Source: Arcobacter aquimarinus
Lineage (GTDB): Bacteria; Campylobacterota; Campylobacteria; Campylobacterales; Arcobacteraceae
Assembly: GCF_013177635.1 (NCBI RefSeq)
Contig: NZ_CP030944.1
Coordinates: 248,001 to 312,000, forward strand
DNA length: 64,000 nucleotides
Direction of reading: 5' to 3'
Made by a program: the position numbers and the translations under genes. The notes under the pieces are model-generated. The model worked only from the letters and a program-made list of their open reading frames with translations, searched no databases and was not told where the DNA came from. Shown here one piece after another: positions 1-64,000 of the stretch. Positions within the stretch are counted from its first letter, which is position 1. Each line of letters opens with the position of its first letter.

Positions 1-69
1 GTGCTTTTTTTAAGATAACAATTCCGAAAAACTAGATTTTACTTCATTTTGTATTCAAACTAATTTAGA

Positions 70-75
70 TATAAT
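70..75 (+). promoter_or_regulatory. -10 box for tkt
   Basis: A perfect TATAAT lies 42 bases upstream of the transketolase start, with an AGGA ribosome binding site at 109-112. No good -35 hexamer is evident in the AT-rich sequence before it. The call is by position and consensus only. Confidence 0.4.
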
Positions 76-117
76 CCACAAAAAAATTAGAAAACCTCAC
101 TTTCAAATAGGATATTT

Positions 118-2034
118 ATGTCAAAACAATTACTTCAAAAACAAGCAGATACAATCAGATTTTTAGCAGCTGATATGGTACAACAAGCAAACTCAGGACA
201 TCCAGGTGCTCCTATGGGACTTGCAGATATTGCAACTGTATTAAGTAAACACTTAAATGTAAACCCAGCTGATGAAAAATGGCTAAATAGAGATAGATTA
301 GTTTTTTCAGGTGGACATGCTACTGGATTAGTTTATTCATTATTACATCTTTGGGGGTTTAATGTATCGATTAATGATATGAAAAACTTCAGACAAACAC
401 ATTCTAAAACTCCTGGACATCCAGAATATGGTCATACTCATGGTATAGAAATTACAACTGGACCATTAGGTCAAGGTATTGCAAATGCAGTAGGTTTTTC
501 AATGGCCGCAAAATATGCTCAAAATCTTCTTGGACGTGATGTTATCAATCATAAAGTTTATTGTTTATGTGGAGATGGAGATTTACAAGAGGGAATCTCT
601 TATGAAGCAACATCAACTGCTGGACACTTAAAACTTGATAATTTGGTAATTATTTATGATTCAAATAATATTACAATTGAAGGTGATACTTCTTTATCTT
701 GGAGTGAAAATGTTAAAAAAAGATTCCAAGCTATTGATTTTGAAGTTATTGAAATAGATGGACATAATTTTGAACAGATTGATAAAGCATTGGTTACTGC
801 GAAAGCATCTACACTTCCTGTATTAATTATTGCAAAAACAGCTATCGCTAAAGGTGCTGTAACAATGGAAGGAAGTCATCATTCTCATGGAGCACCATTA
901 GGTGAAGATGAAATTGCTAAATCAAAAGAAAAAGCTGGATTTGATCCAAAAGAGAAATTTTTTGTACCTGCTGATGTTAAAGGTGCATTTGATAAATTAA
1001 TTGTAGGTTCTACTGCTCAAAATATTTGGAGTGAATCATTATCAGAAGAAGCTAAAACTAAAATAGCTCAACTTCAGAATCCAAACTTTGATTCTATCGA
1101 ATATCCAACATTTGAAGCGGATAGTAGTGTAGCTACAAGAGATTCAAATCATAAAATTTTAAATGCTATTGCAAAAGCAATTCCAGGATTTTTAGGTGGA
1201 AGTGCTGATTTAGGACCTTCAAATAAAACAGAATTAAAAGATATGGGGGATTTTCCAAATGGAAGAAATATCCATTTTGGTATTAAAGAACACGCAATGG
1301 CTGCAATGACTAACGCTATGAATTTATATGGATTATTCAAAGTTTATAGTGCAACATTCTTTGTTTTCTCTGATTATTTAAAACCAAGTGCAAGAATTGC
1401 AGCACTAGCAGGAATTCCTCAACACTTTATTTGGACACATGATTCTATTGGAGTTGGGGAAGATGGACCAACACATCAACCAATTGAGCATTTAACACAA
1501 TTTAGAGCATTACCTAATTTTTATACATTTAGACCTGCTGATGCAAGCGAAAATGTTGAATCTTGGAAAGTTGCTTTAAAAATGAATGCTCCAACAGCGT
1601 TTGTTTGTTCACGTCAAGGTTTAAGAGTTTTAAAAGATGAAAAAGCATTTGGAAGTGTAGCAAATGGAGCATATTTACTTAAAAAAAGAGATAATGCAAA
1701 TATTACTATTATGGCTTCTGGAAGTGAGTTGATGTTGGCACTTCAAACAGCTTGTAAATTAGAAGAAGAGGGAATTTTTGCAAACATTGTTTCTGTTCCT
1801 TGTTATGATTTATTTGTTGAGCAAGAGCAATCTTATATAGATCAAGTAATTGATAAAAATACAAAAGTTTTTGCAGTTGAAGCAGCTAGAGGTTTAGAAT
1901 ATTATAAATTTGCTGATTTTGTATATGGAATGGATACTTTTGGAGCATCAGGACCTGCAAATGATTTATTTGAAGAGTTTGGATTTACTATAGATAAATT
2001 AAAAGCTAAAATCGTAGCAGACTTCAAAAAATAA
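118..2034 (+). CDS. tkt: Transketolase
   Basis: Thiamine-diphosphate enzyme of the non-oxidative pentose phosphate pathway, moving two-carbon units between sugar phosphates. The 638 residues fit the family. Visible signatures are SGHPGAPMG near residue 26 with the active-site His, the cofactor motif GDGDLQEG at 152-159, and GIKEHAM near 390 with the catalytic Glu of the pyrimidine domain. The ATG at 118 has AGGA six bases upstream. The gene is followed by a hairpin terminator and looks monocistronic. Transaldolase of the same pathway lies far away at 42.7 kb. Confidence 0.97.
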   Translation: MSKQLLQKQADTIRFLAADMVQQANSGHPGAPMGLADIATVLSKHLNVNPADEKWLNRDRLVFSGGHATGLVYSLLHLWGFNVSINDMKNFRQTHSKTPGHPEYGHTHGIEITTGPLGQGIANAVGFSMAAKYAQNLLGRDVINHKVYCLCGDGDLQEGISYEATSTAGHLKLDNLVIIYDSNNITIEGDTSLSWSENVKKRFQAIDFEVIEIDGHNFEQIDKALVTAKASTLPVLIIAKTAIAKGAVTMEGSHHSHGAPLGEDEIAKSKEKAGFDPKEKFFVPADVKGAFDKLIVGSTAQNIWSESLSEEAKTKIAQLQNPNFDSIEYPTFEADSSVATRDSNHKILNAIAKAIPGFLGGSADLGPSNKTELKDMGDFPNGRNIHFGIKEHAMAAMTNAMNLYGLFKVYSATFFVFSDYLKPSARIAALAGIPQHFIWTHDSIGVGEDGPTHQPIEHLTQFRALPNFYTFRPADASENVESWKVALKMNAPTAFVCSRQGLRVLKDEKAFGSVANGAYLLKKRDNANITIMASGSELMLALQTACKLEEEGIFANIVSVPCYDLFVEQEQSYIDQVIDKNTKVFAVEAARGLEYYKFADFVYGMDTFGASGPANDLFEEFGFTIDKLKAKIVADFKK

Positions 2035-2041
2035 CTTTTAA

Positions 2042-2071
2042 AATAGATGAGTTTTTCTCATCTATTAACTT
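2042..2071 (+). terminator. Rho-independent terminator after tkt
   Basis: Perfect 10-bp stem AATAGATGAG / CTCATCTATT (2042-2051 and 2057-2066) with a 5-base T loop, followed by AACTTTTT. It sits just after the transketolase stop codon. Confidence 0.8.
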
Positions 2072-2147
2072 TTTAATTAATTTTCAAATATCATCTTTTT
2101 TTTATGTTATTCTTCTATAATGTAATTATTAATCTAAGGAGAAATTT

Positions 2148-2990
2148 ATGTCAATAGGATTTATAGGGCTTGGAAATTTAGGGCAAGCTATTTGCAAAAG
2201 ATTGAGTGATATTGGTGAAAACTTACTTGTTTACAATAGAAATAAAGAAAAAATAAAAAATCTACCTTATGAAAAAGTAGAAACTCCAAATGAGTTATTT
2301 AAAAAATGTGATGTTGTATTTATCTGTTTATTTGATAGTAATGGAGTAAGCGAAATATTAAACAAATTTACAAGTGATGATTTAAAAGGTAAAACAATTA
2401 TTGATTTAACAACAAATCATTATGAAGATGTTTTAAAATTTCATGAAGATGTGAATTCAAAGGGAGGAAATTATCTTGAAAATCCTGTTTTTGGTTCTGT
2501 TGCACCTGCATTAAAAGGTGAATTAACAGTTGTAAGTTCTGGAAAAAAAGAGACTTTTGAAGCTGTAAAACCTATTTTAGAAAAAATTGCAAAAGAGATT
2601 TTTTATCTTCCTATACCTTCAAGTGCAACAAAAATGAAACTAATAAATAATTTGTGTTTAGGTTCATTTATGGCTACAATTGCTGAATGTACAGCTATGG
2701 CTGAAAGTTGTGAAATTCCTAAAGAAAAAGCTTTAGAAATTTTAGGAGTAGGTGGTGGTCAATCACTTGTTTTAAAGGCGAAAACACAAAAAATAATAGA
2801 TGAGGATTTTTCTGCACATTTTTCAAATAATGCAATAAATAAAGATTTACATTTATTACAAAATTTAGCCTATGAATTAAAAAAGCCACTTTATAGTGCT
2901 GCTATTCCAAAAGAGTTATTTTCAAAAATGAAAATGTTGGGAAAAGGTGAAGAAGATTTCTCTTCAATATATCAATTATTTAAAAACTAA
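2148..2990 (+). CDS. NAD(P)-dependent beta-hydroxyacid dehydrogenase family protein
   Basis: 280 residues matching the 3-hydroxyisobutyrate dehydrogenase / GlxR / glyoxylate reductase superfamily. The N-terminus has a Rossmann dinucleotide motif GLGNLG at 7-12. The family catalytic Lys is probably K164 in KLINN, with Asn at 168. The C-terminal half is the all-helical dimerisation domain. A TATAAT box at 2116-2121 and an AAGGAG site precede the ATG. It begins a run of same-strand genes reaching 5162 with short gaps or overlaps. The substrate cannot be read from sequence; succinic semialdehyde or glyoxylate reduction are family options. Confidence 0.85.
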   Translation: MSIGFIGLGNLGQAICKRLSDIGENLLVYNRNKEKIKNLPYEKVETPNELFKKCDVVFICLFDSNGVSEILNKFTSDDLKGKTIIDLTTNHYEDVLKFHEDVNSKGGNYLENPVFGSVAPALKGELTVVSSGKKETFEAVKPILEKIAKEIFYLPIPSSATKMKLINNLCLGSFMATIAECTAMAESCEIPKEKALEILGVGGGQSLVLKAKTQKIIDEDFSAHFSNNAINKDLHLLQNLAYELKKPLYSAAIPKELFSKMKMLGKGEEDFSSIYQLFKN

Positions 2991-3004
2991 AAGGAAACCA
3001 ACAA

Positions 3005-3397
3005 ATGCCACATTTACAATTTGAGATAAATAAAAAAGTATCAAATGATACTAAAGAAGAGTTTGTAAAAGAGATTAGAAATGCATTTAGTCAAATTATG
3101 GATACAGGAACAGACCATATAGCTATTAGTTTAAGAGAATATGATAAATATAGTTTAACAATTGGAAGAGCTTTGCCAACTGATGATATTTGTTTGATGA
3201 ATTTAGATATTAGAGAAGGGCGAACAATTGAAAAAAGAAGAGAATTGGCTTTAAAATTTATGGATGTTATAAAAGAAAACTTTGGGATAAATCCTAAAAA
3301 TCAATATATAACATTTACAGAACATAAAGGTGAAGATTTTCATTTAGTTGAAAAATATTTAGCTACTTGGACATCTGGAGAAGACCCACTTGCATAA
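3005..3397 (+). CDS. Tautomerase-like (4-oxalocrotonate tautomerase/MIF superfamily) protein
   Basis: 130 residues. The sequence starts Met-Pro-His, so removal of Met would expose Pro1, the catalytic base of the tautomerase superfamily. The length fits the two-domain members rather than the 60-residue 4-OT subunits. It is 14 bases downstream of the dehydrogenase with an AAGGAA-type binding site, so the two are probably cotranscribed. No further active-site residue can be assigned with confidence and the substrate is unknown. Confidence 0.7.
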   Translation: MPHLQFEINKKVSNDTKEEFVKEIRNAFSQIMDTGTDHIAISLREYDKYSLTIGRALPTDDICLMNLDIREGRTIEKRRELALKFMDVIKENFGINPKNQYITFTEHKGEDFHLVEKYLATWTSGEDPLA

Positions 3398-3406
3398 GGA
3401 AAAGGT

Positions 3407-3754
3407 TTGTTAAAAGGTATTATAGTTTTATTAGTTTTTCAGTTTATAGGTGAGTGTATAGCTAAATTATTTGAGTTATTAGTTCCAGGTCCTGTTATTG
3501 GGATGGTTTTGCTTTTAGTTTATTTACTTATAAAAAAAGGAAGTTTCCCTAGTTTGGATAATGCTGTAGCACTTCATTTAAGATATCTTCCTTTACTTTT
3601 TATTCCAGCAGCAATGGGAATAATCACACAAATTGATATTATAAGTAAAGAGTTTTGGGCGATAAGTATAGCTTTATTTTTTGGTACATTAATTGCACTT
3701 GTTTTTGCAGCAAAATTTATGGATTTTTTAACTTCGAAGGCAGATGAAAAATGA
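3407..3754 (+). CDS. LrgA/CidA family membrane protein
   Basis: 115 residues with four hydrophobic segments and the family signature LVPGPVIGMVLLL near residue 25. LrgA/CidA proteins are holin-like membrane proteins now linked to pyruvate or overflow metabolite transport and to control of murein hydrolases. The start is TTG at 3407 with AAGGAAAAGG just upstream. It overlaps the following LrgB gene by four bases, the usual lrgAB arrangement, which supports the call more than the sequence alone. Confidence 0.85.
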   Translation: MLKGIIVLLVFQFIGECIAKLFELLVPGPVIGMVLLLVYLLIKKGSFPSLDNAVALHLRYLPLLFIPAAMGIITQIDIISKEFWAISIALFFGTLIALVFAAKFMDFLTSKADEK

Positions 3755-4464
3755 ATTTTGAAGCATTAACAAATTATATAAATTCAACGCCACTTACTTG
3801 GCTTATTATTACTTTAGCAGCTTTTAAATTAGGAATTATTATTTATGAAAAATTTAATAAGCATACACTTTTACAACCAATAATCATAGCTTATGTGATT
3901 ATTTTATCTTTGATTGTTTTTACAAATACTTCTTTTGAAAAGTATTTTAAAAGTGTTGAGATAATTCATTTCTTTTTAGGACCTGCAACAGTTGCTTTAG
4001 CACTTCCTTTATATAGAAACTTAAAATATATAAAATCACTTTTTTTACCTATAGTTTTAACACTATTCATAGCAGGATTTTTTTCAGTAGCTATTGCTAT
4101 TGGGTTTTTATATATTTTTGATGCACAACTTCCAACTATTTTATCAATGACAACAAAATCAATCACTGCTCCAATTGCAATAATCACATCTGAACAAATA
4201 GGTGCAATACCATCTTTAGCTGTTGGATTTGTACTTATAACTGGAATTATTGGAGCTTTATTTGGAACAATTGTTTTTAAAATTTTTAAAGTAAAACACG
4301 ATACTTCAAAGGGTTTTGCTCTTGGACTTGTATCTCATGGAATTGGAACAGCAAGAGCTATTGAAATAAGTGAAAAAGCAGCAGCTTTTGGAGCATTGGC
4401 TATGGGACTTAGTGGAATATTTACAGCAGTTTTTCTTCCAATTATAATTAGTTTTTTTAAATAA
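3751..4464 (+). CDS. LrgB/CidB family membrane protein
   Basis: 237 residues, strongly hydrophobic with several membrane helices. The conserved LrgB segments are visible: KSITAPIAI near residue 139 and the C-terminal SHGIGTARAIE followed by a glycine-rich AFGALAMGLSG. It partners the upstream LrgA-type protein (ATGA overlap, coupled translation). Members act in export of small metabolites or control of autolysis; which applies here is not known. Confidence 0.88.
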   Translation: MNFEALTNYINSTPLTWLIITLAAFKLGIIIYEKFNKHTLLQPIIIAYVIILSLIVFTNTSFEKYFKSVEIIHFFLGPATVALALPLYRNLKYIKSLFLPIVLTLFIAGFFSVAIAIGFLYIFDAQLPTILSMTTKSITAPIAIITSEQIGAIPSLAVGFVLITGIIGALFGTIVFKIFKVKHDTSKGFALGLVSHGIGTARAIEISEKAAAFGALAMGLSGIFTAVFLPIIISFFK

Positions 4465-4473
4465 GGAAAAAAA

Positions 4474-4833
4474 TTGAAAGAGACACTTTTTGTATATGGA
4501 ACTTTGATGCCAAACTGTCCAAATGGACATGTTTTAGAAAATATTGTAGGAAAATTTATTCCTGCAACTGTAAAAGGAAAATTAATAGATGCAGGATGGA
4601 GTGCTAGTATGGGTTATCCTGGAATCAAACTAAATGAAAATGCAGACACAGTTCATGGATTTTTGTTTTATTCTGATAATCTAATAAATCATTGGGATTT
4701 TTTAGATGAATTTGAAGGAGTTGAGTTTGAAAGAGTTTCTGTTACAGTTGAAAGATATGATGAACTAGAAGTTGATACATTTATTTATGTTTTAAAAGCT
4801 AGTGAGGAAGAGTTAAAAGAAGAGATTTTATGA
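4474..4833 (+). CDS. Gamma-glutamylcyclotransferase-like (AIG2/GGCT) protein
   Basis: 119 residues beginning LFVYGTLMPNCPNG, the YGTL substrate-binding loop of the GGCT-like fold. The acid that acts as the general base is likely the Glu in LDEFEGVEF near residue 70. Such proteins form 5-oxoproline from gamma-glutamyl compounds, but many bacterial members have no proven substrate. Start is TTG at 4474 with AAGGAAAA upstream. Its stop overlaps the next start by four bases, so it sits within the same transcript. Confidence 0.8.
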   Translation: MKETLFVYGTLMPNCPNGHVLENIVGKFIPATVKGKLIDAGWSASMGYPGIKLNENADTVHGFLFYSDNLINHWDFLDEFEGVEFERVSVTVERYDELEVDTFIYVLKASEEELKEEIL

Positions 4834-5162
4834 TAGGAAATCTTGGAATATTTTTTCTTGCAGCCTTTTTTGAAATATTTGGCTGTTTTGCTTTTTGGTT
4901 ATATTTTAGACTTGAAAGAACTCCTTTATGGTTAGCTTTGGGAGTTATCTCTTTAGTTCTTTTTGCTTATGTTTTAACAAAAATTGATGTGGAAAATGCA
5001 GGAAGAGTTTATGCTATTTATGGTGGGATTTATATAGTTGCTTCTTTGTTGTGGTTGGTTTTTATTGAAAAAGAGAGTTTTAATCGCTGGGATATCATAG
5101 GTGCAAGTATTTGTATATTGGGTGCTAGTGTGATATTTTTGGGTAATCAAAAAGTTGGGTAA
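4830..5162 (+). CDS. YnfA family (UPF0060) small membrane protein
   Basis: 110 residues with four membrane helices and the family features AAFFEIFGCFAFW near the N-terminus and GRVYAIYGGIYI near residue 56. The family resembles small multidrug resistance (SMR) transporters; some members have been reported to export drugs, but physiological roles are poorly known. It is the last gene of the same-strand run from 2148 and converges on the DUF350 gene. Confidence 0.88.
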   Translation: MIGNLGIFFLAAFFEIFGCFAFWLYFRLERTPLWLALGVISLVLFAYVLTKIDVENAGRVYAIYGGIYIVASLLWLVFIEKESFNRWDIIGASICILGASVIFLGNQKVG

Positions 5163-5171
5163 TCATAAAAC

Positions 5172-5195
5172 CAATGAGTTATTAATAACTCATTG
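5172..5195. terminator. Bidirectional hairpin between convergent genes
   Basis: Perfect 9-bp inverted repeat CAATGAGTT / AACTCATTG around ATTAAT. It lies between the convergent ynfA-like and DUF350 genes and covers the DUF350 stop codon. The T-tracts on both sides are weak, so termination is likely but not certain. Confidence 0.55.
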
Positions 5196-5586
5196 ACCCT
5201 GCATTTAATAATCCAATTGAAATTGATAAAAATGCCATCAAAATTCCAACTGGAATAACACCTTGTGATATTTTTGTTTCAACTGAATATTTACCTGTAA
5301 TTCTTGTAACAATAAGTGCAAAAATCAATTGAATTAATATTGCTATTGCTCCCCAAATCACAAAATCAGTATAAGAAACAGAGTTAACTAAAGCACTATA
5401 AAGTGGAATTGAAACTCCAATTATTGCTCCTCCAAAACCTAAAGCAGCAGCGATGTTATTATCTTCAAAGATAAGTTTGTAATCATCGTAAGGTGTAACA
5501 ATTGCATATAAATAAAGAAAAGCAATTATTAAAGCTATTGCTGTGAAAAAGAAACTTATAAATCCTACATATAATTCTATTTCCAT
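5182..5586 (-). CDS. DUF350 family membrane protein
   Basis: 134 residues with four predicted membrane helices, including GFGGAIIGVSIPLYSALVNS in the second. The pattern and length match the DUF350 family of inner-membrane proteins. The family has no firmly established function. It appears monocistronic; an AAGGAT-type site precedes the ATG on the minus strand. Confidence 0.75.
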   Translation of the reverse strand: MEIELYVGFISFFFTAIALIIAFLYLYAIVTPYDDYKLIFEDNNIAAALGFGGAIIGVSIPLYSALVNSVSYTDFVIWGAIAILIQLIFALIVTRITGKYSVETKISQGVIPVGILMAFLSISIGLLNAGSMSY

Positions 5587-5674
5587 GTTAATCCTTTTTT
5601 GTTTGAATCTTAGCTAAAAGTAGCTATATGCCTTATTATGATAAAATATTTCCCAGAAAGAATAGGAGTTTTGT

Positions 5675-6304
5675 ATGTTAATTTGTCCACTTTGCAAAGA
5701 TATTTCGACACCATTTTATAAAGATGAATTTTATGAGTGTTGTGGCTGTGGTGGAATATTTAGACCAAAAGAGAAACTACTTGATAATGAAAAAGAGAAA
5801 CAAAGATATGAAAGCCATACAAATAATAGTGATGATTTAGGTTATCAAAATTTTGTTTCTCCTATTACAAATGCGGTTTTGAAAGAGTATAAAAAAGAGG
5901 ATATTGGACTTGATTTTGGATGTGGAAAAGATTCTCCTATTGTTAAAATTTTAAAAACAAATTATTATAAAATATTTGAGTATGACCCATATTTTTTTGA
6001 TGATAAAAATCTTTTAAAACAAAAGTATGATTATATTGCTTGTTGTGAAGCTATTGAGCATTTTTACAATCCAAAAAAAGAGTTTGAACTTTTAAAATCC
6101 TTATTAAAAGAGAACTCAACTTTGTATTTGATGACAGGAATTTATAAAGATAGTATAGATTTTTCAAAGTGGTGGTATAAAAATGATTTAACTCATGTTT
6201 TTATCTATAGGGAAAAAACTTTTGAGTGGATAAAAAAAGAGTTTGAATTTGAGAATATGAGTATAGAAAAGAATTTTATAAAATTTTCAAATAGAAAAGA
6301 TTGA
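5675..6304 (+). CDS. Class I SAM-dependent methyltransferase with N-terminal zinc ribbon
   Basis: 209 residues. The N-terminus holds CPLC (4-7) and CCGCGG (22-27), a probable four-Cys metal site. A Rossmann methyltransferase core follows with motif I GLDFGCGKDSP near residue 88 and an acidic motif II around FEYDPYFF. YIACCEAIEHFYNP resembles the motif IV/post-I region of Ubi-type methyltransferases. The ATG has AGGAG upstream. It converges on the usp gene with eight bases between them. The substrate is unknown. Confidence 0.75.
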   Translation: MLICPLCKDISTPFYKDEFYECCGCGGIFRPKEKLLDNEKEKQRYESHTNNSDDLGYQNFVSPITNAVLKEYKKEDIGLDFGCGKDSPIVKILKTNYYKIFEYDPYFFDDKNLLKQKYDYIACCEAIEHFYNPKKEFELLKSLLKENSTLYLMTGIYKDSIDFSKWWYKNDLTHVFIYREKTFEWIKKEFEFENMSIEKNFIKFSNRKD

Positions 6305-6311
6305 TTCTTTT

Positions 6312-7151
6312 CTATCTAAAAAGTAAAATAGGTTTTTTAATTTTTCTTAACATTTCACTTGTAAAACTTCCAAAAATAAACTCTTTTAATCTTGAATGCC
6401 CAAAAGCTCCCATCGCTAAAATATCGCAATTATTTTGTTCAAAATAGTTATAAATAGCCTCTTTGGGTTCACCACTTAAAACAGAAGTATCTACTTCTAT
6501 ATTTTGTTTTGCAAAAATCTCTTTTGCTTCATTTAGAAGTTTTGCAGATAAAATTTTATCTGCATTTATATTTACAATATCTCTTTTTATATTTTTAAAG
6601 ATAGGTTTTTTTGAAGTTTCATTTAAAAGTTTTTTTGATTCATTTGAACCATTGTAAGCGATTAATAATTTTTTTGGTTCAATAAATTCGCTGTTTACTA
6701 AAAGAACTGGTTTATGAATTGCTCTTATAATATCTTTTACATTTTCACCAATTATATGCTCTTCATGACTCTTTATTCCAATTACTAAAACTGATATTTC
6801 TTTTTCAAAATCCAAGATAGTCTCTATTACATCTCCATGTACTTGTAAAATAGTAATTTCATTTTTACAAGTTTGTAGAGCTTTTTGTTTTAAAGTATTT
6901 AAAAGCTCTTTTCCTGTTTTGATTGCACATTGACTTTTTGTTGCTTCTTCATTTGTATACTCTTGCAGTAAATCATCTTTTTCACCTAGTTTTATATTTC
7001 CTGATAGATTTAGTTTTTCTACTTTTGAAGAGTGTTCTATAATGTTTAAAAATTTTAAAGGAAGATTCATATTATTTGAAATCATAACAGCATAATCACA
7101 AGCACTTTGTGAATAGTTTTTCCCATCAACACAACACAATACATAACTCAT
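6312..7151 (-). CDS. Universal stress protein, two UspA domains
   Basis: 279 residues made of two tandem Usp domains (about 1-150 and 155-279). The C-terminal copy keeps the nucleotide motif G-2x-G-9x-G(S) in GAFGHSRLKEFIFGSF. The N-terminal copy is more divergent, with GIKSHEEHIIGENV in the equivalent place. It lies one base downstream of the SulP gene and is surely cotranscribed with it. UspA domains next to or fused to ion transporters are a known pattern and suggest ATP-dependent control of the transporter. Confidence 0.9.
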   Translation of the reverse strand: MSYVLCCVDGKNYSQSACDYAVMISNNMNLPLKFLNIIEHSSKVEKLNLSGNIKLGEKDDLLQEYTNEEATKSQCAIKTGKELLNTLKQKALQTCKNEITILQVHGDVIETILDFEKEISVLVIGIKSHEEHIIGENVKDIIRAIHKPVLLVNSEFIEPKKLLIAYNGSNESKKLLNETSKKPIFKNIKRDIVNINADKILSAKLLNEAKEIFAKQNIEVDTSVLSGEPKEAIYNYFEQNNCDILAMGAFGHSRLKEFIFGSFTSEMLRKIKKPILLFR

Positions 7152-7152
7152 T

Positions 7153-8643
7153 TTAGTGTCCTCCCATAACTTTTTCTATCTCTTGAGGTTTATCATGAAT
7201 TCCAAATCTATCGATGATAGTTTTACTTGCTTCATTTTGACCAATAACTTCAACAACAGCACCTTCACGTCTTAGTTTTATAACTGCTTTATCAAGTGCA
7301 TAAACAGCTGTAATATCCCAAAAATGAGCTCTTGAAACATCAATAATTACTCTATCTAAAACCTCTTTAAAATCAATATGTTCATAAAATCTATCTGCAC
7401 TATTAAAAAACACTTGTCCTACAAACTTGTAAGTTTTAACACTTTTATTTTCATTATATGAAGTTTCACAGTACATAAAGTGTGAAATCTTATTTGCAAA
7501 AAATAAAGAAGCAAATAAGACTCCTGTTATTACTCCAAGAGCTAAATTGTGAGTATAAACAGTAACTATAACAGTTGAAAGCATTACGATGTTTGTAGAG
7601 AGCGGTAGAGTTTTTAGATTTTTTATTGAAGCCCAATCAAAAGTTCCAATAGAAACCATAATCATAACAGCAACTAAAGCAGCCATAGGAATAATAGAGA
7701 TAATATCACTTAAAAATACAACCATTATAAGTAAGAAAAAACCAGCTATAAATGTAGATAATCTTCCTCTTCCTCCTGATTTTACATTGATGATTGATTG
7801 ACCAATCATTGCACATCCAGCCATTCCACCAATACAACCAGAAGCTATATTTGCTATTCCTTGACCTCTTGCTTCTTTTGTTTTATCCCCTTTTGTATCT
7901 GTTAGTTCATCAACTATTGTTGTTGTCATAAATGACTCAAGTAATCCAACAACTGCTAAAGCAACAGAATAAGGTAATATAATCCATAAAGTTTCTAAAT
8001 TAAAAGGAACATCAGGCCATAAAAATATAGGTAAAGTATCAGGAAGTTCTCCCATGTCTCCTACATTTCTTACATCCCAACCTACAAAATATACAAAAAT
8101 AGTTAAAACAACAATTGTAACAAGTGGAGAGGGAAGCATTTTTCCTATTTTTGGAATATAAGGAAATAAGTAAATTATTCCAAGTCCAACAATTGTAAGT
8201 GCATAAACATGCCAAGTTACATTAGTTAGTTCTGGAAGTTGAGCCATAAAAATAAGAATAGCCAAAGCATTTACAAAACCAATTACAACAGCACGTGCTA
8301 CAAAACTCATAAGTTTTGCAATACCCAAATAAGCTAAAATTATTTGAATAACACCTGTTAAAAGTGTGGCTGCTAACAAATATTGAAGTCCATGCTCTTT
8401 TACAAGTGTTACCATAACTAAAGCCATAGCTCCGGTTGCTGCACTAATCATTCCTGGTCTTCCTCCCACAAAAGCTATAACAACTGCAATACAAAATGAA
8501 GCATAAAGTCCAACTTTTGGATCAACTCCTGCAATAATTGAAAAAGCTATTGCTTCAGGTATCAGTGCAAGGGCTACTACAAGACCTGAAAGAGTATCTG
8601 CTTTTATGTTTGAGAACCACTCTTTTTTTATGGTTTGATACAT
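7153..8643 (-). CDS. SulP family anion transporter with STAS domain
   Basis: 496 residues. Residues 1-380 are a multi-helix SulP transport domain; the N-terminal [21 protein letters not shown] and the [25 protein letters not shown] segment are typical. Residues about 400-490 form a cytoplasmic STAS domain ([22 protein letters not shown]). SulP proteins carry sulfate, bicarbonate or other anions; the members in this size class include bicarbonate-type and sulfate-type, and I cannot decide which. The following usp gene is in the same operon. Confidence 0.92.
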
Positions 8644-8695
8644 TAAAATCCTTATTTTTATAAAATTTTTGATTATTTATTTAGGAAAAGTCTCG

Positions 8696-8701
8696 ATTAT
8701 A
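8696..8701 (-). promoter_or_regulatory. -10 box for the sulP-usp operon
   Basis: ATTATA on the plus strand reads TATAAT on the minus strand, about 53 bases upstream of the SulP start in the divergent 176-base gap 8644-8819. No clear -35 is seen. Confidence 0.35.
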
Positions 8702-8776
8702 TCTAAAAAAACTTATATTTTTATGAGAGTGATTTTATTATTTAAATAGTAAATGGTAAAAGAACTAAAAAGTGTG

Positions 8777-8782
8777 TATAAT
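8777..8782 (+). promoter_or_regulatory. -10 box for the aas-like gene
   Basis: TGTGTATAATC contains a TATAAT with an extended TGT-like upstream base pair, 38 bases upstream of the ATG at 8820. It lies in the divergent gap shared with the sulP-usp operon. Confidence 0.4.
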
Positions 8783-8819
8783 CTTTTTTTCTAAAAATTA
8801 TTGTTGTTAGGGAATATTA

Positions 8820-11800
8820 ATGAATAAAATAAATAATTTAACAAATATAAAAATTGCATTTTTATTTGTGGTTTTTTGCAATGCAGTTGTTGATGTTTCA
8901 CATAAAGTATTACTTCAAAATATAGCTTTTAAAATCTTTGATGGTTCAACGCAAGTTATTTGGATTTCTATAATAAATGCTTTAATAATTATTCCTTTTT
9001 TACTTTTGTTTACTGTTAGTGGATATTTGTCTGATAAGTATAATAAAAAAGATATTTTAGTTTATGGTGCTGTTTCATCATTTTTGTTATCTGTTTTAAT
9101 GGTGATTTCCTATTTAAGTGAAAATTTCTATTTTGCTATGTTTGCTTTAGTTTTATTAGCTGTTCAAAGTGCTATTTATTCTCCTGCAAAATTCGGATTG
9201 ATTCTTGATATTTATGGTAAAAAAGAGTTGTCTCGTGGAAATGCTGCTTTACAATCAATCTCAATTATTGCTATTTTATTTGCAATAGGAACTACTTCTT
9301 TAGTTTTTGAAAATTTTTATAATCTAAATAATCTTCAAAATTTAAATACAAAAGAGCAGTTATTAACAGCAATTTTACCTTTGACTTATTATATTTTACC
9401 AGTGGCTCTATTAGAAATGATAGTCTCTTTTGCATTTTTACGAAGAATAAATACAAGTCATAAAAAAAATGAAGAGTTAAGTTTAAACAAGCAAGAGTTA
9501 TTTCAAGGCAAATTATTAGTAAATAATATAAAAACAATTGCTTCAAATAATGTAATTTTTTTAAGTGTAATTGGTCTATCAATTTTTTGGGGAGTTTCAC
9601 AAGCTTCTATGGCTGTATTTCCATCTTTTGCAAAAATGTATTTAAATATTACAAATGTATTTGTAATAAATGGAGTTATAGCTGCTTCAGGAGTTGGAAT
9701 AGCAATAGGTTCTATTATTTATTCAAGATTTTCAAAATTTTATATAGAAGTTGGAACAATTCCTCTTTCAGCACTTGGAATGGCTACAACTTTATACTTA
9801 TCTACAATCGTAGAAACACCATTTTTACTTGCTATTAGCTTTTTGTTTTTTGGAATTTTTGGAGGAATGTTTGTTGTTCCTTTAAATGCATTAATTCAGT
9901 TTAATGCTAAAAAAAAGGTTTTAGGTACAGTTCTTGCAGGAAATAATTGGTTTCATTCACTTGCCATGTTTTTGATGCTAACTCTTACAACAACAGTATC
10001 ATATTTTGATTTAGACCCTTTAAAAACTATTTATTTAATAGTTGTGATAATAGTTTTAGGAACAATTTATACAATTGTTAAATTACCACAATCTTTAATC
10101 TTGATTTTTTTAAAAACAATTGTTGGTTTTAGATATAAACTTGAAGTAAACGGAATAAAAAATATTCCTTCAAATGGTGGAGTTTTATTATTAGGAAATC
10201 ACATTTCATGGCTTGATTGGGCTATTATTTTGATGTCAGTTCCAAGAGAAGTTAGATTTGTTATGGATAAAACTATTTATAATAAATGGTATATAAATTG
10301 GATTTTAAAGTTATTTAAAACAATCCCAATATCAAGTAATTCAAGTAAAACAACTATTAAACTTGTTGCAAAAGAGCTTGATGAGGGAAATATTGTTGTA
10401 CTTTTTCCCGAAGGTTCAATCACTAGAAATGGTCATTTAGGGGAGTTTAAAAGAGGTTTTGAAAAGATTTTAGAACTTACGAATACAGATGTGAAAGTTG
10501 TTCCTTTTTATATTAGGGGACTTTGGGAATCTATGTTTAGTAGAGCAAATAAAAAGTTTAAAAATTCTAAAAAAACTTCTATTGTGACTGTTCTATTTTC
10601 AAGAGCATTAAGTAAAGAAAAATCAAATACAATAAGAATCAAACAAGAAGTTATAAATCTTTCAACAAAGGCTTGGCAAGAGCATATAAAAAATCTAAAA
10701 CCTTTAAATGAGACTATTTTTGATAGATTAAAAGAGCTTTCAAATGAGTTGATTTTTGTTGATTCAACAGGAGTTGAGTTAAGTGGACATAAATTTTTAA
10801 CTGCTTCAATTTTATTTAAGAATTTACTAAAAAAAGAGTTAAAAGAACAAAATGTTGGTCTATTATTACCTTCAACAGCAGCAGGAGCTTTTATAAATTA
10901 TACGATGTTGCTGATGGGAAAAACAGCCGTAAATTTAAACTATACAAGTGATACAACTTCTTTAAAAGAAGCATTGATTCAAGCAGAGATAAAAACAATT
11001 ATAACTTCTAAAAAATTTATAGAAAAATTAGAATCAAAAGCAATAAATTTAAAAGAGATTTTAAATGTTGTAAATGTGATTTATCTTGAAGATTTAAAAA
11101 CAAAAATCACTAAAACAAAAGGTTTAATAACACTAATTAGCATAAAACTTTTACCTAGTTTTATTCTAAAAATATTACATCTAAAAAAGATAAAAAAAGA
11201 TGATACTGTTATTATTTTATTCTCTTCTGGAAGTGAAGGAAAACCAAAAGGAGTTGAATTAACATCAGATAATATTTTAGGAAATGCTCAACAAATAGCA
11301 AATATCATAAATGTTTCACATGAGGATATAATGTTAGGAACATTACCTTTATTTCATGCTTTTGGAATAGTTGTAACAACATATTTACCTTTGATTGAAG
11401 GAATAAAATGTGTAGCTCATCCAGACCCAACAGATGGACTTGCAATTGCAAAATTAACAGTAACTCACAAAGCAACTATTATGACGGGAACTTCTACATT
11501 TTTTAGACTTTATGCAAAAAATACAAAAATACATCCTTTGATGTTTGAAAGTTTAAGATTGGTTGTTGCAGGAGCGGAAAAATTAAGAGAAGATGTTAAA
11601 TTTGAGTTTAAAAAAAGATTTGGAAAAGATATTTTAGAAGGTTTTGGAACAACTGAGACTTCACCTGTTGCCACTTGCAATTTACCAGATGTAATAGCAC
11701 CTGATTTTACTATTCAAATAGGAAATAAAAATGGAACGGTTGGTATGCCAATTCCAGGAACTACAATAAAAATAGTTGACCCTCAAACCTATAAAGAATT

Positions 11801-12299
11801 AAATACAAATGAAGAAGGAATGATTCTAATCTCAGGTATTCAAGTAATGCGTGGATATTTAAACAATCAAGAAAAAACAGCTGAAGTTTTAAAAACTATA
11901 AAAGGCAAAATTTATTACATCACAGGAGATAAAGGACGTATTGATGAAGATGGATTTTTAACTATAGTTGATAGATATTCAAGGTTCGCTAAAATTGGTG
12001 GGGAAATGATAAGTCTTAGTTTAGTTGAAGAAAAAATTTCTAAGTTAATAGATTTTGAACAAAATCCGTTAGTTGATTTTATAGTTACAAATATTGAAGA
12101 TGAGAAAAAAGGTGAAACTATAGTTTTACTTATTACAAATGTAAATGATGAGTTTATTTTGGATTTAAAACAAAAGATTATAAGCAATTTTGATAATAAA
12201 TTAATGATTCCTTCAAATATAAAAGTTATTAATGAAATCCCTAAATTAGGGAGTGGAAAGAGAGATTATAACACTTCAAAGGCTTTAATAAAAGAATAA
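8820..12299 (+). CDS. aas: Lysophospholipid flippase / acyltransferase / acyl-ACP synthetase fusion (Aas-type)
   Basis: 1159 residues in three parts. Residues 1-425 form an MFS transporter like LplT. Residues 430-650 are a PlsC acyltransferase with the NHISWLD (H-x4-D) catalytic box near 460 and FPEGSITRNG near 525. Residues 660-1159 form an AMP-dependent acyl-ACP/CoA synthetase with the P-loop FSSGSEGKPKG near 801 and GFGTTETSP near 941. Such fusions would bring in and re-acylate lysophospholipids at the inner membrane. In E. coli the flippase and Aas are separate proteins. The gene is intact and followed by the cas6-like gene. Confidence 0.93.
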   Translation: MNKINNLTNIKIAFLFVVFCNAVVDVSHKVLLQNIAFKIFDGSTQVIWISIINALIIIPFLLLFTVSGYLSDKYNKKDILVYGAVSSFLLSVLMVISYLSENFYFAMFALVLLAVQSAIYSPAKFGLILDIYGKKELSRGNAALQSISIIAILFAIGTTSLVFENFYNLNNLQNLNTKEQLLTAILPLTYYILPVALLEMIVSFAFLRRINTSHKKNEELSLNKQELFQGKLLVNNIKTIASNNVIFLSVIGLSIFWGVSQASMAVFPSFAKMYLNITNVFVINGVIAASGVGIAIGSIIYSRFSKFYIEVGTIPLSALGMATTLYLSTIVETPFLLAISFLFFGIFGGMFVVPLNALIQFNAKKKVLGTVLAGNNWFHSLAMFLMLTLTTTVSYFDLDPLKTIYLIVVIIVLGTIYTIVKLPQSLILIFLKTIVGFRYKLEVNGIKNIPSNGGVLLLGNHISWLDWAIILMSVPREVRFVMDKTIYNKWYINWILKLFKTIPISSNSSKTTIKLVAKELDEGNIVVLFPEGSITRNGHLGEFKRGFEKILELTNTDVKVVPFYIRGLWESMFSRANKKFKNSKKTSIVTVLFSRALSKEKSNTIRIKQEVINLSTKAWQEHIKNLKPLNETIFDRLKELSNELIFVDSTGVELSGHKFLTASILFKNLLKKELKEQNVGLLLPSTAAGAFINYTMLLMGKTAVNLNYTSDTTSLKEALIQAEIKTIITSKKFIEKLESKAINLKEILNVVNVIYLEDLKTKITKTKGLITLISIKLLPSFILKILHLKKIKKDDTVIILFSSGSEGKPKGVELTSDNILGNAQQIANIINVSHEDIMLGTLPLFHAFGIVVTTYLPLIEGIKCVAHPDPTDGLAIAKLTVTHKATIMTGTSTFFRLYAKNTKIHPLMFESLRLVVAGAEKLREDVKFEFKKRFGKDILEGFGTTETSPVATCNLPDVIAPDFTIQIGNKNGTVGMPIPGTTIKIVDPQTYKELNTNEEGMILISGIQVMRGYLNNQEKTAEVLKTIKGKIYYITGDKGRIDEDGFLTIVDRYSRFAKIGGEMISLSLVEEKISKLIDFEQNPLVDFIVTNIEDEKKGETIVLLITNVNDEFILDLKQKIISNFDNKLMIPSNIKVINEIPKLGSGKRDYNTSKALIKE

Positions 12300-12346
12300 A
12301 TAATTTCATAAATACAAAAAAGAGTAATTTGTGAGTCATTTGTTTG

Positions 12347-12375
12347 TTACAATTTATTTTAATGATAAATTGTAA
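12347..12375 (+). other. Perfect hairpin in the cas6-like leader
   Basis: Eleven perfect base pairs TTACAATTTAT / ATAAATTGTAA with a 7-base loop, ending 17 bases before the ATG of the cas6-like gene. There is no T-tract downstream on the plus strand, so it is not a standard terminator for the upstream aas-like gene. It could be an mRNA hairpin or a protein-binding operator. Confidence 0.55.
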
Positions 12376-12392
12376 TAAAAAAAGAGTTTAAA

Positions 12393-13130
12393 ATGACTAT
12401 ATTTGAACTAAAATGCGAAGCATATTTAAAAGAGAATATTGAACTAAAAGATAGTTTTGATATTTTGTCAAAATCTATAAGTGGTTCAATTTCTTTTAAT
12501 AAAAAACTTGATGAAGTTGTTAAAAATTCTATTAAAGATTACTGTTTTGGAAACTTTTATCCAATAGAAAAAGATAGAATTTATAAAAAAGATAAAACTT
12601 ATAAGTTTGTGATTAGAAGTATAAATAAAGAATTAATAGATTGTCTGGAATTTTTACTTGTAAAAAATATAAATAATAATTTTTTGCAGGTTTTAAATTG
12701 TGAAAAAAAAGAGATAGAACAATTTTTTATTAGTGAATTGTATAGTGCAACACCTGTGATTGTTTCAGACAGAAGAGATGAGAAAGGAAAACAACTTTTT
12801 TGGTCTTTACATTATAATGGAGATATGCAAACTTTACAAAATAGACTTCATAATAATTTAGAAAAGAAATTGAGATATTTTTATAGTGAAGAGTTAAAAG
12901 AGTCTAAGAGTTTTATTCAAGAAATTGAATTAAAAAATGAAAAACCTCAATCTATATATTTCAAAACTATAAAAAATAAAAAAGAAAAAATTATAAGACT
13001 AATAGGAAATAAATTAAAGATTATTCCAAAGAGAGATGAAACTTCACAAAAACTAGCTTTTTTATCACTAGCTGTTGGACTTGGTGAAAAAAGTGGTTTA
13101 GGTGGAGGTTTTTGTTTTGGTAGGGGATAA
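12393..13130 (+). CDS. cas6: Solitary Cas6-like protein (CRISPR endoribonuclease family)
   Basis: 245 residues. The C-terminus carries the Cas6 glycine-rich loop GLGEKSGLGGGF (229-240), fitting GhGxxxxxGhG apart from one position. The YCFGNFYPIEKDRIYKKDK segment (50-68) is typical of Cas6 proteins of type I-B/III systems. Cas6 cuts precursor CRISPR RNA in repeat hairpins. No other cas gene and no repeat array is present; neighbours are a lipid enzyme and glnD. There is no His in the first 130 residues, where related Cas6 enzymes usually keep the catalytic His. It may be inactive or repurposed. The gene converges on glnD with six bases between. Confidence 0.8.
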   Translation: MTIFELKCEAYLKENIELKDSFDILSKSISGSISFNKKLDEVVKNSIKDYCFGNFYPIEKDRIYKKDKTYKFVIRSINKELIDCLEFLLVKNINNNFLQVLNCEKKEIEQFFISELYSATPVIVSDRRDEKGKQLFWSLHYNGDMQTLQNRLHNNLEKKLRYFYSEELKESKSFIQEIELKNEKPQSIYFKTIKNKKEKIIRLIGNKLKIIPKRDETSQKLAFLSLAVGLGEKSGLGGGFCFGRG

Positions 13131-13136
13131 AATTTT

Positions 13137-15677
13137 TTAAGAAGATTTATCACCTACACACATAAGATTGAGTATTTTTTCTTGATTTGAGCAAAAACTT
13201 CCATCTTTTTCAATCAAAATCAAATCTTTTGCATAACCATTTAAAGTATGAAGTTTAGCACTTTCTATTTCTACATTAAAATCATCAAATATTTTAGCAA
13301 TATAAGCAAATAAACCTTTTTGGTCTTTTGCAACTATATGCATAGAAGCTAGATAAGCTGTATGATTACAGTCTATTTTTATATTTTCTTTTTTTATAAT
13401 TGGCGTTATTAATGAAGTTCTTTTAGTCATGTCAAAAGAGTCTTTTATAATCTCTTCGATAAAAAATAGGTCTTCATCACTTATTTTCTCAGAAAATGAT
13501 ATTTCGAAAGCTTTTTTATTATCATAAAGTTTAAAGATATTCATAGAAGCAATATTTAGAAATTCTAATTTTCCAAGTAAATATCCCAAATTTAATGGAG
13601 ACTTTCTAATAATTCTAATAGTTAATTGTGATTCATTTATAATCTTGTAAATATAATTATCAACATCTTTTGCTTTTATTGCAATATCCAAAATATCTTC
13701 TGCTTTTAAACGTAAAAATATCTGATTAGAAGCTATATACATAATTTTCTTTTTTAAGATATTAGGTAATTCTTTATATTTTTCAAGATTTTTTATAGCA
13801 TTTTGTTTTGCAATTCTTCTTTTACTTTCATTTAAATACTCTTGATTTTCAAAAGCAGGAAGAGATTGATTATACAACTGTTTTAATAGTGAAGCTGTTG
13901 AACTATTAAAGATATTTTTCCCAACAGCAGAAATATCACAATAAGTAACCACATATAACATCTTTAAACTCTCTTTTGTTTTTAAAAGACCAGTAAAATT
14001 TAAAATAGTTTTTTCAGAATATATATCTTCATTTGTTGCCATGTAAGACATCATATTATGGTATCTAACAAGCCTTGCTCCTGTTTTTATAAACTCTTCA
14101 TCAAAATCAAAAGATTTCATCATACTTTTAAATAGTTTTTCACCAACAATATGATGGTCTTCTTTTCTTCCTTTTCCAATATCATGAAAAAAGGCTACAA
14201 GTCTTACAAGAGTTCTTTGTTCATTAGTAAGTTCATCAAAAATTGATTTTATGTGAACATCTTCTATATTTTGTGCAAATTTCAAAGTATTAATAGAGTG
14301 AATATCAACAGGATGCTTGTGATAACCATCAAATTGAGGTTGGTCAATCATTTTTTTTGTACTGGGAAGTACAGCTTGAAATAATCCAGCATTATAAATA
14401 AGTTTGATTAAAGGATATAAGTTAGGTCTTGATAAAAGATTTTTAACACTTTTCTTAAGTTCTTTTGTTTGAACTTTAGGAAGTTTTGCTTTACTTGCAT
14501 AATAGATATATGACCTATCAAACTCTTGTACATGAGTTGGAAGTTCTATTAACTCTTTTAATAAATTATTCAAAGTTTGAGGTTTTGTATTAAAAGAGCA
14601 AAATAGTTTATTCTCAATAATATAAAGGTTTTTTTTGAATCTAAATTCTTTTAGTTTAGAAATATTTGAACTTTCAAATAAAACTTCCCTTGTAAATTTT
14701 TTTACCATAGTTGCTGTGAAATTGTGAATAATATGTAAGCTAGATAAAATTTTTGCCATACAAAGTCTATCTTTTGTATATCTAGTTCTATTTTTAAACC
14801 CAAGTTTAGAACTTAAATCAGGTAAAATATCAAAGGTTACTTGGTCTTGTTTTTTTCTTGCAATATTATGTAAAGCATTTCGCACTTGAAAAATAAACTC
14901 TAAAGCTTGTCTATATTTTTTATACTCTTCTTCACTAAATTGAACACCAATTAAATCTTTTGTATTAGTAACTCCATATAAAACATTTGCTATCCAATAC
15001 ATTAAGTTTGACTCTCTCATTCCACCATAACCATCTTTTATGTTTGGTTCCATTTTTAGTGGATATTTTAAAAGTCTTTGTTTATGTTCTTCTAGTTTTG
15101 CAAGAATAAACTCTTTTTGTTCAGTTTTTCTAATAATTTTTAAAATATTTTGATAACCATACCATAAAATTTTTGAGCCATAAATCATTCTTGATTCTAA
15201 AATAGAACTTTTTATAGTTATGTCACCTTTTACAGCTTCACTTATCTCTTTTAATTCATGAACTCTTGAACCTAATTTTAATCCACAATCCCAAGCTAAA
15301 GTTATGAATTCTTCCATGATATCTTTTAGGTTATAACCCTTTATATTTTCATATAAAATCATAATGTCAATATCTGAATAAATACAAAGCTGTTCTCTTC
15401 CATAAGAACCAAGAGCAACTAAACTAATAGGAATTGATGAACTCATAGGTTGATGCGAACCAAAATTTTTTCGTAATATATATTTGTATAAAAGAACTAA
15501 AAATCTATCAGTATGTTTTGTATGTTTTATAAAAAAATCTTTTCCACCCGTTGTTTCAACAGTTGTATCTATTGAATCTAAATAGTTTTTGTAGTAGGTT
15601 TTGAAAACCTTAGAGATTTGAAAATCTGTAGCATTATTTGAGATTAACTCTTCGATTTGTATATTAAGTTCTGTCAT
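13137..15677 (-). CDS. glnD: [Protein-PII] uridylyltransferase / uridylyl-removing enzyme
   Basis: 846 residues. It adds UMP to Tyr51 of PII proteins when glutamine is low and removes it when glutamine is high. The nucleotidyltransferase motif GSYGREQLCIYSDID is at 90-104 with the DxD metal pair at 102-104. The HD hydrolase motif FFHDIGKG with DHH follows near 490. The C-terminus (about 690-846) holds ACT-type glutamine-sensing domains. It is slightly shorter than E. coli GlnD (890). It overlaps the upstream regulator gene by four bases. Both PII targets are encoded at 22.7 and 24.4 kb. Confidence 0.95.
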   Translation of the reverse strand: MTELNIQIEELISNNATDFQISKVFKTYYKNYLDSIDTTVETTGGKDFFIKHTKHTDRFLVLLYKYILRKNFGSHQPMSSSIPISLVALGSYGREQLCIYSDIDIMILYENIKGYNLKDIMEEFITLAWDCGLKLGSRVHELKEISEAVKGDITIKSSILESRMIYGSKILWYGYQNILKIIRKTEQKEFILAKLEEHKQRLLKYPLKMEPNIKDGYGGMRESNLMYWIANVLYGVTNTKDLIGVQFSEEEYKKYRQALEFIFQVRNALHNIARKKQDQVTFDILPDLSSKLGFKNRTRYTKDRLCMAKILSSLHIIHNFTATMVKKFTREVLFESSNISKLKEFRFKKNLYIIENKLFCSFNTKPQTLNNLLKELIELPTHVQEFDRSYIYYASKAKLPKVQTKELKKSVKNLLSRPNLYPLIKLIYNAGLFQAVLPSTKKMIDQPQFDGYHKHPVDIHSINTLKFAQNIEDVHIKSIFDELTNEQRTLVRLVAFFHDIGKGRKEDHHIVGEKLFKSMMKSFDFDEEFIKTGARLVRYHNMMSYMATNEDIYSEKTILNFTGLLKTKESLKMLYVVTYCDISAVGKNIFNSSTASLLKQLYNQSLPAFENQEYLNESKRRIAKQNAIKNLEKYKELPNILKKKIMYIASNQIFLRLKAEDILDIAIKAKDVDNYIYKIINESQLTIRIIRKSPLNLGYLLGKLEFLNIASMNIFKLYDNKKAFEISFSEKISDEDLFFIEEIIKDSFDMTKRTSLITPIIKKENIKIDCNHTAYLASMHIVAKDQKGLFAYIAKIFDDFNVEIESAKLHTLNGYAKDLILIEKDGSFCSNQEKILNLMCVGDKSS

Positions 15678-16426
15678 AATAAATCTTTATAAATTTCCAA
15701 TTTTTTTCTTAATGTTATCCTATTTAAGCCTAAATGTTTTGCAACTTGCACTTGAGATTTATATTTTTTTGTAGAAGCTTTTAACAAAGGAACTTCAAAG
15801 ATATATGATAAATCTTTATATGAATTTTCTCCATATAAGTTTTCACTAATATATTTTTCTAAAAACATTAAAATTTCATGCTCTCCAATAGTTTCAAATA
15901 GATATGAAAAATAAATAGACTTTCTTAAACTATGAGTATTATTTGAGATATTTATGATAAGTTTTGATTGGGGAATTAAAGGCATATCTAAAATAGAACT
16001 AGCTTCTTGTGAAAATTTATTTATTAAAGCTTTGGTATCTTCTTCTCTTTTTGTTAAATTTGGTATTTCAAGATTTATTGAAAAAATATCTTTGATTTTT
16101 TGGTTTAGATTTTCAGTTTGAGATATGGCAATTACTCTAATGGAATTTTCTTCAATCCATCTTAGAAAAAGATCTATGTTTGTTATTTCATTTATTTTAT
16201 CAATAATAATTGCTTCATTTTGTAAGATTAATACTTCATCTGTAATATCTTTTTGTAAGTTTTTTGCTTCGTAAATTTCTGAATGGGGTAATATATATTT
16301 TGCTAGTGATTTTTTTCCAACACCATTTTCACCTAAAATAAGGGCATTAACTTCTACTGCTTGTAAAAGTTTAGCAGAGTTTAAAATTTCTTTGGAAATA
16401 CTATCTTTTGCTATATATTCTTGCAT
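15674..16426 (-). CDS. Receiver-less NtrC-like AAA+/Fis-type DNA-binding regulator
   Basis: 250 residues. There is no receiver domain. A Walker A motif GENGVGKKS is at 32-40 and a degenerate Walker B segment EAIIIDKINEI near 71-81. The C-terminus (226-248) is a Fis/NtrC-type helix-turn-helix (QVQVAKHLGLNRITLRKKLE). The GAFTGA loop by which NtrC-class activators contact sigma54 is not visible between Walker A and B. It is cotranscribed with glnD (four-base overlap), so nitrogen control is likely. Its own promoter carries a perfect inverted repeat also found at the amt2 promoter. Regulator identity is inferred; the DNA target is not proven. Confidence 0.75.
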   Translation of the reverse strand: MQEYIAKDSISKEILNSAKLLQAVEVNALILGENGVGKKSLAKYILPHSEIYEAKNLQKDITDEVLILQNEAIIIDKINEITNIDLFLRWIEENSIRVIAISQTENLNQKIKDIFSINLEIPNLTKREEDTKALINKFSQEASSILDMPLIPQSKLIINISNNTHSLRKSIYFSYLFETIGEHEILMFLEKYISENLYGENSYKDLSYIFEVPLLKASTKKYKSQVQVAKHLGLNRITLRKKLEIYKDLL

Positions 16427-16479
16427 ATAAAATTACCTCTATAAATCTAAAAATTTGAATTACTTACCAATCATAAAAT

Positions 16480-16485
16480 ATTATA
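16480..16485 (-). promoter_or_regulatory. -10 box for regulator-glnD operon
   Basis: ATTATA on the plus strand is TATAAT on the minus strand, about 54 bases upstream of the regulator ATG. A TTGAAA -35-like hexamer lies at 16505-16510 with a 19-base spacer. The inverted repeat at 16512-16536 lies directly upstream of it. Confidence 0.5.
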
Positions 16486-16511
16486 CTGTATAAAAATGAA
16501 AAAATTTCAAA

Positions 16512-16536
16512 ATATTGTATAAAATTTATACAATAT
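16512..16536. promoter_or_regulatory. Perfect inverted repeat, putative nitrogen-regulator operator (site 1)
   Basis: ATATTGTATAAA and TTTATACAATAT form a 12-bp perfect palindrome about one central base. Its core TTGTATA-N5-TATACAA (16515-16533) recurs exactly at the amt2 promoter. The near edge of the core is 29 bases from the TATAAT box of the regulator-glnD operon. It lies between divergent genes, so it may also influence the histidine kinase gene. Confidence 0.6.
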
Positions 16537-16619
16537 CCCAATTGAAATAAAAATAATTATTTTTAATAAATAATGTGTAATAATACAAATTATATAAATA
16601 ATACAAATAAGGCTCAATT

Positions 16620-18374
16620 TTGAAAAATAAGGAAAGATATATAGTTATCAATGTAATAGTATTGTTATTTATTTGTTTGTTGACTATATTTATTGGAGAT
16701 TATTTAATATCAAAAAAAGAGAAAGAGTTATTAGAACAAAAATATAGTTTGATATCAAAAAATTTAAAAGAAAAAAGTTATTCATTGATTGAATCTAAAA
16801 AAAATGCAACATTAGCTTTGACTTTAACACTAAGTGAAAATGAAAAAATAAAAAATGTTCTTTTATCAAAAGGTGAAATAAAATATGAATTAAATCTTTT
16901 AAGTGAAAAATTAAAAAATTATACAGATTTTAGAAACGTTTGGTTTCAAATGATTGATAAAGATGGTGTATCAATATATCGAAGTTGGACAGAAGATAAA
17001 AATGATAAAATTAAACTCTTTAGATCAGATTTACATCCATTACTAAAAAGTCCGAAAATTCAAAATAATATTAGTGTTGGAATTTATGATATTACTTTTA
17101 AATCACAAATTCCTATTTATAACCAAAATAATTTTTTAGGAGTTTTAGAAGGAATTACACATTTTAACTCTATTACTAAAGAGTTGAAAAATAGTGATTT
17201 GGTTGAAGTAGTTCTTTTAGTTGAAAAAAAATTTACAGAACAATTAAGAAAAAATAGCTTTACAAATATATTTTTAAAAGATTATTATGTTGCAAATTTT
17301 GATTCATCAACAGAATTATTAAAATATTTAGAAAATCAAAATTTTGATGATTTATTGAAAATTGAAAATTATTTTATAAAAGATGGAATGTTGATAACAA
17401 ACGTTATTATAAATCAAGATAATGACAAACTTGCAAATATGTTATTATTTAGAAATTTAAATTCCATAGATATTTCAGAGATTAATCAATTTAAAAAACA
17501 TGCTTTTTCATATTTGACGTTTTTTTTGATTGTGTTTTGTTTGACAATTTTTGTAATAGGATATTATTTATATTCTAAAAGGTTAAGAGAGTTAAATCAA
17601 ATTTTGCAACAAACTGTAAATAAAGAGATTTTAAAAAATGATGAAAAGAATAAAATTCTTTTTCAACAAAATAAAATGGCTGCAATGGGTGAAATGATAG
17701 AAAATATAGCTCACCAATGGAGACAGCCATTATCTGTTATAACTACAGCTGCTTCATCTATTAAATTGAAAAAAGAGTATGGATTACTTGAAGATAAAGA
17801 GTATGAAGAATCTATGAATTATATTATTGATACAGCAAATTATTTATCAAATACTATTGATGATTTTAGATATTATTTTTCTCCAAATAAGAGTAAAAAT
17901 CTTTTTAATAGTAAAAAATTAGTTGAAAAAGCAGTCTCATTATTAAATTTGTCTTTTAATGATAATCAAATAGAAATAATAAAAAATGTAGAAGATTTGG
18001 AAATTACAAGTTTTGAAAATGAACTTTTACAAGTAATTATCAATATTTTAAATAATGCACAAGATGAATTAATCAAAAAAGAAAAAGATGAAAAAAGGTA
18101 TATATTTATAGATTTATTTAGACAAAATGATAATCTTAAAATAAAAATAAAAGATAATGCAGGCGGAATAAAAGAAGAAATTAAAGATAGAATTTTTGAG
18201 CCTTATTTTACTACAAAACACAAAAGTAAAGGAACAGGAATTGGTCTTTATATGTGTGAAGAGATAATAATCAAACATATCAAAGGAAAAATAGAAGTTT
18301 CAAATGAAAAATACACCTACAACAATAATGAGTTTGTAGGTGCATTATTTAAAATAACAGTTCCTTTAACTTAA
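16620..18374 (+). CDS. Orphan membrane sensor histidine kinase
   Basis: 584 residues. A membrane helix at about 9-30 and another at about 294-317 flank a 260-residue periplasmic Cache-like sensor (IYRSW and VGIYDITFKSQIPIY are visible). A coiled segment follows, then the dimerisation domain with the phospho-acceptor His365 in IAHQWRQPL, then an ATPase domain with N box NILNNAQDEL, DNAGGI and GTGIGLYM. Start is TTG at 16620 with AAGG upstream. No response regulator is adjacent. It is divergent from the regulator-glnD operon, but a functional link to nitrogen control is only inferred from position. Confidence 0.9.
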   Translation: MKNKERYIVINVIVLLFICLLTIFIGDYLISKKEKELLEQKYSLISKNLKEKSYSLIESKKNATLALTLTLSENEKIKNVLLSKGEIKYELNLLSEKLKNYTDFRNVWFQMIDKDGVSIYRSWTEDKNDKIKLFRSDLHPLLKSPKIQNNISVGIYDITFKSQIPIYNQNNFLGVLEGITHFNSITKELKNSDLVEVVLLVEKKFTEQLRKNSFTNIFLKDYYVANFDSSTELLKYLENQNFDDLLKIENYFIKDGMLITNVIINQDNDKLANMLLFRNLNSIDISEINQFKKHAFSYLTFFLIVFCLTIFVIGYYLYSKRLRELNQILQQTVNKEILKNDEKNKILFQQNKMAAMGEMIENIAHQWRQPLSVITTAASSIKLKKEYGLLEDKEYEESMNYIIDTANYLSNTIDDFRYYFSPNKSKNLFNSKKLVEKAVSLLNLSFNDNQIEIIKNVEDLEITSFENELLQVIINILNNAQDELIKKEKDEKRYIFIDLFRQNDNLKIKIKDNAGGIKEEIKDRIFEPYFTTKHKSKGTGIGLYMCEEIIIKHIKGKIEVSNEKYTYNNNEFVGALFKITVPLT

Positions 18375-19255
18375 TTTACTTCAACACTATTTTGTTTATA
18401 TCTTTTTGAGGAAAAATTAATAAATATAGTCAGAGATATTAATATTAGTGCGATACCAGCTATTAAATAAAAAGCATTTATCATTTGGTCATAGTCATTA
18501 ATAGCTATTTTAAATACTACAATTAAAGCTTCAATAGACAAAGCAATTATAATAGTTGTTAAAAACTTTGTTAATATTTTTGTTTCTACCTTTGAATTTT
18601 TTGAATAAGATTTGAAAAATACTTCTTGTTCTAATATAGTTTTTGCTAAATCAAAAATAGCAATACTTAAAGTAAGAGCAATGATGGGTTTAAATATCAT
18701 CTCTAAAGATAATTCATTTTTTGAAAATAGATAAAAAGTAAAATCATATAATGAAAATAAAATTGTAATAATTGATAAAACCATCATAGAAAAACCAGCT
18801 ACTATATAAAAACCTTTTGTAACACTATGAAAGGGTTTATTTAATTCAACTAAATTTAGTTTTTGTAACAAAATATCTATTTGAAAATCAAGAAAAAATA
18901 TTTCATCATCCTCTTTTATAGTTACAGTCACACAAGTATTTCTTGTAGCACTACTTATATAAGGTTTTGAAAAAGCGATATTTGATTCTTTAAAGTGTAG
19001 TTTTGAAATAAGATGTGATCTATCTTTATTTCTTGCATTATCATCATTTTTATATCTATAAAAATTTGATGAGGTTTGTATTTTTGTATCTTTATTTATT
19101 ATGTAAACAAGTTCAAGAGAAGGAAAAAGTTTATATAGTTGTTTAAAATCATTTTTTTTGTGATTTGATAAACTCCCTATATTTTTAATACTCTCTTGTA
19201 AGAAATATTCTATATCTTCTTGGTGTTGTATATAGGTTTCAAAAAATTCTTTCAT
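18371..19255 (-). CDS. PDC-like sensor domain protein with four C-terminal membrane helices
   Basis: 294 residues. Residues 1-135 resemble a PDC/Cache-type sensor: SLELVYIINKDTKIQ (46-60), DRSH (78-81), KPYISSAT (97-104) and FFLDFQIDILL (120-130). Four membrane helices follow at about 149-170, 188-206, 230-250 and 259-280. There is no N-terminal anchor or signal peptide. Positive residues between helices 2 and 3 and at the C-terminus suggest both ends lie in the cytoplasm. No enzymatic output domain is seen. The gene overlaps the convergent kinase gene by four bases. Its function is unknown. Confidence 0.7.
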   Translation of the reverse strand: MKEFFETYIQHQEDIEYFLQESIKNIGSLSNHKKNDFKQLYKLFPSLELVYIINKDTKIQTSSNFYRYKNDDNARNKDRSHLISKLHFKESNIAFSKPYISSATRNTCVTVTIKEDDEIFFLDFQIDILLQKLNLVELNKPFHSVTKGFYIVAGFSMMVLSIITILFSLYDFTFYLFSKNELSLEMIFKPIIALTLSIAIFDLAKTILEQEVFFKSYSKNSKVETKILTKFLTTIIIALSIEALIVVFKIAINDYDQMINAFYLIAGIALILISLTIFINFSSKRYKQNSVEVN

Positions 19256-19282
19256 TATAAACCTTTGAATATTTTTTATTTT

Positions 19283-19288
19283 ATTATA
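19283..19288 (-). promoter_or_regulatory. -10 box for the PDC-like gene
   Basis: ATTATA on the plus strand reads TATAAT on the minus strand, 27 bases upstream of the ATG of the PDC-like gene. It lies 30 bases from the degenerate inverted repeat at 19319-19337. Confidence 0.4.
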
Positions 19289-19318
19289 TAAGATATTAGG
19301 TTTTTATTTTGATGTAAT

Positions 19319-19337
19319 TTGTTTATTATTTATACAA
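19319..19337. promoter_or_regulatory. Inverted repeat, putative nitrogen-regulator operator (site 2)
   Basis: TTGTTTA-TTATT-TATACAA matches the TTGTATA-N5-TATACAA core at 13 of 14 positions. It is 30 bases upstream of the TATAAT box of the PDC-like gene, the same spacing as at amt2. Confidence 0.45.
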
Positions 19338-19340
19338 CTG

Positions 19341-21278
19341 TTATTTTTTGATATTAAACTCTTTTATCATATTATCAGCAAGTAGTTTTAAATTTGCCTT
19401 ATCAACTTCTTTTTCTACTCCATTTTCAAGATTTAGTATATTTACATGGAATTTTTCTAAAAAAGTAAGAATTTTAGGATCTTTTTTAAATGAATTATTA
19501 ACCAATGCTCCTTCATCAAGCATTTCAATAACCAAATCTTTTTTACCCATAAAAGCAGCATAATTTATAGGTCTAATTCCAAAAGCATCAGGTAAGTTTA
19601 TAATTTCCTTATTATAGTGATGCAATAATTTAAAATATTTAGTTGTATTTTTCCAAATACAACTATGCATAATACTTCTTCCTTTTTTATCTCTAGCAAA
19701 ACAATCAGCACGAAGCTCTAAAAGTAATCTTATAGTGTATTCACATTTTTCAGTAACTGCAATATGTAAAGCAGTTAAGCCTTCATTGTTTTTTGCATTT
19801 ATATCAACACCTGAATTTACAAGGCTTTTTATTGTATTTAAGTATAACTTTTTGTCTTTGATAAGATTTTTATAGTTATATTCCATAAGTTTAAAGATTA
19901 TGTTATTCCCATCTTTATCTTTTTGATTTAGATTGATGTTTTTAACTCTTAAAATTTTAAATAGTTTAAAGTTAAAGTGTAAAATAGATTCAAAAAATAA
20001 AGGTTCACCTTTTGAATTTAATTTATTTATATCAATTGTACAATTTCTTAAAAGACCTTCCAAAACAGTTGGATATTCACCATCTTCATTTAAAAGAATT
20101 TCATATGCAAAGTCTAGCTCTTTTCTATTTTGTGAATGTAAAATAATATCTATTAAAATTTCAATAATTGATTTCCCATAACTATTCTCTTTTATTGGGT
20201 CTGCGCCTTTTTCTAGATAGAATTTGATTAAATCACTGTTTTTAATTCCACCTAACACTAAAAGTAATAAAACTGTATCTCCATTGAAATTTTCATGATT
20301 TAGATTAAAATCTGAAGATTCTAAAAGTAAATTTATAAGTTCTCTATTTTCACTTCTTGTTGCATAAAATAGAGCATTTTCTTCTTTATTATCTACAGCT
20401 TCTACATTAACTCCAAGTTTTATTAACTCTTTTATCATTTCAAAATGACTCTCTTTTTGAGCTGTATCATCTTTTGGAGTTTCTAAGAAGTGATTTATTG
20501 ATTCCATTAAAAGAGTTGTATTATCAGCGGTTTTACTATTTATATTACAACCTAGTTCAACAGCTTTGTGAAGAATCGAAATATTTTCTATTCCTTTTGA
20601 TATTGCATAAAATAGAAAATTCTTGCCATTTTTATCTAAAATCGTTGGATTTGCACCTAAATCCATCAATAGTAAGGCTAATTGATTGTTTTTTAAAACT
20701 ATTTCTTTATGTAAAACTGTATTTCCATCTTCATTAATTTGATTTATATCTACTTCTTTTAATAAAGCTACTTTTTTTATAATATCAAGATTTCCATTCG
20801 CGATAGCGTCAAAAATAAGATTATTCCCATGAATATCACAATTTCCTTTTGAAGAAGTAATTTCTATCAAATAAGTAACAATTCTATTATTTGCACTAAT
20901 AACAGCATCTTGTAAAGCAGTTCTTTTATAAATATTTAGGTGATTAATATTTGCTTTGTGTTCAACTAATGCTTGCATAATAGCAGTGCTTTTTGCATGA
21001 ACTGCATAAAATACTGCTGTTTCTTTTTGAGAGTTTTCAATTTCGATATCAATTTTATTATTTAATAACCATAATAAAGATTGAAATAAATCTTTTTTAC
21101 AACAGTAGTGTAAGATATGTTCTTCATTATAATATAGACTATTTAAATCAATGTTCAATTCTGTGTAAATTTTAGTTATTTTATCTAAATTAGGAGTTGT
21201 ACTAACCAACTCTTTTACTAGTTCTTCCTCTGTAAACTTGATTTTATTGAGAAACTTATCAAACATTATTTTACCCAT
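19341..21278 (-). CDS. Large ankyrin-repeat protein
   Basis: 645 residues built mainly from ankyrin repeats, about 15 or more. Typical units include GNTVLHKEIVLKNNQLALLLMDLGANP and GLTALHIAVTEKCEYTIRLLL. There is no signal peptide and no other domain, so it is probably a cytoplasmic scaffold. The annotated ATG is followed four codons later by a second ATG (MFDKFLN), which may be the true start. It sits between the PDC-like gene and the ammonium transporter genes; partners are unknown. Confidence 0.85.
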   Translation of the reverse strand: MGKIMFDKFLNKIKFTEEELVKELVSTTPNLDKITKIYTELNIDLNSLYYNEEHILHYCCKKDLFQSLLWLLNNKIDIEIENSQKETAVFYAVHAKSTAIMQALVEHKANINHLNIYKRTALQDAVISANNRIVTYLIEITSSKGNCDIHGNNLIFDAIANGNLDIIKKVALLKEVDINQINEDGNTVLHKEIVLKNNQLALLLMDLGANPTILDKNGKNFLFYAISKGIENISILHKAVELGCNINSKTADNTTLLMESINHFLETPKDDTAQKESHFEMIKELIKLGVNVEAVDNKEENALFYATRSENRELINLLLESSDFNLNHENFNGDTVLLLLVLGGIKNSDLIKFYLEKGADPIKENSYGKSIIEILIDIILHSQNRKELDFAYEILLNEDGEYPTVLEGLLRNCTIDINKLNSKGEPLFFESILHFNFKLFKILRVKNINLNQKDKDGNNIIFKLMEYNYKNLIKDKKLYLNTIKSLVNSGVDINAKNNEGLTALHIAVTEKCEYTIRLLLELRADCFARDKKGRSIMHSCIWKNTTKYFKLLHHYNKEIINLPDAFGIRPINYAAFMGKKDLVIEMLDEGALVNNSFKKDPKILTFLEKFHVNILNLENGVEKEVDKANLKLLADNMIKEFNIKK

Positions 21279-21362
21279 TTTAAATTATAAATTTTTTGAG
21301 ATTATATAATAAAAAAGCATAATAGTGCTTCATAAGTAGATAAATTTGAATAAAAATATATT

Positions 21363-21381
21363 ATGGATAATTAATATACAG
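21363..21381. promoter_or_regulatory. Degenerate inverted repeat, putative nitrogen-regulator operator (site 3)
   Basis: ATGGATA-ATTAA-TATACAG matches the TTGTATA-N5-TATACAA core at 11 of 14 positions. It ends 31 bases before the TATAAT box of the first ammonium transporter. Alone it would be weak; the near-identical promoter geometry at the other sites supports it. Confidence 0.35.
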
Positions 21382-21389
21382 ACAAACTG

Positions 21390-21418
21390 TTTACAAGATA
21401 GATAAAATTTTTTATAAT
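21390..21418 (+). promoter_or_regulatory. Sigma70-type promoter for amt1-PII
   Basis: TTTACA at 21390-21395 and TATAAT at 21413-21418 are separated by exactly 17 bases. Transcription would start near 21425, just ahead of an AAAGGAG ribosome binding site and the ATG at 21448. Confidence 0.55.
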
Positions 21419-21447
21419 GGTGATATATAATTTGACAAAGGAGTCTT

Positions 21448-22662
21448 ATGGAAAATTTTACTGATGTAAAATATATTTTAGATGGTTTTCTGTTTGTATT
21501 TGCAGGAATCTTAGTTATGTGGATGGCGGCTGGTTTTGCTATGTTAGAATCAGGTTTAACAAGAACTAAAAACACAGCAACAGTTTTAACAAAAAATATA
21601 GCATTATTTGCAATATCTTGTATTATGTTCTATTTTGTAGGATATAACTTTATGTATGGTGATGGTGGAGCATTCATTGGAAGTGGAGCTATGTTATCAG
21701 GAAAAACAAATGAAGAAATGGGATATCCTGTTATGGCTGATTTCTTTTTTCAAGTTGTGTTTGTAGCAACTGCTGCTTCAGTTATATCTGGAACAATAGC
21801 TGAAAGAATGAAATTATGGCCGTTCTTAATATTTGTGGTAGTTTTATCAGGTGTTATTTATCCGATTCAAGGACATTGGTCTTGGGGAGGTTCTGAATTA
21901 GGTGGATTAATTTCTGGATTCTCTGATTTTGCTGGTTCTACTGTTGTTCACTCTGTTGGTGGATGGGCTGCTTTAGCTGGTGTATTAATTTTAGGTGCTA
22001 GAAAAGGTAAATATGGAAAAGATGGAAATGTAAGACCAATTCCAGGTTCTAATCTTACTTTAGCAACACTTGGAACATTTATTTTATGGATGGGATGGTT
22101 TGGATTTAATGGCGGTTCTCAACTTGCATTAGGTTCAAAAGAAGATATAGATGGAATTGCTTCTGTAGTTGCAAGTACAAATATGGCTGCTTGTGCAGGT
22201 GCTATTATGGCTGCTATTTTAACTCAACTTATTTACAAAAAAGTTGATTTAACTATGGTATTAAATGGAGCATTAGCTGGACTTGTATCTTGTACAGCAG
22301 GACCAGATTTAGGTATGAACATAGCATTTATTGAAGGTTTAGTTGGTGGTGCTTTAGTTGTATTTGCTGTTCCTTTCTTTGATAAGTTAAAAATTGATGA
22401 TCCCGTTGGAGCTTTATCTGTTCACTTAGTTGCAGGTATTTGGGGAACATTAGCTGTAGGTATTTTTAATTCAGAAGTAGCAATATTAGACCAAGTTAAA
22501 GGTATAGTAGTTATTGGTGCATTTGTATTTATTTCATCATTTATTGTATGGAAGATTTTAGATTTACTAGTTGGATTAAGAGTTGATGAAGAGACAGAAG
22601 TAAATGGTCTTGATATTCATGAAACTGGATTAGAAGCATATCCAGAATTTAAAAGAGCATAA
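21448..22662 (+). CDS. amtB: Ammonium transporter (Amt1)
   Basis: 404 residues with about eleven membrane helices. It conducts ammonium across the inner membrane. The twin pore histidines are in GSTVVHSVGGWA near 170 and GALSVHLVAGIWGTL near 325. The C-terminal tail ends GLDIHETGLEAYPEF, the conserved cytoplasmic region that contacts PII. No cleavable signal is evident. AAAGGAG precedes the ATG. A PII gene follows 13 bases downstream, the classic amtB-glnK pairing. Confidence 0.96.
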   Translation: MENFTDVKYILDGFLFVFAGILVMWMAAGFAMLESGLTRTKNTATVLTKNIALFAISCIMFYFVGYNFMYGDGGAFIGSGAMLSGKTNEEMGYPVMADFFFQVVFVATAASVISGTIAERMKLWPFLIFVVVLSGVIYPIQGHWSWGGSELGGLISGFSDFAGSTVVHSVGGWAALAGVLILGARKGKYGKDGNVRPIPGSNLTLATLGTFILWMGWFGFNGGSQLALGSKEDIDGIASVVASTNMAACAGAIMAAILTQLIYKKVDLTMVLNGALAGLVSCTAGPDLGMNIAFIEGLVGGALVVFAVPFFDKLKIDDPVGALSVHLVAGIWGTLAVGIFNSEVAILDQVKGIVVIGAFVFISSFIVWKILDLLVGLRVDEETEVNGLDIHETGLEAYPEFKRA

Positions 22663-22666
22663 TTAA

Positions 22667-23014
<348 letters not shown>

Positions 23015-23016
23015 AA

Positions 23017-23046
23017 AAGATAGAAGAGAATAATCTCTTCTATCTT
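23017..23046 (+). terminator. Hairpin terminator after first PII gene
   Basis: Thirteen perfect base pairs AAGATAGAAGAGA / TCTCTTCTATCTT with an ATAA loop, two bases after the PII stop codon. The following T-tract is short, and its right arm overlaps the operator-like repeat at 23045 by two bases. Confidence 0.7.
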
Positions 23047-23063
23047 GTATAAAAAATATACAA
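23045..23063. promoter_or_regulatory. Perfect inverted repeat, putative nitrogen-regulator operator (site 4)
   Basis: TTGTATA-AAAAA-TATACAA, identical in both arms to the core at the regulator-glnD promoter. It ends 30 bases before the TATAAT box at 23094-23099 of the second ammonium transporter gene. Confidence 0.6.
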
Positions 23064-23093
23064 TAATATTTTTATTAATAGATTATGTATTGT

Positions 23094-23099
23094 TATAAT
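23094..23099 (+). promoter_or_regulatory. -10 box for amt2
   Basis: TATAAT 20 bases before the ATG at 23120, with only a weak -35 (TTTATT at 23071-23076, 17-base spacer). A weak -35 next to an upstream inverted repeat is what an activator-dependent promoter would look like. Confidence 0.5.
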
Positions 23100-23119
23100 T
23101 ACTAAAAAAAGGAGTAATT

Positions 23120-24307
23120 ATGGATATGCAATCTATCTCTTATATAATAGATACACTCTATGCGATTTTCGCAATGACACTTATTATTTTTATGGTTCCT
23201 GGTTTTGCCATGCTTGAAGCTGGAATTGTAAGAACAAAAAACGTAACTTCAGTTTTGACAATAAATACACTTATTTATGCAATAGCATCTTTAGCTTTTT
23301 TACTTTTTGGGTATTCTTTAGCTTTTGGCGAGTTGGGAAATGATAGTATGAGTAAATATGCTGCATTTTTATTTCAAATGGCATTTGTAGGAAAAGTAAT
23401 AAATATTATGAGTGGAGGAGTTAGTGAAAGAGCTAAAATTATCCCGTTAGCTATTTTTACAGTAATTATGGGATCAGTTCTTTACCCTTTAGTTGTAAAT
23501 ATTACTTGGGGAGCAAATTTTTTAGAGGGTACTATACTTGAACTTTCAATGTATGATTTAGCAGGTTCAACAGTAATTCATAGTACAGGTGGTTGGGCAT
23601 TACTTGCAGCTATATTAATTATTGGAGCAAGAAAGGGAAGATATACTAAAGAGGGTGGAATAAGAGTAATTCCAGCATCAAATATTCCTTTAGTAACTTT
23701 AGGTGCATTTTTATTGTGGATTGGATGGTTTGGATTTAATGGTGGAAGTGTTGGATCTATTGCAAGTAAAGAGAATGCGGATTTAGTTGCGTTAACTATT
23801 TTAAATACTAATACAGCAGGTTTAAGTGGTGCTATAATGGTAGCAATTATTATGCATTTAATGTATAAAAAACTAGATTTAACTATGATTTTAAATGGTG
23901 CTTTAGGTGGATTAGTTTCAATCACAGCAGGACCTGACTTGTATGATATTTATACACCAATTTTAGTTGGAGCAATAGGTGGAGGATTAGTTGTATTAGG
24001 GGTTAGTTTATTTGATAAATTAAGAATAGATGATCCAGTTGGAGCTTTATCTGTTCACTTACTAAATGGTATTTGGGGAACGTTAGCTGTTGGTATTTTT
24101 GCTTCAAATGGAAATGATATAACTTTAATTGGTCAATTAAAAGGTATTTTAGTAATTGCTGTGTTTACTTTTATTAGTTCATATATAATTTTGTATATAA
24201 TAAATAAAATAGTACCTTTAAGAGCAGGAAATGATGAAGAGATGCAAGGATTAGATGTTCAAGAGTGTGGATTAGAAGCTTATCCAGAGTTTAAACGAGC
24301 ATTCTAA
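23120..24307 (+). CDS. amt: Ammonium transporter (Amt2)
   Basis: 395 residues, a second Amt family channel, clearly related to Amt1 at 21.4 kb but more divergent. The pore histidines are kept in GSTVIHSTGGWALL and GALSVHLLNGIWGTL. The PII-contact tail GLDVQECGLEAYPEFKRAF is present. AAAGGAG precedes the ATG. A second PII gene follows after 89 bases that include their own promoter-like signals. Having two Amt-PII pairs may allow high- and low-affinity uptake under different control. Confidence 0.95.
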   Translation: MDMQSISYIIDTLYAIFAMTLIIFMVPGFAMLEAGIVRTKNVTSVLTINTLIYAIASLAFLLFGYSLAFGELGNDSMSKYAAFLFQMAFVGKVINIMSGGVSERAKIIPLAIFTVIMGSVLYPLVVNITWGANFLEGTILELSMYDLAGSTVIHSTGGWALLAAILIIGARKGRYTKEGGIRVIPASNIPLVTLGAFLLWIGWFGFNGGSVGSIASKENADLVALTILNTNTAGLSGAIMVAIIMHLMYKKLDLTMILNGALGGLVSITAGPDLYDIYTPILVGAIGGGLVVLGVSLFDKLRIDDPVGALSVHLLNGIWGTLAVGIFASNGNDITLIGQLKGILVIAVFTFISSYIILYIINKIVPLRAGNDEEMQGLDVQECGLEAYPEFKRAF

Positions 24308-24321
24308 ATTTAGTATTATGT

Positions 24322-24335
24322 GGCTTTTCTTGGGC
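24322..24335 (+). promoter_or_regulatory. Possible sigma54 -24/-12 element before second PII gene
   Basis: GG at 24322-24323 and GC at 24334-24335 are exactly ten bases apart within TGGCTTTTCTTGGGCA. The GG/GC pair and TGGC fit the -24/-12 consensus but the -12 T bases do not. Transcription would start near 24347, 50 bases before the GTG start. Confidence 0.25.
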
Positions 24336-24354
24336 AAAGATAATATTAGTTTAA

Positions 24355-24734
<380 letters not shown>

Positions 24735-24735
<1 letters not shown>

Positions 24736-25766
24736 TGGCTTCTTTATCAACTTTTGAAATAAATGAACCTTTGGATATGCATCTTCATTTAAGAGATGCA
24801 GATATGTTAAAACTAGTTGGTCCATTGACTTCTAATACTTTTAGTGGTGCTTTAATCATGCCAAACTTAGTACCACCTATTACAACAAAAGAAGCACTAC
24901 TTGCTTATAAACAAAGAATAAAAGAAGCTTGTGTTAAAGATAAATTTGAGCCTTATGTAACACTGTTTTTTAAAAATGATTATTCATATGAATTCTTAGC
25001 GGATATTAAAGATGATATTATAGGTATTAAACTTTATCCTGCTGGGATTACTACAAATTCTGAAACAGGTGTTGCTTCTATGGATGTTGAAGTATTAAGA
25101 CCTACTTTAGAATCAATGAGTAAATTAGGTATTCCTTTATGTATTCATGGTGAGACTAATGGTTTTGTAATGGATAGAGAAAAAGAATTTATGCCAATTT
25201 ATGAATCAATTGCAAAAGTTTTTCCTAATTTAAAAATTATTATGGAACATATTACAACAAAAGAAGCTATTGAATTATTGGATAAATATGATAATTTATA
25301 TGCGACGGTTACTTTACATCACTTATTGATAACTTTGGATGATGTTGCAGGTGGAATGTTAAATCCTCATCTATTTTGTAAACCAATAGCAAAAAGACCA
25401 GAAGATAGAAGTGCTTTATTAAATGCTGCATTAAAAGCTCATCCAAAACTTATGTTTGGTAGTGATTCTGCTCCTCATCCAAAACATAAAAAAGAGTGTT
25501 GTGGTTGTGCTGCTGGTGTATTTACTTCACCAATTGCTTTACAAGTATTAACGGAACTTTTTGAAAAACATGATGCTTTAGAAAATTTAAATGCATTTGT
25601 TTCTTTAAATGCACAAAGAATTTATAATCTAACTTTAGAGAAAAAAACTATTACATTGATAAAAAAAGATTTTATAGTTCCTGCTATTTATGAATATAAA
25701 AATGAAAATGTAGTTCCTATGTATGCTGGCGAATCAATTCCATGGAGTATAGAATCAATAAATTAA
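24735..25766 (+). CDS. pyrC: Dihydroorotase
   Basis: 343 residues, the type II (class of E. coli PyrC) zinc amidohydrolase forming dihydroorotate in pyrimidine synthesis. The metal motif DMHLHLRD is at 14-21, the bridging carboxylated Lys is probably in GIKLYPAG near 98, and further ligands are in IHGE, MEHITT and GSDSAPH. It starts on the last base of the PII stop codon. A hairpin terminator lies between it and the convergent fliM. Confidence 0.96.
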
Positions 25767-25796
25767 AAAGGAGAGCTTAAAATTAGCTACCTTTTT
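25765..25796. terminator. Bidirectional terminator between pyrC and fliM
   Basis: AAAAAGG (25765-25771) pairs with CCTTTTT (25790-25796), with an inner AGCT / AGCT pairing and a TAAAATT loop. A-rich and T-rich ends let it act in both directions. It covers the fliM stop codon. Confidence 0.65.
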
Positions 25797-26880
25797 GATT
25801 TAGAAGTCTTTTTATATTTTCAGCAGTCTCTTTTGCTTTTATTTCTCTTTCTTCTCTCATAGCTCTTAATGTGTCAAGTGTTTCTTGTTTTTCTCTATCT
25901 AAATTTGCTCTTATTTGTATTGCTTTTCTATTATTTGATATTCCAGAAATTGCAGAAAATTTCTCTTTTTTATTTATATAAATTGTTGCAGATGAAGAAG
26001 TAGCATTTTTATTAAAAACTATTACATCATCTTCTTTTAAATTTAAAATCTCTTGAGTTGTAAGTTCTGTTTCTGCCATAATAGATTCAATTTTCATTCT
26101 AGCACCTGAAATAAGAGTTTTAATATCTCTTTTTCTACTTGATTTTCTATTTTTACCTTCACTAAATATTTTTTCAACAATCTTATTTAATAAAGGTTCA
26201 AAATAAGATATTGGATAACAAATAGATAAAAATCCAGATTCTTCATCGATTGTTATTTCTAATACAACAAGTAAAACTATTTCATGGTCAGATACAATTT
26301 GAATAGCATTTGCATTTGTATCTCTTGATTCAATTTTGAAATTTAAACTTGAAATATCACTCCAAGTTTTATATAAAATTTTGATAAACATTTTGTAAAA
26401 GTGTTCAAGAATTTCTACTTCAATTTCAGTTAATTCTCTATCAATATTATCAGTTGTATTTACAGCACCAGAACCAAGTAAATCAGCTATTATTTTATGT
26501 GAAATAGCAGGATTGCACTCAACAACAATTCTTCCATCAAGAGGTTTTATTGAAAGAGTATTTAGTGACGTAATTTGTGGAATAGATAAAATAAATTCTC
26601 CATAAGTCATCTGTTCTATTGAGTAAAGTTTTACATCTACAAGTTTTCTAAGCATTGAAGATAAATCATTGATAAAATCTCTTAACATTTTATCATGCAT
26701 TGTTGAAAATGCTTTTAGTTGATCTACTGTAATTCTATTTGGTTTTTTAAAATCATAAATAGAGTAGTTTTTCTCTTTTGATGCAACTTTATCAAGGGGA
26801 TTCGTACCATCTATATCCTCACCTTGTTCAGCAATATCTAAAAGAGCATCAATTTCATCTTGACTTAAAAATTCAGCCAT
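25783..26880 (-). CDS. fliM: Flagellar motor switch protein FliM
   Basis: 365 residues. The N-terminal EFLSQDEIDALLDIAEQGE is the FliM peptide that binds phosphorylated CheY. A CheC-like middle domain follows (about 45-230), and a SpoA-type C-terminal domain (about 245-330) that joins FliN/FliY in the C-ring. The tail is charged and helical. It lies one base downstream of flgI in a two-gene minus-strand operon. Confidence 0.95.
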   Translation of the reverse strand: MAEFLSQDEIDALLDIAEQGEDIDGTNPLDKVASKEKNYSIYDFKKPNRITVDQLKAFSTMHDKMLRDFINDLSSMLRKLVDVKLYSIEQMTYGEFILSIPQITSLNTLSIKPLDGRIVVECNPAISHKIIADLLGSGAVNTTDNIDRELTEIEVEILEHFYKMFIKILYKTWSDISSLNFKIESRDTNANAIQIVSDHEIVLLVVLEITIDEESGFLSICYPISYFEPLLNKIVEKIFSEGKNRKSSRKRDIKTLISGARMKIESIMAETELTTQEILNLKEDDVIVFNKNATSSSATIYINKKEKFSAISGISNNRKAIQIRANLDREKQETLDTLRAMREEREIKAKETAENIKRLLNQKGS

Positions 26881-26881
26881 A

Positions 26882-27937
26882 TTATCCTCTTATCTCTATA
26901 TCAACATCAATTGCACCCATCTCTTTTATCATTTTTAGTGTGTCAATTATTTCAGTCATTGGAAGTTTCATTACTTTCATAGAACGAACCAAATCAGATA
27001 TTGTTGGAGTTCCTTTTGTATTTATCATTGCATTATCAATATTTATAATAGGTTTATCAGCAATTTTAACATCATCTCCTATATCAACACCAGGATTTTT
27101 AGCTGCATCGTTCCACTCATTTTCATCTAAAGTAGATTTATCTATTCTTATTGTAAAGGTATCTCTTGCTATTGTTACAGGATCAATTGGAATATCTCCT
27201 CCTGTTATAATTGATTCTCTATTTATATCAATAATTAGTTTTTTCTTGAATGTTGCGTCTAGTTCTATATTTTGAACTATTGATAAAAATTTAACAGTAG
27301 ACATATTTTGAGGTTTTTTTACTTCAATAGTTCTTGTATCAATTGCAGTAGCTAATTTTTTACCAAATTTTTCATTTATTTTTGTCTCTATTAAATCTGC
27401 ATTTTTAGCTGAATTTTTAAGTAAACTTAATTGAATAGAATCTTCATTTCTTAAATCAAAATCAATTTCATTTTCAACAGTAGCACCTTCATAAATAAAG
27501 CCAGTAGTTTTATTATTTTCATTTGAAATAATTGTTCCTTGTGCTAAAGCGTAAACATTTCCATCTACACCTTTTAATTGAGTGATTAAAAGCTCTCCAT
27601 TATCGACAGATTTTGCATCTCCAATTGTTGAAACTTTTACTTTTATCTTATCTCCTTGTCTTGAAAAAGGAGGTAAATCTGCAGTTACCATAACTGCTGC
27701 AATATTTTTTGAGTTAATTGAACCAGCAGGGATTTTTATATAAGAATTTCTAAGAAGATTCTGTAATGATTGCATAGTAAATTTAGATTTATCACCAGTT
27801 CCTGGAAGTCCTACTACCAAACCATAACCAATTAATTGATTTTCTCTAATTCCTATAACATTTGAAATATCTTTGATAGTTTGCGAATACAAAGATGATA
27901 AAAATAATGTAATTATAAGTAAATACTTCAATATCAT
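26882..27937 (-). CDS. flgI: Flagellar P-ring protein FlgI
   Basis: 351 residues. The N-terminus (about 1-20, hydrophobic, ending LYSQ) is a Sec signal peptide. Typical FlgI text follows: NQLIGYGLVVGLPGTGDKS, VSTIGDAKS and the C-terminal VRSMKVMKLPMTEIIDTLK. It forms the periplasmic P-ring bushing around the rod. It starts the minus-strand flgI-fliM pair, divergent from the fliQ-containing operon, with about 90 bases between. Confidence 0.96.
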   Translation of the reverse strand: MILKYLLIITLFLSSLYSQTIKDISNVIGIRENQLIGYGLVVGLPGTGDKSKFTMQSLQNLLRNSYIKIPAGSINSKNIAAVMVTADLPPFSRQGDKIKVKVSTIGDAKSVDNGELLITQLKGVDGNVYALAQGTIISNENNKTTGFIYEGATVENEIDFDLRNEDSIQLSLLKNSAKNADLIETKINEKFGKKLATAIDTRTIEVKKPQNMSTVKFLSIVQNIELDATFKKKLIIDINRESIITGGDIPIDPVTIARDTFTIRIDKSTLDENEWNDAAKNPGVDIGDDVKIADKPIINIDNAMINTKGTPTISDLVRSMKVMKLPMTEIIDTLKMIKEMGAIDVDIEIRG

Positions 27938-28028
27938 CCTCCATTATTAAATATCCAAATATTTTATCGAAAATTTAATAAAAAAAGGTATAATCTATGG
28001 TATTAAAATTATTTTATAGGGTTATAGG

Positions 28029-29183
28029 TTGAATATTTATATTTATGGCAATCAAAGTTTTAAAAAAGAGATTCATGAAACACTTGAACATTCAAACATA
28101 AAATTTAAACTTGATAGTAATACTTTAATAACAGAATTAAAGAGCCTAAATGAGCTTAAAGAAGCTATTGAAAATAATCCTAAAGATGTATATATAATTG
28201 ATGATGAAAAAATTATTAAAAAAAATTCTTTAAATAAAAAAATAAAATTTTTAGCTCCAAAAGATGGAATAGAAGAAGAATTTTTACTTGATAGTGGTAT
28301 TGCTGATTTATCAATAGATTCTTTAAAAGAGATACCTAAATATATACTAAAAAAATATGAAGAAGAGAAAAGAAATCAAGAAAATATTTCTTCAACTGAA
28401 GAACCTAGTGGTGAAGAAATAAAAGAAGAAGAAAGCTTAGAACTAGATGAAGAGTTATCTCAATTACTTTCTAAAGAAGAAACACCAAAAGAAAATCCAC
28501 CTAAAAATTTAAAAGATACTTTTGATTTAGGTTCCCCCGTTGATTTAAATGAACTTGAAAATTTAATAGCATCGGATGAAAAAGATGGTTCTAGTATGGA
28601 AGAGTTTGTTGGACTAGAAGATTTTAATGATAATTTTGGATTAAATAATATATCATATGACTATGATGATGAGGATATTATAACTGAACATGATATCTCT
28701 GAAAAAGATGAAGATATTTTAGCAAGTCTCTTAGATGAAAATATAACAGAAGATGATTCAATTGAAGAAATATTTGAAGATGTTGATTTTTTAGAAGAAA
28801 TATTTTCAAAGAAAGATAAAGAAAAAGAAGAGAATTTAGAAGAAGAATTGAATTTTTTTGAAAATGAAACAGAATCAATAGAAAATGAAATTCTAGAACA
28901 AGTTGATACAAAAGTAGTTGAAGAAAAAGAACCTTTTAAAGGAGAAAATATGAGTGATGATTTTTCAGAATTAGATTTATTAACTGAAAAGGATTTATTA
29001 GAAGCTTTAAATTCTATAGATTCTTCGTCTGTGACTGAAAAAATAGAAAATAAAAAAGAGTTAATTAAAACACAAGAGTCGATTAATACAATTGATTCAA
29101 CTAATATTGATGATCTTTCAAAGCTTATTTCTAAGTTATTAAATAATAAAACTTTAGAGATTACTATTAAAATAAAAGATTAA
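28029..29183 (+). CDS. Highly acidic protein of the flagellar operon, unknown function
   Basis: 384 residues, TTG start with ATAGGG upstream and a TATAAT box near 27992. Residues 1-112 look like a compact alpha/beta unit (YIYGNQSFKKEI, DVYIIDDEKIIKKN, IKFLAPKDG). Residues 113-305 are extremely rich in Asp and Glu and probably disordered. The last 77 residues form a separate conserved-looking end (DDLSKLISKLLNN, TLEITIKIKD). A strong internal ribosome binding site and ATG at 28950 could make this end separately. It is two bases ahead of fliQ, so a flagellar role is inferred from position only. Confidence 0.7.
   Translation: MNIYIYGNQSFKKEIHETLEHSNIKFKLDSNTLITELKSLNELKEAIENNPKDVYIIDDEKIIKKNSLNKKIKFLAPKDGIEEEFLLDSGIADLSIDSLKEIPKYILKKYEEEKRNQENISSTEEPSGEEIKEEESLELDEELSQLLSKEETPKENPPKNLKDTFDLGSPVDLNELENLIASDEKDGSSMEEFVGLEDFNDNFGLNNISYDYDDEDIITEHDISEKDEDILASLLDENITEDDSIEEIFEDVDFLEEIFSKKDKEKEENLEEELNFFENETESIENEILEQVDTKVVEEKEPFKGENMSDDFSELDLLTEKDLLEALNSIDSSSVTEKIENKKELIKTQESINTIDSTNIDDLSKLISKLLNNKTLEITIKIKD
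28950..29183 (+). other. Possible internal translation start giving a 77-residue C-terminal product
   Basis: AAAGGAG at 28938-28944 lies five bases before an in-frame ATG (residue 308 of the acidic protein). This is a better initiation signal than that of the full-length TTG start. The predicted product, beginning MSDDFSELDLL, is the non-acidic conserved end. Confidence 0.4.
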
Positions 29184-29185
29184 AA

Positions 29186-29446
29186 ATGGACTTAATGGCT
29201 ATTTCTGAAAATACAGTTAAAATTATTTTGATATTAGGTTTACCTTCATTAATAGTTAGTATGATTATTGGTTTAATAATATCAATATTTCAAGCAGTTA
29301 CGCAAGTAAGTGATGCTTCTTTGTCTTTTGTTCCTAAAATGATTTTTGTATCAGCTTTTATTTTAATTTCATTACCTTGGATTGGAGATCATATAGAAAC
29401 TTATACAAAAGATTTATGGGATCTTATCTTAATTTTTGGGAGTTGA
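29186..29446 (+). CDS. fliQ: Flagellar export apparatus protein FliQ
   Basis: 86 residues with two membrane helices, the usual FliQ size. ISIFQAVTQVSDASLSFVPK joins the two helices and is diagnostic. FliQ is part of the type III export gate at the base of the flagellum. It starts two bases after the acidic protein and is followed closely by a FliJ-like gene. Confidence 0.95.
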   Translation: MDLMAISENTVKIILILGLPSLIVSMIIGLIISIFQAVTQVSDASLSFVPKMIFVSAFILISLPWIGDHIETYTKDLWDLILIFGS

Positions 29447-29448
29447 TT

Positions 29449-29859
29449 TTGATTGATAAATTATATGATTTAAAAAAAAATCAGACTGACCAGAAATTAA
29501 TGCAAAAAGCGTTAATTGAATCAAAAATAGAACAAATTGATGTGGAAATAGTTTTTACAAAAAATAAAATTGATACATCAACGGTTGAAAAATTTGGAGC
29601 TATTTCAGATTTTATGATTTTAACAATTCATAAAAATACTATGAAAGCACATATTGAGAAACTAAAAAAAGAGAAAGAAGTATTAGTTAATAGTTTAAAT
29701 AATTTGATAAATGAGATTGTTGAATTACAAAAAGAGAGTGAACAATTTAAGTATATTTTAGAAGAAGAAAGAAAAGAGAATTTAAGAAAAATTTTACTTG
29801 CAGAAGAAGAAGCTTCAAATGAATATGTTCAAAGTAAATATATAAAAAAGATAGGATGA
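29449..29859 (+). CDS. FliJ-like coiled-coil export protein
   Basis: 136 residues from a TTG at 29449, chosen because GGGAG at 29438-29442 lies six bases upstream; a longer ATG-initiated version at 29377 would overlap fliQ by 70 bases in another frame. The whole protein is a predicted helical coiled coil, ending with a charged ILEEERKENLRKILLAEEEASNE segment like FliJ. FliJ docks at the export ATPase and escorts substrates. Sequence similarity is weak, so the call rests on size, coiled coil and position. Confidence 0.55.
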   Translation: MIDKLYDLKKNQTDQKLMQKALIESKIEQIDVEIVFTKNKIDTSTVEKFGAISDFMILTIHKNTMKAHIEKLKKEKEVLVNSLNNLINEIVELQKESEQFKYILEEERKENLRKILLAEEEASNEYVQSKYIKKIG

Positions 29860-29863
29860 TATT

Positions 29864-30355
29864 TTGAGTTATAGAATTTTAGTTTTATTGTTTTTTTCAG
29901 TTTGTTTAAATGCACAAGAAACAAGTAGTTCTTTAACAAGACAGAAAATTGAAGTAATGGAATTAAAAAAAGAATTAAATAATTTTTATAATGAAAAAGA
30001 GCAAGAGTACCAAGAAAGAAAAAAAGAGTTGGAAAGTATATTGTCTCAAATAGAAAAAGAGAAAAATGAGATAAAAAAATTACATGATAATAACTTGGAA
30101 ATACTAAAAGATATTCGATTAGAAATTGAGAGTAAAACAGCAAAAATTTACAATGGAATGAAAGCAAAAAATGCTGCTGATATTTTCAATCAAATGATTA
30201 GTGAAGGCAAAATTGATGATGTTTTTGATATAATTTTAAAATTAAAAGAAAATAATGTTACTCAAATCATGAAATTTTTAAGTGTTACAAATGCATCAAT
30301 ATTAACTCAGAAACTTGAAAATTTTAATTTAGATAATAACAAAAAGGATAGATAA
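29864..30355 (+). CDS. MotE-like periplasmic coiled-coil protein
   Basis: 163 residues, TTG start. A signal peptide or anchor (SYRILVLLFFSVCLNAQ) is followed by a long charged coiled coil (about 30-100) and a C-terminal MgtE-N-like region (AKNAADIFNQMISEGKIDDVFDIILKL, 107-133). This layout matches MotE of Campylobacterota, a chaperone or scaffold for MotAB in the large epsilon-type motor. The two flanking flagellar genes support this. Identification is by architecture. Confidence 0.65.
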   Translation: MSYRILVLLFFSVCLNAQETSSSLTRQKIEVMELKKELNNFYNEKEQEYQERKKELESILSQIEKEKNEIKKLHDNNLEILKDIRLEIESKTAKIYNGMKAKNAADIFNQMISEGKIDDVFDIILKLKENNVTQIMKFLSVTNASILTQKLENFNLDNNKKDR

Positions 30356-30879
30356 TGGCAGAAGAAAATAATCAAGAAGTAAAACCAGCAGGTGGTGGAA
30401 AAGGTTTAATGATAGCATTGATTGCTTTAGTCGTTATCTTGTTAATCAGTGTTGTTGGTGGAGGTTATTTTTTATACTCTCAATTAAATGCAAATAACCA
30501 AAATACAGAAGAAGTACAAAAAGCAGATGCTGTTGAAGGAGGAACTTCTTACAAAGCAGATATAAATGATTTGGTATTAAATCTAACAGATTCAAGAGGA
30601 AGAGAAAAATTAATGAAATTATCTTTTTCTATAAGAAGTACAGAACCAAAGATTGCAACTATAGTTGAAGAATATAAAGCTGAAATTATAGATGTAGTTA
30701 TTTCTCAAATTAGTGCAAGAAGTTCAGAGGAGTTACTAACAGTTGGTGGTAAAAATTTATTAAAAGATGAATTAATGCAAGATATAAATAATGTAATTAA
30801 TACTGTTACACAATCTGATAGTAAAATAGCTAAAAATAATGTTACTACAATATTATTCACAACTTTTGTAATTAAATAA
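30355..30879 (+). CDS. fliL: Flagellar basal body protein FliL
   Basis: 174 residues. A cytoplasmic N-terminus, a membrane helix at about 18-41 (GLMIALIALVVILLISVVGGGYFLY) and a periplasmic stomatin-like domain with YKADINDLVLNLTDSRGREKLMKLSFSI. FliL forms rings around stators and supports torque. It overlaps neighbours by one base on each side (ATGG joins), so translation is coupled. Confidence 0.93.
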   Translation: MAEENNQEVKPAGGGKGLMIALIALVVILLISVVGGGYFLYSQLNANNQNTEEVQKADAVEGGTSYKADINDLVLNLTDSRGREKLMKLSFSIRSTEPKIATIVEEYKAEIIDVVISQISARSSEELLTVGGKNLLKDELMQDINNVINTVTQSDSKIAKNNVTTILFTTFVIK

Positions 30880-31307
30880 TGATTGTAGCTGTAAAAAGAA
30901 ATAGAAAACAAAAACTTATTAAGTTACTATCATTAATTGCTTTAATAGCAATGTTTGGTGGATATTATTATCATATGAATAAAACATATGAAGAAAAACA
31001 AAAAATAGAATTAGAAGAAAAACTTGCTAAAAAAGCAGAAGAAGATAAAAAAGAGAATGCAAAAAAAGAAGTAGAAAAAGCAATAATTTCAGAAGTAGAA
31101 AAAGCTGTTGATTTAGTAGGACAAGAACATATAAGACATGTTAAATTAATAGAGAACAAAATAGTAATTGTGTGTGAGCCAAATACAAATTTAGATGCTT
31201 TGATAGTACGATATGGCGTAATGGCTTTAATTAAAAGAACATTAAATGAAGTAGTAATTGCAGTTGATGTTAATTTTATTTTAAAAAGTAAATTAAATGA
31301 AAAATAA
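30879..31307 (+). CDS. Membrane-anchored coiled-coil protein of the flagellar operon, unknown
   Basis: 142 residues. A basic N-terminus is followed by one membrane helix at about 14-31, a Lys/Glu-rich coiled coil at about 35-75 and a small C-terminal domain (VKLIENKIVIVCEPNTN, ALIVRYGVMALIKRTLNEVVIAVDVNFIL). I do not recognise the family. It overlaps fliL by one base and flgH by eleven, so it is a fixed part of this transcript and probably of the motor or rod region. Confidence 0.7.
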   Translation: MIVAVKRNRKQKLIKLLSLIALIAMFGGYYYHMNKTYEEKQKIELEEKLAKKAEEDKKENAKKEVEKAIISEVEKAVDLVGQEHIRHVKLIENKIVIVCEPNTNLDALIVRYGVMALIKRTLNEVVIAVDVNFILKSKLNEK

Positions 31308-32001
31308 TATTATTTTAATAGCTGTATCATTTTTGTTTGTTGCTTGTTCTGCAACTAAACCTGAATTAGAATTTAACAAGCCAGAGGTGCAAGTTCCAAA
31401 AGAATTACCTCAAGCAAAAAAAAATAAAGGCTCTTTGTATTCTATGCAAGGAACATCTTTATTTGCAGATAAAAAAGATTTGCAAGTGGGTGATATTATA
31501 CAAATTGTAATAAATGAGGATTTAACTTCTAAAACAAATAATAAAAGAGAATTATCAAGTGATAGAGGTAATAACTTAGGTGGAGGTTTATTTTCATCAA
31601 TGGGCACAAATACTCTTGGAGGTACGGCTCAAAAATATACTGATAAGTTAAATGCAAATCTTGGAGTAAATTTTGAAACTAATAGTTCAACATCTGATAA
31701 AGGTTCAGTTAAAACGCAACTTGATGAAACCTTTGAAACTACAATATCTGCAATAATTGAAGAAACATATCAAAATGGAAATTATTATATAAAAGGTAAA
31801 AAGGAAATGCTTATTGATGGGCAAAAACAAGAAATTATAGTAAGTGGTGTTATAAGACCTTATGATATAACGTCGGATAATTCTATTAATTCATCACAAA
31901 TTGCAAACTTAAAACTTTTATATGAAAAAGATGGAGTTGAATCAGATGTATTACAAACTCCGTGGGGAAGTAAATTGATTAGAGCTATTTGGCCATTTTA
32001 A
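31297..32001 (+). CDS. flgH: Flagellar L-ring protein FlgH
   Basis: 234 residues. A lipoprotein signal with lipobox FVAC (Cys17) is followed by the FlgH domain, with GSLYSMQGTSLFADKKDLQVGDIIQIVI and VSGVIRPYDITSDNSINSSQIANLKL. It forms the outer-membrane L-ring. It overlaps the preceding gene by eleven bases, and a 55-base gap separates it from flgK. Confidence 0.95.
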   Translation: MKNNIILIAVSFLFVACSATKPELEFNKPEVQVPKELPQAKKNKGSLYSMQGTSLFADKKDLQVGDIIQIVINEDLTSKTNNKRELSSDRGNNLGGGLFSSMGTNTLGGTAQKYTDKLNANLGVNFETNSSTSDKGSVKTQLDETFETTISAIIEETYQNGNYYIKGKKEMLIDGQKQEIIVSGVIRPYDITSDNSINSSQIANLKLLYEKDGVESDVLQTPWGSKLIRAIWPF

Positions 32002-32056
32002 TCTAATTTTAAGAATTGTAATGCAATAATTTTATATATTATATAAAGGAGTCTCT

Positions 32057-33970
32057 ATGTTAAGTACATTAAATGTGTCTCATACAGGGCTAAATGCTGC
32101 TAGAATAGCGATTGAAAATGTATCTAATAACATAGCTAATGAGAATACTCCAGGATACAAAAAAAGAGTAGTTCAATTAAGTGAGCTAGCACAGTCTGAT
32201 TCCAGATTTACAGGGCGAGGGGTTTTAGCTGATGCTACATATAGAATTACTTCTCAATATATGTATGATAAATTGATATCTGAAAATACAAAATCTAATT
32301 ATTATGATAAATTATCTGATATGTTAGGAAGTGTTGAAGCTATTTTTAAAGAAACAGAAACTAGTGGTTTTTCAGTTAATTTAAGTAGATATTTTCAATC
32401 AATTGAAGATTTAAGAACTAATCCAAATTCAGAAGTTTATAAGAGTGCATTAAAAAATCAAGGCTCTATTTTAGTTGATTCACTTCAGAATCTTTATTCT
32501 AGTATCGAAAAACAACAAGAGTTTGAAAAAAATGAATTAAATGTTAATGTTGGTAAGGTAAATGGTTTATTAAAAGAAATAGGCGAAGTTAATCAAAAAA
32601 TAGAAAAGTTTAGTGCTACAAATGATTTATTGGATAAAAGAGATCAATTAGAATTAGAATTATCAAAATATGTAGATATTGAAGTAAATGGACAAAGTAG
32701 TGGTTACTATGAGTTAAAAATTGGTGGACAAGTTGCTATTAGTAATAATACTAATGTTAGAACTATAGAATTTTTAGATGAAAAAAGTTCTCAAATTGAT
32801 AAATTTAGTTTTAAAGATTATGATCCAGTTACAAGAACTACAACTATAATAGATTCAATAAAAAATGATTATGATCCAGCTACAAGAACAGTAACATCAA
32901 AAAATTTAGATGCTAATGATATTGTAACTTATAAGTTAAATAATCAGGTTGAAGTATCTGTAACAATCGGAGAATCTTTAACAATGGATTGGAATGGTGA
33001 TGGAACTGAAACTACAGAGCCAGTTACAATTGATAATATTACAAGAGCGTTAGTACATAAAATAAACACAAATCCTGATACAAAAGGCTTAATTACAGCA
33101 TATAATGGTGATTATGCATTAGATTCAAGTGGTAATAAAATTATTAATAATTCAAAGGATAATTATTTAAGGATTGAGTCAAATTTTCCTGGTGTTGAAA
33201 ATAGTTTTGAAGCAAGAGTTAGTATCGAAAAAAGAGATAATGTTGATCCATCAATTGTTGAAACAGATGGGAGAATGGTAGTATATAAAAGTGATATTGA
33301 AAGTAGAGAACCAGAAAATAAAGTAGGAATAGGTATTTTTGGTAAAGAAATACCTTTAAAAAGTGGTCTTATAAAAGCTCAAATAGAAAATTTATCTTCA
33401 GAATCACCCAATAATAAATTTCAAGTTTATCTTGATAAATTAGACTCTTTAGCACAAACATTGGGAGATATTGCAGATAAATATATTAAAACAGGTTCTG
33501 ATAGTTATATATATGGTGAAGATGCTTCTGATTCATCAATGGGAGATATAACTTTTATTGGATTATTTAGTGGTGCAAGTGTAAAAACATTAAAATTTGA
33601 TAAAAATGTAGTTAATGAATTGAATCAAGAGAAATTAGATTATTTAGCTACGATTCAATGGAAAACAGATTTATCGTATGATGGTAAAGGTCAAGACACT
33701 TCATCAACTTCTGGAAAAACTTCATTATTAGAGTATTTTAGAGAAGTAAGAGTTAATGTCTCTGCAGATAAAGAAAGTAGTAATTTTTTATTAGATACTC
33801 AAGAAAATATTAAGCTTTCTTTAGAAAATTCGTATAATCAATTGGTAAAAGTTGATAAGGATGATGAAATGTTAAATTTAATGAAGTTTCAAGCAGCGTA
33901 TACTGCAAATGCTAAAATAGTGACGGCAATTGATGAAATGATTCAAACGTTACTAGGATTAAAAAGATAA
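32057..33970 (+). CDS. flgK: Flagellar hook-associated protein 1, FlgK
   Basis: 637 residues. The N-terminal rod-hook motif NVSHTGLNAARIAIENVSNNIANENTPGY and the C-terminal DEMLNLMKFQAAYTANAKIVTAIDEMIQTLL are typical. It joins hook to filament. It is long for the family because of an internal domain; residues about 254-287 contain two copies of a 17-codon unit starting DYDP-x-TRT. AAAGGAG precedes the ATG. Confidence 0.95.
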   Translation: MLSTLNVSHTGLNAARIAIENVSNNIANENTPGYKKRVVQLSELAQSDSRFTGRGVLADATYRITSQYMYDKLISENTKSNYYDKLSDMLGSVEAIFKETETSGFSVNLSRYFQSIEDLRTNPNSEVYKSALKNQGSILVDSLQNLYSSIEKQQEFEKNELNVNVGKVNGLLKEIGEVNQKIEKFSATNDLLDKRDQLELELSKYVDIEVNGQSSGYYELKIGGQVAISNNTNVRTIEFLDEKSSQIDKFSFKDYDPVTRTTTIIDSIKNDYDPATRTVTSKNLDANDIVTYKLNNQVEVSVTIGESLTMDWNGDGTETTEPVTIDNITRALVHKINTNPDTKGLITAYNGDYALDSSGNKIINNSKDNYLRIESNFPGVENSFEARVSIEKRDNVDPSIVETDGRMVVYKSDIESREPENKVGIGIFGKEIPLKSGLIKAQIENLSSESPNNKFQVYLDKLDSLAQTLGDIADKYIKTGSDSYIYGEDASDSSMGDITFIGLFSGASVKTLKFDKNVVNELNQEKLDYLATIQWKTDLSYDGKGQDTSSTSGKTSLLEYFREVRVNVSADKESSNFLLDTQENIKLSLENSYNQLVKVDKDDEMLNLMKFQAAYTANAKIVTAIDEMIQTLLGLKR

Positions 33971-33980
33971 AGGATAAATC

Positions 33981-35327
33981 ATGGCTAGTGGAATATTAGG
34001 ATTAGGTATGGGGCAAGCAGCTTCTTTAAATAGTGATTTAATAGAAAAGTTAAAAACTGCAGAAAGAAAATCAACTGTAGAGCCAATAGAAAAAAGAATT
34101 GAAAATATTACTAGTGAAAAAGAAGTCTTTACATCTATTTCAAATAAAGTAAGTGAATTATTAGAATCTATAAAACCTTTTGATTTATTTGTTTCAGGTG
34201 GGGTTACAGCATTTGAACAAAAATCAGCAACTACTTCAGGAGATTCTGTAACATTTGATGCAGCAGATATAAAAGCTTTAAAGAAAGGCTTTACAAGTGT
34301 TGAAGTAACACAACTTGCACAAAAAGATGTTTACCAGTCAAATACAGTTAGTAGTGCAACTAAAGATGCTGTTATAAATGCAGGTGAGTTAGTAATAAAT
34401 GGTGAAACATTTGATACTACAAACATGACATATGCACAATTAGCTGATTCAATAAATGCAAAAACAGGAATGAGTGCATCACTTGAACAAGTTGGAACAG
34501 ATTCTTTTAGACTCGTAATAAAAAGTGAAGATACAGGATTAGAGAATAACTTGAATATAAGTGGAGCAGCAAGTCAAGCTTTAGGTTATACTACAGATGG
34601 AACGACTGTTAATTCAACAAATCATATCCTAGAAGCCAAAAATATGATAGCTAAAGTAGATGGAGTAGAATATAATGTTTCAACAAATAATATTACTGTT
34701 GATGGTCTAAAAATAACAGCAAATAAAGTAGGAACATCAACAATTAATGTTGTTGAAGATAATTCTCAAGTTGAAAATCAAATGAAAAATTTTGTTACAA
34801 AATATAATGAATTAGTTGCATTAGTTGATAGTGAAGTTTTTAGTGTTGATTCAAAAATAGCTGATAAATCGTCGATTAGAGATGTTGTAAACCAAATTAA
34901 GGCTAAGTTATTTGGATCTTATGGAGAAGATGGAAATAAATCTGTATTTAATTATGGAATAGAATTAGATAAGTATGGTGGATTATCTATAGATTCAAAA
35001 AAATTTAACGAAGCAGTTCAGAATGATATGGCTGGATTAAAAGATTTATTTTTGGGTTCTGCTGAAAATAAAGGATTAGGTACAACCATAAAAGAATCTT
35101 TAGATGATATGAATTTTACAGGTGGTGCTTTAAGTACTTATGAATCAGGTATGTCAGCAAGAGAAGTATCTTTAAATAGTGAAAAAGAAAAAGCAGAAAA
35201 AGCGTTAAATGCAAAATATGAACAATTAGCTTTACAATTTAGTGCATATGGTTCATTAATTAATCAAATGGAATCTTCATTTTCTGGATTAAAAATGTTG
35301 ATTCAGCAATCAACATCTAGTAACTAA
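33981..35327 (+). CDS. fliD: Flagellar filament cap protein FliD
   Basis: 448 residues. The N-terminal ASGILGLGMGQAASLNSDLIEKLKTAE replaces the usual start of FliD and leads into the FliD N domain. A flagellin-like IN motif region and a C-terminal coiled coil (SLNSEKEKAEKALNAKYEQLALQFSAYGSLINQMESSFSGL) are visible. The cap folds flagellin at the filament tip. It is ten bases downstream of flgK and ends at a hairpin. Confidence 0.92.
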   Translation: MASGILGLGMGQAASLNSDLIEKLKTAERKSTVEPIEKRIENITSEKEVFTSISNKVSELLESIKPFDLFVSGGVTAFEQKSATTSGDSVTFDAADIKALKKGFTSVEVTQLAQKDVYQSNTVSSATKDAVINAGELVINGETFDTTNMTYAQLADSINAKTGMSASLEQVGTDSFRLVIKSEDTGLENNLNISGAASQALGYTTDGTTVNSTNHILEAKNMIAKVDGVEYNVSTNNITVDGLKITANKVGTSTINVVEDNSQVENQMKNFVTKYNELVALVDSEVFSVDSKIADKSSIRDVVNQIKAKLFGSYGEDGNKSVFNYGIELDKYGGLSIDSKKFNEAVQNDMAGLKDLFLGSAENKGLGTTIKESLDDMNFTGGALSTYESGMSAREVSLNSEKEKAEKALNAKYEQLALQFSAYGSLINQMESSFSGLKMLIQQSTSSN

Positions 35328-35337
35328 TTTAATTAAT

Positions 35338-35371
35338 ATAAGAAGTTAAATATAAGTTTTTAACTTCTTAT
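35338..35371 (+). terminator. Hairpin after fliD
   Basis: Thirteen perfect pairs ATAAGAAGTTAAA / TTTAACTTCTTAT with an 8-base loop, shortly after the fliD stop. The T-tract is short, so it may attenuate rather than stop transcription into fliS. Confidence 0.6.
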
Positions 35372-35427
35372 TTAAGTAAATCTATTATATACTGATAAAC
35401 AAAAATAATTATTTGGAGTTAGGTTTT

Positions 35428-35784
35428 ATGGGAATAGAAGTATACAATCAACAAAATGCAATATCTGATGATCCTTATATCTTGGTATTAAAACTTTATG
35501 AGGGAGTTATTAAATATCTTTCTTTTGTAAAGAGTGCTATGGAAGATGGTGAAGTTGAGACAAAATTTACTTATATAAATAAAAGTATAGCTATTTTTGA
35601 CGAATTAAGAAATGTGCTAGATTTTGATGGTGGAGAAGTTGCTTACTATTTAGATGGTTTATACTTATATCAAATTGAAACTCTGTTTAGTGCTGGAATT
35701 GATGATAATATCAATGCAGTTAATCAAGTTATGAAAGTTACTCAAGGATTGATTGACGCATGGAAAGAAGAAACAGGTCTATAA
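35428..35784 (+). CDS. fliS: Flagellin chaperone FliS
   Basis: 118 residues from the ATG at 35428, chosen over the in-frame TTG at 35413 because GGAG at 35416-35419 is well placed for the ATG. MGIEVYNQQNAISDDPYILVLKLYEGVIKYL is typical FliS, an all-helical export chaperone that binds the flagellin C-terminus. The next gene overlaps its end. Confidence 0.92.
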   Translation: MGIEVYNQQNAISDDPYILVLKLYEGVIKYLSFVKSAMEDGEVETKFTYINKSIAIFDELRNVLDFDGGEVAYYLDGLYLYQIETLFSAGIDDNINAVNQVMKVTQGLIDAWKEETGL

Positions 35785-36029
35785 AAGCTTTGAGTGAATT
35801 AATTTATATTGATTCACTTGAGTCATTTAACAAAGCAGATGCATTGGTTGAATGGTTTAAAGAATATTTAGAAAAAGATTCTATAGAAAATTTTGATTTG
35901 AATCTAGAAGAGTTAAAATCGATGGAAGAACTTTTTTTCAAAAATATTAATTTTTTAAAAAAACAACAAGAAATTACAAAAGAAGAATTATTAAAAACCC
36001 AAAAATTAAAAAGATTTTTGAAAAATTAG
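35760..36029 (+). CDS. FliT-like small helical protein downstream of fliS
   Basis: Up to 89 residues, from an ATG that overlaps fliS by 25 bases; a TTG at 35790 (79 residues) is an alternative start just after the fliS stop. It is helical and charged, with two helices separated near residue 45. Position directly after fliS and size fit FliT-type chaperones, but the sequence is too divergent for a firm call. Its end overlaps the convergent tilS gene by 24 bases. Confidence 0.5.
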   Translation: MERRNRSIKALSELIYIDSLESFNKADALVEWFKEYLEKDSIENFDLNLEELKSMEELFFKNINFLKKQQEITKEELLKTQKLKRFLKN

Positions 36030-36998
36030 TTCTTCTAAATTTATATTTTTTAAATATAAATATGCTCTAATATTTTGTGGGATTTTTAATAATCTACATC
36101 TTTCTTTAAAATTTTTATCCATAGTTATAGTTAGCTTAGGAGCAATCCAAATATAGTCTTTTTCAATTGAGATATTTATTTTATGGCAAACAGTAATTTC
36201 CTTTTGTTTTAAAATTTCATATCTTTGGGCAGAACTTAATAAAATCCCTCTTTTTTTAAGATTTAAATCAATAATTCTGATATTTAAATTATCATCTTTT
36301 TGGTTTAAAAATATTACTAATTCTTCTATTTTTTTTATAGGTTTTGTTTGAATATTTAAAGAATTTAAATCATTTTGTAAATATTGAAAAGAATTTTTTA
36401 CTCCATTACTAAATTCTTCCAAGAATTTATTAGCAAAATTGTGTCTAAAATAATTTCTTTTATATTTTTCATCAAAGTTAGAGTTATCTATAAAATATTT
36501 GTAGTTATTCTCTTTTAAATAAATTTCCAATTCATTTTTTGTAATATTTAAAAGTGGTTTATATATTTTATAATTTTCTTTTTGTTCAAATTCATTAAAA
36601 CCAATAAGTTCTATTAATCCAGCACCTTTTGATAATTGCATAAAAAACCACTCTAATTTATCATTTAATTGATGGGCTGTGATAAGGTTTTCATAGGAAT
36701 TTTCTGAAATTATTTCTTCAAAAAATTTATATCTTATATCTCTTGCCATTTTTTCAAAATTTGAATTATTTTCAAGTTTTATATCTTTTATAAAGATTCT
36801 TTTATTGTATTTTATTGCTAGTTCTTTAGCGTAAGAGATTTCTTCTTTACTTTGAAATCTCAAATTATAATCAACAATAGCAATATCAAAGGAAATATTT
36901 TGTCTTAAAAGTAAAAAAAATAGTGCACTAGAATCAACTCCAGCTGAAAAAGCTAGAAGATTTTTTTGATTCTTTATAGCACTAAAATCTAAGTTCAT
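36006..36998 (-). CDS. tilS: tRNA(Ile)-lysidine synthase
   Basis: 330 residues. It modifies C34 of the AUA-reading tRNA-Ile to lysidine. The PP-loop AFSAGVDSSALFF (17-29) varies from the usual SGGxDS. The N-terminal ATP-pyrophosphatase domain is conserved (NLITAHQLNDKLEWFFMQLSKGAGL). The C-terminal part is short, as is usual in this phylum. It is three bases downstream of rimO in the panC-rimO-tilS direction. Confidence 0.9.
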   Translation of the reverse strand: MNLDFSAIKNQKNLLAFSAGVDSSALFFLLLRQNISFDIAIVDYNLRFQSKEEISYAKELAIKYNKRIFIKDIKLENNSNFEKMARDIRYKFFEEIISENSYENLITAHQLNDKLEWFFMQLSKGAGLIELIGFNEFEQKENYKIYKPLLNITKNELEIYLKENNYKYFIDNSNFDEKYKRNYFRHNFANKFLEEFSNGVKNSFQYLQNDLNSLNIQTKPIKKIEELVIFLNQKDDNLNIRIIDLNLKKRGILLSSAQRYEILKQKEITVCHKINISIEKDYIWIAPKLTITMDKNFKERCRLLKIPQNIRAYLYLKNINLEELIFQKSF

Positions 36999-37001
36999 AA
37001 T

Positions 37002-38342
37002 TTATTTAATAACAGTTGCTAGAAGTTTGTCTCCAACAAGTTCTGTAACTTTTACAGTATAAATTTGTCCAAATTTTATTTGTTCATTTTGGGCTAGTTC
37101 ATTATCATTTATATAAATTTCTCCATCAATATCTGGTGCCCAAATAGTTTTTCTAGCACTTAATAGATATTCATGTTCATCACTTTCACCATCAACATAA
37201 ACTTCAAAGATTTTTCCAACTTCATTTTCTAGTGATTCTTGAGTAGTCAAAGCGATTATTTCACCAATCTCTTCAGCTCTTGCATCAATAATTTCTTGTT
37301 CAATTAAATCTTTAGAAAGAGCTGCTGCTGTTCCTTCTTCAGTTGAATATGAAAATACATTTGCTCTATCAAATTTAAATTCTTCAATATATTTACAAAG
37401 TGCTTCATGGTCTTCAACTGTTTCACCTGGGTGTCCAGCAATAAATGTAGTTCTTACAAATGAGTTTGGTTTACTTCTCATATGATTCATAAGTTCATTT
37501 AGTTTTTCAACACCTTTTCCTCTTTTCATGATTTTAAGCATTGATGGAGTTATATGTTGTAAAGGCATATCAAAATAGTTTACAAATACTTTTGAATCAG
37601 CGATTTTATCAATTAGTGATAAAGTTGTAGTTGATGGATAAAGGTATAAAATTCTAGCCGTTTTAATTCCTTCAATTTTTTCAACTTCTTCTATTAGAAG
37701 TTCAAGACCATTTTTTATATCTTGGTCTCTTAAAAATGAAGATGAATCTTGTGATACAAACGAAAAATCAACATAACCTTTTGATACAAGAGATTTAACC
37801 TCTTTTACAAGTGATTCAAGAGTTCTTGAGTGAAGTTTTCCTTTAAATGAAGGAATTGCACAAAATGAACAAGTTTGATTACAACCTTCACTTAGCTTTA
37901 CATAAGCGTGATATGAAGAACCTGTGATAACTCTTTCATTTTCATCACTAGCCAAAAATACTTCATTTGAAAATGCACTTCTTTTTTCATTCACAAGTAA
38001 ATCTATTTTATCATAATCTCCAACACCTGTAAAAACATCAATTTCAGGTAACTCTTTTTGAAGTTCACCTTGGTATCTTTCACTTAAACATCCAGCCATT
38101 ACTAAAACTGACTCTTTTTTTCTTTCATCATGTAGGTTAAAAATTGTATTCAAACTCTCTTGTTTTGCACTATCAATAAATCCACATGTATTTACAATAA
38201 TAACATCAGCATTTGATGCATCATTTGTGATTGTATAATCTTTTAATTTACCTAACATAATCTCTGAATCTACAAGATTTTTAGTACAACCAAGGCTTAC
38301 TAAATGTAGAGTTTTTTTAGGATTTTTTACTGAAAATTTCAT
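37002..38342 (-). CDS. rimO: Ribosomal protein S12 methylthiotransferase RimO
   Basis: 446 residues. N-terminal methylthiotransferase domain with VSLGCTKNLVDSEIMLG and Cys residues for the auxiliary cluster, a radical SAM core with CNQTCSFCAIP near 155-165, and a C-terminal TRAM domain. RimO modifies an aspartate of ribosomal S12. LGCTKNLVDSE distinguishes it from MiaB ([10 protein letters not shown]), which is also encoded in this window at 63.6 kb. Confidence 0.95.
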   Translation of the reverse strand: MKFSVKNPKKTLHLVSLGCTKNLVDSEIMLGKLKDYTITNDASNADVIIVNTCGFIDSAKQESLNTIFNLHDERKKESVLVMAGCLSERYQGELQKELPEIDVFTGVGDYDKIDLLVNEKRSAFSNEVFLASDENERVITGSSYHAYVKLSEGCNQTCSFCAIPSFKGKLHSRTLESLVKEVKSLVSKGYVDFSFVSQDSSSFLRDQDIKNGLELLIEEVEKIEGIKTARILYLYPSTTTLSLIDKIADSKVFVNYFDMPLQHITPSMLKIMKRGKGVEKLNELMNHMRSKPNSFVRTTFIAGHPGETVEDHEALCKYIEEFKFDRANVFSYSTEEGTAAALSKDLIEQEIIDARAEEIGEIIALTTQESLENEVGKIFEVYVDGESDEHEYLLSARKTIWAPDIDGEIYINDNELAQNEQIKFGQIYTVKVTELVGDKLLATVIK

Positions 38343-38394
38343 ATATCTATTCTTTTTATTTTAATTTTTTTTGCAATTTTATCATAAACTCTTT

Positions 38395-39213
38395 TTAAAG
38401 CCAAATATTATCTAAAAGCCTTGTTGTTCCAAATCTAACAACTACTAAAATAACAGTATTTTTTGGTTCAATTATTTCAAGTTCATTGAATTCTCTATCA
38501 ACAATAGCTACATATTCAATATCTAAAGTTTTCATAATTTCATAAATTTTATTTTTTACAGCCTCAACACTTCTTTCACCACTTGCAATTAAAGAACCAG
38601 CCATATATAATGACTTTGAAATCAATAAAGCATCTTTTCTTTGAGTTTGATCTAAATATACATTTCTAGAACTTAATGCTAATCCATCATCTTCTCTGAT
38701 GATTTCACAAGGAACAATATTTATCGGTAAAAATAAATCTTTTACCATTTGAGTTATAAGTGAAAGTTGTTGGGCATCTTTTTTCCCAAAATATGCATTT
38801 GTTGGTTGAGTTAAATTAAATAGTTTTAATACAACTCTTAAAACTCCATCAAAATGTCCAGGTCTTGTTTTACCTTCTAAAATATAACTTTTATTTGGAG
38901 CTTTTATTAAAACTTCTTCTTTACCATACATTGTAGAAATTTCTGGCATGAAAAGATAATCAACTTTACACATTTGACAAATTCTTTTATCAGCTTCATC
39001 CTTTCTTGGATATGCATCCAAATCTTCACCAGGTAAAAACTGAGTAGGATTTACAAATATTGAAACAATTACAATATCATTTTCATTTCGTGCTTGTTTA
39101 ATAAGTGAAATATGCCCATTATGTAATGCTCCCATTGTTGGTACAAATCCAACTGTAGTAGAAATATTTTTTCTAACTTCTTGTAACTCTTCAATTGTTT
39201 TTAAAACTTGCAA
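38395..39213 (-). CDS. panC: Pantothenate synthetase
   Basis: 272 residues. It joins pantoate and beta-alanine with ATP for coenzyme A synthesis. FVPTMGALHNGHISLI carries the first HxGH-type signature, and YFGKKDAQQLSLI and LALSSRNVYL are the later conserved segments. It is 26 bases downstream of the ABC permease gene on the minus strand. No other pantothenate gene is nearby. Confidence 0.96.
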   Translation of the reverse strand: MQVLKTIEELQEVRKNISTTVGFVPTMGALHNGHISLIKQARNENDIVIVSIFVNPTQFLPGEDLDAYPRKDEADKRICQMCKVDYLFMPEISTMYGKEEVLIKAPNKSYILEGKTRPGHFDGVLRVVLKLFNLTQPTNAYFGKKDAQQLSLITQMVKDLFLPINIVPCEIIREDDGLALSSRNVYLDQTQRKDALLISKSLYMAGSLIASGERSVEAVKNKIYEIMKTLDIEYVAIVDREFNELEIIEPKNTVILVVVRFGTTRLLDNIWL

Positions 39214-39239
39214 TTCTTTTCCTTATAAAATCATCTAAT

Positions 39240-40214
39240 CTATTTTTCTTCATAATTTGGGTTTAGTTTTAATAAAACTAAATCAGCAATCATATTACCA
39301 ATTAGTGTCAAAAAGGCACCAATTATCAAAATCCCCATAATTACGGGATAATCATGGCTTAAAGCACTTTGATAAAATAATAATCCCATTCCATCAATTG
39401 AAAAAATGGTTTCTAAAATAACAGAACCACCAATAATCCCTGGAAGAGAAAGACCAAGAAGAGTAATAACTGGTGGATATAAATTTGGTAAAATATAGTA
39501 TCTTAAAATCTGTTTTTGAGTCAATCCTCTTGCACGTGCGAAAAAGATGTAATCAGATTTTAAAATCTCAAGAGTTAAACCTCTAATATATAAAATTAAA
39601 CTTCCAATTCCTCCAAAAACAATAATAAAAATAGGAAGTATCAAATGCCAAGCATAATCTAAATAATAATCTAAACTTCCATCATTTGGCACACTATGAA
39701 GTCCTGCTATTGGTAATATTTCAAAATTTATAGCAAAAATTAAAACCAATAAAAGTGCTAGATAAAAAGAAGGCATTGAAAAACTTAAAAGTGATAATTG
39801 ACCTGTGAACTTATCAAAAAATGAGTTTTTATTGAGTGCTGATTTAATTCCAAAATATAATGAAATTATAAATATTAAAACCATAGAAACTATATTTATT
39901 GTAAGTGTAACGGGAATTCTGCTTAATATCTCATTTTTCACCATCTCTCCACTTGCAAAAGAGATTCCAAAATCAAGTTGAATAATAGAATAAATCCAAG
40001 AAAAGAATTGAATATATAAGGGTTTATCAAGTCCATAAATAGCTTTTAATTGCTCAATTGATTCAGGAGTGATATTTGGATTTAATTCACCACTTGCAAA
40101 AAAAGAGTTTGGTGCAGCATTTATTGCAATAAATGAGATTAAACTAATTATAAAAAGCATAGTGATAAGGTATAATAATTTTTTAAAAAATAGTTTCATT
40201 TTGGGATTATACAA
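39240..40214 (-). CDS. ABC transporter permease, dipeptide/oligopeptide type
   Basis: 324 residues from TTG at 40214; an ATG five codons later (40199) is an equally good start. Six membrane helices, the DppB/OppB N-terminal layout (ESIEQLKAIYGLDKPLYIQFF) and an EAA-type coupling loop (ARARGLTQKQILRYYILPN near 228). No binding protein, second permease or ATPase gene is adjacent, which is unusual. A TATAAT sequence overlaps the start region on the minus strand, but a leaderless start is only a guess. Confidence 0.88.
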   Translation of the reverse strand: MYNPKMKLFFKKLLYLITMLFIISLISFIAINAAPNSFFASGELNPNITPESIEQLKAIYGLDKPLYIQFFSWIYSIIQLDFGISFASGEMVKNEILSRIPVTLTINIVSMVLIFIISLYFGIKSALNKNSFFDKFTGQLSLLSFSMPSFYLALLLVLIFAINFEILPIAGLHSVPNDGSLDYYLDYAWHLILPIFIIVFGGIGSLILYIRGLTLEILKSDYIFFARARGLTQKQILRYYILPNLYPPVITLLGLSLPGIIGGSVILETIFSIDGMGLLFYQSALSHDYPVIMGILIIGAFLTLIGNMIADLVLLKLNPNYEEK

Positions 40215-40227
40215 AAGATAGGTTTAA

Positions 40228-40578
40228 ATGATAGGTATAGATATAACTTCAATAGATAGAATAAAAAGAATGTATGAAAAGTTTGGAATAAAGGCTTATG
40301 AAAAGTTTTTGAATCCACAGGAAATAGAACTAATAAAAAAACCTGAAACAGCAGCTGGATTTTGGGCTGCAAAAGAAGCAGCCTCTAAAGCACTTGGAAC
40401 GGGAATTGGCTCATCTTGTGGTTTTCATGATATAAAAATATCAAAAGGAGAACTTGGAAATCCAAAGATTAAATATAGAAAAAAAGTTAGAAAAGCTTTT
40501 GGAATAAAAGATTCTTATCTTTCAATTACACATGATGCAGGTTTTGCAATAGCTGTTGTTGTAAATGTTTTAAAGTGA
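40228..40578 (+). CDS. acpS: Holo-[acyl-carrier-protein] synthase
   Basis: 116 residues, the AcpS trimeric family. It transfers phosphopantetheine from CoA to apo-ACP. The magnesium-binding Asp in GIDITSIDRI and the Glu in WAAKEAASKALG near 48 are present. It is divergent from the permease gene, with ATAGG as the binding site, and overlaps the convergent ruvX by nine bases. Confidence 0.95.
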   Translation: MIGIDITSIDRIKRMYEKFGIKAYEKFLNPQEIELIKKPETAAGFWAAKEAASKALGTGIGSSCGFHDIKISKGELGNPKIKYRKKVRKAFGIKDSYLSITHDAGFAIAVVVNVLK

Positions 40579-40959
40579 GGTTTTTTTAGCTAAGAATCTC
40601 TCAAGTATGATTTTAGCAGCAAGGCTATCAACTCTTCCATCTCTTTTATATTTTATTTCACCTTTTATCATCTCTTCTGCTTCTATTGAACTCATATTTT
40701 CTTCTTGAAATTCAAAAGGGATTTTAAGTTCAAGTAAATTTACAAAATGTTTTATTCTATTTTGTGTATCTTCAGAAGAGCTAGGAAATCCAACAATTAG
40801 TTTTTCAATTTCCCACTCTTTTAAAAAAGTATTTACATCGTTTGCAGCTTGATTTCTATTTTTTCTTAAAATTGCATTTTGAGGAGTTACAATATTTGAA
40901 GTTAAGCAAATAGCAACTCCAATTCTTTTAAGTCCAATATCAATAGAAGCTAATTTCAA
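40570..40959 (-). CDS. ruvX: RuvX/YqgF family Holliday-junction-resolvase-like protein
   Basis: 129 residues with RNase H-like fold features: SIDIGLKRIGVAI at the N-terminus, IVGFPSSSEDTQNRI in the middle and DSLAAKIILERFL at the C-terminus with the last acid. Members process pre-16S rRNA and may act on DNA. It overlaps metF by four bases on the minus strand. Confidence 0.93.
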   Translation of the reverse strand: MKLASIDIGLKRIGVAICLTSNIVTPQNAILRKNRNQAANDVNTFLKEWEIEKLIVGFPSSSEDTQNRIKHFVNLLELKIPFEFQEENMSSIEAEEMIKGEIKYKRDGRVDSLAAKIILERFLAKKTSL

Positions 40960-41867
40960 GAGATAATCTCATTTGCTATATCAAATCTATTTGCAGTCAT
41001 AAGATGAATTTTTGGATGAAGTTTGTTTATCTCTTTAAATAAATCAGAACTTAGTTGTAGACCTACTTTATGCTCTTCTTCTTCAGAAATATTATGTGCA
41101 TTTTCAAGAGCATCAATCCAAAACTGAGGTACATGAATACCTGGAACTTGTGCAGATAAAAATAGAGCAGTTCGTAGTTTTGTTACTGGAAATAATCCAA
41201 AAATAAGTTGAGCTTTTTGTTTATCTCCTTCTACGTCTTGTTTTGCAATATTAAATGATTCTAATAATTTTTTTGCATTTTCAATATCAAAAACAGGTTG
41301 AGAGATTATTCCAATTGCTCCATTTTGAATTTTTTGATTCATTTTTCTTTCAAGAGTTGAAAAATTTTTTGCATAAGAGTTTACAACTGCAAATGGAAAA
41401 ATTTGTTTAGGTTCTATTTTAAAAGGACGCCCTGCAAAATCCATACCATAATTAAATGATTTTATAATTTTTAAAAGCATTAAAGAGTTTGCTTCAAAAA
41501 CTCCTTTTGCATGAGGTTGGTCACTCATTTTTGCAGGATCTCCTGTTAGAGCCAAAATTGCTCTAACATCGAAATCATTTGCTCCCATTAAATCTGATTG
41601 TAATGCAATTTTATTTCTATCTCTCATACTCATTGTTGCAATTACTGGTTTATTAAACTCTTGTTGTAATTTTAATGAAGCAAAAAGTGCGTTATATTTT
41701 AATTTTGCTAAGGGATTATCTGTACAAGAAAAACCATCAACTTTTTCATGTAATTTAAATTTTTTTATTCTTTCAATAATATTGTGCATTGATGGTTCAT
41801 GTTGAGGTGTTGTTTCAAGTGTTAAGTATTTATCTTCTTGAAGTTTTTGTATAAGTGTTTCAAACAT
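40956..41867 (-). CDS. metF: Methylenetetrahydrofolate reductase
   Basis: 303 residues, a MetF-type flavoprotein making methyl-tetrahydrofolate for methionine. The conserved AILALTGDPAK segment near 107 and the loop with GIISQPVFDIENA near 190 are visible. The N-terminal LTLETTPQHEPS replaces the E. coli EFFPP version, a divergent form often seen in this phylum. It is translationally coupled to ruvX. Confidence 0.88.
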   Translation of the reverse strand: MFETLIQKLQEDKYLTLETTPQHEPSMHNIIERIKKFKLHEKVDGFSCTDNPLAKLKYNALFASLKLQQEFNKPVIATMSMRDRNKIALQSDLMGANDFDVRAILALTGDPAKMSDQPHAKGVFEANSLMLLKIIKSFNYGMDFAGRPFKIEPKQIFPFAVVNSYAKNFSTLERKMNQKIQNGAIGIISQPVFDIENAKKLLESFNIAKQDVEGDKQKAQLIFGLFPVTKLRTALFLSAQVPGIHVPQFWIDALENAHNISEEEEHKVGLQLSSDLFKEINKLHPKIHLMTANRFDIANEIIS

Positions 41868-41948
41868 TGAAAAAAAGTTTCCTTTTTAGATATTTAGTTA
41901 AATTTAGATAATATTATACCTTTAAAAGACTAAAACTAGGGAAAATTA

Positions 41949-42572
41949 ATGAAATTAGCTGTTTTTGATTTCGATTCAACTTTAATGGATGGAGAAACTA
42001 TAGATTTTTTAGCTGAAGAGCTAGGTATTGGTGATGAGGTTAAGAAAATTACAGAAGAAGCAATGAGTGGAAGATTAGATTTTTTTGAATCTTTAACTAC
42101 GAGAGTTGCACTTTTAAAAGGAATGGATTATCAAAAAGTTGTTGATATTTGCTCAAATCTTCCTTTAATGCCAGGAGCTGTAGAGCTTGTTCCACAATTA
42201 CAAAAAATGGGTTATAAAGTAGTTTGTTTTTCAGGTGGATTTAGATTAGGAACAACACCAGCACGTGAAAAGTTAGGATTAGATGCTGATTTTTCAAATG
42301 TTTTACACGAAAAAGATGGAAAATTAACTGGGCTTATTGGTGGAGATATGATGTTTGGATATTCAAAAGGTGATATGCTTCAAAGAATTCAAAGTTTAAT
42401 GGGTATTACAAGAGCTGAAACTTTAGTTTGTGGAGATGGAGCAAATGATTTATCTATGTTTGCACATGCTGATACAAGAGTTGCATTTTGTGCAAGAGAA
42501 GTTTTGAAAAAAGAGGCAAATATAATAATTGATGAAAAAGATTTAACAAAAATTTTAGATTATATTAAATAG
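41949..42572 (+). CDS. serB: Phosphoserine phosphatase
   Basis: 207 residues of the HAD superfamily. The catalytic FDFDSTLMDGE motif is at 5-15, the second motif in CFSGGFR near 96, and the fourth in VCGDGANDLSMF near 161. It carries out the last step of serine synthesis. There is no ACT regulatory domain. A hairpin overlaps its stop codon and separates it from tal. Confidence 0.95.
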   Translation: MKLAVFDFDSTLMDGETIDFLAEELGIGDEVKKITEEAMSGRLDFFESLTTRVALLKGMDYQKVVDICSNLPLMPGAVELVPQLQKMGYKVVCFSGGFRLGTTPAREKLGLDADFSNVLHEKDGKLTGLIGGDMMFGYSKGDMLQRIQSLMGITRAETLVCGDGANDLSMFAHADTRVAFCAREVLKKEANIIIDEKDLTKILDYIK

Positions 42573-42589
42573 GCTTTATTCTTAAAGCC
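42572..42589 (+). terminator. Short hairpin at serB stop codon
   Basis: GGCTTTA / TAAAGCC around TTCT, beginning on the last base of the serB stop codon. Seven perfect pairs; the following T-run is weak, so termination would be partial. Confidence 0.5.
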
Positions 42590-42600
42590 CTTTAGAGTTT

Positions 42601-42719
42601 GCTTCTTTAGATGAAATTTATTTTCATCGCTTTTCATAGCGTAGTCTTGTGACAAACGAAGTGAAGGCAAAAAGAAGTTAAAAATAGATAGGTCCCTTTA
42701 AAATGGGACATTTTAAAGG
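42601..42719 (+). ncRNA. Structured 5' leader of tal, candidate cis-regulatory RNA
   Basis: An outer stem GCTTCTTT (42601-42608) / AAAGAAGT (42671-42678) encloses a hairpin GATGAAA-TTTAT-TTTCATC (42610-42628) and further pairing. A 3' segment can form either GTCCC/GGGAC (42693-42697, 42705-42709) or a perfect 10-bp hairpin CCTTTAAAAT / ATTTTAAAGG (42695-42704, 42710-42719). The second one hides the AAAGGA ribosome binding site of tal. A similar layout occurs before gatC. Confidence 0.45.
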
Positions 42720-42726
42720 AATAAAA

Positions 42727-43719
42727 ATGGGATTAAAAGAAGATATTAACTACTCTTTATGGTGTGATTTTATTGAAAGAGATTTTTTAGAAACAAGATT
42801 TAAAGAGATTATTAAAAAAGGGATAATTCAAGGTGCTACTTCAAATCCTGCAATTTTTGAATCATCAATTACTAACTCTGTTGCATATAAACAACAACTT
42901 GATATGTTACAAGCAAATAATGCAAAAACTATTTATGAAGAATTAGCTTTAACAGATATAAAAAGAGCAGCTTTTTTATTAGATGATTTGCATAAAAAAG
43001 ATGCAGATGATGGGTTTATTTCTATAGAAGTTGATCCATTATTATGTGATGATGCAGCTGGGACTATTGATGAGGGAGTTAGACTTTATTCTTTAATAAA
43101 TGCTGATAATGTAATGATAAAAGTTCCAGCAACTGAAGCTGGATATATAGCAATGAGAGAATTAACTTCAAAAGGAATAAATGTAAATGCAACTTTAATT
43201 TTTTCACCATCTCAAGCTATAAAATGTGCTCAAGCATTAGATGAAGGAATTAAAGATTCAAATAAAGATATTAAAGCAGTTATTTCAGTATTTGTGTCAA
43301 GACTTGATAGATTAACTGATGCTGATTTCGTGTTAAAAGGTTTACAACCATCAAAACTTGGAATTATAAATGCAACTAAATGTTATCATGAAGTTAATAA
43401 GTTTCAAAATCCTAATATAAGAACATTATTTGCAAGTACAGGAGTTAAAGGAAATGAATTGAGTCCTAGTTATTATGTTGATAACTTAATTTATCCAAAT
43501 TCAGTAAACACAGCACCACTTGCTACTATTGAAGATTGGTTAAAAGAGGGTTCTAAAGTAGAAACTCCATTAATGAGTGAAACGGATTGTGATAAATATT
43601 TTGAGCTTTTAAAAAATAAAGGAATCAAAATGGAATCAGTTTATGATAAACTACTTATTGATGGTTTAGAAGCATTTAAAGTTTCATTTAGAGATTTACT
43701 TTCTAAACTAGTAAATTAA
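42727..43719 (+). CDS. tal: Transaldolase
   Basis: 331 residues. It moves dihydroxyacetone units in the non-oxidative pentose phosphate pathway. The Schiff-base Lys is in VMIKVPATEAG near 135 and NATLIFS follows. The start at 42727 is preferred over an in-frame ATG at 42703, because AAAGGA at 42715-42720 lies six bases upstream and the earlier ATG lies inside a hairpin. The structured leader suggests control at translation. Confidence 0.94.
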   Translation: MGLKEDINYSLWCDFIERDFLETRFKEIIKKGIIQGATSNPAIFESSITNSVAYKQQLDMLQANNAKTIYEELALTDIKRAAFLLDDLHKKDADDGFISIEVDPLLCDDAAGTIDEGVRLYSLINADNVMIKVPATEAGYIAMRELTSKGINVNATLIFSPSQAIKCAQALDEGIKDSNKDIKAVISVFVSRLDRLTDADFVLKGLQPSKLGIINATKCYHEVNKFQNPNIRTLFASTGVKGNELSPSYYVDNLIYPNSVNTAPLATIEDWLKEGSKVETPLMSETDCDKYFELLKNKGIKMESVYDKLLIDGLEAFKVSFRDLLSKLVN

Positions 43720-43784
43720 AAAAGATTTAAGATTTATTGGATAAAATTTTTCCAATGATAAAATAATAATAAAAGGTTAATAAT

Positions 43785-45146
43785 ATGAATAAATGGACTC
43801 CAAATAGCTGGAGAGATTTCCCAATAAAACAACAACCAACATATAATGATTTAGAAAAATTAGCAAAAGTAGAATCAGAATTAGCTTCTTATCCTCCATT
43901 GATTTTTGCAGGGGAAGCTTTAAATCTAAAAAAACAATTAGCAGATGTTGTAAATGGAAAAGCTTTTTTACTTCAAGGTGGAGATTGTGCTGAATCATTT
44001 GCTTCATTTAATGCACAGAATATAAAAGATTTATTTAAAGTTATGATGCAAATGGCAGTTGTTTTAACTTTCTCAGGTGGTTGTCCTGTTGTAAAAGTTG
44101 GACGAGTTGCTGGACAATTTGCAAAACCAAGAAGTGATGATTTTGAAAATAAAGATGGAATATCTCTACCTTCATATAGAGGAGATATCATAAATGATAT
44201 AGATTTCAATGAAAAATCAAGAAATCCAAAAGCTAAAAAGTTATTAAAAGCATATAACCAAAGTGCAGCAACAATGAATCTTTTAAGAGCTTTTTCAAGA
44301 GGTGGAATGGCTGATTTAAATCAAGTTCATTTATGGAATTTAGATTTTGTTAAAGATAATTATTTAGGTGCAAAATATGAAGAGCTTGCAAATAAAATAA
44401 GTGAAAGTTTAACATTTATGAAAGCTTGTGGAATTACAAGTGAAAATACTCCACAATTAAATCAAACAACACTATTTACTTCACATGAAGCATTGTTGTT
44501 AAACTATGAACAAGCACTTACAAGACGAGATTCAATAACAGGTGATTGGTTTAACTGTGCTGCTCATATGTTATGGATTGGTGATAGAACAAGAGATTTA
44601 AAAGAGGCTCATATTGAGTATTTTAGAGGGATAAATAATCCAATTGGTTGTAAAGTTGGTCCTTCTATGAAAGAGGATGAATTAATAAAATTAATTGATG
44701 CTCTAAATCCAAATAATGAAGCTGGAAGATTGAATCTTATTGTTAGAATGGGTGCAAACAAAGTTGGTGATTTCTTCCCAAAACTTTTACAAAGAGTAAA
44801 AGCAGAAGGTAAAAATGTACTTTGGTCAAGTGATCCAATGCATGGAAATACAATAAAAGCTGATAATGGATATAAAACTAGAGATTTTGAAGCAATTTTA
44901 AGTGAAGTAAAACAATTCTTTGAAATTCATAGAGCTGAAGGAACATATGCAGGTGGAATTCATCTTGAAATGACAGGTCAAAATGTAACTGAATGTACAG
45001 GAAGTGCATCTTCTGCTGTTACACAAGAGAGTTTATCAAGTAGATATCATACTCAATGTGATCCAAGATTAAATGCAGACCAAGCTTTAGAGTTATCATT
45101 TATGATAGCAGATACTTTAAAAGAGGCAAGAAAAAATCTAATATAA
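43785..45146 (+). CDS. Class II 3-deoxy-7-phosphoheptulonate (DAHP) synthase
   Basis: 453 residues, the plant-like class II enzyme that joins phosphoenolpyruvate and erythrose 4-phosphate at the start of aromatic amino acid synthesis. [17 protein letters not shown] at the N-terminus, [15 protein letters not shown] near 64 and SDPMHGNT near 350 are characteristic. It follows tal, whose pathway supplies erythrose 4-phosphate, after a 65-base gap. It ends at a strong terminator. Confidence 0.96.
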
Positions 45147-45169
45147 TTTTATTAGAATAAATAAGTTTT

Positions 45170-45205
45170 AAAAAGGAGAAAGTATTTTACTTTCTCCTTT
45201 TTTTA
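45170..45205 (+). terminator. Strong rho-independent terminator after DAHP synthase gene
   Basis: Fifteen perfect base pairs (45170-45184 with 45188-45202) with a TTT loop, containing AAAGGAGAAAGTA, followed by a T-run. Confidence 0.9.
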
Positions 45206-45234
45206 TGATTAAAAAAATGGGGGAATAGTTTTTT

Positions 45235-46074
45235 ATGAGTAATTTGATTTTAAAAATATTAGTTATTGTGACTTTTTTTACTCTAAATATTTTTGCAAAA
45301 GATATTAATAATATAAATAATTCACAATGGGCAAATTTACATCTTTATAAAGGAGTAAATCAAAGAGGTGGACCATTTGTTTTTGATGATACTTATGTAG
45401 AGTTTGAATTTGGAGGAAGATATGAATGGCTTGATTTATATGGATATGTAGATTTTATAGATGCTTTAAATAGTAAAAGTAGTGATAAACATGGAGGGAA
45501 TAATTTTTTTATAGATATAGAACCTAGAGTTTCTATTGATTATTTACTCAATAAAGATTTATCTTATGGAGCATTAAAAGAGTTGTTTTTTGCTTTTGAT
45601 ATCTATTATGCAGATGAACCAAATGCAAATGGTTTAAAAGTTATATGGATGGGATTAGGAAGTGATATTGACATTCCTTGGCTAGGAGTTAGTGGAGTGA
45701 ATTTTTATACAAGATTTATAGAAGAAAATTATGGAGCAAGTAATGAAAATAGTTTTGATGGTTATGTTGCTCATATAAATTGGTTTAAACCAATTTATAA
45801 TTTTTCAGAAAATAGATTTTTATCTTTTCAAGGATATTTAGATTATGAATTTGGAAGTGATTTAGATAATAATAGTTTTGAAAGACAATACAGAACAAGT
45901 GATTCTTTTCAATCTTATTTAGGGTTTTGGTTACACGATAAAAAATGGGCTTTGGGATATGGCTTAAAAGTTTATAAAGATATGACTCAATGGAAAAATG
46001 GTGAAATTTTAAATAATAGAAAAACTGACACAACAGGTGTTGCACATTATTTTAATGTGGCTTATAAATTCTAA
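45235..46074 (+). CDS. Outer-membrane nucleoside-channel (Tsx/OmpK) family protein
   Basis: 279 residues. A signal peptide of about 20 residues (LILKILVIVTFFTLNIFAK) is followed by a beta-barrel pattern ending in Phe (AYKF). The Tsx family segments are WANLHLYKGVNQRG, DDTYVEFEFGGRYEWLDLYGYVDF and FFIDIEPRVSID. Such channels admit nucleosides and related solutes. It lies alone between terminator hairpins. The exact solute is not known. Confidence 0.85.
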   Translation: MSNLILKILVIVTFFTLNIFAKDINNINNSQWANLHLYKGVNQRGGPFVFDDTYVEFEFGGRYEWLDLYGYVDFIDALNSKSSDKHGGNNFFIDIEPRVSIDYLLNKDLSYGALKELFFAFDIYYADEPNANGLKVIWMGLGSDIDIPWLGVSGVNFYTRFIEENYGASNENSFDGYVAHINWFKPIYNFSENRFLSFQGYLDYEFGSDLDNNSFERQYRTSDSFQSYLGFWLHDKKWALGYGLKVYKDMTQWKNGEILNNRKTDTTGVAHYFNVAYKF

Positions 46075-46096
46075 AATAGGGTAGAAATTTTCTACT

Positions 46097-46441
46097 CTAT
46101 TTTAAAAAAGTATTTTTATAAACTTCTTCATCCCAAGCAACTACTAATTTGTCACCAAATTCAATAACAGGTCTTTTAAATAAAAGAGGTTCTTTACAAA
46201 GCCACTCATATTTTCCATTTGAATCAAGGTTTAACTCTTTTAGATTTAGAGTTTTATATTTTGTTCCTTTATTATTAAAAAGAATATTTATATCAGCTTT
46301 TGTAGTCCAATCTTTGATTTTTTTTGCACTTGGAGTTTCTTTCTTGAAATCAAAAAATTCAACTTCTATGTTATTATCTTTGAAAAATTTCAAAGCATTT
46401 CTAACACTTCCACAAGTTTTTATTCCGTAAACTGTAATCAT
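46097..46441 (-). CDS. ArsC/Spx family (YffB-like) thioredoxin-fold protein
   Basis: 114 residues. GIKTCGSVRNALKFF at 6-20 holds a single redox Cys (C10) in a TCGS setting, and PLLFKRPVIEFGDKL near 85-99 is the family core with the cis-Pro region. It lacks the second Cys of CxxC members and may be a reductase of the YffB type rather than a true arsenate reductase. It is nine bases downstream of gatC on the minus strand. Confidence 0.85.
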   Translation of the reverse strand: MITVYGIKTCGSVRNALKFFKDNNIEVEFFDFKKETPSAKKIKDWTTKADINILFNNKGTKYKTLNLKELNLDSNGKYEWLCKEPLLFKRPVIEFGDKLVVAWDEEVYKNTFLK

Positions 46442-46450
46442 GAAATTTTC

Positions 46451-46741
46451 CTATTCAATAATTTTTGGAACTATAAAATAACCATCCTCAGATTTTGGAG
46501 CATGTTTTAAAATATGGTTTGATAGTTCTAAATCTTGATTTGAAATATCTTCTCTTAAAGGAGTTCCACCTTCAATTGTACTAAATGTAGCTTCAATTCC
46601 TGAAACATCAATTTCGTTTAGATTTTCAACAAAGTTTATGATATCACCTAATTCTGATTTTAATTTTTCTTTTCTTGAGTCATCTATTTCTAAGCTTGAA
46701 AGTTTTGCTAATTTTGCTATTAAGTTATCATCAACAGTCAT
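46451..46741 (-). CDS. gatC: Asp-tRNA(Asn)/Glu-tRNA(Gln) amidotransferase subunit C
   Basis: 96 residues with the GatC pattern: LIAKLAKLSSLEID, INFVENLNEIDVSGIEAT and a C-terminal PKSEDGYFIVPKIIE. It stabilises GatAB, which converts misacylated Glu-tRNA-Gln or Asp-tRNA-Asn. gatA and gatB are not adjacent, which is common in this phylum. AAAGGA lies upstream of the ATG inside an unusual palindromic leader. Confidence 0.93.
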   Translation of the reverse strand: MTVDDNLIAKLAKLSSLEIDDSRKEKLKSELGDIINFVENLNEIDVSGIEATFSTIEGGTPLREDISNQDLELSNHILKHAPKSEDGYFIVPKIIE

Positions 46742-46749
46742 AATATAAT

Positions 46750-46832
46750 CCTTTAAAAGGTTACCCTTTAAAAGGGAACCAAAATATTTTACTACTACTT
46801 TTCAACGTTGAAATAAATTCAACTAAAAGTAG
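46750..46832 (-). ncRNA. Structured 5' leader of gatC, candidate cis-regulatory RNA
   Basis: Reading the minus strand, an outer stem CTACTTTT/AAAAGTAG (46832-46825 with 46802-46795) encloses GTTGAA-TTTAT-TTCAAC. This is followed by GGTTCCCTT / AAGGG-T-AACC (46780-46759). The last palindrome, 46760-46750, contains the gatC ribosome binding site. The order matches the tal leader with different bases in the stems. Another hairpin, GAACAA/TTGTTC, lies just upstream at about 46846-46861. Confidence 0.45.
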
Positions 46833-46896
46833 CAAAATCCTAAAGAGAACAAAGAATTGTTCTTTTTTATTTGTTGATATTTTATCCAAAAAGAGT

Positions 46897-48045
<1,149 letters not shown>

Positions 48046-48123
48046 TTAATATTGTATCTAAACTTAGATTTATATCTAGTAATTCAAATCTACAATTAAT
48101 TTTTTTAGGATATAATTTTAGCC

Positions 48124-49551
48124 ATGAAAAAAATATTGATTATACTAGATGGTATTGTTGCAAAAAAATTAATGCAAAGAATTATTGAAGCTAATACAGG
48201 TGACAATAGTTATGATGTGATATATGTAAGTGATGCTATTTTACCTGTACAAAAACCTTCAAATTTTACATTTTACAAATTTGACCCAACATCAAAATCT
48301 AAGCTTGCAATGGTTTTAGATAAAAATATTCATACTGAAGTTTTAATTGCTCTTAACTCAAAAGATGAGATGTTAAATGTAATTAAAATTATTAGAGAAC
48401 ATACAAAAAATCTTCAAATGACAGTACTTGATTATTGGGGAATTAAAGTAAATGATCCTTTAGTTAATATTTATCGAGGAATAGAAGTTTTAGCAAATGG
48501 AATGGTGGAAAAACTTCCAAATGTTCCAGTTTTAGCTCAAAATATTGGATTAAAACAGGGTGAAATTATGGAGATAAGAATTCCATTTGGAAGTTCTTAT
48601 GCTTATAGATATATTGGTTCAATTGAGCAAAAACAGTGGAGAATTTTTGGACTTTATAGAAATCAAAAAATGATAGATATAAAACCTTCATTGGTTTTAA
48701 AACCAAATGATGTAATTTTGGTTATTGGCAAGCCTGATGTTTTGATGCAAATTTATAATGTAATTGGAAAAACACAAGGTCAGTTTCCTATGCCTTTTGG
48801 GAGTAATATTTATCTTTATTTAGATTTATATTTAGAAAATGAAGAGAGTGTAAGAAAAACTATTGAAGAGGCAAAATATTTAAATCAAAAATTAAAAAAT
48901 AGTTTATTAGTTGTAAGAGTTACAAGACCTACAACAGTTCAAATAATGGACATAATAAAAAGTGAATTAAAGTATTTTCCAACAGTTATTTTACAAATAG
49001 ATTATGCAAATAAAGGCTTTTCAAAAATTATAAAAGATGATTATAGAAAATATAATATTGGTATGATTATGCTAACTCAAGAAATTTTCAAAAATAAAGA
49101 GGAAGCAAAACTTGTATTGGAGTTGAAAATACCTATTTTGAAACTTGGAAAAGAAAATTTAAAATCTGTAAAAAGAACAGCTATTATTTTAAATGATACC
49201 CATTCTTATGAACAAATTTCACCGATTGTATTTGATATTTCAAGTCAATTAAAAGTAAAAACTAAAATTTTTGATTTAGATCCAATTGGTGAAAAAGATG
49301 GAAAATCTCCTTTATTAGACCATTTTGAAAATCTCGCAAAAATATTTAACCAAAAATTAGAAATAGTTACAAGTAGTGAAAATCCAATAAGAGAGCTTAA
49401 AAAACAAAAAAATATGCTTCAGATTTTACCTTTAAAAGAAGAGATGTTCAAAAAAAGGTTATCATTTAAATTTTTCTATACAAATAGTGATTTTATAGCT
49501 TTTGATATGAATAGATTTAATCAACTTTTAATCCCAATCTCTGAAGAATAA
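48124..49551 (+). CDS. COG3400-type protein with TrkA-like (RCK) regions
   Basis: 475 residues. The N-terminus (1-110) resembles a TrkA-N/Rossmann domain (KKILIILDGIVAKKL, TEVLIALNSKDEMLNVIKI). Residues about 135-225 fit an RCK-C domain (NIGLKQGEIMEIRIPFGSSYAYRYIGSI, LKPNDVILVIGKPDVL). The remainder resembles UspA/Rossmann-like folds. Members occur in this phylum with unknown roles, possibly in ion channel gating or K+ uptake control. No transporter gene is adjacent. Confidence 0.75.
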   Translation: MKKILIILDGIVAKKLMQRIIEANTGDNSYDVIYVSDAILPVQKPSNFTFYKFDPTSKSKLAMVLDKNIHTEVLIALNSKDEMLNVIKIIREHTKNLQMTVLDYWGIKVNDPLVNIYRGIEVLANGMVEKLPNVPVLAQNIGLKQGEIMEIRIPFGSSYAYRYIGSIEQKQWRIFGLYRNQKMIDIKPSLVLKPNDVILVIGKPDVLMQIYNVIGKTQGQFPMPFGSNIYLYLDLYLENEESVRKTIEEAKYLNQKLKNSLLVVRVTRPTTVQIMDIIKSELKYFPTVILQIDYANKGFSKIIKDDYRKYNIGMIMLTQEIFKNKEEAKLVLELKIPILKLGKENLKSVKRTAIILNDTHSYEQISPIVFDISSQLKVKTKIFDLDPIGEKDGKSPLLDHFENLAKIFNQKLEIVTSSENPIRELKKQKNMLQILPLKEEMFKKRLSFKFFYTNSDFIAFDMNRFNQLLIPISEE

Positions 49552-49570
49552 AAATAAGGAAATAAATTTT

Positions 49571-50701
49571 ATGAATTTTGAAAAATACCCATTTGAAAAA
49601 TTAAATGAATTATTAGCAGGAATAGTTCCAAATGAAAAATATGAGTTGTCAGCTTTAACAATAGGTGAGCCAAAATTTGAAACACCTCAGTTTATACAAG
49701 ATAAATTAAAAGATACAAGTTCAAGTTTAAGAAAATACCCTTCAACAATAGGTGAACCTTTTTTAAGGGAATCAATGATTAATTTTGTACAAAATAGATT
49801 TAATATAACTTTATCATTGAATCAAATTGTTCCAACATTTGGAACAAGAGAAGTTTTATTTAATTTTCCTCAATTTGCTCTTTTTGATAAAAAAAATCCA
49901 GTTATGGCATTTACAAATCCTTTTTATCAAATTTATGAAGGTGCGGCAATTGCAAGTAGAGCTGAGGTAATTCATATAGATTTAGTAAAAGAAAATAATT
50001 TTAAAGCATATCTTAGTGATGAAGATTTAAAAAGATGCGATTTAGTTATTTTGAATTTTCCAAATAATCCAACATCTGCTTCTATGGGAGTTGAAGAATT
50101 GGGAGAATGGGTTAAAAAAGCATTAGAATTTGATTTTATTCTTGTAAATGATGAGTGTTATTCAGAAATTTATTTTGATGAAACTAAAAAACCAGCTTCA
50201 CTTCTTGAAGCTTCAATTTTAGTTGGAAATAATGATTTTAAGAATGTTTTAGTAATGAATTCTATTTCAAAAAGAAGTAGTGCCCCAGGTTTAAGAAGTG
50301 GTTTTATTGCAGGTGATGCAGCTATTTTAAAAGATTATTTACAATACAGAACTTATGTTGGATGTGCAAGTCCTGTTCCACTTCAAGAAGCAGCAGCTGT
50401 TGCTTGGAATGACCAAAATCATGTTGCTGAATTTAGAAAAATATATAAAAAGAATTTTGAAATAGCTAAAGAGATTTTAGGAATAGAAACTCCTGAAGCT
50501 ACTTTTTATATTTGGTTAGAAGTTGAGGATGAATTAGAGTTTACAAAAAAATTATATAAAGAAAAAAATATTAAAGTACTTCCAGGAAGTTTCTTAGGAA
50601 GAAATGGTTTAGGAAAAAATTATATCAGAATAGCACTTGTTGAAAATGAAGAGAAAACAAGGGAAGTTCTTACAAGATTAAAGGATTTTATAAATGGATA
50701 A
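49571..50701 (+). CDS. dapC: Succinyldiaminopimelate transaminase (class I/II aminotransferase)
   Basis: 376 residues, fold type I PLP enzyme. The PLP Lys is in NSISKRSSAPGLRSGF near 234 and NFPNNPTSASMG near 162 is the cofactor-binding loop. The family position fits DapC of the lysine/diaminopimelate pathway, and murC two genes on also makes peptidoglycan. A general aspartate-type transaminase cannot be excluded. AAGGAAATAAA precedes the ATG. Confidence 0.85.
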   Translation: MNFEKYPFEKLNELLAGIVPNEKYELSALTIGEPKFETPQFIQDKLKDTSSSLRKYPSTIGEPFLRESMINFVQNRFNITLSLNQIVPTFGTREVLFNFPQFALFDKKNPVMAFTNPFYQIYEGAAIASRAEVIHIDLVKENNFKAYLSDEDLKRCDLVILNFPNNPTSASMGVEELGEWVKKALEFDFILVNDECYSEIYFDETKKPASLLEASILVGNNDFKNVLVMNSISKRSSAPGLRSGFIAGDAAILKDYLQYRTYVGCASPVPLQEAAAVAWNDQNHVAEFRKIYKKNFEIAKEILGIETPEATFYIWLEVEDELEFTKKLYKEKNIKVLPGSFLGRNGLGKNYIRIALVENEEKTREVLTRLKDFING

Positions 50702-51275
50702 AGAAGCATTATTTCAAGCAAGAACAAACCCTGATTTCTTAAAATATTTAGAAGAAACAAGAGTTAATTCTATGAAAGCTGGTGATATTGGATTGATGTA
50801 CGAAACATTGGATTCAATGTTGATTCTTGATTTAGATGAAGAAAATATTCATAAACTTTATGAGCAAATCTTAAAAACTTCATTTGAAAATGTAGAAAAA
50901 ATAATAGGTAATAATGAGAAGTTAAAACTTGAAGGTGATAATTTATTATACGTAAGAGCTTTGTTTGAGCATGCAGTTGAAAAATGGTCTTATGATAATT
51001 TTGATGGTGCAAAAGAGCTGTTTTTTGTAATTGCAAATATAATAGATGATGAAATTCTTGAAAAATCTTTAAATATTTTGATAGTATTTTTATCTTCAAA
51101 AATTCAAATAGATGATTTTTATGATACTAGAGTTGATTTAGACTCAAATATTGATGATGAAAAATATGGATATTTTATAACTAATTTTAGATTTGATAAG
51201 CAAGAATTTTTAAATGAAAATAAAAATATTTTAGAAACAGAATATAAAAATTTAAAACACTTATTAGGAAATTAA
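50694..51275 (+). CDS. Conserved-looking protein between dapC and murC, unknown
   Basis: 193 residues, acidic and mostly helical, without signal peptide or membrane helix. The N-terminal MDKEALFQARTNPDFLKYLEETR and FEHAVEKWSYDNFDGAKELFFVIANI are the most ordered-looking segments. It overlaps dapC by eight bases and murC starts directly after its stop, so it is coupled to both. I do not recognise the family; a peptidoglycan-linked role is inferred from position only. Confidence 0.75.
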   Translation: MDKEALFQARTNPDFLKYLEETRVNSMKAGDIGLMYETLDSMLILDLDEENIHKLYEQILKTSFENVEKIIGNNEKLKLEGDNLLYVRALFEHAVEKWSYDNFDGAKELFFVIANIIDDEILEKSLNILIVFLSSKIQIDDFYDTRVDLDSNIDDEKYGYFITNFRFDKQEFLNENKNILETEYKNLKHLLGN

Positions 51276-52583
51276 TTGAAAGTACATTTTATAGGAATTG
51301 GCGGAATAGGTCTTTCTGCTTTAGCTAGATTTTTGAATTTTGACGGACATGAAGTTTGTGGTTCTGACATGAAGAGCTCTTTAATTACAAAAGCTTTAGA
51401 AGAAGAAGGGATTGAAATATTTACTCCACAAGATGCACAAAACATAAAAGATGATTTAGATTTAGTTATTTATTCTGCTGCAGTTACTGATGAAAATCCT
51501 GAGTTAATTGAAGCTAGACTTAAACAAATTAGAACACTTTCAAGAAAAGAGGCTTTACCTATTATTTTAGGTGATAAGAAGAATTATTGTGTAGCTGGAG
51601 CTCATGGGAAATCAACTACAACAGCAATATTGGCTTCTATTTTACAAAGTAGTGCTTTAATTGGAGCAATTTCAAAAGATTTTGGCTCAAATTTTAGATA
51701 TGTAAATGACCTAATAGCTTTTGAAGCAGATGAATCAGATGCTTCTTTTTTACTTTCAAATCCTTATTGTGCAATAGTTACAAACGCAGAGCCTGAACAT
51801 ATGGAATATTATCACTATGATTATGATAAATTTTATGAATCTTATGAAAAGTTTTTGAGTCTTGCAAAAAAAAGAGTTGTAAATGCTGAAGATAAAGATA
51901 TAGCTAAACTAAAAATTGAAGATGCAGTTTATTTATATCCATCAAAAGATATAAAAAATCTTTCTTATACATTAAAAGATAATCAACCTTGTACTAGGTT
52001 TGATTTAAAAGATTTAGGAACTTTTGAAGTTTGGGGCTTTGGTTTTCATATGGCTTCAAATGCTTCACTAGCTATACTAGCAGCTCATAATGAATTGGAT
52101 ATTGAAACTATTAGAAAAAATCTTTTAAATTATAAAGGAATTAAAAAAAGATTTGATATTGTTCAAGCAAATGAAAAATTTGTAGTGATTGATGATTATG
52201 CTCACCATCCAACAGAGATAGAAGCAACTATGAAATCAGTTGAATTGTATGATAATCTCACAAATTTAAATAAAAGAATAGTTCTTTGGCAACCACATAA
52301 ATATTCAAGAACAAGTGATAATCTTGAAGGTTTTAAAAAATGTTTTAGAAGATGTGATGAACTTATAATTTTACCTATTTGGACAATTCCTGGTGAGAAA
52401 AAGATAGATATAGATTTTGAAAAAGAGTTTGCTTCTTATAATCCAATTTTTGCTGATAAAATTATTACAACAAATGGAAAAATTGAACTTATAAAAGATG
52501 AAAAAATTATTAAAACTTATGATGAAGGAATTTTTTTAGGTGTTGGTGCAGGAGATATAACTTATCAATTAAGATATAAATAA
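51276..52583 (+). CDS. murC: UDP-N-acetylmuramate-L-alanine ligase
   Basis: 435 residues. It adds L-Ala to the muramic acid precursor in the cytoplasm. HFIGIGGIGLSALARFL is the N-terminal nucleotide-sugar loop, GAHGKSTTTAIL near 109-120 the ATP loop, and DDYAHHPTEIEAT near 307 the C-terminal domain signature. Start is TTG directly after the previous stop codon (TAATTG), with AGGAAAT upstream. Confidence 0.96.
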   Translation: MKVHFIGIGGIGLSALARFLNFDGHEVCGSDMKSSLITKALEEEGIEIFTPQDAQNIKDDLDLVIYSAAVTDENPELIEARLKQIRTLSRKEALPIILGDKKNYCVAGAHGKSTTTAILASILQSSALIGAISKDFGSNFRYVNDLIAFEADESDASFLLSNPYCAIVTNAEPEHMEYYHYDYDKFYESYEKFLSLAKKRVVNAEDKDIAKLKIEDAVYLYPSKDIKNLSYTLKDNQPCTRFDLKDLGTFEVWGFGFHMASNASLAILAAHNELDIETIRKNLLNYKGIKKRFDIVQANEKFVVIDDYAHHPTEIEATMKSVELYDNLTNLNKRIVLWQPHKYSRTSDNLEGFKKCFRRCDELIILPIWTIPGEKKIDIDFEKEFASYNPIFADKIITTNGKIELIKDEKIIKTYDEGIFLGVGAGDITYQLRYK

Positions 52584-52590
52584 AAAAGGA

Positions 52591-53364
52591 TTAGTTTATA
52601 TAAACTTTTCCATTTTCTATTTTTATTTTTCCTTCAAGTTCATATTCAAATATTTTATTTGAATATTTTGCAAAGGCATCTTCATAAAGTGGATTAGAAG
52701 AGCAATAGTTTAGAACTTCATCTTGCATTTGAATACTCTTTTTTCCACTTAATTTCTCCACAAACTCATCAATATCATAAATAACTTCTATTAAACCCTT
52801 TTGTAAAAGTTTTTGAGTACCTAAACTCTCATTTATTCTATGGGGAATAGTATATATTTTTTTACCCATTTTAAGTGCATAATCAACAGAACTTAAACTT
52901 CCTGAATCAATATCCGCTTGGGTTACAATCAAAATTTCTCCTAAAGCAACAACTATTTCATTTCTTAAAACAAAAGTATAGTTTTTCGCTTTTTCTTTCT
53001 CTTTATAAGCAGATAATACTAAACCATTATTCTCAATATCAATAATTAAGTTTTTATTTACACTTGGATATTTTATATCTAATCCATTTGCAACAACAGC
53101 TATTGTATTATTTGATTTTGCTCCTTGATGAGCAATTGCATCAACACCCATTGCCGCTCCACTTACAATACAAATATTGGCACTTGATAATTTAGATGCA
53201 AGTTTGTGTGTAAATTCTTTAGAGTATAAGTTAGGCTTTCTACTGCCTACAATAGAGACTTTTTTTCTTTTTAAAAGTTCAGTATTTCCTATATAAAAGA
53301 TTTCATTGGGATATTTTTTCATTAATGAAAATTCATCTATTTTAAAAGTTAGTTTGTTAATCAT
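52591..53364 (-). CDS. dprA: DNA-processing protein DprA, short form
   Basis: 257 residues. The Rossmann core is clear: VSIVGSRKPNLYSKEF near 34, IVSGAAMGVDAIAHQGA near 68 and IVTQADIDSGSLSSVDYALKMGKKIY. It loads RecA onto incoming single-stranded DNA in transformation. The usual N-terminal SAM-like region is absent and the C-terminal winged helix is reduced, making it shorter than the common 360 residues. It converges on murC. Confidence 0.88.
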   Translation of the reverse strand: MINKLTFKIDEFSLMKKYPNEIFYIGNTELLKRKKVSIVGSRKPNLYSKEFTHKLASKLSSANICIVSGAAMGVDAIAHQGAKSNNTIAVVANGLDIKYPSVNKNLIIDIENNGLVLSAYKEKEKAKNYTFVLRNEIVVALGEILIVTQADIDSGSLSSVDYALKMGKKIYTIPHRINESLGTQKLLQKGLIEVIYDIDEFVEKLSGKKSIQMQDEVLNYCSSNPLYEDAFAKYSNKIFEYELEGKIKIENGKVYIN

Positions 53365-53405
53365 AAAAATCCAATATAATAAATAAAATTATTATACTAG
53401 ATTTT

Positions 53406-54596
53406 TTATAAATAAGGAAGTTTGTTTAAAAATACAGGTTCTACATCTTTTAATAGATGCTTTGATTCTTTTAAAACTTTAAAAGTTACATCATAAGGAT
53501 GACCAATTGCAATAGCATAGCCCTGTTTTTTAGCTATTTCAATTGCTTTTTTTAGTTGAGTTTGAACACTTTTAAAATCTCTTTCATTATCTAAAAAAGT
53601 ATTTCTTACAATATAAGGCATATTATATTTGTTAGCATATTTTTTTACAACAGATTTTGCAGTTGTTCTACTATCTACAAAAATAAAGTTATGTTTTTTT
53701 AAAGCACGAAATAATTTATCCATCGCTTCTTCATTTTCTGTAAATACAGAACCTGTATGATTATTTGTATAAATTGCATTTGGATACCACTGTCTTAGTT
53801 GCTTAACTCTTTGTTCTATTTTTTCATAAGAATCATAAATTTTTAGAGTATTTTCTTCTTCTCCTTTGAAAGCACTTGATGCTTGCATTGGAAAATGTAT
53901 CATATAAAATGGCAAATCTAAAGCAATTTTAGCAGAATTAGAATGCGCTTTTGTTGGTGGCAAAAAAGCCATTGTAATTGGATATCCAATATTTAATATT
54001 TTTTCTTTTTGTGTAGTTGTACTTACATCATCTATTATTATTATAATTTTAGGTTTTTTATTTTTATCATGAATATAAGTATCTTTCGAAGTAATAATAT
54101 TTTTATCATCAATTTTTTTAGGAACTTCTTTTTTTTCTGTTTTAATTTCTTCTTTTAACTTTTCTTCTTTTATTTCTTCAACTTTTTTTATTACTTTATC
54201 ATTGTTTTCATCAATTTCTTTTTTAGATTTTGTTTTTTCAATATAATCTTTTTCTAGTTCTTTTGTATATTCTTCAAATTTATCATATTTACTTTCAGAT
54301 TTAATAATATCATCAAAATAATCTTTAGGTTCTTTTTCTTTAAAGTCAGTAAATTCTTCAATATCTTTATAACTTTCTTCAAATTTTTTTGTAAATTCTT
54401 TTTTAGTTTCTGTTAATACAGTTGAAATTTCTTCTTTTTTAGTTTCTATAATTTTTTCTTTATTATTCATAATAAAATAACTAGCTAAGGAGATTAGAGA
54501 AGTAAAAAGTAATATTAAAAGAAAAATTTTTACTATATTTTTTTGAGTAAATTTTTTAATTCTTCTTTTTCTTGAGCGTTTTTTCTTTTGATTCAT
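53406..54596 (-). CDS. Divergent polysaccharide deacetylase family (YibQ-like) protein
   Basis: 396 residues. A very basic N-terminus (1-20) is followed by a membrane helix at about 23-43. A Lys/Glu-rich coiled or disordered linker runs to about 175. The C-terminal domain (about 183-396) has IIIIDDVSTTTQKEKIL, PITMAFLPPTKAHS, FYMIHFPMQAS, TNNHTGSVFTENEEAMD and IAIGHPYDV, typical of the divergent deacetylase family. It would act in the periplasm, substrate unknown. It is 41 bases upstream of dprA. Confidence 0.82.
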   Translation of the reverse strand: MNQKKKRSRKRRIKKFTQKNIVKIFLLILLFTSLISLASYFIMNNKEKIIETKKEEISTVLTETKKEFTKKFEESYKDIEEFTDFKEKEPKDYFDDIIKSESKYDKFEEYTKELEKDYIEKTKSKKEIDENNDKVIKKVEEIKEEKLKEEIKTEKKEVPKKIDDKNIITSKDTYIHDKNKKPKIIIIIDDVSTTTQKEKILNIGYPITMAFLPPTKAHSNSAKIALDLPFYMIHFPMQASSAFKGEEENTLKIYDSYEKIEQRVKQLRQWYPNAIYTNNHTGSVFTENEEAMDKLFRALKKHNFIFVDSRTTAKSVVKKYANKYNMPYIVRNTFLDNERDFKSVQTQLKKAIEIAKKQGYAIAIGHPYDVTFKVLKESKHLLKDVEPVFLNKLPYL

Positions 54597-54645
54597 TAAT
54601 TTATATTTCTATAAAGGAAGAGATTTATCTCCCTTTATATAGTTT

Positions 54646-55671
<1,026 letters not shown>

Positions 55672-55787
55672 TTATTCCTCTAATAAAATTTTGGCTGATT
55701 ATACTAAAACGTAACTAAATATTAGGTAATTGAATAGATTTATCATTATTTAGATAGGATTATTCTATATTTTTCAAAGGATTAATT

Positions 55788-57635
55788 TTGCTAAAAGAGC
55801 TTTTTAAAAAAATTCAAACAAATAATAATAACTATACAGATGAAGAGTTAGGGGCTATAAAAAGATTTTTAAAAGATGAAATAATTATCATAAACAATGA
55901 TAATTATGAGTTAAATTCAAAATATAAAGTTGCTACAGTAAAAATTGGAAAAAATTTAGTAATTCTTGAAGATTTAGTAAGTGAATTAAAAAATATAAAA
56001 ATTGAGTTTGAAGATTTAAATGGAGCATATGATGGAGATTTGGTTTTAGCAAAAAGAGTATTTAATCCAAGAAGTAAAACAAAAGCAAAAATTATAAAAA
56101 TTTTAGATGGCAAAAAAGCAGAGATTTTAGTTTATATAAAAGATAAAGCATTTTTTACAGTAAAAGAAAATATTAAAATAGAGAATAAAAATGCTCTAAA
56201 ATATGAAGATGGTGATGTTTTAATTATAGATAACAAATCTTTTGAGTTAATAAAAAATGTTGGAAATATAAAAGATTCAAAAATAGATGAATTTATCTCT
56301 TTGTATTTATATGAAGAAACTTATAGATTAGAAAAGCATTTAGATATTGTTGCAAATATGGATGACAAAAAACAAAGAGTAGATTTAAGAGAGCTTCCAT
56401 TTTGTACGATTGACCCAAATAGTGCAAAAGACCATGACGATGCAATTTATTTTGATAAAAAAGAAAATGTTTTATATGTAGCTATTGCAGATGTTTCATA
56501 TTTTGTAAAAGAGGGTAGTCCGCTAGACTTATTGGCTTTTAAGAAATCAACTTCAATTTATTTACCTACAAAAGTTTTACCTATGCTTCCTCCAATTTTA
56601 AGTGAAGAGATGTGTTCACTAAAAGAAGGAGTAGATAGATATTCTTATGTTTTTAAAATGTATTTGGATTTGGAAAATTTTAATGTGAAAAAAGCTGAAT
56701 TATTTGAAGCAATTATAAATTCTCATAAAAATTTCTCTTATGGAAGAATTGATAGAGTGATAGATGGACATTTAGACCAATATTCAAAACTTGAAAAAGA
56801 GATATTTGATTATCTAATTCCATTATATGAAATCACTAAGAAGTTTAGAAAAAATAGACTTATTAAAGGTTATGATTTTAGAACAAGTGAAAATAGATTA
56901 AAACTGAAAAATGGAAAACTTGAATCAATAGAAGTAGAAACATCTACAGCTTCTCATCAATTAGTTGAAGAGTGTATGCTTTTAGCAAATATTGAAGCCA
57001 GTAAAAAAGTAAATAAAATTGGAATTTATAGAATTCATGAAGAACCACCTTTTAAAGCTATCTCAAAACTTGTTGACGATGTGAATATTTTAGGAGTTAA
57101 TGTTAAACTTCAAAGTGATGTGCACGATACAATTACTCATATTCAGCAAAAAGCAAAAATATCTATGATGGGTTCTGAAATTGATGAATTAATAATTCAA
57201 GCTCAAACACAAGCAAAATATTCTTCAAAGAATTTAGGACATTTTGGTTTAGGTTTCTCTTCTTATTCTCATTTTACTTCTCCTATTAGGAGATATTCAG
57301 ATTTAGTGTTACATAGAATTTTAAAAACAAAACAAACACCAAATAATATAGATGATATTTGTGAACATATTTCTTTAAATGAAAGAAAAGTTGATCAACT
57401 TGTTTGGGATTTTGAAGATAGAGTTTATGCAAGATGGGCAGCATCACACATAGAAGAAGAGATAAAAGTTAAAGTTGTAGATACTCAAAAAGCTAAGGCT
57501 GTGTGTTATGAAAAAATTGTGGGAATGAAAGTAGTTTTAGAAAATTATAAAGGACAGAAATTATTTTCAAAAATGAAAGTGAAAATAAAATCTGCCAATA
57601 TTATAACAAAAGTTATAATCGCTACTATAATTTAG
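55788..57635 (+). CDS. rnr: RNase R-type ribonuclease (RNB family)
   Basis: 615 residues, TTG start with AAAGGA upstream. N-terminal cold-shock-like regions (about 40-180) are followed by the RNB exonuclease core with FCTIDPNSAKDHDDAIYFD near 204-222, carrying the metal acids, and HFTSPIRRYSDLVLHR near 502. The C-terminal S1 domain is truncated compared with E. coli RNase R (813 residues), as in other members of this phylum. It degrades structured RNA 3' to 5'. It overlaps the convergent fliW by eleven bases. Confidence 0.93.
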   Translation: MLKELFKKIQTNNNNYTDEELGAIKRFLKDEIIIINNDNYELNSKYKVATVKIGKNLVILEDLVSELKNIKIEFEDLNGAYDGDLVLAKRVFNPRSKTKAKIIKILDGKKAEILVYIKDKAFFTVKENIKIENKNALKYEDGDVLIIDNKSFELIKNVGNIKDSKIDEFISLYLYEETYRLEKHLDIVANMDDKKQRVDLRELPFCTIDPNSAKDHDDAIYFDKKENVLYVAIADVSYFVKEGSPLDLLAFKKSTSIYLPTKVLPMLPPILSEEMCSLKEGVDRYSYVFKMYLDLENFNVKKAELFEAIINSHKNFSYGRIDRVIDGHLDQYSKLEKEIFDYLIPLYEITKKFRKNRLIKGYDFRTSENRLKLKNGKLESIEVETSTASHQLVEECMLLANIEASKKVNKIGIYRIHEEPPFKAISKLVDDVNILGVNVKLQSDVHDTITHIQQKAKISMMGSEIDELIIQAQTQAKYSSKNLGHFGLGFSSYSHFTSPIRRYSDLVLHRILKTKQTPNNIDDICEHISLNERKVDQLVWDFEDRVYARWAASHIEEEIKVKVVDTQKAKAVCYEKIVGMKVVLENYKGQKLFSKMKVKIKSANIITKVIIATII

Positions 57636-57999
57636 CACACTCTTTAATTGAGGCAAATAGTGGATCAACTTTTTCTACAGTTATATATTGTCCTACTAAT
57701 TTGTCTTTTTCATTAATGAAAATTGGCGAAACAAGATTGATGATTGAGTTTTCAACAGGTTCTTGAGAAACAACACAAAAATAAATATCAAAATCATCTT
57801 TTGAGTTGATGTTCATTTTCTTTAATACCTCTTGGTCTATTTGGAAATCAAATTTAACTTTATTTAAATAGTTAATATTAACAACTGCAATTTTAGTCTT
57901 TTCATCAAAAACTAAGAATGATGCAAAATCATCAATTTTCTCAACTTTTAAACTCTTAAAATCTTCAAATCCTGCTATAGGAAGAACTACGTTATACAT
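57625..57999 (-). CDS. fliW: Flagellar assembly factor FliW
   Basis: 124 residues with the FliW pattern (PIAGFEDFKSLKVEKID, FLVFDEKTKIAVVNI, PIFINEKDKLVGQYI). FliW binds flagellin and, when free, relieves or alters CsrA repression of flagellin translation. It is not near the main flagellar cluster at 25.8-36.0 kb. Its 3' end overlaps rnr. Confidence 0.9.
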   Translation of the reverse strand: MYNVVLPIAGFEDFKSLKVEKIDDFASFLVFDEKTKIAVVNINYLNKVKFDFQIDQEVLKKMNINSKDDFDIYFCVVSQEPVENSIINLVSPIFINEKDKLVGQYITVEKVDPLFASIKECAKL

Positions 58000-58060
58000 A
58001 CCAAAACCCCTTTCAAATAAAAAAATTGTATTAAAAGTAAACTTAGGATATTATTTTATT

Positions 58061-59041
58061 ATGTATAAAAATGAATTTGATAATTATTTAAAACAAAATA
58101 AAAGATTTAAATCCTATCTGTTTTACGGACAATCTACTTTTTTAATTGAACAATATTCATTGGCAATTGCCCAAATGTTTGGAAATTCAGATGAAATTGA
58201 AAAGATGTATTTTGAAGAGTATGATTTTAAATATGCAAAAGATAAATTGTTACAATCATCACTATTCTCTTCAAATAATATATTGTTGATAAAAGTTGAA
58301 AAAAAAATACCTAAAAAAGAAGTAGATAGTTTAGTAGATGCTTGTAATAAGAATCCTGATAGTACGCTTATTTTTGCTTGTTTGGGAGATAGTGAATTTA
58401 AAACAATGGAAAATAGTTTTTCTTTAAAGACAAATTCAGTTGCTGTTAGATTTTTTTTACCAACAGATTTAGAAGCTCTAAAATTTTTAGAATATGAAGC
58501 TAAAATGCTTCAGATTAAGTATGAAATAAGTGCTTTGAATCATCTATATTTTATGCATAAAAGTGATTTATCTTTATGTGTAAATGATTTAAGAAAATTA
58601 GCAATTTTAGATGAATTATTAACAGTAAATGTAATTGACAATAATTGTTTTGGAATAGGAAGTGTGAATTTTGAAGAATTTTTGCATGATTTAATAAGTG
58701 GAAAAGATATTAGTGATGATTTAAGTTTAATTTTAGAAGAAGGAATGAATGAGATTTTTTTACTAAATCAAGTTACTTCTTTTGTTCAGCAACTTTTTAT
58801 GATAAGCTCGTATGCAAGAACTATTGGACAACCAAATCCTAAGGATATTTTAGGATTTATTCCTCCAAAAAATGTTTGGGAAAAAAAATCAAAACTTGCA
58901 ATTAATATCAAGCCAGAAATATTTCAAGAGATATTAAATTATTTATTAAATATAGAATTAGAATTAAAATCATCAAAAATAGATAATCAAAGTTTATATC
59001 TTCAGTCATCTCTAAGAAAGTTTACAGTTTTATTTAGATAG
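58061..59041 (+). CDS. holA: DNA polymerase III delta subunit
   Basis: 326 residues with the clamp-loader delta pattern: FKSYLFYGQSTFLIEQY near the N-terminus, LFSSNNILLIKVEKKIPKKEVDSL and the C-terminal helical collar. Delta opens the beta clamp. The ATG follows a short divergent gap from fliW. The rpsF operon follows with its own leader. The weak conservation of HolA in general keeps this just below certainty. Confidence 0.88.
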   Translation: MYKNEFDNYLKQNKRFKSYLFYGQSTFLIEQYSLAIAQMFGNSDEIEKMYFEEYDFKYAKDKLLQSSLFSSNNILLIKVEKKIPKKEVDSLVDACNKNPDSTLIFACLGDSEFKTMENSFSLKTNSVAVRFFLPTDLEALKFLEYEAKMLQIKYEISALNHLYFMHKSDLSLCVNDLRKLAILDELLTVNVIDNNCFGIGSVNFEEFLHDLISGKDISDDLSLILEEGMNEIFLLNQVTSFVQQLFMISSYARTIGQPNPKDILGFIPPKNVWEKKSKLAINIKPEIFQEILNYLLNIELELKSSKIDNQSLYLQSSLRKFTVLFR

Positions 59042-59050
59042 AATCACAAA

Positions 59051-59107
59051 CTTTACAAAAAAAGAAATCCTTGCTGATATTAGGAAATGTAAAGAATACC
59101 GGCACAA
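59051..59107 (+). promoter_or_regulatory. Structured rpsF leader, candidate S6:S18 binding motif
   Basis: Two competing folds are possible. CTTTACA (59051-59057) pairs with TGTAAAG (59088-59094) around a TCCT/AGGA hairpin. Alternatively GCTGATATT (59073-59081) pairs with AATACCGGC (59095-59103) with one mismatch. A CCG triplet (59099-59101) sits upstream of rpsF, as in the known S6:S18 autoregulatory motif. Match to the published consensus is by position and the CCG only. Confidence 0.4.
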
Positions 59108-59123
59108 TCTATAAGGAGAATTA

Positions 59124-59480
59124 ATGTCAAAAATCAAACATTACGAAACAATGTTTATCTTAAAGCCTACATTAACTGAAGAAGAAACTGTAGCACAAAT
59201 CGATAGCATCAGATCTATCATTGAAAAAAATGGTGGAGAAATTGCAGCATTTGAAAACGTTGGAATCAAAGAATTAGCTTATGAAATCGAGAAATGTAAA
59301 AGAGGTTACTACTATGTAATCTATTTTAAAGGTAATCCATCTGGTATTGCAGAAATCGAAAGAAATTACAGAATCAATGAAAACTTAATTAGATTTATTT
59401 TCATTAAGTATGATAGTAAAAAAGAAGTAGCTTCTTGGACTAAAATGAGTGAAGAGGCAGCTAAAAAAGCTAGCAAATAA
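59124..59480 (+). CDS. rpsF: 30S ribosomal protein S6
   Basis: 118 residues. HYETMFILKPTLTEEE and the KRGYYYVIYFKGNP and RNYRINENLIRFIFIK segments are standard S6. It binds S18 in the 30S platform. First gene of an rpsF-ssb-rpsR operon, with AAGGAGAA upstream. The leader may bind the S6:S18 pair to control the operon. Confidence 0.97.
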   Translation: MSKIKHYETMFILKPTLTEEETVAQIDSIRSIIEKNGGEIAAFENVGIKELAYEIEKCKRGYYYVIYFKGNPSGIAEIERNYRINENLIRFIFIKYDSKKEVASWTKMSEEAAKKASK

Positions 59481-59499
59481 TAAAATTTAGGAACCTTAT

Positions 59500-60012
59500 A
59501 TGTATAATAAAGTAATAATGGTAGGAAATTTAACTAGAGATATTGAATTAAGATATTTACCATCAGGTTCAGCAATTGCTAAATCTGCAATAGCTACATC
59601 TTATAAGTATAAATCTGCAACAGGGGAACAAAAAGATGAAGTTTGTTTTTTAGATTTTAATATCTTTGGGAGATCTGCTGAAGTTGCTAATCAATACTTA
59701 AAAAAAGGTTCTAAAGTTCTATTAGAAGGAAGACTTGTTTTTGAGCAATGGACAGCACAAGATGGAAGTACAAGAAGTAGACACTCATTAAGAGTTGATG
59801 CTATGAAAATGTTAGATTCTAAAGGTGCTTCTGATATGACAGGTGATACCCAAAGTTATACTCCTCAGGGAGGTTATAATTCACCTGCATCTATCTCTTA
59901 TGATGAACCTTCACATGATAGTTATGGTGGTATGAATAATTCTCAACCAAAACAAAAGATTGAGCAAAGAATACCTGAAATTGATATAGACGAAGACGAA
60001 ATACCGTTTTAG
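59500..60012 (+). CDS. ssb: Single-stranded DNA-binding protein
   Basis: 170 residues. OB-fold N-terminal domain (about 1-110: [46 protein letters not shown]), a low-complexity linker and the acidic protein-docking tip DEDEIPF. It covers single-stranded DNA in replication and repair. It lies between the two ribosomal protein genes, a widely conserved order. Confidence 0.97.
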
Positions 60013-60026
60013 AAAAGGAAAATCAA

Positions 60027-60293
60027 ATGGCTGAAAGAAGAAAATACGGAAAAAAATATTGTAAATATACTGAAATGAAAGTTGATTTCATTGATTATAA
60101 AAATACAGATTTATTAAAATTATCTATGAGTGAAAGAGGTAAAATTATGCCTAGAAGACTTACAGGTAACTCTAAAAATGCACAAGAAATGGTAGAAAAA
60201 GCAATCAAAAGAGCTAGACATATGGCATTAGTTCCTTATATTGTTGATACAAAAAATATCACAGATTCTGCATACGCAAGATCATTCTATTAA
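60027..60293 (+). CDS. rpsR: 30S ribosomal protein S18
   Basis: 88 residues. [29 protein letters not shown] is diagnostic for S18, and [13 protein letters not shown] at the start resembles the Cys-containing N-terminal region. It ends the operon at a strong terminator. Confidence 0.97.
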
Positions 60294-60312
60294 GAATTAA
60301 TTTTATTAATTT

Positions 60313-60346
60313 AAAAGGGAAGAAGTTTTACTTCTTCCCTTTTTTT
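60313..60346 (+). terminator. Strong rho-independent terminator after rpsR
   Basis: Fourteen perfect pairs AAAAGGGAAGAAGT / ACTTCTTCCCTTTT with a TTT loop, followed by TTT and more T. Confidence 0.9.
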
Positions 60347-60367
60347 ATTTATATAAAAAAGAGAACT

Positions 60368-60565
60368 ATGGAAAATTTATTAAAAAGTGCATTAAAATTG
60401 CGTTATGAATATTATAATTTATATGAAAAAAAAGAAGAAGAATGGCATAAAAAATATAAAAATAATAAGTTATATAATGTTGTAGTAAAAAGTTTTGATT
60501 ATGATTTTAAAGAAATAGCACAGAAAATGCCAGAATTATTAAAGCAGTATGAGAAAAGTTTATAG
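60368..60565 (+). CDS. Small charged helical protein, unknown
   Basis: 65 residues, very rich in Lys, Glu and Tyr, predicted helical, with no signal peptide or membrane helix. AAAGAG lies five to ten bases before the ATG. It follows the rpsR terminator by about 20 bases, so a promoter would have to lie in the terminator or upstream. Its stop overlaps the convergent cysS by six bases. Coding is plausible from length and start signal but not certain. Confidence 0.5.
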   Translation: MENLLKSALKLRYEYYNLYEKKEEEWHKKYKNNKLYNVVVKSFDYDFKEIAQKMPELLKQYEKSL

Positions 60566-61963
60566 CTTTTCCCAAACTGTTCCATTTATTGTATCCATCA
60601 AAGATATTTCCATAGAAGTTAATTCATCTCTAATTTTATCTGCATTTGTAAAATCTTTATTTTTTTTAGCTTCATTTCTTTGATTTATTAAATCTTCTAT
60701 TTTATCTTTAGTAGATTCATCGATTCCAAATTGAAAATATGAATAAGCATCACTTCCTCCAACTCCTAAAATTTCTTCTATAAAATTTATATTTGAAATT
60801 AGCTCTTTTTTTAGATTTTTATCTTTTGGATTTACATCTAACCTATCATTTGCGATATTTATCATTTCATCAATTATAGATAAAGCCATAGAAGTATTCA
60901 TATCATCATTTAAAGCGCTTAGCATATCTTCTTCGAATTTTTTATTTACAGAAGAAATTTCTATACCATAAACTCTTTTTTTGACTCTATAAAGTTTGTC
61001 AAGTCTTTTTTTAGAAGCAATTAAATCTTCTTCATTGAAATTAAAATTAGCTCTATAATGTGCAGACATTAAATAAAATCTAATAACTTCACCACTATAT
61101 GATTTTAGAACATCTTTTAGGAAAAATGAATTTCCTAATGATTTAGACATTTTTTCACCATCAATATTTACAAAACCATTATGCATCCAGTATTTCGCTA
61201 GATTTTGTCCTGATGAACATCTTGTTTGCGCTGCTTCATTTTCGTGATGTGGGAAAAGTAAATCAGCACCGCCACCATGAATATCTATTTGATAAGTAGT
61301 ATTTTTATAAGCCAAATGCTTTTCAATCATAGCAGAACATTCAATATGCCATCCTGGTCGACCCAATCCAAAAGGAGCTTCAAAACTAACATCATTTATT
61401 TTTGCGAATTTCCAAAGTGCAAAATCAGAAGGATTTCTTTTTTCATTATTAATTTCAACTCTAGCAATAGAGTTTTCATCACTTGACTTATGAGAAAGAG
61501 TTCCGTATGAACTATCTTTAGATGTATCAAAATATACACTATCACTAGTTTTATAAGCAATATCTTTTGAAATAAGGTTTTCAATCATATTTTTCATTAC
61601 TTCTAAGTTTTCAGTGGCTTTTGGCTCAATCGTATTGTCTAGAATATTTAAGGCTTTCATATCAGCTTTATAGGCATCTATATAAGTTGTTGTAATCTCT
61701 TCTAATGATTTTGAAGTATCATGCATTTTTTTTATGATTTTGTCATCAATATCAGTAAAATTTTTAGTCATGATAACTTCATAATTATTTGCTTTTAAAA
61801 CTCTATGAAGTAAATCAAAAGCTATTGCACTTCTTGCATGACCTAAATGAGAATCATCATAAACAGTAGGTCCACAAACATAGATTTTAACCTTACCTTC
61901 TATAATAGGGTTAAATTCTACTTTTTCTTTTTTTACTGAATCATATATGTGTAATTTATTCAT
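60560..61963 (-). CDS. cysS: Cysteinyl-tRNA synthetase
   Basis: 467 residues, class I synthetase. The HIGH-type motif is DDSHLGHAR near 36-44, preceded by the zinc Cys in YVCGPTVYD. KMSKS appears as GEKMSKSLGNSF near 268. The HENEAAQ zinc ligands are near 240. It lies five bases downstream of nusA on the minus strand. Confidence 0.97.
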   Translation of the reverse strand: MNKLHIYDSVKKEKVEFNPIIEGKVKIYVCGPTVYDDSHLGHARSAIAFDLLHRVLKANNYEVIMTKNFTDIDDKIIKKMHDTSKSLEEITTTYIDAYKADMKALNILDNTIEPKATENLEVMKNMIENLISKDIAYKTSDSVYFDTSKDSSYGTLSHKSSDENSIARVEINNEKRNPSDFALWKFAKINDVSFEAPFGLGRPGWHIECSAMIEKHLAYKNTTYQIDIHGGGADLLFPHHENEAAQTRCSSGQNLAKYWMHNGFVNIDGEKMSKSLGNSFFLKDVLKSYSGEVIRFYLMSAHYRANFNFNEEDLIASKKRLDKLYRVKKRVYGIEISSVNKKFEEDMLSALNDDMNTSMALSIIDEMINIANDRLDVNPKDKNLKKELISNINFIEEILGVGGSDAYSYFQFGIDESTKDKIEDLINQRNEAKKNKDFTNADKIRDELTSMEISLMDTINGTVWEKL

Positions 61964-61968
61964 CTTTT

Positions 61969-63138
61969 TTACTTAAATAGGGCTTCTAAAGAGGCTGTAT
62001 CAGTAGTTTTTTCTTCAATATTTTGTGTTTCAGTTGAATTTGAATTTAAAGATGCAATTTCAACTAATTCTATATCATATTTAGTAAGCATAGAAGCAAG
62101 TCTAATATTTAGTCCAGCTTTTCCAATAGCCTTTGATTTTTGGTCACTAGGAATTGTTACTATTGCTTTTCCTTTTTCACCATTACTTGGAGCTTTTTCT
62201 ATTTTAACACTATTTACCATTGCAGGTGATAGTGCTCTTGAAATAAACATTTCAGGAATTGTTGAAAATTCAACGCAATCAATATTTTCTCCATGAAGTT
62301 GTTTTGAAACTGAACCAATTCTAACACCTTTTACTCCAACAACAGCACCAATTGGGTCAATTTGTCCATCAATTGTTGAAAGGGCAATTTTAGATCTAGT
62401 TCCAGGAATTCTAGCACTTGCTTCAATAGTTACTTTTTTGTCTTTTAATTCAGGCACTTCCAAAGTCAATAAGTTTTCTAAAAATTTTGGTGAAGTTCTT
62501 GAAATATCAACTAGTAATCCATTAGCTTTATCAATACTAACACCTTTTACAACAGCTTTAAGTGTATCTCCTACTTTAAAACTTTCACCTTTTATTCTGC
62601 TTTTTCTTTGTAGGATACCTTTTACTTCACCAATTTCAATATATGTATTATCTTGTTTATCAATTCTTGTAACTACACCAGAAACTGTTTTTCCAATTTT
62701 TTCTTTATACTTACTTACAATATTTTCTTCAATAAATCTTTGCAGTCTAAATTCGAAATTACTATGCAATATTGTTGCTGCATTTCTTCCCATGTTTTCA
62801 AATTCTAAATCATAGTTCATAAAATCACCGATTTCTAAATCTGGGTCAATTTCTTTTGCTTCTTCTAAAGTAATATAATTTTCATAATTTAAAGGTTCTC
62901 CATATTTGTTGACAGCATTTGCAAGTAACCTTTCGTCATCTTCAGAAACTACTTCAATTTTTTGAAATAATTCAAGTCTTTTATTTGCTCTATCAATATT
63001 CGCATCAAAAGTTAATGTAGCATCAACCATTTTTTCTGCAGTTTTAATTAAAGCTTCTTTTAGTGCATTTTCAACATCATCAATTTTGAGACCTTTCTCA
63101 TATGCGATTGAATCTAAAATATCTATTATTTTATCCAT
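61969..63138 (-). CDS. nusA: Transcription termination/antitermination protein NusA
   Basis: 389 residues. N-terminal RNA-polymerase-binding domain (1-130), an S1 domain (TVSGVVTRIDKQDNTYIEIGEVKGIL) and two KH domains (GAVVGVKGVRIGSVSKQLHGENID, KSKAIGKAGLNIRLASMLTKYDIELV). The ending is a short acidic tail without the C-terminal repeats of E. coli NusA. It precedes cysS on the same strand. Confidence 0.95.
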   Translation of the reverse strand: MDKIIDILDSIAYEKGLKIDDVENALKEALIKTAEKMVDATLTFDANIDRANKRLELFQKIEVVSEDDERLLANAVNKYGEPLNYENYITLEEAKEIDPDLEIGDFMNYDLEFENMGRNAATILHSNFEFRLQRFIEENIVSKYKEKIGKTVSGVVTRIDKQDNTYIEIGEVKGILQRKSRIKGESFKVGDTLKAVVKGVSIDKANGLLVDISRTSPKFLENLLTLEVPELKDKKVTIEASARIPGTRSKIALSTIDGQIDPIGAVVGVKGVRIGSVSKQLHGENIDCVEFSTIPEMFISRALSPAMVNSVKIEKAPSNGEKGKAIVTIPSDQKSKAIGKAGLNIRLASMLTKYDIELVEIASLNSNSTETQNIEEKTTDTASLEALFK

Positions 63139-63159
63139 TAAATAACCTCTTGTTTGTTG

Positions 63160-63190
63160 ACATTGAAATGATTGATTTGATTTTCAATGT
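63160..63190. repeat. Inverted repeat upstream of nusA
   Basis: ACATTGAAA (63160-63168) and TTTCAATGT (63182-63190) form nine perfect pairs around a 13-base loop, TGATTGATTTGAT. It is 22 bases upstream of the nusA ATG on the minus strand, so it may be an operator or mRNA hairpin. Confidence 0.5.
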
Positions 63191-63290
63191 AGTAATAGGT
63201 CAATAGTATATCCAATATAGCCTTTTATAGAAATTAAAGTAATTTTGAGATAGAATTTAGGACTAATAAACAAAACAAAAGGCTTAATAT

Positions 63291-63533
63291 ATGGAATTAT
63301 TATTTGCAAGAAATGAGTTGAATGAAAAACCAAAAAAAGTGCAATTAGAAAAAATAAAAGAAGAATTAGCTAAGAATGCTCAGAAGATATTCTATTTTGA
63401 TAGGGATAATTCTCATAAAGATATGATGGCATTGGTAGATGCTTTAGAAAAAGATGGATTTAACGTATATTTTAGAGAAATAAAATATGGTTTAGCAGAA
63501 GATGAGTATATGTATGAGGTTCATGCACTTTAA
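63291..63533 (+). CDS. HP0268-family small nuclease-like protein
   Basis: 80 residues, the size of Helicobacter pylori HP0268. [25 protein letters not shown] and a C-terminal YMYEVHAL fit that family, which has a Smr-like fold and nicking endonuclease or RNase activity reported for the Helicobacter protein. It is limited to the Campylobacterota, which supports the organism call. It is 23 bases upstream of miaB and probably cotranscribed with it. Confidence 0.8.
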
Positions 63534-63556
63534 CTTTTAATTGTGCATATAAAATT

Positions 63557-64000
63557 ATGAGTCAAAATAAAAAATTATTTATACAAACTTTAGGGTGTCA
63601 AATGAATGACACTGATAGTCAACATATACAAGCTGAACTTGAAAAACACAAAGGTTATGTGGCAACTGACAAATTAGAAGATGCTGATTTGATTATTATT
63701 AATACTTGTTCAGTAAGAGAAAAGCCTGTTCAAAAACTTTTTTCAGAAATTGGACAATTTAATAAAAAGAAAAAAGATGGTGCAAAAATTGGAGTTTGTG
63801 GTTGTACAGCTTCACATTTAGGTCAAGATATTATAAAAAGAGCACCATATGTTGATTTTGTTGTTGGTGCAAGGAATATTTCAAAAATAAAAGATGTAGT
63901 TGATGTAAAAGGTTCTGTTGAAGTATCAATTGATAATGATGAATCAACTTATGAATTTTCAACGGCAAAAACAAATCAATACAGAGCAAGTGTAAATATT
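63557..64000 (+). CDS. miaB: tRNA-2-methylthio-N6-dimethylallyladenosine synthase (partial)
   Basis: The first 148 codons, cut by the window end. [39 protein letters not shown] and [14 protein letters not shown] are the MiaB N-terminal domain with its auxiliary-cluster cysteines. The radical SAM core lies beyond 64000. The ATG at 63557 has no good ribosome binding site; a small hairpin overlaps the upstream stop codon. Confidence 0.95.

Follow-up and report, generated by a model that had tools for sequence, protein, structure and literature searches.

The tal leader of Arcobacter aquimarinus is one copy of a modular, many-copy RNA leader element of Arcobacteraceae

The tal leader and its two exclusive hairpins

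Is the structured leader in front of the transaldolase gene of Arcobacter aquimarinus a regulator of that gene, or a local instance of something more widespread? In the window, i.e. the whole 64,000-nucleotide stretch of contig NZ_CP030944.1 that was analysed, tal (NCBIfam PRK03903, 477 bits) occupies 42727–43719 on the plus strand with its ATG at 42727, and is preceded in the same direction by a gene at 41949–42572 (+) that reads as a serB-like phosphatase. An earlier note on this DNA had described a tal leader with two mutually exclusive hairpins, one freeing and one hiding the Shine–Dalgarno sequence (SD), and had suggested a riboswitch or other cis-acting regulator of no recognised class. 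The hairpins are where that note placed them; the leader itself, however, is not specific to tal, being one copy of a previously unnamed, modular, many-copy RNA leader element that starts at 42572.

All parts of the tal copy lie on the plus strand. The P0 hairpin (GGCTTTA-TTCT-TAAAGCC; 42572–42589) has 7 bp and a 4-nt loop, and it overlaps the serB stop codon TAG by one base, the first G of the hairpin. The J0 linker CTTTAGAGTTT (42590–42600) is the most conserved unpaired stretch, an invariance that arises partly by construction because copies were chosen through the J0 motif. The P1 hairpin (42601–42677) consists of a basal stem (CTTCTTT, 42602–42608, with AAAGAAG, 42671–42677) and an inner stem (GATGAAA, 42610–42616, with TTTCATC, 42622–42628). 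This hairpin corresponds to the closed upstream region that had been outlined at 42601–42678, but the start of the element had to be moved to 42572, since P0 and the linker belong to it. Downstream of J1, an AT-rich spacer at 42678–42690 that appears single-stranded from its sequence, two hairpins compete. P2 (42692–42709; GTCCC, 42692–42696, with GGGAC, 42705–42709; energy −9.2) is the anti-anti-SD form and leaves the SD free, whereas P3 (42695–42719; CCTTTAAAATG/CATTTTAAAGG; energy −10.5) buries it, the SD AAAGGA (42715–42720) lying within its 3′ arm. P3 had been described as a perfect 10-bp hairpin; it is present and has 11 bp, 42695–42705 pairing with 42709–42719. Because P2 and P3 have bases in common, they are mutually exclusive.

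The fold of the leader (42573–42740) reaches −46.9 kcal/mol compared with −29.9 ± 3.6 for shuffled sequences (z −4.7), and when the tal core was shuffled with the SD held fixed, 0 of 5000 shuffles reached the energies of both states. For the full leader of the window, the modelled energies are −41.7 with P2 and a free SD, −43.8 with P3, and −47.9 for a third state, the minimum-energy full-length fold, in which P2 coexists with the linker paired to the SD strand. J0 was considered as a second anti-SD, as this full-length fold predicts, but it was rejected because the pairing does not covary (native −147.6, no better than −143.8 ± 3.1 after permutation).

A family of copies and their covariation

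A BLAST search with the tal leader against 41 genomes returned many intergenic matches within the genus. R1, a covariance model built on the P2/P3 core and containing the SD (AAGGA), finds six strong copies in this genome, ahead of tal, cysK, cysD, a peroxiredoxin gene, gatC and one gene of unknown family. Within the genus, 30 of 31 species have copies. In a sample of 200 genomes of the order, 15 were positive, 13 of them in the same family, while the other two matches were weak. The exact J0–P1 pattern, searched in a collection of 84,980 species, occurs in 20 stretches, all in Arcobacter/Aliarcobacter records, and additionally in six viral contigs. Among the genomes and contigs searched, only Arcobacteraceae and a small number of viral contigs thus have the element; a plasmid search with the tal leader gave no match. 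The second full copy in the window, before gatC, lies on the minus strand at 46742–46863 and was delimited from an R1 match (G000:C1:294749-294781, minus, E 5.5e-4; G000 denotes this genome), the J0–P1 pattern and the sequence itself; close relatives lack the element at the corresponding site. The view that the leader belongs to no recognised class was borne out, as an Rfam scan of the window found nothing, and the only match among 11 loci scanned with an E limit of 1 was to preQ1-II, at chance level (E 0.95; 27 bits, where the gathering score is 47).

Across copies the order from 5′ to 3′ is P0, J0 (CTTTAGRNTTT), P1, AT-rich J1, P2 or P3, SD and start codon. In total, 130 copies ahead of 52 gene families were parsed, nearly all able to form both P2 and P3; many are of common ancestry, so neither the number of copies nor the covariation counts given below represent independent events. 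The P1 basal stem is GCTACTTTTA/TAAAAAGTAG or GCTTCTTT/AAAGAAG and the inner stem is variable, and in copies other than that of tal a recurrent asymmetric 1 × 4 internal loop (A / GYTA) separates the two. Within P1, the tal copy of the window and that of one relative (G004) carry an extra 40-nt hairpin (42629–42668, +), which is missing from the tal leaders of four further genomes (G015, G044, G045, G042) and from most copies; a DNA search of 13 genomes with this hairpin matched the tal leaders of G000 and G004 only. A hairpin resembling it, in the opposite orientation, is seen in P1 of the mrp and cysK leaders (L033, L247), and small modules therefore seem to move within the element.

Every helix of the element covaries. 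In P0, 89.6% of alignment cells are paired, all seven pairs show compensatory change, and the covariation score is 0.835 compared with 0.274 ± 0.025 after shuffling; the 48 copies in this alignment (A6) were retained from 61 sequences selected via the J0 motif, after manual removal of some near-duplicates and of two rows in which the motif was misplaced. For P3, whose alignment (A5) took rows on length alone, 86.7% of cells are paired and 6 of 12 pairs are compensatory (38 cells against 14.7 ± 3.0 shuffled), and in the fixed-length alignment of P2 the corresponding figures are two of six pairs and 10 cells against 3.3 ± 1.3. Permuting the P1 halves between 30 loci gives −282.2 ± 12.8 kcal/mol compared with −392.2 for the native combinations. 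Similarly, permutation of the P3 3′ arms with one representative for each of the 52 families gives −307.3 ± 14.3 kcal/mol (best of 300, −351.7), far from the native −507.5. Perfect new pairs are found, for example, ahead of kdsA (CCTTTTATTTAATT/AATTAAATAAAAGG) and in a viral copy (CCTTTGGATGG/CCATTCAAAGG), and at a single locus, tal in G042 and G044, compensating changes largely preserve the P2/P3 pairing. Covariation and permutation together rule out chance hairpins. The two states are also close to energetic balance, with a mean P3–P2 difference of −0.7 ± 3.0 kcal/mol over families, and their energies correlate (r 0.76), in part because of the bases common to both hairpins. The earlier note had made its reading as a cis-acting RNA regulator with a two-state platform depend on covariation or conservation among relatives, and the covariation in P0, P1, P2 and P3, together with the fixed position on the SD, upholds it.

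Five of the six viral contigs carry a P2/P3-like segment with a gene behind it. In the IMG/VR contigs L311 and L313–L316, the element stands ahead of structural-type genes, and the P2/P3 pairs are intact in most, with new compensated sequences. One viral copy lies between genes that read by eye as tail-sheath-like and tail-tube-like; a family search with 50-residue pieces of the same genes named head-closure and tail-completion families instead.

Gene context, gain and loss

The element sits in a nearly constant position. Of the 130 copies, 126 have 6–9 nt between AAGG and the start codon, although the proximity of R1 matches to start codons is partly built in, because R1 includes AAGGA. The J0–P1 search is free of the SD, and all 14 of its loci that were examined lie upstream of a gene in the sense direction. 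The upstream gene runs in the same direction for 108 of 120 copies. The genes behind the element include homoserine dehydrogenase (hom), thrB, thrC, metE, cysK, cysD, hisA, hemE and adk, as well as tal, accD, ung, hypA, ureG, gatC, ubiE, a peroxiredoxin and a response regulator, and no common pathway or metabolite is visible across the approximately 50 gene families. Since the downstream genes have no pathway in common, a riboswitch for tal or for sugar phosphates is rejected, and the amino acids that had also been put forward as ligands are likewise not supported.

Other signals in and around the element were considered. Species that have the element at gatC and species that do not both carry a promoter-like box TTTTTNGATAAAAT, located upstream of the whole element or of its insertion point. 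A promoter inside J1 with a start at GG was judged not convincing, given −10-like matches made by eye at varying distances. An rRNA-type boxA in J0 was set aside as weak, the rRNA leader having GATCTTTAAAAT with only CTTTA in common. As for an intrinsic terminator or attenuator on the sense strand, the terminator scan calls sites here on the minus strand only, and P0 is followed by CTTTAG, not by a U run.

The presence of the element varies strongly between related species. Of 29 species compared at tal, 7 have it, including one whose P0 is degraded, and in most element-free species the serB stop codon and the tal ATG are approximately 3 nt apart (one site is masked by N). The tal gene of G019 is 98% identical to that of the window, yet it has no element, its stop and start again lying about 3 nt apart. 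Of 16 gatC sites read, 5 carry the element and 11 lack it, and the SD is similar in the two groups. The two halves also part company. Ahead of an isochorismatase-like gene, L031 and L036 are without P0–P1 while P2/P3 is intact (compare L034); ahead of hypA and hom in some species, P2/P3 follows the upstream stop codon directly or shortly, without P0–P1; and in L243, P0–P1 is kept and P2/P3 is missing. As each half is found without the other, the halves need not act together, and comparison of the sequences makes P2/P3 the apparent core and P0–P1 an optional module. The left halves at different loci are up to 92–95% alike, and tandem or partial tandem copies (L190, L198, L199, L195, L033, L244, L247) carry an extra P2-like hairpin upstream of P0. 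With its patchy, tandem and partial copies, the element resembles an intergenic repeat in part of its behaviour.

A putative translational switch and its rivals

We consider it probable that the element is a lineage-specific, dispersed, bistable translational leader working by an anti-SD versus anti-anti-SD choice, and that it behaves in part like a mobile intergenic repeat. In the proposed mechanism, it would be part of an mRNA, either as the 5′ untranslated region or between cistrons. The anti-SD strand CCUUUNNNN would have two alternative partners: with the decoy GGGA(A)C ahead of the SD it would form P2, the ON state in which the SD is free, and with the SD strand it would form P3, the OFF state in which the SD is buried, the pivot being a CC that pairs with the decoy GG or with the GG of the SD. 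During transcription, P2 would presumably be the first to form, making fresh transcripts translatable, and P3 would follow later or once P2 is disfavoured. The P0–CUUUAG–P1 domain could be a sensor, a landing platform or an insulator that biases the P2/P3 choice, and copies would come and go between related species in the manner of intergenic repeats.

The most serious rival, possible though not the probable account, is a small mobile or recombining palindromic repeat of the MITE/ERIC/BOX type, whose hairpins mainly serve its own spread and which targets sites just upstream of SDs, any effect on translation being incidental. The patchy orthologous sites at tal and gatC, the 92–95% likeness of left halves at different loci, tandem copies such as L190, L198, L195 and L033, and the copies in viral contigs all point this way. 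Against it, inverted copies or copies away from gene starts number zero among those examined, no clear target duplication was found, P2/P3 pairing is largely kept via compensating changes within one locus, and P2/P3 outlasts the loss of P0–P1. A REP/RAYT explanation was discarded, as no Y1 transposase (PF01797) is found in G000 whereas 5 of 14 controls were positive. The mobile-repeat reading and the translational-leader reading are compatible, and both may hold. The arrangement of hairpin, AU-rich spacer and hairpin, between same-direction genes in 108 of 120 copies, would also suit an operon-splitting processing element, in which P0/P1 protect the upstream 3′ end, an RNase cuts the AT-rich J1 and P2 caps the new downstream 5′ end. 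We regard this as unlikely, because it leaves unexplained the covariation of the P3 arms that allows SD burial, and P2/P3 also follows a stop codon directly without P0–P1 at hypA.

Quite unlikely, in our view, is a ligand-binding riboswitch class with P0–J0–P1 as aptamer and P2/P3 as expression platform. The platform has the classic form, with two states and conserved alternative pairings, and the conserved unpaired J0 and the recurrent 1 × 4 loop amid variable stems could make up a candidate binding site; however, the targets lack a common pathway, and the candidate aptamer shares no bases with the switching strand, is missing from some loci and accommodates variable inserts. An RNA thermometer, in which the AU-rich P3 would melt relative to the GC-rich P2 upon warming, is very unlikely. 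At 5, 37 and 50 °C the predicted mean P3–P2 differences are −2.34, −0.96 and −0.40, respectively, and of the 52 families the number in which P3 is favoured falls from 40 at 5 °C to 29 at 50 °C, but the modelled shift is small, its sign varies by copy and a common switching temperature is lacking. A CsrA site, with the dimer bound to the GGA of the P3 loop and that of the SD, has next to no probability: most copies have both GGA motifs, but CsrA (PF02599) was not found in genome G000 at E up to 0.001 with positive controls, and gatC copies with GGTTACC/GGTAACC retain P2 without the loop GGA.

Several known systems come close to the element. As in the expression platforms of translational riboswitches, one strand pairs with the SD or with a decoy and both states are conserved; unlike them, the element has an optional upstream domain and precedes dozens of gene families, without an aptamer overlapping the switching strand or common metabolic targets. 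In fourU-type RNA thermometers, a hairpin pairs the SD AAGG to a U-rich anti-SD. The element is similar in this respect, but differs in its competing GC-rich hairpin, in lacking a common predicted melting point and in having no Rfam match. With BOX, ERIC and Correia-type repeats it has in common that it is multi-copy, modular, structured, intergenic, patchy between strains and able to influence messages. Among the features of MITE/REP/ERIC-like repeats, many copies at patchy orthologous sites are found and insertion in either orientation is not: all parsed copies are in sense on the start codon, a result to which R1 is biased and the J0–P1 pattern is not. The element further differs from these repeats in its fixed position on the SD, in a 3′ end that is a covarying two-state SD switch and in the transposase partner not being found. 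Potential T-box-like motifs in BOX elements are mentioned in a review of MITEs (PMC10969869). As far as the accessible part of Stav et al. (2019; PMC6429828) goes, Arcobacter sp. L was examined and genus-confined structured intergenic motifs were reported and left unnamed; being structured, intergenic and from the same bacterial group, these may possibly represent prior notice of the element. No other description was found in a literature search that lay outside most subscription papers. The anti-SD/anti-anti-SD logic is known in kind; what would be new is a two-state translational leader dispersed like a repeat.

If this reading is true, one bacterial family spread a ready-made translation switch over approximately 50 gene families and into viral contigs, instead of evolving one per gene, and the element would be a rare case in which the structure of a repeat is preserved by compensating mutations because it gates translation. 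A more speculative extension, which we hold to be rather doubtful, is a transferable cassette whose insertion immediately ahead of ribosome binding sites would subject unrelated genes to common bistable translational control answering a cell-wide signal; unrelated genes, viral structural ones included, would then be under one control. The question is open to direct test, given six strong copies in this genome and closely related species that differ naturally in whether they have the element.

In the tal copy, an in-frame ATG at 42703–42705 lies in the P2 loop and would lengthen tal by eight residues; its own SD is not evident, and it is probably not used as the start. A small TCTCAAAGAGAGTTCTAAAGAACAAG-like insert is seen between J0 and P1 in leaders L034, L039, L043, L104 and L111, whereas in the metE leader L240 it lies within the P1 apex.
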